Part shown: positions 1-33,001 of the stretch, piece after piece | Position numbering within the stretch: the stretch's first letter is position 1 | Layout of the letters: each line of letters starts with the position of its first letter | Origin: a virus | DNA length: 33,001 nt | IMG/VR virus record: IMGVR_UViG_3300011113_000506 | Span: 1-33,001 of that record | Direction: 5' to 3' (one strand) | Made by a program: the position numbers and the translations under genes | Notes under the pieces: model-generated | Seen by the model: the letters and a program-made list of their open reading frames with translations, nothing else | What the model was told of the DNA's origin: nothing | Databases searched by the model: none

Positions 1-118
1 TGTGTTGGTTGTATCCGATAGTTGGGAAAAAGATGTTTCTATCCATGCCTTTGCAGGCGGCAGTCTTTTTCCATTCCTGTTCTTCGTCATGTAGTTTCCA
101 TTCGGATAAGAGTTCCAT
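1..118 (-). CDS. WhiB-family transcriptional regulator (N-terminal part, cut by window edge)
   Basis: Only the first 39 codons lie in the window. Reading leftward from ATG at 118, the peptide has the typical WhiB N-terminus: a Trp at residue 16, then AAC with the first cluster cysteine at Cys22, GMD at 24-26 and FFP at 30-32. WhiB proteins bind a 4Fe-4S cluster through four cysteines and control transcription with the principal sigma factor; they occur in Actinobacteria and their phages. The other three cysteines and the G[VI]WGG turn must lie beyond base 1. The start is 10 bases past the stop of the transglycosylase gene, with no strong ribosome binding site, so it is probably translated from the same transcript. 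The truncation is due to the window and is not evidence of a broken gene. Confidence 0.85.
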   Translation of the reverse strand, partial: MELLSEWKLHDEEQEWKKTAACKGMDRNIFFPTIGYNQH

Positions 119-128
119 GTAGGTGTAC

Positions 129-653
129 TTAGAGTTTCCACGGCTGCCACCCGTTGCCGTTGGTTCGTTGGGCATAGTCGTGGATGGCTTTCGCTGAGAG
201 GAGGTTGAGGTATGGGTCGAACAGTTGTTCGCATCCAACAGTAGGCAAGATGCCGATTGTTTGCAAGTATCCGTTTGGATACCAGCGTGTAGGTAGGCAC
301 CATGAGCGGTCGTTGATTTGGGTGAGTCCGATGTCGGCTGACTTGTCTCGGTTGAGGGTGGTGTTGTGGGCTGTCGTAAGGCAGCGACTCTCACGCCACA
401 TCACATAGTCGAGGGTGGGGAGGAGGTTGTCTGTCCACCCTGCCTCCCGTGCCAACGCCCACCACTCGGGGCAATGGGCGTCAGCAGGGGGAGGGGGCAG
501 AGTTGTGGTGGTCTCAGACGCAATAGGAAGCGTTATGAGCGTCGTTACGGGGGTGGGGGTAGGTAGGGAGGGGGTGGTTTCCTCAGCCCCTCTGAACGCG
601 AGGAGGGCGAGGGCGGTTGAGGTTATGGCAAGGAGCCTAGGTATCCATTCCAT
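129..653 (-). CDS. Secreted lytic transglycosylase-like protein (SLT/lysozyme fold)
   Basis: The product is about 174 residues. It begins with a hydrophobic stretch (residues 4-20, a signal peptide or anchor), then a Thr/Pro-rich linker (about 25-57), then a compact domain. That domain contains WRESR with the likely catalytic Glu88, followed by DIGLTQIN at 107-114, the paired motifs of actinobacterial transglycosylase/SLT domains that cleave peptidoglycan glycan strands. Cysteines at 61, 91 and 119 suggest disulfides outside the cell. I chose ATG at 653 because AAAGG lies 8 bases upstream; ATG at 659 and GTG at 662 are also possible. It lies far from the M15 peptidase and holin genes, between a nuclease-like gene and whiB, so it could serve lysis or wall passage. 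The domain call is firm, the role inferred. Confidence 0.8.
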   Translation of the reverse strand: MEWIPRLLAITSTALALLAFRGAEETTPSLPTPTPVTTLITLPIASETTTTLPPPPADAHCPEWWALAREAGWTDNLLPTLDYVMWRESRCLTTAHNTTLNRDKSADIGLTQINDRSWCLPTRWYPNGYLQTIGILPTVGCEQLFDPYLNLLSAKAIHDYAQRTNGNGWQPWKL

Positions 654-669
654 GAGCATCACCTTTCAG

Positions 670-1122
670 TTAGGGGGTGGTAAGCAGCGTCACTAATTCG
701 CTGAACTCGGACAGTGACATCAACACTATCCCATCCGTAGTCCCGTCGGGCATCGCAACCATTATGAACGGTCGAATGTCGCCCAACGCCTTCGCCGCAT
801 CAGACTGGGCTTTAGCGGCTTGGAAACGGGTAGCAATCGGACCGACCTGTAAGCCTGCTTTGATTTCGGTACGAAAAGCACCACCCCAGTTCTCCTCGTG
901 ACGTGTAAGGTGACCGCCCAACCCCAACTTCTTACGGGCACGACGCGCCTTCGCATCCCCTTTAGTCCGATTTCTACGACCGCGAGCGGCAGGGTCGGCA
1001 CACCCTCTAACTCTTCGTACACCCTGTCGGTCGGGTCTTCCCAAAGTGCCAAACAGCGGGCAGTTGTCCAAGGAACATCTGTCCTTATTGCCCTGACATT
1101 CACCTTTGCGTTCATCGGTCAC
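670..1122 (-). CDS. Conserved phage protein with E-x-K motif, possible nuclease
   Basis: The 150-residue product starts at GTG 1122, which overlaps the stop of the annealing-protein gene as GTGA, with GAGGAA just upstream. Residues 9-21 hold three cysteines (Cys9, 16, 21). A strongly basic stretch follows (residues 47-66, including ARGRRNRTKG), then FRTEIKAG with Glu86 and Lys88. A β-strand carrying E-x-K is the signature of PD-(D/E)XK nucleases, and I recall similar conserved but uncharacterised proteins in actinobacteriophages. Its place directly after a YqaJ exonuclease and an annealing protein fits a DNA-processing role, for example as a junction or flap nuclease. No complete catalytic set is visible, so the nuclease call is tentative. 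A shorter frame inside it (762-1115) lacks these features and is treated as a shadow. Confidence 0.6.
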   Translation of the reverse strand: MTDERKGECQGNKDRCSLDNCPLFGTLGRPDRQGVRRVRGCADPAARGRRNRTKGDAKARRARKKLGLGGHLTRHEENWGGAFRTEIKAGLQVGPIATRFQAAKAQSDAAKALGDIRPFIMVAMPDGTTDGIVLMSLSEFSELVTLLTTP

Positions 1123-1928
1123 TTCATTTCCTCAATCATGTTGATAACCAAACTCGCCTCACCCTTCGTGAGGTGCTCAATCTTTTTGAGGTCAGGTTTG
1201 TTCAACATGTCTTGCACCTTTTCAATCTTGTCGGTGTAAGACCCGAACCCTTTGCCTGTGAGCATGGCACGAATCTTGCCAACCTGCCCCGATGATGCTG
1301 GGTCGTCAGGGTTCTTTACGACGATGGAGTTCTCGACGTTCGCTTTCGGAAACGCGTCATACACCTGGTCTAGGAACGATGAGACTTGGGCTTGTGCTTC
1401 TTCTGCCTTCTGTGCTGGGGTTGCGCTCAACGATTTGAACGCGTCCCGCAACTTCGCTGCGTCATCATCCTTGATGTTCGTGAGGTCTACGCCTGCTTGT
1501 GTTGCCACCTCTTGTGGGTTGAGGTTCTTCTTGGCGCAGGCTTCACGGAACTTCGTGACAAAGTCAGGTCCCGATGCTGCAGGCTTGGCTGTCTCCTGCC
1601 TTACGACCTTGCTCATCTCCTCACGGCTAGGGCGAGGGGCGGTCTTGGATTGGAACACGAAGTTCGCCAAAGCCCTCCCGATGGAGGACGTCTCTGCATT
1701 TTCGACGTGCGATGTCTTATTCACAGGCGACAGGTCGCGTACTTCTTCGGCGTACCCTGTGGCGACGGGGCGTGGGTCGGAGATGTCTTTGTAAATCTCC
1801 GCACGGAACACGACCTTGTTGTCGTCATAGTGATGGATAGCGGTGAACACTTGTCCGTTCGGGTACTGTGCCCAGAACTTCGCTAAGCGTGTCTCCACTG
1901 TCTCGTAGTTGTCGAGGTTGAACCTCAT
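1119..1928 (-). CDS. ERF/Sak-like single-strand annealing protein
   Basis: The 269-residue product has an N-terminal domain (1 to about 115) with the ATGYAEE segment at 56-62 and the block VNKTSHVENAETSSIGRALA at 69-88. The form N-x-T-S..E-x-AET-x-IGRAL is typical of ERF/Sak-type phage recombinases that anneal complementary single strands. The C-terminal half (about 120-269) is charged, divergent and Ala-rich, as usual for these proteins. It starts at ATG 1928, two bases after the stop of the YqaJ exonuclease gene. An exonuclease plus an annealing protein forms a two-part recombination system like Red-beta/exo or RecET. The block is clear, but the choice between ERF, Sak and other annealing families needs a profile search. 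Confidence 0.75.
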   Translation of the reverse strand: MRFNLDNYETVETRLAKFWAQYPNGQVFTAIHHYDDNKVVFRAEIYKDISDPRPVATGYAEEVRDLSPVNKTSHVENAETSSIGRALANFVFQSKTAPRPSREEMSKVVRQETAKPAASGPDFVTKFREACAKKNLNPQEVATQAGVDLTNIKDDDAAKLRDAFKSLSATPAQKAEEAQAQVSSFLDQVYDAFPKANVENSIVVKNPDDPASSGQVGKIRAMLTGKGFGSYTDKIEKVQDMLNKPDLKKIEHLTKGEASLVINMIEEMK

Positions 1929-1930
1929 GG

Positions 1931-2878
1931 TTATTTATCCTTTCCGACCACACGGAATGTGCGGTACTTGCTTTGTTTCTTGTACTTCGCCGCCAAAGCA
2001 GGATGCTCGGCTTCGAACTTCTTGGCATCAAACGAGGTACGTGACGCTGTCTTCCACGTTACGAGCAACTCGTCCTGCATCAACCCGTACTCAGACTCAC
2101 CCAACATCTCACACAGTTGAGCCTTCACCAAATCCTCCACCTGCTCAGCCTGCTCCTTCTGCTGTTTGGCAAGTTGGTAACGCTCAATGAGTGCGAGCGC
2201 ATCCTGTGGCATTTCAATACCACCATCTGCTCCGCCTTTGCCTTCAGGGAAACGGTCAGCGATGTGACGGTACTCCACGACCGCATCATCAGGCATCATG
2301 CCCATGTCGATAGCCGCGAGGAACTGGCGACACTTCTCAATGTGCTTCTTCTTCTCGTCACTGGACACAGCCTGCACATGGAAATGCAGGTCGAGGGTGG
2401 AGTCGAAGATGACCCACGTAATCTCTGGGACACCAGTGCAGATGGCTTGCTGTACACCTTGCCAGTACCAGTAGTCGGGTAGTTCGCCGCGCCAGATTTT
2501 GTTGGTGGTCTTTTGTTCGAAGACGCGTCCGTCTGCGCTCATTGAGTCGATGGTGGCGATGAGGCGTACGCCTGGTTCGTCGTATGCGAACAGGACGTCT
2601 GGTTCGTGGAGTGGATGTCCGAGGAGTTGGGCTGCCCAGTCACGGATAGGTGCTTCAAGGGTGGTGCCTCGGAGCATTGCCGAGTTCGGTGCCTTCGGTT
2701 CAGGCGGGTTGGATGCCAACAGTTCGGTGGCTAGGTCTGCGACGGTAACGAACGCGTGTTGCCCGTGGACTGCGGCACATGCTGAGGCTGCGATGCGTGC
2801 CTCACCGTTCTCGTTACGCCAACGGACGTTCAACCATTCTTGCGACCCGTGGGTCGGCTTCGGTATTTGCGTAAGCAT
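1931..2878 (-). CDS. YqaJ-type viral recombinase / 5'-3' exonuclease
   Basis: The 315-residue product opens with GSQEWLNVRW (11-20), the usual start of YqaJ/lambda-exonuclease domains, followed by the IAAS segment (29-32) and GTTLE with Glu75. The metal-binding set follows: Asp111 in TIDSM and Glu121/Lys123 in FEQKTT, then WYWQGVQQA at 137-145. These match the PD-(D/E)XK active site that digests one strand of duplex ends to give a 3' overhang for the annealing protein encoded next. The C-terminal part (about 225-315) holds a charged helical region and a short basic tail. ATG 2878 has AAAGG 8 bases upstream. A candidate promoter with an overlapping palindrome lies just before it, so this gene probably heads its own transcription unit. 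Confidence 0.87.
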   Translation of the reverse strand: MLTQIPKPTHGSQEWLNVRWRNENGEARIAASACAAVHGQHAFVTVADLATELLASNPPEPKAPNSAMLRGTTLEAPIRDWAAQLLGHPLHEPDVLFAYDEPGVRLIATIDSMSADGRVFEQKTTNKIWRGELPDYWYWQGVQQAICTGVPEITWVIFDSTLDLHFHVQAVSSDEKKKHIEKCRQFLAAIDMGMMPDDAVVEYRHIADRFPEGKGGADGGIEMPQDALALIERYQLAKQQKEQAEQVEDLVKAQLCEMLGESEYGLMQDELLVTWKTASRTSFDAKKFEAEHPALAAKYKKQSKYRTFRVVGKDK

Positions 2879-2907
2879 TTACTGACCTTTCTCTTAGTTG
2901 TGGTGTT

Positions 2908-2945
2908 CTCCTGTTCACCGTACAGGAGGGGTGTCACAAAGTCAA
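2908..2945 (-). promoter_or_regulatory. Candidate promoter with overlapping operator, upstream of the recombination genes
   Basis: On the minus strand a TTGACT -35 (2940-2945) is followed after exactly 17 bases by a TACGGT -10 (2917-2922). A perfect 7-base inverted repeat, CTCCTGT and ACAGGAG with a 7-base centre (2908-2928), covers the -10. This is the usual layout of a repressed promoter. The -35 overlaps the stop codon of the gene at 2942-3223. The palindrome could instead act as an mRNA hairpin, so operator function is inference. Confidence 0.55.
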
Positions 2946-3223
2946 GCATCAAATTGGGGGCTACCCAACACGACAACTTTCTGCACCATCCCCACAGGGA
3001 TGTGCGTAACCATACCGACCGTGTCCATCTCTGGGTCTTCGTTCGGACAATAGGAACAAGTTACCGACAAGTAACCTTCCAGCAGGTCAGCCCACAGCCA
3101 ACCAACCGAGACAACATGTTGAGGTTGTGCTTTGTATTCCTTGGTGTTTATCCAACCGTTCGGCGAATCGAACGCGTCAATCCAATGAACCGCAACAAGG
3201 GACCACGGGCAAGGGCTAATCAT
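2942..3223 (-). CDS. Conserved small phage protein, function unknown
   Basis: The product is about 93 residues. The features I can see are WIDAFDSPNGW near the N-terminus, VVSVGWLWADLLEGYLSV in the middle, and CSYCP as a possible half zinc site. The W-x-DA...GW...SVGWL pattern recalls a widespread family of small uncharacterised phage proteins, but I cannot name a domain. An AGGAGG motif sits four bases before ATG 3223; ATG 3226 is directly adjacent and would be too close. The gene follows a nuclease-like gene by a few bases and precedes the exonuclease promoter, so it probably ends an upstream unit. Confidence 0.6.
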   Translation of the reverse strand: MISPCPWSLVAVHWIDAFDSPNGWINTKEYKAQPQHVVSVGWLWADLLEGYLSVTCSYCPNEDPEMDTVGMVTHIPVGMVQKVVVLGSPQFDA

Positions 3224-3231
3224 CATTCCTC

Positions 3232-3663
3232 CTAAGCATCATAAGACTGGTCATACAGTAGGGCACAAACGTCCGCAGGTTTCAACAAGTAACCCCACGC
3301 TGGGTTGTCGGAACGGCGAGCAAAGTCCCGTGTTTCCAACGTATCTTTGTTCGCTTCAATGAAACGCTTCAACCGTTCAGTGGCAACGATGATGAACCCG
3401 CCATCCATAGAAAAGATGTACACCCACCACTGAGCCTTCGTTACCTGCAGTCCCGACGGTATCCATTTGCCGCATTTGCGTGGGTTCTGTCGCATCTCTA
3501 TCGCCATGTTGCCGTTGCGATACCTGTCCGACTTCACTTCGAACGAACCTTCGACGAGGCTTTCCAACATTTTGCGGATGCGACCCTCACCCATCTGCCC
3601 GTATTTGAGGTCGGCAGCGAAGTTGAAAGTGTTCGACTCGATGTCCCACTTAGAGTTTTTCAA
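3232..3663 (-). CDS. PD-(D/E)XK nuclease-like protein (resolvase/restriction-like fold)
   Basis: The 143-residue product contains GQMGEGRI with Glu26, then SFEVKSDRYRNGNMAIEM with Glu42, Lys44, Asp46 and Glu56, and then IPSGLQVTKAQWWVYIF (68-84). An early Glu, a β-strand E-x-K, GN..iE and SG..T.A.wW make the pattern of small phage PD-(D/E)XK nucleases related to restriction enzymes or Holliday-junction resolvases. The start appears to be TTG at 3663, two bases after the upstream stop. The first in-frame ATG (residue 24) would cut into the conserved GQMGEG block, so I prefer TTG despite its rarity. It lies near the recombination genes but upstream of their promoter. The fold is likely; the substrate is unknown. 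Confidence 0.65.
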   Translation of the reverse strand: MKNSKWDIESNTFNFAADLKYGQMGEGRIRKMLESLVEGSFEVKSDRYRNGNMAIEMRQNPRKCGKWIPSGLQVTKAQWWVYIFSMDGGFIIVATERLKRFIEANKDTLETRDFARRSDNPAWGYLLKPADVCALLYDQSYDA

Positions 3664-3665
3664 GG

Positions 3666-4013
3666 TCAGCCCACTGGCTCACCAGTTTTGAAGAAACGTG
3701 CAAGCGTTTCCGTCTGCTGTTTGGATGCTTCACGAATCATCTGCAAGCAACCCAAGTATCCGATGGCATCTACCGTGTTGTCTGGTAGTTCAAGGTTGTT
3801 GTCTAACTCGTGCATAAGACGAGACAGTTTCACGCACACCATGAACAGTACGCCGTCTTCGGCGGTCATCACATCGTCGCCTTTGAGTGCGTTATAGATG
3901 GAAACGGTTCTCGAATAGTCATCGAGAGGATGCGAGTAGGTGTTCTGCCTGTCGCGTGTGATTAGTTCATGGGCTTGGAGAAGTATCTCCGCGCCTGCGG
4001 TTGGGTCGTACAT
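3666..4013 (-). CDS. DUF6378-like phage protein
   Basis: The 115-residue product is helical and charged. It has the pattern I associate with DUF6378-type phage proteins: a helix ending in ITRDRQNTYSHP (19-30), a central LFMVCVKLSRLMHE segment and DNTVDAIGYLGCLQM near the C-terminus. The spaced R..tY, K.aRl and vDaiGYl motifs resemble all-alpha nucleotide-pyrophosphohydrolase-like proteins, but I do not see a complete metal-binding set and make no enzymatic claim. ATG 4013 has GGGGA close upstream. The gene overlaps the 3' end of the small gene at 3967-4146. Confidence 0.65.
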   Translation of the reverse strand: MYDPTAGAEILLQAHELITRDRQNTYSHPLDDYSRTVSIYNALKGDDVMTAEDGVLFMVCVKLSRLMHELDNNLELPDNTVDAIGYLGCLQMIREASKQQTETLARFFKTGEPVG

Positions 4014-4146
4014 TGTTCCCCTTTACGAGTTGTTCTACTTTGGCTATCAGATTCCACAAGTCATCTTGGTCGGTCATACCTGGGTAGACCTTCCTAAGAA
4101 ATCTTGCTAATTGCTTCAACTCCATCTTGGTGAATTGTTCGCCCAT
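3967..4146 (-). CDS. Small hypothetical protein overlapping both neighbours
   Basis: The product is about 59 residues, with a plausible helical core (LARFLRKVYPGMTDQDDLW) and a basic, disordered tail ending RRRGDTSPSP. GGAGG lies 11 bases before ATG 4146. It overlaps the end of the one-TM gene (stop at 4094) by about 50 bases and the start of the next gene (ATG 4013) by 47 bases, which is longer than the usual 1-4-base overlaps here. I recognise no family. Support comes from the protein-like composition, the ribosome binding site and the otherwise empty stretch 4014-4093. Confidence 0.5.
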   Translation of the reverse strand: MGEQFTKMELKQLARFLRKVYPGMTDQDDLWNLIAKVEQLVKGNNVRPNRRRGDTSPSP

Positions 4147-4378
4147 TGTCAAGCATCCCTCCGTCGAGGTGGAACTCTAGGTGCTTGTCCAGCCGTTCGT
4201 CAACACGGTCCACCTTGTCCTCTACCCGCTGTTGGGACTTGCGTAATACTTGGAGGAGACCGACGACTACCTGATGGTCGGTATGGTTCTCCCTGCGGAA
4301 CTGTTGGATGATGGCGACCACGATGCCGCCGACTGCTGTTACTGCCGCAGCAACAATGAGTGCGGCATTGGCATCCAC
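4094..4378 (-). CDS. One-TM coiled-coil membrane protein (lysis-associated, DUF2746-like)
   Basis: The 94-residue product has one N-terminal membrane segment (about residues 4-22, AALIVAAAVTAVGGIVVAI), then a charged helix (VEDKVDRVDERLDKHLEFHL) likely to form a coiled coil. This is the shape of small membrane proteins next to endolysins in many actinobacteriophages (DUF2746-like), often treated as holin partners. I prefer GTG 4378, one base after the TGA of the M15 peptidase gene and with GAGG 6-8 bases upstream. An upstream in-frame start at 4408 would add a basic leader read through the peptidase 3' end. A lysis role is inferred from position and topology. Confidence 0.6.
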   Translation of the reverse strand: MDANAALIVAAAVTAVGGIVVAIIQQFRRENHTDHQVVVGLLQVLRKSQQRVEDKVDRVDERLDKHLEFHLDGGMLDNGRTIHQDGVEAISKIS

Positions 4379-4379
4379 G

Positions 4380-4934
4380 TCACGCCTCGGGCGCAGGACG
4401 TGTAGCAAGCCACTGTTTCACAGCCTCAGGGGTGGCATCACCCGCTACGAACCGCAGATGCCACGGCTCGCTCTGCAACTCCCAAGAAAATCCGAAGCGT
4501 TGGGCGTTCTTCAGCATCCAGTTGAGGCGGGCACCACTCGCATTGGCAATGTCGATGGCGATGCCGAGGTTATGGTTGGATGTCCCTGGCACCGCCATTG
4601 GTGCCATACCCTTCTTCAGGTACCACGCTTTGCCTTTGTAGATGCGCGGCTTTTGTTTGAGGAGTTTCTTGTTCGGGTTGTCCGTGTGCCTTTGGTAGAA
4701 GCCATACTCTTGGGTTTCGAGCGAACGGTAGGTGTCCGCTTGCGAGGTTGGGGAGAGGTCGATGCCTTCGGCGTTGGCGGCTGCGTCCATTGCTTCGTAT
4801 GCGTCAGCCGCACAATGATGGAGTTTGCCTTTGCCTTCAATGCTGCGAAGAAGTTCTGGACCGAGTTCACCAGGTTTTACCCCTTTCAGGTGAGAACACA
4901 GAGTTACCTTGACAATCGGGAGGACGGTTGCCAT
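4380..4934 (-). CDS. M15 family (VanY-like) D-Ala-D-Ala carboxypeptidase, probable endolysin
   Basis: The 184-residue product contains the zinc peptidase set of family M15: SQADTYRSLETQ (64-75), His121 and Asp128 in SNHNLGIAID, and Glu156 and His159 in SEPWHLRF. These residues bind zinc and catalyse cleavage of D-Ala peptide bonds in peptidoglycan. There is no signal peptide, as expected for an endolysin that depends on a holin. The region before residue 60 is a small helical module without a recognised cell-wall-binding repeat. ATG 4934 shares a base with the stop of the upstream holin-like gene (TAATG). Among the lysis genes this call is the firmest; the exact bond cut is not shown by the sequence. 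Confidence 0.87.
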   Translation of the reverse strand: MATVLPIVKVTLCSHLKGVKPGELGPELLRSIEGKGKLHHCAADAYEAMDAAANAEGIDLSPTSQADTYRSLETQEYGFYQRHTDNPNKKLLKQKPRIYKGKAWYLKKGMAPMAVPGTSNHNLGIAIDIANASGARLNWMLKNAQRFGFSWELQSEPWHLRFVAGDATPEAVKQWLATRPAPEA

Positions 4935-5188
4935 TACTTCTTCCCGAACGCTTCAGCAATCTCCTCACTTGTCAACTCGCCGTCAGTGGAGGCGGCTGCA
5001 AGTTTCTGGATGACTTGGACGACAGCCATGAATCCTGCGAGCAGGGCAGACTTGGCTACCGACACACCGATGACTGCACCACCCGTAACGGCTGGCAGGG
5101 CGTTGGCAAGGAACAAGGAGAAGAGACGCTGCCCAAGGTCAAGGAACTTGGCGACGGTCTTGTTTGCTACTTCCATGAATCTACTCAC
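4934..5188 (-). CDS. Small holin-like membrane protein
   Basis: The 84-residue product has an amphipathic N-terminus (MSRFMEVANKTVAKFLDLG), one or two hydrophobic stretches across about residues 22-62, and a short charged tail (STDGELTSEEIAEAFGKK). Size, topology and position directly before the M15 endolysin fit a holin, which opens the membrane to release the enzyme. GTG 5188 has AGGGGA 6 bases upstream and overlaps the preceding stop by 8 bases; ATG 5176 is an alternative. No family is certain, and the neighbouring 56-residue protein could equally be the holin, with this one as partner or antiholin. Confidence 0.65.
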   Translation of the reverse strand: MSRFMEVANKTVAKFLDLGQRLFSLFLANALPAVTGGAVIGVSVAKSALLAGFMAVVQVIQKLAAASTDGELTSEEIAEAFGKK

Positions 5189-5351
5189 TGTCTTCCCCTA
5201 TCGTGAAGGTCAGCACAGAGTGTAGCACCAGTGCTACGCCTGTAATCCAGAGGGCTTGCTTCAACGTAGGACCCGAAAGGGTAATAAGTACCATGCCCGT
5301 GCCCGCAAGGGTCCACGAGTTTTCAGTGACGTAAGACAGGAACTTCTTCAT
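5181..5351 (-). CDS. 56-residue two-TM membrane protein, holin or holin partner
   Basis: This gene is short: ATG 5351 to TAG at 5181. The peptide starts MKKFLSYVTENSW and has two hydrophobic segments (LAGTGMVLITLSG and ALWITGVALVLHSVLTFTI) and an acidic tail (GEDSE). Its ATG overlaps the stop of the PA14/Thr-rich gene (TAATG), and its end overlaps the GTG of the next holin-like gene, so translation is probably coupled. A hairpin-like topology with both ends inside resembles small class II holins. I recognise no named family. The compact overlaps on both sides are the best evidence that it is real. Confidence 0.65.
   Translation of the reverse strand: MKKFLSYVTENSWTLAGTGMVLITLSGPTLKQALWITGVALVLHSVLTFTIGEDSE
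5222..5237. promoter_or_regulatory. Perfect palindrome GTAGCAC-CA-GTGCTAC
   Basis: Seven-base arms with a two-base centre lie inside the 56-residue membrane-protein gene. The minus-strand half reads GTGCTACACT, which also forms an extended -10-like TGC-TACACT. The same GTGCTACNNT core occurs in the candidate promoters before the scaffold gene and before the first late gene. I see no -35 here. It could be coincidence within coding sequence, a third regulatory site, or an internal promoter for the holin/endolysin genes. Confidence 0.35.
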
Positions 5352-6625
5352 TACCGTCGAATCCTAGTCGCTCCTGCTGCTGCGATAGCCGCCCCGATAG
5401 CGATGAGGGCACGGCGTTCACCGACAGGGATTTTGGAGCCGACAGGAACATAGGTATCCAACCCAGATTTGTAGATGTCTACCTGTTCTTCGAACGCTTC
5501 TCGTACTTCGGTGGGTGCGTTCTGCACAGCGGCTACTAGGGCAGCGACCTGCTCCTCATCCAACTCCTCAACCTCGATGGAGGCGAACACTTCGGCTGCC
5601 TGGTCGGGTTCTAGCGATACCAAAAGTTGTGCTATTTGGGAACTATCGGTGTCGCTGTTGAGGGTAACCTGTGGGGGTGGCGTTGTTTCTGGGATTGTGG
5701 TTGTCGGTGGGATTGTTGTTGTTGTTGACGGTGGGGTGGTTGTCGTTTCTGGGACGGATGTTGTCGGAGGAACCGTTGTGCGAACCGTCGTCGTGCTGCT
5801 GTGAGTCGTCGTCGTTGAAGGCTCAACGGTTGTTGAGGGAGGAATCGTTGTTGTCGGGGGAAGCGTTGTCGTCGTCTCAGGAACGGTTGTCGTAGTCGTC
5901 GCTTCGGTGGTGGTGGTTGCTGGCGGCACGTAGACCGTCGTAGTTGTAGTCGTAGTTGTAGTTGTTTGTTCGGTAGTGGTGGTGGTTTCTTCCACCGTCG
6001 TCGTTGTTACCTCTACCGTTGTGGTAGTTGGCTCAATAGTTGTCGTCGTAGGAACCGTCGTAGTTGGCACTGTCAATTCAGTACGGGTGAACGCCGAGTC
6101 GGGCACTATTGCCCAACCTGTGTTGTCGATGTTCCAAGCAAGCATGTAGCAGGTTCCGCCACCCCATTCAAAGAACCAGCCGTCTAACGGATATGAGCCT
6201 GCTTGGAGTGTGAGGGTGACTTGTTGGGACCATCGGCAGCCTTTGAGGTTCCATGTGCCGAACTCTGTTCCAGCGATGTTGACGGTGCCGCCGTCGTCGG
6301 CTGCGACCATGAAACTGATGGTGTCATGTTCTGGGAGGGTGATGTATCCGCTGTAGTGGACCATGAAGAAGTCATATGGGCAGGGTCCGAATGGTTCGCC
6401 GTTGAAGTTGCGGTTGATGTTGTTCTCTGTCTCGCTGTGGCAGACAGGGTAGAGGGTGTCGTCGCGGGTGGGGATGCTTGTTGGTTGGTAGGTGTAGCCG
6501 ATGGCGTTGAGTCCTGGTTGGGGTTCAGCGTTGGCTGGTGTTGTGAGGGCGAGTAGGGCTGCTGGCGTGAAGATGAGCCAGCGGTACCTATTCGATTTCT
6601 TGGGTTGTCGGTGCGACGAATACAT
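5351..6625 (-). CDS. Secreted PA14-like protein with Thr-rich linker and C-terminal membrane anchor
   Basis: The 424-residue product has a signal peptide (hydrophobic 16-29, likely cleavage after Ala33 in ANA). A globular domain follows (about 35-180) with FMVAADDGGTVNIAG and GTWNLKGC, the features of PA14-like carbohydrate-binding β-barrels. Cysteines 62, 82, 130 and 159 may form disulfides. Residues 185-315 are almost entirely Thr, Pro, Val and Glu. A conserved-looking helical acidic domain (320-385) leads to YVPVGSKIPVGERR and a last hydrophobic segment (about 406-419) ending RIRR. It is therefore probably displayed on the cell surface or carried in the virion after membrane passage. ATG 6625 is needed for the signal peptide, although it overlaps the previous gene by 38 bases. 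Adhesin, exclusion factor or lysis helper are all possible. Confidence 0.7.
   Translation of the reverse strand: MYSSHRQPKKSNRYRWLIFTPAALLALTTPANAEPQPGLNAIGYTYQPTSIPTRDDTLYPVCHSETENNINRNFNGEPFGPCPYDFFMVHYSGYITLPEHDTISFMVAADDGGTVNIAGTEFGTWNLKGCRWSQQVTLTLQAGSYPLDGWFFEWGGGTCYMLAWNIDNTGWAIVPDSAFTRTELTVPTTTVPTTTTIEPTTTTVEVTTTTVEETTTTTEQTTTTTTTTTTVYVPPATTTTEATTTTTVPETTTTLPPTTTIPPSTTVEPSTTTTHSSTTTVRTTVPPTTSVPETTTTPPSTTTTIPPTTTIPETTPPPQVTLNSDTDSSQIAQLLVSLEPDQAAEVFASIEVEELDEEQVAALVAAVQNAPTEVREAFEEQVDIYKSGLDTYVPVGSKIPVGERRALIAIGAAIAAAGATRIRR
5681..6073 (-). repeat. Low-complexity Thr/Pro codon repeat region
   Basis: This stretch encodes residues 185-315 of the PA14-like protein: about 130 residues built from runs of Thr broken by VP, IPP, VE and LPP. 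The plus strand shows reiterated GTTGT and CGTCGT units. Such tracts can change length by slippage and act as extended, possibly glycosylated, stalks. Confidence 0.75.
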
Positions 6626-6785
6626 CGTTCACCGCATCATAGATGTAGCCGATGCCGACGGTGAACGGTTCGCCACCCAAGTCATGCCATTCGCCTTGAA
6701 GGTTTGCTGTTGCCCATGCGTAGTCGGCAACGATGATTTCGGTGACGACGCTGTTCACAAGTTTGGCGCAATAGTTCTTGCTCAT
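6588..6785 (-). CDS. Small NGIV-type tail-associated protein, copy B
   Basis: The 65-residue product has AKLVNSVVTEIIVAD, LQGEWHD, then VGIGYIYDAVNDVFVAP. This pattern (AK..N.iV.evIV, L.GEW, GIGy.yd...F..P) is shared with the protein at 7684-7929 and with many small phage proteins next to tail fibre genes. ATG 6785 overlaps the end of the Gly-rich gene as ATGA, and its 3' end overlaps the start of the PA14-like gene by 38 bases. The role is unknown; adhesin folding or attachment is a reasonable guess from position. Confidence 0.65.
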   Translation of the reverse strand: MSKNYCAKLVNSVVTEIIVADYAWATANLQGEWHDLGGEPFTVGIGYIYDAVNDVFVAPTTQEIE

Positions 6786-7687
6786 ACCTTGAACCTCACG
6801 AACACCACACCATCAGAACCTGCACCCGATGTAGTGTTGCCACCAGCACCACCACCAGAACCATAAAAAGTTGAAGTTGCGTTACTTCCGTTGGTTGAAC
6901 CTTGTACGCCGCCATTTCCACCAGATGAGTTACCAGCAGTACCACCAGAACCGCCAGAACCCCCTGCACCACCACCGCCACAACCAGCATGAGTTGTGAC
7001 AGTGCCACCAGTAAAAGTAGTCAGTGCAAATCCTGTGCCACCGTTGCCGCCTGTGGTATTGCTGGCAGCAGAACCAGCCGCCGTTGCACCACCACCACCA
7101 CCACCGCCCTTTAGCGTTCCAGTTCGGTCGGCTATGCCACCATCATTTGCAACATTCGCAAGTTGAAGCACACAAACACCAGCAGCAGTACCCGCCGTGC
7201 CAAATGCGTTTCCTCCCTGACCACCAGCGCCACTACCAGCAGCAATACCGCACTCTGCGCCAGTTCCCGTGTCGTTGGCTTTGCCACCGCCACCACCGCC
7301 AGCAAGAAGCAAATCGCACCTACTCAAACTGCCACGATTTCCGCCGATAGAACTTGTTGTCTGTGCGGCACCCTTCGCACCGACCGTAATCGTTGCGTTT
7401 GCATCAAGGTAAAGAGTTTCTTGAATAACCGCTCCACCTCCACCTCCACCTGCACCACCATGATTGATTTGCAAACCGCCCGACCCACCGCCACCGACTA
7501 CAAGCACATCAAACAAACCAGACTTAGAAACCGTCAAAGTACCCGACGAAGTAAAAGTCAAAAGCGTGTACGCCTGACCACCAACCGTAATAGATGACGA
7601 TGAGCCACCCGTCGCTGTGCCGTAAGTGCCAGCGAAAATCGTGTCCGTTGTTTGTGATGACACATAACCTAAATACGAACGAGTCAT
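6782..7687 (-). CDS. Glycine-rich tail adhesin/fibre protein, copy B
   Basis: The 301-residue product has a short N-terminal segment starting MTRSYLGYVSSQTTDTI, a β-rich portion, then FDVLVVGGGGSGG at the start of a glycine-dominated domain with many GGGG and GGxGG runs, ending GSDGVVFVRFKV. This is the layout of Gly-rich phage tail domains that form polyglycine-II sandwiches at fibre tips, often used in receptor binding. It is paralogous to the protein at 7929-8798 (same LGYVSS.TT start, LVVGGGG entry and R(V/F)xVRF/W exit). Its start overlaps the preceding small gene by ATGA. Long plus-strand frames through this region come from the GC-rich Gly codons. Confidence 0.75.
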   Translation of the reverse strand: MTRSYLGYVSSQTTDTIFAGTYGTATGGSSSSITVGGQAYTLLTFTSSGTLTVSKSGLFDVLVVGGGGSGGLQINHGGAGGGGGGAVIQETLYLDANATITVGAKGAAQTTSSIGGNRGSLSRCDLLLAGGGGGGKANDTGTGAECGIAAGSGAGGQGGNAFGTAGTAAGVCVLQLANVANDGGIADRTGTLKGGGGGGGATAAGSAASNTTGGNGGTGFALTTFTGGTVTTHAGCGGGGAGGSGGSGGTAGNSSGGNGGVQGSTNGSNATSTFYGSGGGAGGNTTSGAGSDGVVFVRFKV

Positions 7688-7929
7688 TCCACTACCTCAC
7701 TAACAGGCGAAACAAACTGCGAACCGTTCCACACATCACCAATACCCGCATACTTACCACGGTCTTGCCCCTCAACAGGGTTGTTGTTGTACGAAGTTTG
7801 CACCCATTCGCCTGCGAGTCCGATGCTGGCGATGAACGCTTTGCCTGCGGCTTCCGTAGGCGCATCACCGTTACCAACAACGATGACTTCACGAACGATA
7901 CCGTTCTCTATCTTTGCGAAATGTGCCAT
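7684..7929 (-). CDS. Small NGIV-type tail-associated protein, copy A
   Basis: The 81-residue product starts MAHFAKIENGIVREVIVVGNGD, then IGLAGEWVQTSYNNN, GKYAGIGDVWNGSQF and VSPVSE. This is the fuller form of the family seen at 6588-6785. I place the start at ATG 7929, which forms TAATG with the stop of the upstream Gly-rich gene; an upstream extension to 8055 would read a low-quality segment inside that gene. Small proteins of this type often lie between fibre and adhesin genes in marine and freshwater phages. Function not established. Confidence 0.7.
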   Translation of the reverse strand: MAHFAKIENGIVREVIVVGNGDAPTEAAGKAFIASIGLAGEWVQTSYNNNPVEGQDRGKYAGIGDVWNGSQFVSPVSEVVE

Positions 7930-8798
7930 TACGCCACCACCAAAGTTCCTGTGGAATCCCAAGCAATCCAAGTGTAAGAACCGTCTGTTCCTGTCGTTGT
8001 TGTTCCTGTTGATGTGATGGTCAAACCTGCGCCTGTTGCTGATGCGGTGAGCCAACGCACGACGACACGACCCGAACCGCCGTTGCCACCCGGATTTGTT
8101 GAACCAGCACCGCCGCCACCGCCGCCACCACGATTAGCCGTTCCACTAGAACCAGCGACATTAGAGCCACCGTTCCCTGCGTTCGTTCCTGCAGTGCCAC
8201 CCGTAACAGTTCCACCACCGCCGCCGCCACCTGAATACGAAATCGTTGAGCCTGTGTAATTGTTTGTTGATGCTGAACCGCCTGCACCGCCAACAGTGTT
8301 TGTGCCAGCCGAACCTGTGCTACCAGCACCGCCACCACCGCCGCCACCCGTGCCGCCAGATGCGCCAGCACCACCGTTATTGCCCTCACCAGAGATTCCT
8401 GCGCCACCAGTTTCGCTACTTGTTGATGAACCACCACCAGAGCCGCCTGTGTTGCCTTTCAAGTTGTCTGATGCGCCACCACCGCCACCATTTGCAGAAC
8501 CTATGAATGATGATGCAGTTCCGTTCTGACCAGCACGGGCATTAGCAGAACCACCCGCACCCGATGCACCAACTTTCACGGTGTAGGTGGTCTTACCGAT
8601 AATGCCTGAGCCTGTGACGAATCCACCTGCACCGCCGCCAGCACCAGCACCAGAAAATGCGCCAGCATCACTGCGCTGACCGCCACCTCCGCCGCCGCCA
8701 CCGACCAGCAGATAGTCAACATTGAGCGTCGCCGCACCACCAACCAACTGTGTCGTTAGTGATGACACATACCCAAGTTGCCGACGAGCCGTAGCCAT
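7929..8798 (-). CDS. Glycine-rich tail adhesin/fibre protein, copy A
   Basis: The 289-residue product begins MATARRQLGYVSSLTTQLV, enters a Gly-rich domain at VDYLLVGGGGGGGG, and leaves it at GGSGRVVVRWLTAS. A short C-terminal β-rich tail follows (TTTTGTDGSYTWIAWDSTG). Compared with copy B it lacks the β-rich insert before the Gly-rich entry but has the extra C-terminal tail. Glycine-rich tips of this kind mediate host recognition in several phages. It sits after two small structural genes and before the matched NGIV-type gene, so the two form a module that appears twice. Confidence 0.75.
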   Translation of the reverse strand: MATARRQLGYVSSLTTQLVGGAATLNVDYLLVGGGGGGGGQRSDAGAFSGAGAGGGAGGFVTGSGIIGKTTYTVKVGASGAGGSANARAGQNGTASSFIGSANGGGGGASDNLKGNTGGSGGGSSTSSETGGAGISGEGNNGGAGASGGTGGGGGGGAGSTGSAGTNTVGGAGGSASTNNYTGSTISYSGGGGGGGTVTGGTAGTNAGNGGSNVAGSSGTANRGGGGGGGAGSTNPGGNGGSGRVVVRWLTASATGAGLTITSTGTTTTGTDGSYTWIAWDSTGTLVVA

Positions 8799-8801
8799 CA
8801 G

Positions 8802-9170
8802 TTACGCAATCCGATTGACAAACCCGTAAATAACAATCTGGTCAGCCGTAGCAGCAAACGCACGAATCACACGAGCAGTCGCATTACCCTGCAACACAAG
8901 ACCAGGAGCAATCGTCACCAAACCAGCCTCAGGCTGAACCGTCAACTCGATATCGTTATCAACAGCAGTCGTACCACCCCACTGCACCGTCAACTTGATA
9001 GCAGTCGCAGACGCATTCACCGCATACAACCACACCTCGTCAATCGTCGAAGCAGTCGTAGAACCAGTATGAATCGCCGTACCCGTGCCGCTCGTTGCAG
9101 CAACCTTGATGCCCAAACCAGTACCAGTAGTACCAGCAGGCTGAAGTGCGAGTTTCGTGAATGTTGCCAT
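8802..9170 (-). CDS. Small structural protein, probable tail or decoration component
   Basis: The 122-residue product is β-rich and low in charge, with segments DEVWLYAVNASATAIKLTVQWG and ELTVQPEAGLVTIAPGLVLQG and ending ADQIVIYGFVNRIA. Alternating hydrophobic/Thr/Gly strands without a signal peptide suggest a small jelly-roll-like virion protein. I recall similar uncharacterised proteins beside tail fibres in environmental phages, but no named family. It lies between a 165-residue structural protein and the Gly-rich adhesins in the same transcript. Confidence 0.6.
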   Translation of the reverse strand: MATFTKLALQPAGTTGTGLGIKVAATSGTGTAIHTGSTTASTIDEVWLYAVNASATAIKLTVQWGGTTAVDNDIELTVQPEAGLVTIAPGLVLQGNATARVIRAFAATADQIVIYGFVNRIA

Positions 9171-9179
9171 TGTTTACTC

Positions 9180-9677
9180 CTAACTGAAAACCTGAACAGG
9201 CAGAACAATCTGGTCATCCTCACCAGACGAAACCGCCGACGCCCACTTTACACCAGACGACTGCGCAGAATCCGCAGTCAACACCGTATTGTTCGCACCC
9301 ACCCCAACACGCACCACATCCGAACCGTCAAACACCACGACGTCACCCTTAGTGGTGTAGCGCGAAGCAAGAAAATTCGCCTCATCCGCATCATCAGCAG
9401 AAAACACGGGGTAGATAGTCGCACCAGACGAGTGCGTCTGGGCAGTCGTGTCATCCTGCGCACGAGTCAACGTCAGGGTAGACCCCGAGATGGTGGCGAG
9501 GCACTTCTCCTCAGCCGCAGTCCCAGGGCTAATAACCACAAAGAACGGGACAGCCGCCGTAGAAGGCCACCCTGTCGTAGCAGCAATAGCAATCGACGTA
9601 GCACCCGAAGACAACGACGAAGTAATAGTCGTCTGCGCTGCTGCGCCTCGATACTGTCTACGTGTTACTGCTGGCAT
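9180..9677 (-). CDS. Tail fibre-proximal structural protein
   Basis: The 165-residue product starts MPAVTRRQYRGAAAQTTI. It has ATTGWPSTAAVPFFVVISPG, EEKCLAT, TLTLTRAQDDTTAQTHSSGA, DADEANFLASRYTTKGDVVV and NNTVLTADSAQSSGVKW. The order TGWP..pF.v.i..g..EE, then TR..D.T.A..H..GA, then N....TKGDvvv and LtaDsa...GvkW, is shared by many phage fibre or baseplate-adjacent proteins. It therefore probably connects tail body and adhesins. No enzymatic motif is visible. Confidence 0.65.
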   Translation of the reverse strand: MPAVTRRQYRGAAAQTTITSSLSSGATSIAIAATTGWPSTAAVPFFVVISPGTAAEEKCLATISGSTLTLTRAQDDTTAQTHSSGATIYPVFSADDADEANFLASRYTTKGDVVVFDGSDVVRVGVGANNTVLTADSAQSSGVKWASAVSSGEDDQIVLPVQVFS

Positions 9678-9683
9678 GGCACC

Positions 9684-11534
9684 TCATCTTACACTACGCA
9701 TCACAACAATAGCAGTCCCCTCATAATCGTTCTCCTGCTGGGCATACACCACCTGACGTGCCTGCCACTGGATATTCTCCACCACCACCGAAAACGTCTC
9801 AGCGTTCTCCTGATACGAAATAATCCGAGGCGTATCCACCAGGTCGCGGAGAAGGGCAAGTTCCTGGTCGACATCCTGGTAGTACTCGCGTCCCTGGATA
9901 TTGAGGCGGTGGTGCATGAGGAGGGGTACAGAGAAGATTTGGCTACGTAGCGGGGCGGCGTACGCCCTAGCCATCCAACGAGTCAACGTCGGACCCGTGG
10001 AAGCGGTTTGACGGGTGAGGGTCAGTTTGAGTTCCGCTTCAAACACGGTTGCTTCCAACCCGTTCAACGTGTATTCGCGCGCACCCTGAGTGTTATAGGC
10101 GGCGAAATCGTGGTAACTACCGTTGTCCGACTTGATGGACACCATGACCTGTCCGACGAGCGGATAGGTGCGGAGGTCAATCTTGGGGATGAACTTTGCG
10201 TCGGGGACACCCCAACGGTAGATGCCTGAGGTGAGGGTGCCTGAGGGTACGAGGTCGGTGGCGTGCCGTTTGTATAAGCCGAGTCCAGCAACAGTGAACA
10301 CTGGTGCGTTGTCGAACTCGTGGATGTCCACAATCGTCCCTTGTCCTGTAGCCATTAGGTCGGAGGCATAAGCGGGCTGGTTGGTGGAGATGAACACGGA
10401 GATGTCCATGCGTCCGATGCCTGTGGAGGTGGAGTCGTAGTTTTTCCAACCGAAATAAACGTATTGTCCGACGCCAGCAAATGTTTCAACTGCGGCATCA
10501 GTGACGATTTTGGGTCCGATGACAAGGTTGCCGTCGCTATCTGATGAACAGAAACGGAACCCGTCTGACAGTCCGAGAAGGATGTAGCCGAGGTAGCCGC
10601 GCATCCCTGTGATGACTTCACCTAACGGCAGTTCGCCTGCAACGGTCGGTGTTCCGAGTGCGGTGCCGTCTGGTTGAATAGTGGTCTTGTAAATGAGGGT
10701 TTTGTTGCCTGAGTAGCCGCCAGCGTAAATATGGTTTTGTCCAGCAGCGAAACCAATCCACGTAAAGTTCGTATTCGGATGGGTGTAGAGAGCAGTCGGG
10801 TTGTTCGACGGGGAACCTGTTGCGTTGGTGAGGTTCCAAATCTTGTTCTTATCTGCCCCCGTGCCAGCCACCATCAGGCGACCCTTTACATACTCAATCT
10901 TGCCGAATGCATGACCTGTGGCATGACTTGATGCCGTACTACCAGACGCAGACGAATAATAGACGGTACTGTTCGCAAACGAAACATAAACATTGAAACC
11001 ATCAGACGCAACACTGATGATGTTCGATGCTGGGGTTCCCGTTACCGTAGAGAATGTTGACAGGTCGGTTGAATATTTGAGGGTTTGTCCATCACCGATA
11101 TAGAGGCGACCGTCAGCCGTAACCATTTCCAGGTTGGAGTTGGCAGAGGAGTAGGCGAGTGTCGTATCAGGCAAAAGGGTGAGGCGACCCTTCTCCCAAA
11201 CGTTTACACCCTTCGACGTATAGAAACGGAACGCCTCAGAATCCGACGCATCCGAATACTCCTGCCCAGCCCCATAATGCCAAGACGACTGCGAACGACG
11301 CCACAAACCCTGCGGGTTGATAGCACCCTCACCAGGCTCAGCAGACTGGTCAACCGAATCACGAACACGCGCATCATACTGACGAGTAAAAGCGTTGGAC
11401 GCCATGTCCAACATGTAGGGGCGACCGTTGATGGCGACGGGGAAAACGTCGGGCACTAACTGGGATGCACCCGTACCTGTGTAGTAGGCGGGTGCGGGTT
11501 TGTACGCCGTTGTGAACTCGGCTAACGCAGCCAT
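9684..11534 (-). CDS. Large tail protein with β-propeller-like repeats
   Basis: The 616-residue product has an N-terminal region with RVRDSVDQSAEPGEGAINP and LWRRSQSSWHYGAGQE, motifs I associate with a widely conserved minor tail protein of actinobacterial and environmental phages. The middle (about 110-420) has repeated β-blades such as DGRLYIGDGQTLKYS, DGFNVYVSFANSTVYYS, KGRLMVAGTG and QNHIYAGGYSGNKTLIYK, suggesting a propeller. The C-terminal part (about 440-616) is β-rich and ends NDYEGTAIVVMRSVR. Directly downstream of the adaptor gene and upstream of the adhesins, it fits a tail nozzle or hub. With no tape-measure gene in view, a short-tail component is the simplest reading. Confidence 0.7.
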   Translation of the reverse strand: MAALAEFTTAYKPAPAYYTGTGASQLVPDVFPVAINGRPYMLDMASNAFTRQYDARVRDSVDQSAEPGEGAINPQGLWRRSQSSWHYGAGQEYSDASDSEAFRFYTSKGVNVWEKGRLTLLPDTTLAYSSANSNLEMVTADGRLYIGDGQTLKYSTDLSTFSTVTGTPASNIISVASDGFNVYVSFANSTVYYSSASGSTASSHATGHAFGKIEYVKGRLMVAGTGADKNKIWNLTNATGSPSNNPTALYTHPNTNFTWIGFAAGQNHIYAGGYSGNKTLIYKTTIQPDGTALGTPTVAGELPLGEVITGMRGYLGYILLGLSDGFRFCSSDSDGNLVIGPKIVTDAAVETFAGVGQYVYFGWKNYDSTSTGIGRMDISVFISTNQPAYASDLMATGQGTIVDIHEFDNAPVFTVAGLGLYKRHATDLVPSGTLTSGIYRWGVPDAKFIPKIDLRTYPLVGQVMVSIKSDNGSYHDFAAYNTQGAREYTLNGLEATVFEAELKLTLTRQTASTGPTLTRWMARAYAAPLRSQIFSVPLLMHHRLNIQGREYYQDVDQELALLRDLVDTPRIISYQENAETFSVVVENIQWQARQVVYAQQENDYEGTAIVVMRSVR

Positions 11535-11537
11535 CGG

Positions 11538-12422
11538 CTACTTCCTGAACTTGATTGGGTACTGCGCCTTCAGTCGTCCCGCTTCCGCAATAATACGTTC
11601 GCGTCGCAAACGGGCAAGATTCGCAATCGAGTCACGGGTAGCGCCAGCAGGAACTTCATCAGCACGACGAGTATCACCTTGCGACTCAATAAAGTTCCGT
11701 TTGATTTCACGACCATTCATCATCCGCAAAATCACACCAGTTTCAATAATGTCCTCGCACGTCGCAGGTAGGAAACAGTTCGTGGTCAAGTCGGATGACT
11801 CAGACGAGGCGCGAACGAACGGAGCCTTATAGCGCACACGCACAGTTCCAGCCATCACAGGTTCATCAAACACGAGCGTGTTACCTGACGCAAAGTCGCT
11901 GGTTGGCAAACCAGTTTGCAGACGCACCGCGTTCAACACAGGATGGTCGTCAGCAAGATAACGGAGACGTGCATCCAACAGTTCAATGATGGTGCCCGAC
12001 GATGTGATGTCGATTTGACGGTCGGACCCGTTGTAGGTGAGGTCAGCAGTGACGACACGGAACAATCCGTTCATCGTTGAAGACAGGTCGTCTAGTTCAG
12101 CGTTGACCGAGTCGAGCATTTGCGCTCGCGGGAAGCGCGGATTGAGCGTAGCAAGTACGTTGGCTGAGTGAGACGCAGCGGTCGTTCCGTTGAATCCTCG
12201 TTCCACCGTAAGCGTCTTGGTTGCTGTGTTGGCTTCCCAAATGTAAAAGAGTTCTGATTCAATTTCGAATACAGAACCAGCACGAAAGCCGCCAAGGTCA
12301 TAAGACAGAACGACGCTCGTCGTACTGCTATCGAGGCTCGACGCCAACTTGTTGCGTTCTTCAACGACCCCTGCCAACATCTGACGCGACGCCCTGTTCA
12401 GGACAGTCGCAACCGTAGTCAT
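11538..12422 (-). CDS. Head-tail adaptor-like structural protein
   Basis: The 294-residue product starts MTTVATVLNRASRQM. It has a β-rich domain (ELFYIWEANTATKTLTVERG, FNGTTAASHSA) followed by a helical region (LDSVNAELDDLSSTM), another β section with VRVRYKAPFV, and a C-terminal helical part with CEDIIETGVILRMMNGREI and a basic end (RRERIIAEAG...FRK). The β/helix mixture, the CEDIIETGVILRM segment and the position between capsid-region genes and the large tail protein suggest an adaptor or tail-tube-A-like role. I see no exact family signature, so the call leans on context. Confidence 0.6.
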   Translation of the reverse strand: MTTVATVLNRASRQMLAGVVEERNKLASSLDSSTTSVVLSYDLGGFRAGSVFEIESELFYIWEANTATKTLTVERGFNGTTAASHSANVLATLNPRFPRAQMLDSVNAELDDLSSTMNGLFRVVTADLTYNGSDRQIDITSSGTIIELLDARLRYLADDHPVLNAVRLQTGLPTSDFASGNTLVFDEPVMAGTVRVRYKAPFVRASSESSDLTTNCFLPATCEDIIETGVILRMMNGREIKRNFIESQGDTRRADEVPAGATRDSIANLARLRRERIIAEAGRLKAQYPIKFRK

Positions 12423-12578
12423 CTAGTAGACGTACCCTCCGTAACCAGGGAACGAACCAGCCTGCGCCTTCGCGGAACTCTTACGAGTACGCTTGCCTTT
12501 CTTCGCTTTCGGTGCAGGGCGATACTCCTTGGCAGGAGCGCCTTTCACTGAAGACTTCTTGTTCTTGGGAAGAGGCAT
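12423..12578 (-). CDS. 51-residue basic protein with GYGGYVY end
   Basis: A short gene from ATG 12578 to TAG at 12423, touching the start of the adaptor gene. The peptide begins MPLPKNKKSSVKG, is rich in Lys/Arg through residue 38, and ends SFPGYGGYVY. The GYG-Y ending recalls the C-termini of the proteins at 14604-14888 and 14885-16033. Its start shares a base with the preceding stop (TAATG). No family recognised; DNA binding or virion packaging is a guess from charge. Confidence 0.6.
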   Translation of the reverse strand: MPLPKNKKSSVKGAPAKEYRPAPKAKKGKRTRKSSAKAQAGSFPGYGGYVY

Positions 12579-12694
12579 TACTTACGCTTGCTCTTCTTGC
12601 CGCGCTTGACTTTACCGTATTCCATCTTCTGCTCTTTGGCAGATTCTTTCTTTTCGTGACGCTTAGCAGCGGCGCGTGACTTGTACATGCTCAT
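12578..12694 (-). CDS. 38-residue highly basic protein
   Basis: A very short gene from ATG 12694 to TAA at 12578, with a clear GGAGG upstream (near 12703-12707). The peptide starts MSMYKSRAAAKRHEKK and ends KRGKKSKRK; 16 of its 38 residues are Lys or Arg. The good ribosome binding site and TAATG coupling to the next gene support it. No family recognised. It is one of five small proteins in a row, most of them basic. Confidence 0.6.
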   Translation of the reverse strand: MSMYKSRAAAKRHEKKESAKEQKMEYGKVKRGKKSKRK

Positions 12695-12715
12695 GGGTAT
12701 ACCTCCGCGGATACA

Positions 12716-12970
12716 CTACCACTTGACGCGGTCAGCCCAGTACGCTGCCGACATTTTGCCCTTGGCGATATTGGCTCGATGCCGAGCCTTGAAAGCCTTG
12801 TTGCGCTTCGACCCCTCTGGCGAACCCGAAACACCCTGCTGCCCGAAACGAATCAACTTCACCTGACTGCCCGTCTTGGCGAGTACGGCATGGGATTTCT
12901 CTGGGTGCCCTGGGGTGCGCTTGGGCTTGTTGTAGCCCGCGAACTTCTCGCCCCTGTAGTTGATGCTCAT
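12716..12970 (-). CDS. DUF6321-like small phage protein
   Basis: The 84-residue product starts at ATG 12970. The conserved N-terminal block runs INYRGEKFAGYNKPKRTPG, then EKSHAVLAKTGSQVKLIRFG and QQGVSGSP, followed by a basic helix (KRNKAFKARHRANIAKGKM) and SAAYWADRVKW. I recognise this as the DUF6321 type found in cyanophages and other environmental phages, function unknown. Its ATG overlaps the preceding stop as ATGA. The combination of conserved G/P loops and a basic helix suggests nucleic-acid binding, but this is inference. Confidence 0.7.
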   Translation of the reverse strand: MSINYRGEKFAGYNKPKRTPGHPEKSHAVLAKTGSQVKLIRFGQQGVSGSPEGSKRNKAFKARHRANIAKGKMSAAYWADRVKW

Positions 12971-13125
12971 TGGCGTGACGCCCAAGAGTTATCAACTAAG
13001 TTTGGGAAAGGGCGACCAGCCTTTGAAGCGCGAGCCTTGGCAGCCTTCTTCTGTCCAGCGGACAGTGGCTTGGATTTCTTCTTCGGGTTCTTGGTATCCC
13101 AGAACGCTTTCTTACTTTTTGCCAC
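12967..13125 (-). CDS. 52-residue basic protein
   Basis: A short gene from GTG 13125 (AAGGG upstream) to TGA at 12967. The peptide begins MAKSKKAFWDTKNPKKKS, continues LSAGQKKAAKARASKAGRP and ends VDNSWASRQ. It overlaps the end of the DUF6496-like gene by 14 bases and the start of the DUF6321-like gene by ATGA. Similar short KA/AK-rich proteins occur next to DUF6321 genes in environmental phages, as far as I recall. No function known. Confidence 0.6.
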   Translation of the reverse strand: MAKSKKAFWDTKNPKKKSKPLSAGQKKAAKARASKAGRPFPNLVDNSWASRQ

Positions 13126-13276
13126 GACCCTTAGCCTTCCCTGCTTGACTCAACGCGATAGCAACAGCCTGTTTTTTGGACTTTACGACAGGACCACCTT
13201 TGCCTGAGTGCAGGGTGCCTGCCTTGTATTCGCGCATGACTTTGCTGATTTTCTTTTGTGCCTTGCTCTTTTTCAT
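13112..13276 (-). CDS. DUF6496-like 54-residue basic protein
   Basis: A short gene from ATG 13276 to TAA at 13112, with AAAGGAGAACC upstream. The peptide has KVMREYKAGTLHSGKGGPV followed by KSKKQAVAIALSQAGKAKG, the hallmark of DUF6496 (V..VM.EfK.G.L.SG.g..V..rkQAiAIALseAgk.k), a family found in bacteria and phages without assigned role. Seventeen of 54 residues are Lys or Arg. It overlaps the end of the glycosyltransferase gene by ATGA. Confidence 0.8.
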   Translation of the reverse strand: MKKSKAQKKISKVMREYKAGTLHSGKGGPVVKSKKQAVAIALSQAGKAKGRGKK

Positions 13277-14367
13277 AATGGTTCTCCTTTGACGTTTCCG
13301 CTATCGAACACTACCTGATATACGTTCTCTGGTACGACATACTCCTGCCCTGGGAGGTAGGTGAAGTCTTTGCCGTTGATGCTGCCTGTGACCTTGCGTT
13401 TGACTTGCATCGGCATCATCAGGATGGAGTCCTCCCAGACGGGGTCGGTGAGTATGTTACCGACGGGTAACTTGTCGGCGAGTTGACGGGCGGCGTTATC
13501 CCATGACCAGACTTTCGTTTTGCGGACCCGCAGTTTTGCTGACGCTTTGTAGTTTGCATGATTTGAAAATAGGGTTCTCATAGCCTCGGCAAGGTCGTCG
13601 GGGTCTGACTCGTCCCATAACCCACCGTAAATCGACGGGGACTTTTTATGGGGTATGACGATGGATGCGAGGTCGGCGAACTCTGCTTGCCCAGAGGAGG
13701 CGTTGATGATGGTTGGGATGCCCATAGCCATTGCCTGTAGGGGCATGAGTCCGAATCCTTCGCCGCGGGTCGTGGCTATCCAGCAGTCGGCGTCGTTGAA
13801 GAACTTGACCGTCTCGTCTTGGGTGAACCATTTTCTGTGCATGAACACGTTGTCTGGGAGTTGTAGGTCAGGTACGCCGAACGCCTCAGGGTTCGGTTTG
13901 AGGTGGAGTTCGGCGTCGAGGTCGGCGCGTTTGAACGCCTCCAACACAATGTCCAATCCTTTGCGTAGCCATTGTGAGCCGCCAGCATGGAACCTGAACC
14001 GTGTGTTCTCTGGGCGTGGGGTTGCTTTCCAAACTTTGTGGTCTACCCCTAATGGAACTTTTTTTACTACCTTGTGGTAGCGGGAAAACAGTTCGACGTT
14101 GTGGTCGCACGGGACAAGTATCTGGTCATAGAACCGTATCCAGAGTGCGCCACGCGGATGCAACTCCGTTGATTCCCACATCGTAAAACAAGTTCTGTGC
14201 TGCCCTTTGTAGAACCCTTTGATTTGGTATGGCTGCAACATGTTGACCATTACGTCCGCATGTTCGTGGAGTGTGACGTCGTCGGGGACGTGGTTTACGA
14301 AGTTGTGCCACATCGCACCGTACCCGTATCTCGGGTCGGTGAATCCTTGCCAGGACTGGTAGTTCAA
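13273..14367 (-). CDS. GT4-type glycosyltransferase
   Basis: The 364-residue product starts NYQSWQGFTDPRYGYGAMW, an N-terminus I know from phage glycosyltransferases. The C-terminal GT-B half has FHAGGSQWLRKGLDIVLEAF (126-145), with the donor-binding Arg/Lys, then NDADCWIATTRGEGFGLMP and LQAMAMGIPTI. In the usual E-x7-E motif the first Glu is Glu203, but the second position is Gln211, a conservative change seen in some active enzymes. It likely transfers a sugar to virion protein, host surface or DNA; the substrate cannot be read. The start appears to be TTG 14367, overlapping the upstream stop (TTGA); a later ATG (residue 19) would lose the conserved start. It is embedded among structural genes, which favours a virion or host-surface target. 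Confidence 0.82.
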   Translation of the reverse strand: MNYQSWQGFTDPRYGYGAMWHNFVNHVPDDVTLHEHADVMVNMLQPYQIKGFYKGQHRTCFTMWESTELHPRGALWIRFYDQILVPCDHNVELFSRYHKVVKKVPLGVDHKVWKATPRPENTRFRFHAGGSQWLRKGLDIVLEAFKRADLDAELHLKPNPEAFGVPDLQLPDNVFMHRKWFTQDETVKFFNDADCWIATTRGEGFGLMPLQAMAMGIPTIINASSGQAEFADLASIVIPHKKSPSIYGGLWDESDPDDLAEAMRTLFSNHANYKASAKLRVRKTKVWSWDNAARQLADKLPVGNILTDPVWEDSILMMPMQVKRKVTGSINGKDFTYLPGQEYVVPENVYQVVFDSGNVKGEPL

Positions 14368-14597
14368 TCTGCAATCTTCTCTAGTTTTGCGGAGCCGTCA
14401 ATCTTGGTTGGCTGCCCACCCGTTTTGCGTATCCGCTTGTAGGCATCCAAGTCTTTGTCGAGTGCACGTTCTTTCATGTTGAGTTGGGCAACATTGTGTC
14501 GTGTTGGCATTGCTGAGCCTGACATGCGGACGTGGCTGATGCGGCACGCAAAGCAGCCTTCAACATCCAACGTCGGATGGGTTTCTTGATGTTTCAT
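14364..14597 (-). CDS. Small conserved phage protein with CxxC
   Basis: The 77-residue product starts MKHQETHPTLDVEGCFACRIS, with Cys15/Cys18 and nearby His3, His7 and His22 that could bind a metal. Its second half is helical and basic, with ALDKDLDAYKRIRKTGGQP followed by TKIDGSAKLEK. The KD.dAYKR.R..G.QP..i.GsA.LE pattern recurs in actinobacteriophage proteins of unknown function. It overlaps the glycosyltransferase start. Role unknown. Confidence 0.7.
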   Translation of the reverse strand: MKHQETHPTLDVEGCFACRISHVRMSGSAMPTRHNVAQLNMKERALDKDLDAYKRIRKTGGQPTKIDGSAKLEKIAD

Positions 14598-14603
14598 ATT
14601 CCC

Positions 14604-14888
14604 CTACGAAATGTATGCGCCGTAACCTGCAGCAGTCAGACTAGCAACTTCGTCAGCCGTAACTTCGTTATCCGACCCACCCCAATACACCTTGCGGATG
14701 GTCGTAATGTCGTTCGGTTCGTTCTCCGTATAAGTACCGTTAGTGAGAAGGAATACGTTCCTGCCACGAGGTTCAGCATCGAAGTGTCTGAACAGGTTGT
14801 AGGCGGTGCGTACCTCTTGGGAGTCGAACTCTTTAGGTGGGATACCCAACACCATGAAGTCGTCGGTGGGTGGTCTGAAGGTGCTCAT
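14604..14888 (-). CDS. Stand-alone copy of the C-terminal domain of the repeat protein
   Basis: The 94-residue product contains YNLFRHFD, RGRNVFLLTNGTYTENEPND, then IRKVYWGGSDNEVTADEV and LTAAGYGAYIS. The protein encoded just upstream (14885-16033) ends with the same order: LFRYAEPTYAGVNVYKLTDG, ISKVYWGGSKNFVSTEE, LVAAGYGSYVT. The two genes overlap by ATGA. This domain (LT.G.yTe..p.D...I.KVYWGG....t..E...L.aAGYG.Yi) is common near virion genes of actinobacteriophages. It may be a small capping or attachment domain; function not established. Confidence 0.7.
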   Translation of the reverse strand: MSTFRPPTDDFMVLGIPPKEFDSQEVRTAYNLFRHFDAEPRGRNVFLLTNGTYTENEPNDITTIRKVYWGGSDNEVTADEVASLTAAGYGAYIS

Positions 14889-16033
14889 GTGACGTAACTA
14901 CCGTAGCCTGCGGCAACCAGTTCTTGTTTCTCCTCGGTTGACACGAAGTTCTTGGAGCCACCCCAGTAGACCTTGGAGATGAGGTCGTAGTCGCGTTGCT
15001 CAACTTGGGTGAATGTGCCGTCGGTGAGTTTGTAGACGTTGACGCCTGCGTAGGTGGGTTCGGCGTAACGGAACAAAAGTCCTGCGATGCTGTCATCGAA
15101 ACGGTCCGCTGCCCTAATTTCGGTGGTGCTTGGCGTGTAGAAGATGAACAGTTTGTTGACGGTAATCGTTGAGGTGCCGACACCTGTGGCGGTTCCTGAG
15201 CGTCGGCTGATACGTGCCCCGACACAAACCTGGGTGCCTGCGCCTGCGGCTGTAGCGGTGCGTAGGGCAACCAGGATACGGGTGACTGAGTGCGACCCTG
15301 TTCCCACCGCGGTAGCAGTACGGGGTGCGATATGCAGCCCTGTCGCACCACCCGCAGTGGCACCTTGACCACTCGCCGTGGCGGTACGTGGAAGGAGTTC
15401 GATAGCCGTTGCACTGCTACCACTTGTCCCTGTTGCGCTGGCAGTGCGCAAAATGACATGAACCCCCGTTGCGGCAGATGTGCCCGTCCCTGTCGCTGAT
15501 GCGGTCCTGACGCGAACAGCGATACGTACAGCAGACGAAGCCCCTGTGCCCGCCGCTGATGCGGTGCGAGGCGCAATATGCAACCCGACAGCGTTGCCTG
15601 CCGTAGACCCCTGACCGCTTGCTGTAGCCGACCTTGGAACAATCCGTTCACCGTCAGCGGTTGAACCACTACTCCCAGTGGCGAGTGCCGTACGGCGAGC
15701 AACAAGCACCCTTGTAGTAGATGATGTGCCTGCACCTGACGCTGACCCTGAACGTAGAACTATGCGTAGCCGTGACGCTGAACCTGACCCTGTACCTGTT
15801 GCGGAAGCCTGCCGTTGACGCAAAACAATGCCAGAAGCAGTTGAAGCGCCGCTACCCGAAGCAGAAGCGGTGCGTGAATAAACGGATATCCCGCGAAAGA
15901 AACCTTGCGTCGTCCTAAACGGGGACGCAAAATAGACAACCGTGCGTGGCGCAAAGTTCGGTACCTCAACCTGTTCACGGAAACCAGGGGTGTCCCTGAA
16001 CGGGAAGTTGAACTTGGTGACCCCAGTAGCCAT
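14885..16033 (-). CDS. Repeat-containing structural protein (fibre or decoration)
   Basis: The 382-residue product has an N-terminal segment (1-50) with KFNFPFRDTPGFREQVEVP and TTQGFFRGI. Twelve tandem repeats of about 20-22 residues cover residues 52-297, each based on RTASATGTGTS-A-x-x-hydrophobic. Residues 298-382 form the KVYWGG/AGYG-Y domain described for the next gene. Regular Thr/Ser/Gly/Ala repeats with a hydrophobic end suggest a β-helical or fibrous shaft, with the last domain as a tip or anchor. It follows a head-fibre-like gene and precedes a glycosyltransferase, so surface decoration of the virion is plausible. No enzyme motif seen. Confidence 0.7.
   Translation of the reverse strand: MATGVTKFNFPFRDTPGFREQVEVPNFAPRTVVYFASPFRTTQGFFRGISVYSRTASASGSGASTASGIVLRQRQASATGTGSGSASRLRIVLRSGSASGAGTSSTTRVLVARRTALATGSSGSTADGERIVPRSATASGQGSTAGNAVGLHIAPRTASAAGTGASSAVRIAVRVRTASATGTGTSAATGVHVILRTASATGTSGSSATAIELLPRTATASGQGATAGGATGLHIAPRTATAVGTGSHSVTRILVALRTATAAGAGTQVCVGARISRRSGTATGVGTSTITVNKLFIFYTPSTTEIRAADRFDDSIAGLLFRYAEPTYAGVNVYKLTDGTFTQVEQRDYDLISKVYWGGSKNFVSTEEKQELVAAGYGSYVT
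15143..15880 (-). repeat. Twelve tandem ~21-residue coding repeats
   Basis: These bases encode residues 52-297 of the repeat protein. Repeat starts fall at about residues 52, 72, 94, 113, 133, 155, 175, 195, 215, 237, 257 and 277. Repeats 4-6 match repeats 8-10 best (for example PRSATASGQGSTAG and PRTATASGQGATAG, each followed by GLHIAPRTA), giving a higher-order period of 82 codons. Confidence 0.8.
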
Positions 16034-16048
16034 CTGGCTACCTCACCC

Positions 16049-16417
16049 TTAGTCGAGGGTCAGAGTCAGCGAAGTGATTTGGAAAGTGTCGCCAGCAGTG
16101 ACAGCAGCCGAGGACGACAACGCGCCCTTCCACAACGGGTTGCCACCAGTCGGACCAGCACCATCCCACAAAGACCAGTGACTATAAGTTTCCGTAGCAG
16201 CAACATTCGTCCACTCCAAAGTGGCAGACGAAGCAAGCGAACCACCAGAAGCAGCACTCCACGTCACAGCCTTGCGGCTCGTTTCGGTTGCAGCATTGCT
16301 CGTAGCATCCTCACCTGGGTCCCCAGTGTGCAACTTGACGTACGCCGTAGTAACGGCGAACGACTGATTGCGGAGAGTATCCAACAACTTGTTTTCTGCG
16401 TAGTTTGTAATCGACAT
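16049..16417 (-). CDS. Head-fibre/decoration-like phage protein
   Basis: The 122-residue product starts MSITNYAENKLLDTLRNQSF. It contains AYVKLHTGDPGEDATSNAAT, SRKAVTWSAASGG, YSHWSLWDGAGPTGGNPLW and AAVTAGDTFQITSLTLTLD. The order YAEN.lLd..., v.LHtgDPGe.gt.n, R.a.tw.aas.g, hwsLwd..t.Gn.l..g.l.....v..GDt..i..l.l..d is a very common phage structural family close to capsid genes (Gp80-like head fibre as I recall). It is the first gene after the hairpin behind the major capsid gene. A capsid-surface or neck location is likely. Confidence 0.72.
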   Translation of the reverse strand: MSITNYAENKLLDTLRNQSFAVTTAYVKLHTGDPGEDATSNAATETSRKAVTWSAASGGSLASSATLEWTNVAATETYSHWSLWDGAGPTGGNPLWKGALSSSAAVTAGDTFQITSLTLTLD

Positions 16418-16446
16418 CAGTTACCTCGCACGAAAGGATAGCAGAA

Positions 16447-16486
16447 GTAAGGGGGCAGGGCAGGGGAGGAAACCCCGCCCCCTTAC
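16447..16486 (-). terminator. Strong GC hairpin behind the major capsid gene
   Basis: GTAAGGGGGC (16447-16456) pairs perfectly with GCCCCCTTAC (16477-16486), and an inner GGGG/CCCC pair (16463-16466 with 16473-16476) extends it past a bulge. It lies in the 93-base gap after the capsid stop. There is no clear T-run on the minus strand after it, so it may be a leaky terminator, an RNA-stability element or a processing site. Confidence 0.6.
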
Positions 16487-16510
16487 CATTTCTGTTGAAC
16501 TAACTGTTAG

Positions 16511-17473
16511 TTAGTTTGCGCCGAGCGACGAGGACGACTCAATGCGACGCAGTGAAGCCTCGCGGAATCGTGCGTAGCCGCCGAGCCAGTACCAGCCGAC
16601 AGGCTGGAAGCGCTGGAGCACGTCAACCACTGGACCGCGCACAACGCGTGGGAACGCGCCGTTTCCGTCCACGATTGAGTGTGCCTTGGCAAGCGCCTGA
16701 CGACCAGCGATGTGGGTGCAGTACGCATCCACGGTGCCCGTCGAGCCTGAGCCGTTCGAGGCGTTCTCGAAAATCTTCGCGCGTGGCGTCTCAATGAAAC
16801 GCACACCTTCGAAGGCTCCGACTTCGCCGTTGTAGATACCTGCTGGGTCGCTGTACACGTGCGGGTCACGCCACGAAGCAACACCAGTCTCCTTGCGGAG
16901 GTCGTACGACACGTCAGGGTGAATGTAACCCATGTACATGCCGTTGAACGAAACGGCGTTTGCCTTGCGGAGAGCAGCAACAACGCGACGAACGTCGTTC
17001 GCCTCGATGATGTCGCTTGCCGTGATGGTCGTGCGCGAGGATGGGGTGGTGGTTCCGCCACCGCCATACACGACGTTGGTGCCAGCGGCGAGAACGTCAC
17101 GGATGACGCCGTCGATGGAGATACCAGCGTTGTAGCCGACGAGGTTGGCTGCAGCAGCGTCAACGTCGAGGAACGACGTGCCGCGCAACTTGGCGGTCGT
17201 GTTCACGGCGTTGCCGTACTCTTCCAACGTCACTTCCACCTGGCTGTCGCCCATCACCACTGGGGTGACGTCGGTGTCCTCGGTGAGGGTGCTGGTCTTT
17301 TCGGTCAGGTCGTTGAAAATGGTGAACTTCACCGACGAACCTGGCATTGCTTGTGCGACTGGCATCACGTCTGCAACCGCGTCGAACAAAAGTTCGCTGC
17401 GGAGTGCGAAGTACGCAATCCTGTCAAATGCAACCTGGTCTGTGAGCAGGCTGCTCTGTTGTGTCTTGGACAT
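16511..17473 (-). CDS. Major capsid protein (N4-gp56-like, HK97 fold)
   Basis: The 320-residue product contains the features I associate with N4-gp56-type major capsid proteins: PGSSVKFTIFNDLTEKTSTL (44-63), a long spine-helix region with AAANLVGYNAGISIDGVIRD, then MYMGYIHPDVSYDLRKETG, followed by WRDPHVY and GIYNGEVGAFEGVRFIETPRA. The last 60 residues include VLQRFQPVGWYWLGGYARFRE. About 320 residues fits this family. It lies directly after the scaffold gene, is flanked by a short hairpin upstream and a strong hairpin downstream, and starts at ATG 17473 with AGG just before it. Confidence 0.88.
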   Translation of the reverse strand: MSKTQQSSLLTDQVAFDRIAYFALRSELLFDAVADVMPVAQAMPGSSVKFTIFNDLTEKTSTLTEDTDVTPVVMGDSQVEVTLEEYGNAVNTTAKLRGTSFLDVDAAAANLVGYNAGISIDGVIRDVLAAGTNVVYGGGGTTTPSSRTTITASDIIEANDVRRVVAALRKANAVSFNGMYMGYIHPDVSYDLRKETGVASWRDPHVYSDPAGIYNGEVGAFEGVRFIETPRAKIFENASNGSGSTGTVDAYCTHIAGRQALAKAHSIVDGNGAFPRVVRGPVVDVLQRFQPVGWYWLGGYARFREASLRRIESSSSLGAN

Positions 17474-17489
17474 TACCTGTTATTTCTTT

Positions 17490-17507
17490 CTCCCGACAGG
17501 ACGGGAG
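17490..17507 (-). promoter_or_regulatory. Short hairpin between scaffold and capsid genes
   Basis: CTCCCG (17490-17495) and CGGGAG (17502-17507) form a 6-base stem with a 6-base loop in the intergenic leader of the capsid gene, about 17 bases before its start. It could set the scaffold-to-capsid ratio through mRNA processing or protection. Only the inverted repeat itself is visible. Confidence 0.4.
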
Positions 17508-17516
17508 TCCAGCGGG

Positions 17517-17969
17517 CTAGAGGTTTTCTGCTTCTTGTCTTGCTTGAGCCAAAATCTGCATGACCTCTTGCTCGTTACGAGCCTGGTTCAACTTGGTATT
17601 CCAGTCGACAACGGGTTCGCTTGTCTCACCAGCGCGTTGAGCCTTCGTAATACGGCTCCACGCATCGGCTTCAGATTTTGCTTGCGCGTTCTCTGCAGCC
17701 TTCGCAATGAGTTGGGCTTCTTCCGCCGCTGACCTAATCGCCTCAGGGGAGATTTCACCGTCGTAACCTTTTACGAAATACTTAGCCATCGGGTTATCCA
17801 TTGGGATGCCCGCTTTCATAAACGCGTTTTCGCGTCTAATGGCGTCCGCTTCCGCTAGTGCCTGCTCTTTAGCCTTCAACTCTTTTTCGAGTTGACGCAT
17901 CCGTGCCCGCACTGGGTCTTTCGGTGCCTCGTCGCCAGTTTCGTCTTCGAACTCGTGGACGTTGGACAT
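17517..17969 (-). CDS. Capsid scaffolding protein
   Basis: The 150-residue product is acidic at the N-terminus (EFEDETGDEAPKD), then strongly helical and coiled-coil-like (MRQLEKELKAKEQALAEADA, IRSAAEEAQLIAKAAENAQA), with a C-terminal helical tail (NEQEVMQILAQARQEAENL). This composition and its place directly before the major capsid gene are typical of phage scaffolds, which guide capsid assembly and are later lost. ATG 17969 has AAAGGAG 7 bases upstream. The segment AFMKAGIPMDNPMAKYFVKG also recurs in scaffold-type proteins of environmental phages. No protease is fused. Confidence 0.8.
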   Translation of the reverse strand: MSNVHEFEDETGDEAPKDPVRARMRQLEKELKAKEQALAEADAIRRENAFMKAGIPMDNPMAKYFVKGYDGEISPEAIRSAAEEAQLIAKAAENAQAKSEADAWSRITKAQRAGETSEPVVDWNTKLNQARNEQEVMQILAQARQEAENL

Positions 17970-17988
17970 TGGCTCACTCCTTTACCCA

Positions 17989-18011
17989 CACCAGGTTGGA
18001 GGTTCCTGGTG
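17989..18011 (-). promoter_or_regulatory. Leader hairpin before the scaffold gene
   Basis: CACCAGG (17989-17995) and CCTGGTG (18005-18011) form a perfect 7-base inverted repeat around a 9-base loop, between the candidate promoter and the ribosome binding site of the scaffold gene. It would lie in the 5' leader of the capsid transcript. There is no T-run, so a stability element is more likely than a terminator. Confidence 0.4.
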
Positions 18012-18036
18012 GCTGTTGTCGTTATTGACAGAACTC

Positions 18037-18067
18037 ACTGTAGCACACGTTTACGTGCGCATGTCAA
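18037..18067 (-). promoter_or_regulatory. Candidate promoter for scaffold and capsid genes
   Basis: On the minus strand a perfect TTGACA (18062-18067) lies 19 bases before TACAGT (18037-18042), which is preceded by TG one base away (TGCTACAGT, extended -10). The spacer holds an imperfect palindrome (GCACGT-AA-ACGTGTGC). The spacing is long, but the extended -10 can compensate. The 103-base gap here is one of the few clear intergenic regions in the operon, which supports a real promoter. The core GTGCTACNNT recurs near 32239 and 5231. Confidence 0.6.
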
Positions 18068-18072
18068 GTACC

Positions 18073-19167
18073 CTATTGTGCGGTACCGACACCTGTTTCT
18101 ACGGTGCCTGATGTTGCACCTGTGGTGCGGGCGAATTGTCCGCCAGCCTGGAACTCTCCGACGCGTTGTGCACGGCGACGCTCCAACTCCTGTTGTGCTT
18201 GGATGTTGTACCCGAACGCGGCACCAATCTTTTCTTGTTCGGTAAGAGCCTTTTCGCCACCCATCTCCTGATATAAGCCAGCCAACTGACCGACCCGCTC
18301 AAAGACCCCTTGGGCTTGTTCTGGGGTATAGCCGCGGGCAACTAACTGTTCAGCGGTCTGAGCCTGGATTGGTAGTCCGCCTTGTTCTGCGGCTCGGGCA
18401 CCGATACGGGCAGCCTGAACCTGACGCTCCAATACCTGCGCACCCTTATTCGGGTCAATGAAGTAGGCAGCCAACGCAGTTTCGCTGTTGCCTACCTCAG
18501 GGTAGAACTGGCGCAGGGTGGCTAGAACTTGCGGGTCGGCGTCACGAACCTTTACGAAACCTTCTTGGATGCGTCCCTGGAACTCGGCTGGGGAAACGTC
18601 ACCTTCGATGAGGGCGGCGAAGTCGTCTGGGGAGTCATAGAACTCTGTCGGCAAACCGTTGCTGCGAAGCACGGTTGCGTACTGCTGTTCCAAACCGATG
18701 TAGGTGGCGGGGTCAAGTTCGGGTAAACCGTTGGCTGCGCGGCGAGTGTTGGCTTTGAAACGGGTCTTGAACTGTGTGGTTTCACGAAGATTGAACAAGA
18801 TGGCATCGGAGTCCTCAACACCTTGGGCGAGCAGTCCGCGGATGTTGGCTTCTAGCCCGCCGAGTCCAGCACGCTGCAAGAATCCCGCAACGATACCGAA
18901 CGCGTTTTCGCGGCGCTGACTTACGGCAGCACGTTCCGCTGCCTGCAATGCCTCAAACTCTGCTTGGCGTTGTTCGCGGTCAAGACGAGCGATGCGTGCT
19001 TCCTCGGTTTCTGTTGGTGCGACAGGCGAGACAGGTTGAGGGGGTTCCTGCCCACCAAAGGTGCGACGGAACTCTGCCATCTGCTCAGGCGAGAGATTTG
19101 CCATTGCTTCCTCAATGCTTCTGCTCAATTCGGGAAGGTCAATGGGACCAAGTGGGACGTTACTCAT
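18073..19167 (-). CDS. Unknown virion-region protein, candidate internal virion protein (364 aa)
   Basis: The 364-residue product is largely helical and rich in Ala, Gln and Glu, with SRSIEEAMANLSPEQMAEFR near the start, then LAAYFIDPNKGAQVLERQVQ, a segment RGYTPEQAQGVFERVGQLAG, then GAAFGYNIQAQQELERRRAQ, and a disordered end (GATSGTVETGVGTAQ). The 'DP.kga..LE.qv.aA.ig..a...G' block resembles proteins between portal and capsid genes of environmental podovirus-like phages, but I cannot name a family. It overlaps the end of the 508-residue gene by ATGA. An ejection role is inferred from size, helical content and context only. Confidence 0.6.
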   Translation of the reverse strand: MSNVPLGPIDLPELSRSIEEAMANLSPEQMAEFRRTFGGQEPPQPVSPVAPTETEEARIARLDREQRQAEFEALQAAERAAVSQRRENAFGIVAGFLQRAGLGGLEANIRGLLAQGVEDSDAILFNLRETTQFKTRFKANTRRAANGLPELDPATYIGLEQQYATVLRSNGLPTEFYDSPDDFAALIEGDVSPAEFQGRIQEGFVKVRDADPQVLATLRQFYPEVGNSETALAAYFIDPNKGAQVLERQVQAARIGARAAEQGGLPIQAQTAEQLVARGYTPEQAQGVFERVGQLAGLYQEMGGEKALTEQEKIGAAFGYNIQAQQELERRRAQRVGEFQAGGQFARTTGATSGTVETGVGTAQ

Positions 19168-20690
19168 GCTCTAAACCCGAACGCTTTCTCCAAATCCATC
19201 ACCAGATTAGTCGCCTTCTGTTTGGCTTCGGAGGTGAACTGCCAACCGTAACGCTCATCAGATTTCAACGTCGTTACCCAATCGGTCAACGACATCGGCT
19301 CTTTCATCATCAACGCTGACGCGAACTCTGTCGGCTTGCCAGTTGAATCAACCAACTCCACCTGGTCAGGGGTCTTTTCCAACACGCTTGCGGCAATCTG
19401 CTTGTACGGCTGGAAGATGGTTTCAACGGAGATGCCACGGTCCAGCAGGTCAGCGAACGGTTTGTAGGACACCTTGGCGATGTCACGCAGATTGTTGCGG
19501 AGCATGTCTTCGGTCATCACGACACCGCTGGCGGGGTCAACCTCACCCGCGAGGATGCGGGCAATCGTCTGGTCGTCAGCCTGCTGACCATACGCACGAT
19601 AGATAGCACGAACACGGGCAACATCCTCACCGCCCAACGCAGTCTTAGCAGCAACGGATTCACCGAACGCAGGCTGGGCTGCTCCACGTTTGAACGCGGC
19701 ACGATAAACAAGGCGACCAAGTTCCACGGCGTCTGACTGGTTGCGTGCGGCAGTTGTGGCAACTTCTTCCAATGTCGCCGCGTCGAACTGGATTTCGCCG
19801 TATTCGCTTTGAATCTTGCGAACTTGCGCCTGAATCAAATCACGTTTTGTGCCAGGGTCAGAAACGTCAAACTTTTCTTGGTTCGCGTCCGCGTTGAGTG
19901 CATACGGAGTTTTCTTGAACTCTCGGAGGAACTCCTTTTGTCCTTCGTCGGACTTGAACCAGCCCTGCTCAACGGCTTTGCGCAACAGTTCGGGAACACC
20001 CTCGTATTTAGGGTCAAGAAGGTATGCGTATTCGCCAGCCTGTTCAGCGACAAGCGTTTCCCAGTTCGCTTGCGGTTTCTTGCCAGCCTTCAAATCCTCA
20101 CGAATCTTCTTACGGTTCGCAGGCGTGTCAGGCAAACCTGACGCAGCAAGAGCGGCATCGACATCCGCTTTTTTGACTGTTACGGTTTCAGCCCTAGCAC
20201 CAGTACCACCAGCAGGGGCGGGTGGTGGAGTGCCTTGGAATCCAGCGATTTCGGCAGCAACATCAGGTGCCGCACCGCGTTGACCGCCAACCGTTGCTGC
20301 TTCACGTTGGGCGGTAGCAGTTGGGAACGGTGCACGGGTCGTCAATGCGTCAAGACGGGTTTGGGAATCAGCCAATTTTTGTTCGGCGTCAGCAAGCGCT
20401 TGTTCCGAGATTCGCCCTCTCTGGAAACGATTCCTTTCCGTGCGCAAGTTTTGAGTATAAAAGTCAACGTTTTCTTGCGCTTGGGCAATCTGGTTACGAA
20501 GACTTGTTTGCGCTGTCGATATCTCTTGTTGACGGGCAACCTCAGCGTCACGACGTTTCTTCAATTCGGGAATGAGTTCGTCACGCAACTCTTTCAGCGT
20601 GTAACTTTGCCCTTCAAACTCGTACGGTCCTTTGAACTTCGGGTCATTGAGGGCGTCTTCCGCCATCTTCAGGTCATTCGCTGCAGCCAT
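19164..20690 (-). CDS. Unknown virion-region protein, candidate internal virion protein (508 aa)
   Basis: The 508-residue product starts with a charged coiled-coil region (about 1-125: LRDELIPELKKRRDAEVARQ, then QNLRTERNRFQRGRISEQAL). A Gly/Ala/Pro-rich linker (about 125-170) follows, and then a long helical domain with YEGVPELLRKAVEQGWFKS, VRAIYRAYGQQADDQTIARI, PASGVVMTEDMLRNN and LTDWVTTLKSDERYGWQFT. No enzymatic motif is visible. ATG 20690 shares one base with the stop of the 262-residue gene. A coiled coil plus a large helical body between portal and scaffold genes is what one sees in internal core proteins, but this is not proof. No family recognised. Confidence 0.6.
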   Translation of the reverse strand: MAAANDLKMAEDALNDPKFKGPYEFEGQSYTLKELRDELIPELKKRRDAEVARQQEISTAQTSLRNQIAQAQENVDFYTQNLRTERNRFQRGRISEQALADAEQKLADSQTRLDALTTRAPFPTATAQREAATVGGQRGAAPDVAAEIAGFQGTPPPAPAGGTGARAETVTVKKADVDAALAASGLPDTPANRKKIREDLKAGKKPQANWETLVAEQAGEYAYLLDPKYEGVPELLRKAVEQGWFKSDEGQKEFLREFKKTPYALNADANQEKFDVSDPGTKRDLIQAQVRKIQSEYGEIQFDAATLEEVATTAARNQSDAVELGRLVYRAAFKRGAAQPAFGESVAAKTALGGEDVARVRAIYRAYGQQADDQTIARILAGEVDPASGVVMTEDMLRNNLRDIAKVSYKPFADLLDRGISVETIFQPYKQIAASVLEKTPDQVELVDSTGKPTEFASALMMKEPMSLTDWVTTLKSDERYGWQFTSEAKQKATNLVMDLEKAFGFRA

Positions 20691-21478
20691 CAGCCACCAC
20701 CCAACGCTCGTTCAAGAAGGTCCGCGAGAGTACGGAAACCCTGTAACTGTGTTTCACTTTCACGACCACGAGTAACCGCCTGCTCGGTCAACGTCGACAA
20801 TGCGGGAGTCTGCTCAGCGCCACCCATCGCTGCTTGACGTTCACGCATCTGCACGAACTGGACCGCCTCACGAACTTCTTTCGGTGACATCGGGCGACCC
20901 AACAAACGGAACGACTCATCAGTCAACACCTTGGTGATGTCCTCTTTGGCGGTGACGCGAACGGTGCGCCCGCCTGCAGCCTGACCGCCAGGAACTTCGT
21001 TCTGCAAAAACGCGAGACCGATGTCATCGGTGACGCCCCAACGGTTGAGGCTCAACAAATACTGTGCGGTGGCGTTCAAATCACGTGAATCGAACGTGGA
21101 CGTAGTCGGTTTGCCGCCATCGTAAAGTCCGCGGTCGGCAAAGAAGTTGAGGCGTGCAATACGTTCACCACGGTCAAGGGAAGCGAGGTAGCGGTATGCC
21201 TCGGTGGTGATATTGGACGGGTCGTACGGGTCGCGTTTGATGACACCGTTTCCATCAACAAGTCCTGGACCTTTGTAATACGTTTTGGTGCCACGTTTTA
21301 CGAAATAGTTCTGTCCGTAAATGGGGGATGTGCCAACAAGTGCGGTTGCGCCAGGGGTGACGACGCGTTCAGTGAACTGGAAATCTGGTCCCAACGAATA
21401 GGTTGGCAGATTAGGTGACCCGACAATGACTGGCGGCATCGGCTCAGTGTCAACAATCGTGGTAGGCGTGTTGCTCAT
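20690..21478 (-). CDS. Unknown virion-region protein (262 aa)
   Basis: The 262-residue product begins with a Pro-rich segment (TIVDTEPMPPVIVGSPNLP), then a β-like part with PIYGQNYFVKRGTKTYYKGP. A helical region follows with TTEAYRYLASLDRGERIARL, ATAQYLLSLNRWGVTDDIGL and MSPKEVREAVQFVQMRERQA, and it ends LADLLERALGGG. I recognise no family. It overlaps the giant gene before it (ATGA) and the 508-residue gene after it (one base), so the four proteins from the giant gene to 18073 are almost certainly co-translated. It may be a partner of the giant protein; no direct evidence. Confidence 0.55.
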   Translation of the reverse strand: MSNTPTTIVDTEPMPPVIVGSPNLPTYSLGPDFQFTERVVTPGATALVGTSPIYGQNYFVKRGTKTYYKGPGLVDGNGVIKRDPYDPSNITTEAYRYLASLDRGERIARLNFFADRGLYDGGKPTTSTFDSRDLNATAQYLLSLNRWGVTDDIGLAFLQNEVPGGQAAGGRTVRVTAKEDITKVLTDESFRLLGRPMSPKEVREAVQFVQMRERQAAMGGAEQTPALSTLTEQAVTRGRESETQLQGFRTLADLLERALGGG

Positions 21479-24400
21479 AGTTCGTCGACCTCTGATGCTA
21501 GTTCACGGTCCCATACTCTCTGGAACTCTGGCACCGCTTCCGACAGTGACGTACCGATGTTGAACAACCATTGGCGCAGTTCTGCGGCTGCTTTCGCGGT
21601 AGCGAACCCGCCTTCCTTTCCGCCTGCAGCGACGTACTGTGCGATTGCTTGGTCGCGGTAACGCAAGTATTCTGCTGCCGCACCAGCAATCTCGTTGTCA
21701 GCCAACCGCGGGTCGGCGACAGCACGTTTCATCTGTTCGATGCTGCGGTCGAACTCGCCGATAGTGAACACGGGTTGGGCAGGGAAGCCTGGGAGTTGTT
21801 CAGAGATTTTTTGGCGTTGACGACGCAACCAATCCTTGACTTCCGCGGGCGGGTACTGTCCTGCCTGACGCTTCAAGTCGCGGTAGATGGCGTTGCCGAC
21901 ACGGAACTGGGCAAGGTCAATCATTTCTGCGGCGGTCAGGCGTTTGCGGGCACCCGTGCGAATCTGGCGGTCCCATACGGAGAACGAGAAGTCGTCGCCA
22001 CCTGGAGCGAAGTAGGCGGCTACCTGCGGGAAAGCCTCCATTACGTCTTTGTTGTTGCGTTCCCAGTCACCAAACTGTTCGGTAGCAGCCACACCAGGCT
22101 GAACTGACTGGGTCTTGGACGAAATGTATAGGAGAGCGTCGTCTCCGTAGATGCGGAGGAAATCGGCGACCGCCTTGTCGTAGTTGGCTGTCTGCAAATC
22201 TTGGAACGCTTTCAACAAATAGGAGGCGTAGACGTCGCCCTTGTTGGTTTCGACGATTGCCTCAGGCGTACCTGACGTCGGTCCGAGGAATTGTGACAGG
22301 GCACGGAATCCCGTGAGAACTCGGGCGCGCCACTTCGCATCGTTCAGGAGGCGTTCTTTTTCGGCTGGGTCGTTCAACTCGTATTCGCCAGATGCCGATA
22401 GTGCGCGCACGGTTTCGGTGTACGTGTTCGCGTAGATGGATTCGGTTTTGCCTGGGTTGTCGCGTAGGGCGGAATACAGTTTGTTGGCATATCCAGGGAC
22501 TAGGGCACCAGGTTTCTTCCTGCCGTAAGGCAGGAGAATCTCGACGATGGCGTCGGTGGATGGTGTGTCGGGGATGAGTTCCGATGCGGCGATTTGGGCG
22601 ACTGGTCCGATGGCGGGGATGACTTGAAGACCCATCGACAAACCTTTGACGGGTGCCTGTAGCGGTGCATTGACACCAGTCAACAGTTTTGCGAGGTCGC
22701 CTGAGAACGGGATGTTGAACGTGTTCTGACCCGTGATTGGGTCCTTGTAGAAGAATCCTTGTCCGTCGTTGTCTGGGTCGTAGTTGACTGCACCGTTGTA
22801 GACGAGTTGTGCGCGACGAATCTTGGTCGGGTCTTCGTACAGGAACTTGCCGTAGGTGCCGAGGATTTCTCGCCATGCTGCGCCGAACGGGATGATGATG
22901 CGGAAGATGTCTTCGAGGTTGTTGCGTTCGGTGGCGTTGAACAAAGTTTCTTTCGTCGAGTTGAGTGCACGCAAACCTGCGTAGTCTTCCAACTGGCGGA
23001 CGGTACCCGTGCCGTTGGCGCTGTCAAGTTTCGCCAACAACGCTTGGTAACGCTCCTTGCCTCCGAACACGGCTTCTGGAGTCATCTTCAGGTAAGCGGC
23101 GCGACCAGCGATGGATTGCTTGAACAGGCGCGCTTCTTCTGGGGTGAGCAAATCGGCGTTCTCGATGAACTGCTCGTAGTAGAACTGGCGGTACACGGGT
23201 GAGCGTTCGAACTTGCGGCTCAACTTGCCGTATGCACCGTCGAAAAACCAGTCGACCGCACGGTTCTTCAGCCCGAGAATCTGCATGTCTTTTTGCGTGA
23301 CACCAGCGGGGGTAGGGACGCCGACCTCTTGGGCGTACTTCACCCACTTAGGCAGGCTGTTCCCTGGTGTGGCGTACACGCCAGCAAGATAGTTTTGGAA
23401 CTCTTTTGCGCCGATGTCGGTGTCCCAAATGTCAAAGTCGGAAAGACGGCGGACGGTCCAAGAGGTGTCGCTGTTGACTGCGGTAACGACCGCTTCAATC
23501 GGTCGACCGTTCTCCATCCCGAGCGAAATGTTGGAACCGACACCTTGGCGCAACCTGCCGCCGATGAAATCGGTGTCTTTTAGGTTTCGTGGGTCGATTG
23601 TTTCCGACGCGGCGAGCGGCATACGTCGGTTGGCGATTGCCCAACGTAGCGTCTCGTCGCCGCCAGTCATCGCGTTGATGCGCGGGTTGCCAAGACGCTC
23701 AATCCATTCAGCAAGGAGTTCGTCGTTGACTTCTCCGTTCGCAAGACGCACGAGATAGTGCTGGTTGTTGACGATGTCATAACCGTCGAGACCACCCTTC
23801 AAATAGCGTTGCAGTCTTCGCAACGATTTGACTGCTTGCGGATTGTCGGTTCGACGCAACCATGCGACCAGTTCGTCGGTTGGAATTCCTTTGGCTACGG
23901 CATTGTTGATTTGGTCCTGGGAAAGTCGGCGGAGTTCGTCATACAGCCCACGAAGGTACTGTTCTTTGTCGCCAATTTTTCGGGCAAACGCGAACGAACC
24001 GTTCCTGATTCCGCGTTCGTACGCTTTCGATGGGTCGTCGAGGTTGCGGCGCAACCCAAACGACATCGCTTCTTCGAACGTGTCTTGGTAGTCGCCGAAC
24101 GTGCGGACAAGTTCCTCGACACCATCGTCAATGGAGCCACGCCCAACAAATCCTTCAGGCATTGTCTTGTTGAGGACAAGTTGCATGTAACGGAACGGGT
24201 GGTTGAAAAAGCCTGCTTTGCCGACGGCTGCCATACGGATTTGGGCGTCGAACATGTTGCGGAAGATGTAGCCGCCCGTCATCAGGGTGAGCGGTTTCCA
24301 GATTTCGTTCTGCAGGTAGTCGGTGACGGCGGTTGCGGCGCGCGGGTCGCCTGCCCGTTTGGAGAGGGCGCGGCGCACGAACGGGTTCGCGGTGAGGCGG

Positions 24401-26073
24401 CGGATGACTCGGACGTCTGGGAGGACTTGGACTTTGTCGGCGAGTTCAACAAGCGACCCTGGTCCAGCAAGACGCAAGTTCTTGATGATGGTCGGGTTGA
24501 CGTCGTCGCCTGCGATGAGGTGCCCAGAGTCAATGAGGGATTGCATGAGACCAAAGTCGTCGAGTTCGCCCGCCTCGTTTTGGAGGAATGAGCGAAGTTC
24601 GTCTTTGATTTTGGCGACGCGGGAGAAAGTCTGTTTGGCGATTTCATCAGCCTGTTCTGGGGCTACGGCAAGCGCACCAGTGGACAGTTCGTTCTTGATA
24701 ACTTTCGTGACGAGGTTCTCGAACAGGTCGTTGACTTGTTTCGCTCCAGCAGCGGTCGGGTCGGCAAACGTCTCCATGACGTTCGACATGAACACGCGTG
24801 CTTCGTCCTCTGGAATCGCCTTGCCAAGCGACTTGACGTACCTGCCGTAGTTTTTGACGGCGTTTATCGAATCCTGTGCAGTGCCGACTTTGATAACGGC
24901 GTCTGGCATTTTGGTAAGGAGTTCACTGTTGCGAATGTTGTTCCAGAACGGGAGCCGTTCGCGGGCTTTGACGATGTCGCGGATGTCGGTCGGGAAAATG
25001 CCCGAGAGTTCGGCGTCCATTCGGTTTGCTTGTTCGCCGACGATGGCGAGGACTTCGTCGCGTGTCTTGGCTTTCGCGAGACGGTTCGCGGTCCCGATGT
25101 CGATTTTTTCTTTGAAGACGTTGGAGAAGATGTCGTAGGCGTCTTCTTTCTCGATGAGGGTTTCGGTGAGTCGGCGGGCTTTACCGTTCGTCTCGAACCA
25201 TTGACGGAACTTTGAGCCGTTCCATGCGACGGTTTCTGCTTGCGACAAGCCTGCCGCGGCGCGTTCGCCAGCGGCGGCGACTTTTTGGAAGGCGGCGATT
25301 TCGTCGGCGGTTTGCAGGGCGGGAATGGCTGCGCGTCCAGCACGCGCGGCTTTGAGCGCTTTGCCGCCGTAAAGGGTCGGGTCGGCAAACACGTTGACGG
25401 CGGCATCCACGAAACCCGAGAGAATGTTGTACGGCTTCGAACCTGGGGCAAACACGACGTCAGCCGCACCGCGACCCAACGTCCATGCCGAACCGTTGAT
25501 GGTCCCACGTACACGGCGCGCACGCTCAGCCTGCTTCTCTGCCGCGGTGCCGCCAAGGAAGAACCCTTCGCCAGCGGTAATGGGTTGACCCGTCGCAGGG
25601 TCAATCTCGCCCTTTGATGCAGCCACCATCGTTCCAAGCGACGTCGACTTGAACCAGCCGTCGAACCCCTCAGGGTTGTCTTTGTTCAAGAGTTGTGAAC
25701 TGACGTTTTGCGCCAACTCTGGGGCAAGGTTCAACGTTGCGAATGTGTATCGTGCCGCGCTTTTCAGCGGGTCGTAGAACGTGCGTTCGAACCAACCTTT
25801 CTTGCGGGGAGGGTTGGGGTCAAGACGTGCAGGCAACTGTTTGCCTGATTGCGTCGACGCTGCGTTGACCAACTGGTCTGATGCACCTGCTTTGGCTAAC
25901 GCAAGAATCTCGCCTGGTTTCATCCATGGGTTCGCACGATAAATCTCTCCAATGCGGGCAGCCAACTGCGGTGTCGCTGTCGCTGCTGTTTGTTCGCGAA
26001 GTTTGTTCTTCGCGTCAATCTGGTCGAGGATTACCTCTTCGTCAGCCTTTTCTGGCAACACCCCGTAGGACAT
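21475..26073 (-). CDS. Giant virion-region protein (1532 aa), candidate DNA-ejection/internal protein
   Basis: This is the longest gene in the window. The 1532-residue product opens with helical segments (ILDQIDAKNKLREQ, IYRANPWMKPGEILALAKAG), then a basic stretch (KKGWFERTFYDPLKSAARYT). The middle is long and helical with few membrane-like stretches, including WKPLTLMTGGYIFRNMFDAQ and a clear NLEDIFRIIIPFGAAWREIL segment that looks conserved. The end is helical and charged. I find no SLT, lysozyme, peptidase or MuF motif. Large proteins between portal and capsid genes in phages without a tape measure are often ejected into the host as a channel (compare T7 gp16 or N4 gp50 by position only). 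The role is inferred; homology cannot be judged by eye. Confidence 0.6.
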   Translation of the reverse strand: MSYGVLPEKADEEVILDQIDAKNKLREQTAATATPQLAARIGEIYRANPWMKPGEILALAKAGASDQLVNAASTQSGKQLPARLDPNPPRKKGWFERTFYDPLKSAARYTFATLNLAPELAQNVSSQLLNKDNPEGFDGWFKSTSLGTMVAASKGEIDPATGQPITAGEGFFLGGTAAEKQAERARRVRGTINGSAWTLGRGAADVVFAPGSKPYNILSGFVDAAVNVFADPTLYGGKALKAARAGRAAIPALQTADEIAAFQKVAAAGERAAAGLSQAETVAWNGSKFRQWFETNGKARRLTETLIEKEDAYDIFSNVFKEKIDIGTANRLAKAKTRDEVLAIVGEQANRMDAELSGIFPTDIRDIVKARERLPFWNNIRNSELLTKMPDAVIKVGTAQDSINAVKNYGRYVKSLGKAIPEDEARVFMSNVMETFADPTAAGAKQVNDLFENLVTKVIKNELSTGALAVAPEQADEIAKQTFSRVAKIKDELRSFLQNEAGELDDFGLMQSLIDSGHLIAGDDVNPTIIKNLRLAGPGSLVELADKVQVLPDVRVIRRLTANPFVRRALSKRAGDPRAATAVTDYLQNEIWKPLTLMTGGYIFRNMFDAQIRMAAVGKAGFFNHPFRYMQLVLNKTMPEGFVGRGSIDDGVEELVRTFGDYQDTFEEAMSFGLRRNLDDPSKAYERGIRNGSFAFARKIGDKEQYLRGLYDELRRLSQDQINNAVAKGIPTDELVAWLRRTDNPQAVKSLRRLQRYLKGGLDGYDIVNNQHYLVRLANGEVNDELLAEWIERLGNPRINAMTGGDETLRWAIANRRMPLAASETIDPRNLKDTDFIGGRLRQGVGSNISLGMENGRPIEAVVTAVNSDTSWTVRRLSDFDIWDTDIGAKEFQNYLAGVYATPGNSLPKWVKYAQEVGVPTPAGVTQKDMQILGLKNRAVDWFFDGAYGKLSRKFERSPVYRQFYYEQFIENADLLTPEEARLFKQSIAGRAAYLKMTPEAVFGGKERYQALLAKLDSANGTGTVRQLEDYAGLRALNSTKETLFNATERNNLEDIFRIIIPFGAAWREILGTYGKFLYEDPTKIRRAQLVYNGAVNYDPDNDGQGFFYKDPITGQNTFNIPFSGDLAKLLTGVNAPLQAPVKGLSMGLQVIPAIGPVAQIAASELIPDTPSTDAIVEILLPYGRKKPGALVPGYANKLYSALRDNPGKTESIYANTYTETVRALSASGEYELNDPAEKERLLNDAKWRARVLTGFRALSQFLGPTSGTPEAIVETNKGDVYASYLLKAFQDLQTANYDKAVADFLRIYGDDALLYISSKTQSVQPGVAATEQFGDWERNNKDVMEAFPQVAAYFAPGGDDFSFSVWDRQIRTGARKRLTAAEMIDLAQFRVGNAIYRDLKRQAGQYPPAEVKDWLRRQRQKISEQLPGFPAQPVFTIGEFDRSIEQMKRAVADPRLADNEIAGAAAEYLRYRDQAIAQYVAAGGKEGGFATAKAAAELRQWLFNIGTSLSEAVPEFQRVWDRELASEVDEL

Positions 26074-26423
26074 CAGTACCCTTCACGAATGAAAGAGTCC
26101 AACAAATCGGCAAGGTCATCGTTCGGGAACCGCTGATAAATCGCCTTCAACTCCTCAATCACATTGTCACCCGTAGGAGGCATCATCGGGATACCAGCGG
26201 CGGCGGGACCGACACCAGGACCGAACGGTGCACCAGCAGTAATCGGTTCCATCGGACGGGCAGTTGGGGCGGTTAGCGAACCAGGTGCAGCAGGGACGGC
26301 GCGACGCGCAGCCTGCTGTGCACGCTGTTCAGTCGGCGCGTTACCTGTAGGTACGGCTTGGACGCTGCGACGCTGCTGCGTTGCTTCACCATACGTTTGT
26401 CCTTTGAACTGTGGCTGAACCAT
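26073..26423 (-). CDS. Small Pro/Ala/Gln-rich protein after the portal
   Basis: The 116-residue product has a disordered N-terminal two-thirds rich in Ala, Pro, Gln and Gly (VQPQFKGQTYGEATQQRR; APGSLTAPTARPMEPITAGA), then a short helical end (VIEELKAIYQRFPNDDLADL followed by LDSFIREGY). It begins right next to the portal stop (TAA-ATG) and shares a base with the giant gene's start. Such small linkers next to portals could help assembly of the portal vertex; no family recognised. Confidence 0.6.
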   Translation of the reverse strand: MVQPQFKGQTYGEATQQRRSVQAVPTGNAPTEQRAQQAARRAVPAAPGSLTAPTARPMEPITAGAPFGPGVGPAAAGIPMMPPTGDNVIEELKAIYQRFPNDDLADLLDSFIREGY

Positions 26424-28178
26424 TTATCCCCCGAGTTGTGCGAGTAGTTCTTCAAGCGGTGGTGCACCAGCAGGACCAGCAACAGGAGCCTCAGCCCCCA
26501 TCCCAGGCATCGCCAAACCAGGCATCGTCTCAGGAGAACCCTGCGGCATCGCCTCCGCTTGACGTTGACGTGCACGCTCATCAGTCTTTGCGACCGCTTC
26601 GAACAGCGGGACGTCTTGTTCTACGACGAGACGGGTGAGGTATGCGAGGTCTTCAGGCTGGTATGGTCCTTGCGGATTCGCAGCCTGCTGCTGAATCGAA
26701 GCCAACAATGCGTCCTCTACACCTTCGGCAATGATGCGGTCATGCTCAAAGTCGGGGTCAGAAATCAGCGGGTCGGCTTCACGAGCAGACTCTTTGGACA
26801 TCAACCCAGTACCCAAACGTTGACCCAAACCGATAATCAGGTTGTTGACGTCGGTGCCAGCAGCCGAATACGCAACATAGTGGTAGTCGGTTTGCCACAC
26901 TTTGTTCGGCACATACGACTCCTGCCCTTGTGTCATACGACCGCTCATGAAGAACGTTTTGGTGGTGTCACCCCAATATGCTTTTTCGAGTGCAATCGCA
27001 ATCTTGTCTTCATGCAGCAACGAGTTCGCAAAAATCTCTTGTGCTTCCTGCACACGGTAGTCAACGGTTGCTGAGAGGACTGCTTCGCCGCGGCGTCCTG
27101 TTCGGATGTTGGTTGCGGACTCGCCACCGAACTCTGCGGGTATCGCGCCTTCAAGACGTTCTTGGCGTTCCAAACGGTCGAGGGCTGTGTCGGTTTTGTA
27201 ACCAGGATTTAGTTGCAACTGCTGGATGTCGCCACCTTTGACAACACCCAAAATGCCTGACTTGCCATCAGCGAGTTGCAGAATCTCAGGGTTCTCACCA
27301 GGACGAGCAACCAAATACTCTTCAGGGAAGATGCCACGTTCGATAGCGATTTCGGTCAACGCTTGCAAACGTGCACGCGTGTAGTACATGCCGAGTACAC
27401 CATCGAACTGACCGCGAGGCTTGTCGAGGGTGATGCGTTGCGGCACAACAGCCAACGGCATACCCGTACGGTTCGGGATTGCTTCCAACAAGATTGCTTC
27501 CAAGCCGACACGCTCCGAAGCGTTCAACTCAGGATTGTCCTCGGCACCCAACACAATCAACTGCAGTGAGTCGTGGCACACGTATTCCAGAAGCGTGTAA
27601 CGGGAATCTGATTGGACGCGACCAAAACGCAACTTGTCCGCAACAAGCGGACCATAGTTCTTCAACAGGTAGTTCGCTGAGACGCGGGAGGTGAAGATGC
27701 AGTCGTCGGGGAGGACGTCGTCGTCTTCCATCGGGGCAGCGAATGTGTCAAGCGGGTTACGGATTTCCCACTTCGGTGTCAACGTCGCAAAGTCTGGCTT
27801 CAAAAAAACGGGGCTGGATGAGTAGGCGAGGAGGTGACGTGCACGGCGACGCAGTTTCATCTGCATACGGTTCTCATCCCAGAAACCGAGCATCGCTTTC
27901 TTGCGCATACGCGCCATCTTCTTTGCGTTCTCGCTGCCCTCTTTGATGGGCGGGAAGTATGGGTTCGGCATCGTTGAGGAGACGCGCATGGACATCTGGT
28001 CCAAACCTTGTACGAGTAGGTTGGCGACGTTGGTTTTGGCGTTGCGGTCCAACTCGGAGAGTGGTACGATGACGTCGCCGTTGGCAAGGTCGCGGACACG
28101 ACGCATTTGTTCGTGAAGCGGTCCAGCATTGAGTCTGCGCTGGTGGTACAGTTCAACGATTTCGTCTAACGAGCGCAC
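26424..28178 (-). CDS. Portal protein
   Basis: The 584-residue product has the organisation of portals from short-tailed and related phages: VRDLANGDVIVPLSELDRN near the N-terminus, TNVANLLVQGLDQMSMRVSS, a crown/stem region with EIRNPLDTFAAPMEDDDVLP and DGVLGMYYTRARLQALTEIA, then EFGGESATNIRTGRRGEAVL and a helical C-terminus. A Pro/Gly/Met-rich tail (GSPETMPGLAMPGMG) ends it. The portal forms the dodecameric DNA channel of the capsid. GTG 28178 with GGAGAA upstream is the start. It follows the terminase (with an HNH gene between them). Confidence 0.82.
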   Translation of the reverse strand: MRSLDEIVELYHQRRLNAGPLHEQMRRVRDLANGDVIVPLSELDRNAKTNVANLLVQGLDQMSMRVSSTMPNPYFPPIKEGSENAKKMARMRKKAMLGFWDENRMQMKLRRRARHLLAYSSSPVFLKPDFATLTPKWEIRNPLDTFAAPMEDDDVLPDDCIFTSRVSANYLLKNYGPLVADKLRFGRVQSDSRYTLLEYVCHDSLQLIVLGAEDNPELNASERVGLEAILLEAIPNRTGMPLAVVPQRITLDKPRGQFDGVLGMYYTRARLQALTEIAIERGIFPEEYLVARPGENPEILQLADGKSGILGVVKGGDIQQLQLNPGYKTDTALDRLERQERLEGAIPAEFGGESATNIRTGRRGEAVLSATVDYRVQEAQEIFANSLLHEDKIAIALEKAYWGDTTKTFFMSGRMTQGQESYVPNKVWQTDYHYVAYSAAGTDVNNLIIGLGQRLGTGLMSKESAREADPLISDPDFEHDRIIAEGVEDALLASIQQQAANPQGPYQPEDLAYLTRLVVEQDVPLFEAVAKTDERARQRQAEAMPQGSPETMPGLAMPGMGAEAPVAGPAGAPPLEELLAQLGG

Positions 28179-28190
28179 AGTTCTCCGATA

Positions 28191-28655
28191 CTAGTCCTTC
28201 GGGGACAGAATAGCAGAATGATTTTCCAAATAGCGGATTGCCGCTTTTAGGACTTCTGCGTTGTCGTTGAATCTACCAAGTCCAGTGTTGCAGTTGAAGC
28301 AAAGAAGTTGTCTAACTTTTCCCGTGGCGTGGTCGTGGTCGATTGCTAAATAACCAACCTCTTTGCTTCGATAGGTGTGCGTTTCCGATTCTCCACAAAT
28401 GGCGCATAAACCGTTTTGCTCTGTGAACATTTTTTGATACAGGTCGGAGGTCATCCCATACTTTTTTCTGATGTGTTTACGCCAGCCCCATTCGCGAACT
28501 TTGCCAGGATTTTCCTTTTGGTATGCGGCTGATTCGTTTTTGGTGCAAGTTTTACACCATGAAGATAAAGCGCGGGTGCCATCTTTGCGGCGATACGAGG
28601 ACGGATAGAACTCGTCGACGGGTTTTGGGGTGTTGCAGCGTGAGCAGATTTTCAT
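28191..28655 (-). CDS. Endonuclease VII-like HNH nuclease
   Basis: The 154-residue product has an N-terminal zinc-like motif (Cys4/Cys7, Cys34/Cys37) and a C-terminal recombination-endonuclease-VII domain: CAICGES with Cys84/Cys87, LAIDHDHATGKVRQLLCFNC with Asp106/His107 and Cys119/Cys122, then TGLGRFNDNAEVLKAAIRYL. The domain normally binds zinc and cuts DNA branches or, in HNH homing contexts, specific sites. It sits alone between terminase and portal, with visibly more A+T-rich sequence than either neighbour, suggesting a recent insertion. It could instead assist packaging, as some HNH proteins beside terminases do. The Shine-Dalgarno signal is weak. Confidence 0.87.
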   Translation of the reverse strand: MKICSRCNTPKPVDEFYPSSYRRKDGTRALSSWCKTCTKNESAAYQKENPGKVREWGWRKHIRKKYGMTSDLYQKMFTEQNGLCAICGESETHTYRSKEVGYLAIDHDHATGKVRQLLCFNCNTGLGRFNDNAEVLKAAIRYLENHSAILSPKD

Positions 28656-28685
28656 AAATCCCAGCGTATCACAAAGGGGGATTCG

Positions 28686-30686
28686 TTACTGCCATCTGCC
28701 GCCTTCCTTCAACATCCACGATGGACGCCATTGACGAGGAGGAACCTTGGTCGGACCCAACTCAGGCAAATGCAGCATCGCAAACCAGCACGCCATCACC
28801 AAGTCCGTCCCATTCTTCTTGTTCGGCGTCCACGACGCCAACTCCTCAACGAACGCCAACGTCTTCCAGTTCTCCCGCATCGTCGGCATCCGAACCTGCC
28901 CCGTCCTAAACAAGGTAGGCAGCAACGCCTCCACACCCAGATTCTCGTCTAGTTTGTTCCTGGAGGTTGTATGCGGGACGACGTTGACGCCGTGAAGGGC
29001 TTGCCACTTACGGACAAAATCGTGGGCAAGGAGGAAACGTTGGGCGGCGTTCACTTCGACTATCCAATGGCTGATGGGGTAGCCCATGTCGAACGACCTG
29101 TTTTGCCAAATCTCCATTATGCCGCCGTACTCTCGGCTGCCCGTATCAAAACCAAGTAACTCTTCCGCCGTCAACTTCGTACGTTCACAGTCAATCAAAT
29201 ACCGCAGGTTCGTTTTCGGTTGGTAGAGCCACCATTGGATAGCCCAAAAGTTTGTGGGTGACGGGTCGACGGAGGCAATTGAAATAATTGGTGGCTCCAA
29301 GTTCGCTGGAATGTATCCAGGTCTGCGGTCGTTGTCAATACAGCCTGGGTAGAGGACGCCGTCGCCGCCCATGCCACCTGTTGCCCAGACGCGTTCAATC
29401 AGATAGTTGCCTTGCGCCATGTCTTCTTGCTGGTAGATGACTTGGAACTTGGCGGGTGTCGAGTGTTTGAGGTAGGACAAATCTTTCCAACTCAACCTGT
29501 ACGGGTCAAGTAGCGGACCGTTCGGATACGGCGGTGCAGTCGTCTTACGTGACTCTCGACCTGTGTCGAGTTCTTCGTAATACGCTTTGTAGATGAAGTG
29601 GGTGTATTTTGACCGCTTCTCTGGTTCCACTTCTTCGCTGATGTCGGTGACGTCTTCGCCGTCGTAGGCGTCGGGGTCTTCTTCGTAGGTCACTTTTGAG
29701 AGGCAGTGTGCGTAAAGGTCACCAGGTCCCAACCGCTGACCGATGACAGCGAGCAAGCCGCCTGGGTCTACGCGTGCTTCGGCGACGGTGTCCCAACGTT
29801 CGAGGAGTTTGTCGCGTGCGACGGACTCTTTGGCGTTCTCTGGGGTAGCAACGTCGTCGAAGAGACAGAGGTCGGCGCGATGTCCGATGAACTCCGAGTC
29901 AATACCATACGAACTAACGGTAGGTTCCTTGTTATCCAACCCAGATAAGTCCTCTTGTTCGACAATGAACTCTTCTGCGCGCCACAAAGCACCCGAGGCA
30001 GAGGGTTTGAAGCGTCCATAGTCGATGGAGAGGCATCCTTCTGCGTTGAGTGCTAACCCTTTTTCGACGAGGATGGGGTCTGGGCTGAGCGGGAACGGTC
30101 GTTCCAAGGTTTCTCTGATGCGACGGCTGTACATTTTCGCCAACGTCTGTGTCGCCGACCCGATAAGTACACGAATCTTGCGATTGCGGACAATCATCCA
30201 CACCGCGAAGTCATGGAAGAGGGTGGATTTGCCTGCACCTGGGGGGCAGTTGATGACAATGAACTCCTTCTCGGGCGATTCGAGCATCTTGACAATCTTG
30301 TATGCGGCATCCACCTGCCACGGAGACGGAACTCGCCCCAAATAGCGTCTGCGGAAGTAGTCGAAATCATCCCACCCTTGCTTCGCTTCAGGACTCAACC
30401 TGTCATACGGGATAACGGGAGGCAAATCTGCGACATCCATCGCATGTTTCCACTGGTCCGCCTGAACACCACCCTGCTTCTTACGAACCTGACCCACCTC
30501 AACGGTAGCCAACTGGATTTCCGCAGCCGCTTTCCGCTTCTTAGCCTCCCATTTCGCAGCAGTGTTGATATGTACCCCAGCGATTGCTGAGGCGTCTTTG
30601 ATGCTCATGCCTGCGGCGCGGCTCTGCCAGTAGCGGGCTACGTCTTGTGGCGGGATTTGCCGCCTCCCCGAACGACCAGCAGGCAT
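28686..30686 (-). CDS. Terminase large subunit with N-terminal helix-turn-helix
   Basis: The 666-residue product begins with a helix-turn-helix (about 14-52: PQDVARYWQSRAAGMSIKD followed by ASAIAGVHINTAAKWEAKKR), which resembles DNA-binding small-subunit domains. The ATPase domain has Walker A PPGAGKST (148-155) and a Walker B-like LCLFDDV (273-279), and the nuclease domain has IISIASVDPSPTN with Asp474. A later block, HTTSRNKLDENLGVEALLP, is also typical. It motors DNA into the capsid and cuts it. I find no separate small terminase gene nearby, so the N-terminal domain may take over part of that function. It starts at ATG 30686, sharing a base with the previous stop. Confidence 0.9.
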   Translation of the reverse strand: MPAGRSGRRQIPPQDVARYWQSRAAGMSIKDASAIAGVHINTAAKWEAKKRKAAAEIQLATVEVGQVRKKQGGVQADQWKHAMDVADLPPVIPYDRLSPEAKQGWDDFDYFRRRYLGRVPSPWQVDAAYKIVKMLESPEKEFIVINCPPGAGKSTLFHDFAVWMIVRNRKIRVLIGSATQTLAKMYSRRIRETLERPFPLSPDPILVEKGLALNAEGCLSIDYGRFKPSASGALWRAEEFIVEQEDLSGLDNKEPTVSSYGIDSEFIGHRADLCLFDDVATPENAKESVARDKLLERWDTVAEARVDPGGLLAVIGQRLGPGDLYAHCLSKVTYEEDPDAYDGEDVTDISEEVEPEKRSKYTHFIYKAYYEELDTGRESRKTTAPPYPNGPLLDPYRLSWKDLSYLKHSTPAKFQVIYQQEDMAQGNYLIERVWATGGMGGDGVLYPGCIDNDRRPGYIPANLEPPIISIASVDPSPTNFWAIQWWLYQPKTNLRYLIDCERTKLTAEELLGFDTGSREYGGIMEIWQNRSFDMGYPISHWIVEVNAAQRFLLAHDFVRKWQALHGVNVVPHTTSRNKLDENLGVEALLPTLFRTGQVRMPTMRENWKTLAFVEELASWTPNKKNGTDLVMACWFAMLHLPELGPTKVPPRQWRPSWMLKEGGRWQ

Positions 30687-31657
30687 TACTTACGCTTTTT
30701 GGCGACGCCCTTGTAAGCGTTTTTAGCCCTACGTTTCACATCCACAGTGTTTTGAACTTCTTTCCAAAAGTTGACATCACTTGGCAGCATTTGAGAGGAG
30801 TTTTTCAATGCGACCTCATCTGCGTAAGAGGTGATTGTGTTTTTGTCTTGCTCTTTGCCACGCGCATTGTAATTCTTTGAATGTTCAAGACCGACAGAAT
30901 GGTGAAATTCGTGCTGTAAAATAGTTTCTCGGTATGGGGTGGGCACACTAAAATCGTTTTTAGAATTGAATACAATGTCTTTTTGTCGCGGCGATTCCTG
31001 TTGGAATTTTATGCCTTTCCCTGGGATAGGCATGGAAAGTGGGTGCGTGGACGCCCATGCAGCAGAGTTCGAATTTTCTGGATTACGTCCAGTTTGAATG
31101 TTCAGTTGTAATGTTTTTTGAGGGTCAATCTGTTTGTTGCTATAAACCGCGGGATTCCCTCGTTTTGGGTATGGGAGAACTTCAAAAGTTTTATCGAAAT
31201 ACTTCGAATTTGCTTCAGCAAAACTTAAAAGTTGCTTAGTCAACCCTTCAAATTTCTTTGCCTTTGCTTCCTTTCTGTCTGCCGTGCCAGGAGGGTCAAT
31301 GTATTCCGACATGTACGCGGGGTTCACATAAATAGTCCCAATATCCCTTACGAACACTTCAGAACTTCGTTCGTAACCTGGAACAATATTTTCTTGAATG
31401 TTTTGTGTTGACGCTTTTTGACCACGCTTATTGAACTTGTCGTCATAGCCAGCATTTTGAAACGGCATGTTCCTCAATGACTGTGGCTCAGGATACTGAG
31501 GTTTGCCGTTTACAAATCTGGTTTGATTGAACGGCTGTGCATCTACACGCTGTACGGTCCCAGACCCAGTAGATTGAACCGTCCCACGATTCCCACCCAA
31601 CCACGCACCAACAGCATCCTTGATGTCGTTTATCGGATTCTTCGGACGACGCGCCAT
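30686..31657 (-). CDS. Protein with metzincin-like zinc-peptidase signature
   Basis: The 323-residue product contains LQHEFHHSVGLEHS: His249-Glu250-x-x-His253-x-x-Gly256-x-x-His259 is a perfect HExxHxxGxxH zinc-peptidase signature. Downstream, ITSYADEVALKNSSQM may hold the turn after the active helix, but a clear Met-turn is not obvious. The rest is hydrophilic with many Asn, Gln, Lys and Pro residues, and no signal peptide is visible. The N-terminus, MARRPKNPINDIKDAVGAWL, resembles that of the next protein upstream. The gene is visibly more A+T-rich than the terminase. It could be a virion-associated peptidase for wall passage, a head-maturation enzyme, or a host-targeting toxin. Only the motif is seen; activity is unproven. 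Confidence 0.7.
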   Translation of the reverse strand: MARRPKNPINDIKDAVGAWLGGNRGTVQSTGSGTVQRVDAQPFNQTRFVNGKPQYPEPQSLRNMPFQNAGYDDKFNKRGQKASTQNIQENIVPGYERSSEVFVRDIGTIYVNPAYMSEYIDPPGTADRKEAKAKKFEGLTKQLLSFAEANSKYFDKTFEVLPYPKRGNPAVYSNKQIDPQKTLQLNIQTGRNPENSNSAAWASTHPLSMPIPGKGIKFQQESPRQKDIVFNSKNDFSVPTPYRETILQHEFHHSVGLEHSKNYNARGKEQDKNTITSYADEVALKNSSQMLPSDVNFWKEVQNTVDVKRRAKNAYKGVAKKRK

Positions 31658-32229
31658 TACTTCTTCTTCGTGCCGCCCCCGCGGGGCTTCTTACGCCCCA
31701 CAACAACAGCAGGCGCAGCAGCACGAATGTTCGCAGCAGCAGCACCAGCCACAGCACGAACATCAGCACTAATCGCACTACCAATCTCATCAGCACGATT
31801 CGAAGCAGCCTGCTTCAAACCAGAAATAGCAGCATCACGTTGACCTGGAGTCATAATACGAGTAGAACCCAACGACGGACCCATAGGAGTATTAGTACTA
31901 AACACCCTGCCGCCACCCTTCATCTTGTCCAAACCCCTCGACAAAACATCAAACGACTTATCACTCGTATAGTCAGAAACAGACTTACCCAACTTCCCAC
32001 CAAGCCTGGTAATACCAGCACCAGCAATCCTGCTTACGGCAGCACCCGCACCAGCCCAAGCCAAATCAGTAGCAGCGGTCTTAGCCACCGCAGTAGGACC
32101 AGCCTTCACCGCGTTGAAATATTTGATGTTCTGAGCAACAGCAGGATTCTGTGCAGCAGCACGACCCAAAGCCTTCGCCACATCACCAACGATGTCACCG
32201 ATATCTTTCTTCGGAGATTTACGTGCCAT
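31657..32229 (-). CDS. Ala-rich basic protein, first gene of the late operon
   Basis: The product is about 190 residues, starting MARKSPKKDIGDIVGDVAKALG. It has an Ala-rich helical core (AVAQNIKYFNAVKAGPTAVA, AWAGAGAAVSRIAGAGITRL), a middle DYTSDKSFDVLSRGLDKM, and a basic tail (GRKKPRGGGTKKK). ATG 32229 is preferred over an upstream start at 32262 because the upstream 11 residues (FTETCYSVCI) are not protein-like and a TANNNT -10 lies just ahead. Its N-terminus matches the next protein's start in the pattern MAR+.pK..I.DI.d.v...LG. No family recognised. Confidence 0.6.
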   Translation of the reverse strand: MARKSPKKDIGDIVGDVAKALGRAAAQNPAVAQNIKYFNAVKAGPTAVAKTAATDLAWAGAGAAVSRIAGAGITRLGGKLGKSVSDYTSDKSFDVLSRGLDKMKGGGRVFSTNTPMGPSLGSTRIMTPGQRDAAISGLKQAASNRADEIGSAISADVRAVAGAAAANIRAAAPAVVVGRKKPRGGGTKKK

Positions 32230-32238
32230 GATGCAAAC

Positions 32239-32269
32239 AGAGTAGCACGTTTCAGTAAACACCTGCTAC
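32239..32269 (-). promoter_or_regulatory. Candidate leaderless late promoter with palindrome
   Basis: On the minus strand TGC-TACTCT (extended -10; TACTCT at 32239-32244) lies 9 bases before ATG 32229, so transcription would start almost at the start codon. No Shine-Dalgarno is visible, consistent with a leaderless message as is common in Actinobacteria. GTAGCA (32242-32247) and TGCTAC (32264-32269) form an inverted repeat, with a smaller GTTT/AAAC repeat inside. No good -35 is seen, so an activator may be needed. Confidence 0.5.
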
Positions 32270-32500
32270 ACTCAACCTGTCACGTCGAGAGACGCACAAC
32301 AAACCAAAGAATACGGACCCTAAACGGTTACATTCCTCTCACTGAACAACCAGTGAGGCAGCATGGTTAGACCGCACGGACAGATGGCTCGAAAGAGGGA
32401 CCGATGATTGTCGCCTTTTTTTGGTATCAAGACAGACGGGTTCAGGCGTAAAACAGAACTTGGGGGGGCTAAAAAACTTTGTGGCTCCGAGTAGCCCAAC

Positions 32501-32517
32501 ATCACGACAATCGTGAT
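32501..32517. promoter_or_regulatory. Perfect palindrome ATCACGA-CAA-TCGTGAT
   Basis: Seven-base arms with a 3-base centre lie in the non-coding region. An inverted half site GATTGTCG occurs at 32406-32413. The geometry suits a dimeric DNA-binding protein, but there is no promoter next to it that I can define. Confidence 0.4.
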
Positions 32518-32857
32518 TCACAACCACCCCACACCACCAGCCACGAGCATGGGGTGTGCTAACGCACAAACACACAAACCACCACCCCCTACAGAGCGCT
32601 CTTCAAGGACAACGTCGAAACCTTGAACACCTCCCCCCACCCCTCCCCCACCCCCCCCTACAGAAGACGCGAACCACAAAAATGAACACACAGACCAACC
32701 CTTATACATATACATACGGTGGGGTGGCTCGGCAGACCCCCAGTCGCCCGCCCGCCCGTCGCCACGCACCGTGAACACTCACCACTCACAGCGTTTGACC
32801 ACTCACCGTGACCGAATGACCACACAACCCCCACCCCCCGCTATGTTACTGGCGAGT

Positions 32858-32877
32858 AAGTTACTGGTTGGTAACTT
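32858..32877. promoter_or_regulatory. Inverted repeat AAGTTAC-N6-GTAACTT
   Basis: A perfect 7-base inverted repeat with a 6-base centre. GTTACTGG also occurs as a direct repeat 15 bases upstream (32845 and 32860). It is the first of three palindromic sites in about 95 bases. Confidence 0.4.
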
Positions 32878-32894
32878 GTCGGCGGTTCCGCCTA

Positions 32895-32912
32895 TGTTAG
32901 GTTGACCTTACA
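32895..32912. promoter_or_regulatory. Inverted repeat TGTTAGG-TTGA-CCTTACA
   Basis: Six of seven arm positions pair. It shares the TGTTAGG...CCT-ACA sequence with the perfect site at 32931-32950; the two centres are 37 bases apart. It looks like a weaker copy of the same operator. Confidence 0.45.
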
Positions 32913-32930
32913 AGTGCGGTTGTGTCTGGT

Positions 32931-32950
32931 TTGTTAGGTGTGCCTAACAA
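32931..32950. promoter_or_regulatory. Perfect inverted repeat TTGTTAGG-TGTG-CCTAACAA
   Basis: Eight-base arms with a 4-base centre near the right edge of the window. With the related site at 32895-32912 it forms a probable operator pair for a phage regulator, perhaps for genes beyond 33001. No T-run follows on either strand, so it does not look like a terminator. Confidence 0.5.
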
Positions 32951-33001
32951 GTTTGTTACGGTTTGGTGACATTCGGTAGTGTGTCAAAAGTCACAGTGGA
33001 A

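What the first reader, a model, noticed from the sequence alone, without database searches (positions are those of the whole stretch)
6588..8798. Tandem duplication of an adhesin module
Gly-rich protein plus NGIV-type small protein occurs twice in the same order (7929-8798 with 7684-7929, then 6782-7687 with 6588-6785). Both Gly-rich proteins start with LGYVSS.TT and enter the Gly domain via LVVGGGG or LLVGGGG; both small ones share AK..N..V.E(I/V)IV and GEW. The copies have diverged, so the phage may carry two host-recognition tips or use them as variants.
Basis: seen in the sequence. Interest (0 to 1): 0.6.

Follow-up and report, generated by a model that had tools for sequence, protein, structure and literature searches.

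The report
Slot-tagged phage adhesin cassettes, not duplicates
This phage carries two side-by-side pairs of a glycine-rich tail-tip adhesin and a tiny probable folding helper; the pairs are not copies of each other but two positions in a mix-and-match array that related freshwater phages refill with different adhesins.

Summary
In detail: on the minus strand two Gly-rich/small-protein pairs (G1 7929-8798 + S1 7684-7929; G2 6782-7687 + S2 6588-6785) sit in a translationally coupled run. S1 and S2, and the G1 and G2 bodies, each have closer relatives in other phages, and AU tests reject them as sister pairs (p 2e-6 and 1e-13). In about 200 related loci the same G-S module occurs 1-6 times per array behind a 122-aa protein. 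The shared LGYVSS start is a short N-terminal tag whose flavour fixes the position: A-tag slot 1 (40/40), B-tag slot 2 (24/24 after one apparent exception was resolved), never reversed. Behind the tag, bodies of two registers (X, Y) and small proteins reassort: the window's slot-2 body is closest to a slot-1 body of another phage. G1's model matches the tail tips of Bxb1 and Pam3; S1's only clear match is the Pam3 tail-fibre chaperone gp25, partner of that same fibre. Best reading: slot-addressed, exchangeable tail-tip adhesins, each followed by a minimal TFA-like chaperone. This is a new variant of a known kind.

The parts
9180..9677 (-). p165, tail-fibre/virion-structural N-terminal type protein upstream of the array
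   Evidence: phrog_23837 virion structural 1.2e-55, phrog_38058 tail fiber 7.4e-13; mostly 58-89% identical in relatives
8802..9170 (-). p122, small protein that leads the array (candidate docking adaptor)
   Evidence: phrog_30535; stands directly before slot 1 in 45 of 45 A-tag arrays where the locus reaches that far; arrays in larger genomes each have their own p122
7929..8798 (-). G1, slot-1 Gly-rich tail-tip adhesin (A-tag + X body)
   Evidence: PF21722 7e-22; model pLDDT 92; Bxb1 tail tip Z 13.5, Pam3 gp24 Z 13.1
8739..8798 (-). A-type slot tag of G1 (MATARRQLGYVSSLTT...), residues 1-20
   Evidence: A tags only in slot 1, 40/40; predicted disordered, pLDDT 52-56
7684..7929 (-). S1, small probable tail-fibre chaperone (stand-alone TFA-like N-domain)
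   Evidence: model pLDDT 90.6; top PDB match Pam3 chaperone gp25 7ypx_a, Z 6.7 over 60 residues, 2.1 A
6782..7687 (-). G2, slot-2 Gly-rich adhesin (B-tag + Y body)
   Evidence: PF21722 1.9e-9; nearest body is slot-1 body of L147, 61% over 273 aa
7634..7687 (-). B-type slot tag of G2 (MTRSYLGYVSSQTT...), residues 1-18
   Evidence: B tags in slot 2, 23/24, the one exception having an A-tagged ORF before it
6588..6785 (-). S2, small protein of the second module, different clade from S1
   Evidence: phrog_14370 1.6e-6; starred 7-row clade (99) apart from S1

Best explanation
The region is a two-slot array of exchangeable tail-tip adhesin cassettes of a tailed phage (probably podoviral and actinobacterial-type). 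Each cassette makes a Gly-rich tip protein and, by coupled translation, a tiny partner. The short flexible N-terminal tag (LGYVSS type) docks the tip on the tail and decides which position it takes: A-tag position 1, B-tag position 2. The folded Gly-rich body faces the host and binds a surface receptor. The small protein is a minimal tail-fibre chaperone/cap that helps the floppy Gly-rich tip fold or shields it until assembly. The two cassettes of this phage were filled from different sources by recombination that keeps the slot tags and swaps bodies and small proteins; they are not a tandem duplication. Shown here by computation: tags, slots, reassortment, phylogeny, predicted folds. Inferred: docking by the tag, chaperone action, receptor binding.
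For: Slot rule: A slot 1 40/40, B slot 2 23/24; arrays read AB, CD or CDCD, never reversed; the single exception has an A-tagged ORF ahead of it. Tag/body reassortment: A and B tags each occur with X and with Y bodies; at least 17 tag changes on the body tree of 43 rows, 8 between A and B alone; G2's sister is an A-tag slot-1 body (95 support), 61% identical against 60% for the nearest slot-2 body. Not duplicates: AU p 2e-6 for S and 1e-13 for bodies. Small-protein clade is associated with body type given the tag (permutation p 0.0005). Fold: G1 matches Bxb1 tail tip (Z 13.5, 36% id) and Pam3 fibre gp24 (Z 13.1). S1's only clear match in 350,542 chains is the Pam3 chaperone gp25, the partner in the same solved complex, and this was expected from PMC9608196 before the search. 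The tag is predicted disordered. Flanking genes mostly stay 60-100% identical while bodies drop to 29-74%.
Against: S lacks the C-terminal helical trimerisation domain of gp25 and has no sequence match to TFA families or solved structures. The Foldseek E-value of the gp25 match is weak (0.25, prob 0.85), and Z 6.7 alone is middling. S clade is also associated with tag given body, and pairwise linkage between S and body is weak (Mantel r about 0.19), less than a strict cognate chaperone would suggest. Some arrays have two G and one S. No virion proteomics or host is known for this record. Loci were fetched by similarity to these genes, so frequencies are not unbiased.
Confidence: 0.7

Rival explanations
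1. Tandem duplication in this phage or a recent ancestor: G1-S1 copied to give G2-S2, followed by divergence.
For: Same gene order, shared LGYVSS start, both small proteins in one family. A few other loci have similar S in both slots (L165 0.71).
Against: AU tests reject both sister pairs; within-genome similarity equals between-genome similarity; the copies have different body registers X and Y.
Confidence: 0.05
2. Ancient duplication of a tagged adhesin gave paired slots A/B (and C/D), after which bodies were shuffled. The slots are old paralogues, the contents are not. This is compatible with the best explanation and adds an origin to it.
For: Slot-1 tags A (RRQLGYVS) and C (RRELGYVS) resemble each other more than slot-2 tags; fixed order in all arrays.
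Against: The tag is too short for a tree; separate recruitment with convergence on one docking site is not excluded.
Confidence: 0.5
3. The small protein is a virion component (cap or accessory receptor binder) that stays on the particle rather than a released chaperone.
For: Some TFA proteins (Mu, V22-type) stay on the fibre (PMC10579305, PMC9608196). S is small, abundant in aquatic phages and lacks the helical domain that makes gp25 a trimer.
Against: The fold match is to a chaperone absent from Pam3 virions (PMC9608196).
Confidence: 0.3
4. The Gly-rich proteins are head or tail decoration proteins, not receptor binders.
For: phrog_2295 is of unknown function; no binding data.
Against: Both solved matches are tail-tip or tail-fibre proteins; the locus lies behind tail genes and is the hypervariable part.
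Confidence: 0.1

Closest known systems
Cyanophage Pam3 tail fibre gp24 with chaperone gp25 (PDB 7YPX, PMC9608196)
   Same: Gly-rich distal domain (G1 Z 13.1 over 165 residues) followed by a small gene whose product matches the gp25 N-terminal beta-sandwich domain (S1 Z 6.7 over 60 residues); same gene order.
   Different: Pam3 has one pair; gp24 has an N-terminal helical docking domain where G1 has a disordered tag; gp25 has a C-terminal helical trimerisation domain that S lacks; no slot tags or arrays.
Mycobacteriophage Bxb1 tail-tip Gly-rich protein (PDB 9D93 chain Qa/Qb)
   Same: Best fold match of G1 (Z 13.5, 171 residues, 36% identity).
   Different: The match covers G1 residues 22-250 only; the tag and the C-terminal strand element are not covered. 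The Bxb1 paper was not held, so its gene context was not compared.
Ackermannviridae branched tailspikes TSP1-4 (PMC11721090)
   Same: Several receptor binders per phage, N-terminal parts that fix position, receptor domains exchanged between positions (similar domains in tsp1 and tsp4).
   Different: Beta-helix tailspikes with large XD/TD N-terminal domains; here a short tag of about 18 residues, Gly-rich bodies and a separate small chaperone-like gene per module.
Alteromonas phage A5/V22 tail fibre plus chaperone modules (PMC10579305)
   Same: Fibre-chaperone pair shared between unrelated phages by exchange.
   Different: Different folds (DUF4376 chaperone); one pair per phage.
Salmonella phage S16 gp38 adhesin (from Pam3 paper; own knowledge)
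   Same: Gly-rich receptor-binding tip.
   Different: Not among the fold matches returned here; sits on gp37, no partner gene of S type.

Membership tests
Pfam PF21722 Gly_rich_2 | Profile match above curated cutoff | tested here: met
   G1 79 bits and G2 38 bits against cutoff 24.3
Pam3 gp24-type tail fibre | Gly-rich distal domain with adjoining beta-sandwich fold | tested here: met
   Foldseek prob 0.97; VIA Z 13.1 over 165 residues, 2.6 A
Pam3 gp24-type tail fibre | N-terminal alpha-helical trimerisation/docking domain | tested here: not met
   G1 residues 1-20 predicted disordered, no helix before the body
Tail fibre assembly (TFA) chaperones | N-terminal beta-sandwich domain fold as in Pam3 gp25 | tested here: met
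   S1 against 7ypx_a residues 3-63: Z 6.7, 60 residues, 2.1 A, next row Z 2.1; Foldseek prob 0.85, E 0.25
Tail fibre assembly (TFA) chaperones | C-terminal alpha-helical trimerisation domain | tested here: not met
   S1 is 81 aa and ends after the N-domain; no helix after residue 35
Tail fibre assembly (TFA) chaperones | Sequence match to a TFA family | tested here: not met
   No Pfam match for S1 or S2; no solved-structure sequence match with the family profile
Tail fibre assembly (TFA) chaperones | Required for folding of the fibre | not testable with these tools
   Needs co-expression
Tandem gene duplicates | Copies are each other's closest relatives | tested here: not met
   AU p 2e-6 for S, 1e-13 for G bodies
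Branched multi-RBP systems (Ackermannviridae type) | Position-specific N-terminal parts with exchangeable receptor domains | tested here: met
   Tag-slot rule (gene order) and tag/body reassortment; position in the virion itself not tested
Branched multi-RBP systems (Ackermannviridae type) | Beta-helix tailspikes with XD/TD domains | tested here: not met
   G1 model is a Gly-rich fold, matched to Gly-rich tips
S16 gp38 polyglycine adhesin | Polyglycine II sandwich lattice as in PDB 6F45 | tested here: inconclusive
   6F45 not among returned matches; absence is not evidence

The most novel reading that the evidence does not exclude
A short disordered N-terminal peptide is a position code. Phages of this group diversify one to six tail tips combinatorially, by recombining through the conserved tag DNA so that any Gly-rich body and any minimal chaperone can be put in any slot while order and stoichiometry are preserved. 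The tag DNA (CTTGGGTATGTGTC[AG]TC[AG]) would then serve both as docking code and as recombination anchor.
Probability: 0.4. Interest if true: 0.68.

Novelty: new variant of a known kind. Interest (0 to 1): 0.52.

Why it matters
How aquatic phages keep several receptor binders, and swap them without breaking virion assembly, is largely unknown outside enterobacterial tailspikes. Here the rule can be read from sequence: slot tag + body + small partner. It gives a way to annotate hundreds of hypothetical genes in freshwater phages, names testable partners (tag with p122/p165/p616; S with G) and offers a natural set of swapped combinations for studying host range.

Tried and rejected
Tandem duplication: rejected by trees, AU tests and the within/between comparison. 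Strict G-S cognate pairing: only partly supported. Class-level association is significant (p 0.0005), but Mantel r is about 0.19 and S is also associated with tag. p122 as the tag receptor: nearest-neighbour agreement with tag system is 95% against 51% expected, but p616 also agrees (73% against 47%), so inconclusive. Sequence-profile searches of solved structures with S, X-body and Y-body alignments found nothing significant. Host through genome contigs: only three remote hits in unrelated MAGs, no host. DNA search of named phages: only an 83-bp match in Pontimonas phage phiPsal1. tblastn of G2 found no named phage (BLAST masks low complexity). S16 gp38 did not appear among fold matches. The Bxb1 structure paper was not held. 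Which slot varies more could not be answered fairly, because most loci were fetched through S1.

Full report
What is there. The window is a whole 33,001-base linear virus record of IMG/VR with terminase, portal, major head protein and a RecE-like exonuclease. Its tail gene p616 (9684-11534) is closest among named phages to Beephvirinae of Streptomyces, of which Abafar is a podovirus (PMC11536984); podoviral morphology of the window phage is therefore an inference. On the minus strand the order is p294, p616, p165, p122, G1, S1, G2, S2, then a PA14-like gene. The four genes of the finding have exactly the stated coordinates, and their ends overlap by 1-4 bases. G1 and G2 are PF21722 proteins. 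S1 and S2 share phrog_14370.

Relatives. Three scans of viral contigs gave about 200 loci. The G-S module is repeated one to six times per array, usually directly behind p122. Large genomes hold several arrays, each with its own p122 (L144, L146, L158).

The shared start is a slot tag. LGYVSS occurs only at the N-terminus of Gly-rich ORFs. It comes in flavours. A (xTARRQLGYVSS) stands in slot 1, 40 of 40. B (TRSYLGYVSSQTT) stands in slot 2, 23 of 24. C (RRELGYVSA) and D (GYVSASN) form the same pair in other phages. R (RFGERTRSG) is found in slot 1, mostly of single-module arrays. Read as strings the arrays are AB, CD, CDCD or R, never BA or DC. The single B in slot 1 (L029) has an A-tagged ORF before it that my glycine filter had missed.

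Bodies reassort. Two body registers exist. X (window G1) runs VDYLLVGGGG...VVVRW and ends with ...YTWIAWDSTGTLVVA. Y (window G2) begins ...AYTLLTFTSSGTLTVSKSGLFDVLVVGGGG and ends VVFVRFKV. The end of X and the start of Y share a strand motif (hhalign score 24.5 against at most 16.6 in 60 column shuffles), so X and Y look like the same repeat cut at different phases. A and B tags each occur with both. On a tree of 43 bodies the tag changes at least 17 times (shuffled mean 23, minimum 18), so tags and bodies are partly linked but swap often. The nearest body to window G2 is the slot-1, A-tagged body of L147 (61% over 273 aa, 95 support), as near as the best slot-2 body (60%); its small protein also belongs to the S2 clade.

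Not a duplication. S1 lies in a supported clade of 13 rows, S2 in another of 7, and holding them together is rejected (p 2e-6). The same holds for the G bodies (p 1e-13). Over 54 two-module arrays, slot-1 and slot-2 small proteins are no more alike within than between genomes (p 0.38). An old duplication that created the paired tags remains possible.

Fold and function. With alignments of relatives from the fetched loci, G1 folds with mean pLDDT 92, except for residues 1-20, the tag, at 52-56. It matches the Bxb1 tail tip (Z 13.5) and the Pam3 fibre gp24 (Z 13.1), with other proteins at 5.5 or less. S1 folds with pLDDT 90.6. Its first Foldseek hit among 350,542 chains is Pam3 gp25, the chaperone bound to gp24 in the same solved complex, confirmed at Z 6.7 over gp25 residues 3-63, next row 2.1. 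I had read the Pam3 paper before running this search, so the match was an expectation that could have failed. In Pam3 the gp25 N-domain grips the fibre tip and the helical C-domain makes the trimer (PMC9608196). S keeps only the gripping domain. Small-protein clade depends on body type given the tag (p 0.0005), as expected if S touches the body, but also on the tag, and the overall correlation is weak. S as chaperone/cap is therefore likely, not proven.

Variation. Against relatives with p616 at about 60-77% identity, downstream p84 is mostly 80-100%, while G bodies are 29-74% and slot-2 small proteins mostly 13-55%. This is the usual profile of a host-recognition locus. Most loci were fetched through S1, so slot-1 and slot-2 variability cannot be compared fairly.

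A lead. Codons of the A tag are more uniform (pair identity 0.69) than conserved positions of p122 (0.46), p165 (0.60) or p616 (0.59); its Gly is GGG in 35 of 40 while GGG is 3% of Gly codons in bodies. This would fit a DNA-level crossover anchor, but constraints near a start codon could do the same.

Known or new. Gly-rich tips, TFA chaperones and position-fixed, domain-swapping receptor binders are each known (Pam3, Bxb1, Ackermannviridae, Alteromonas A5/V22). The combination of arrays, short slot tags, two body phases and a stand-alone minimal TFA-like partner was not found in the papers searched. I call it a new variant of a known kind.

Noticed in passing
window 5351-6625 (-): Sub-threshold PA14 match (E 0.0014) with an apparent signal peptide, Thr-rich stalk and C-terminal hydrophobic segment; its ORF overlaps the end of S2 and homologues sit after the arrays of relatives (mostly 31-72% identity).
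   Followed up: partly
window 21475-26073 (-): 1532-aa ORF next to the portal-side genes with no PHROG match at E 0.001.
   Followed up: no
L043, L044, L047: Arrays with up to six G-S modules including a CDCD run and a double-length 570-aa Gly-rich protein; similar 556-600-aa forms occur elsewhere.
   Followed up: partly
window 8739-8798 and 7634-7687 (-): Tag DNA is unusually uniform in codon choice across phages (GGG for Gly in A tags, TAT, GTG), possibly a recombination anchor or a start-region constraint.
   Followed up: partly
window 13273-14367 (-): Glycosyltransferase gene (phrog_2170, 2e-26) between head and tail genes.
   Followed up: no
L029 1975-2215 (+): Slot-1 small protein of a different type (AGIGWAVVDGVVVRP motif) after an A-tagged, less Gly-rich ORF: another tip/partner type using the same slot tag.
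   Followed up: no
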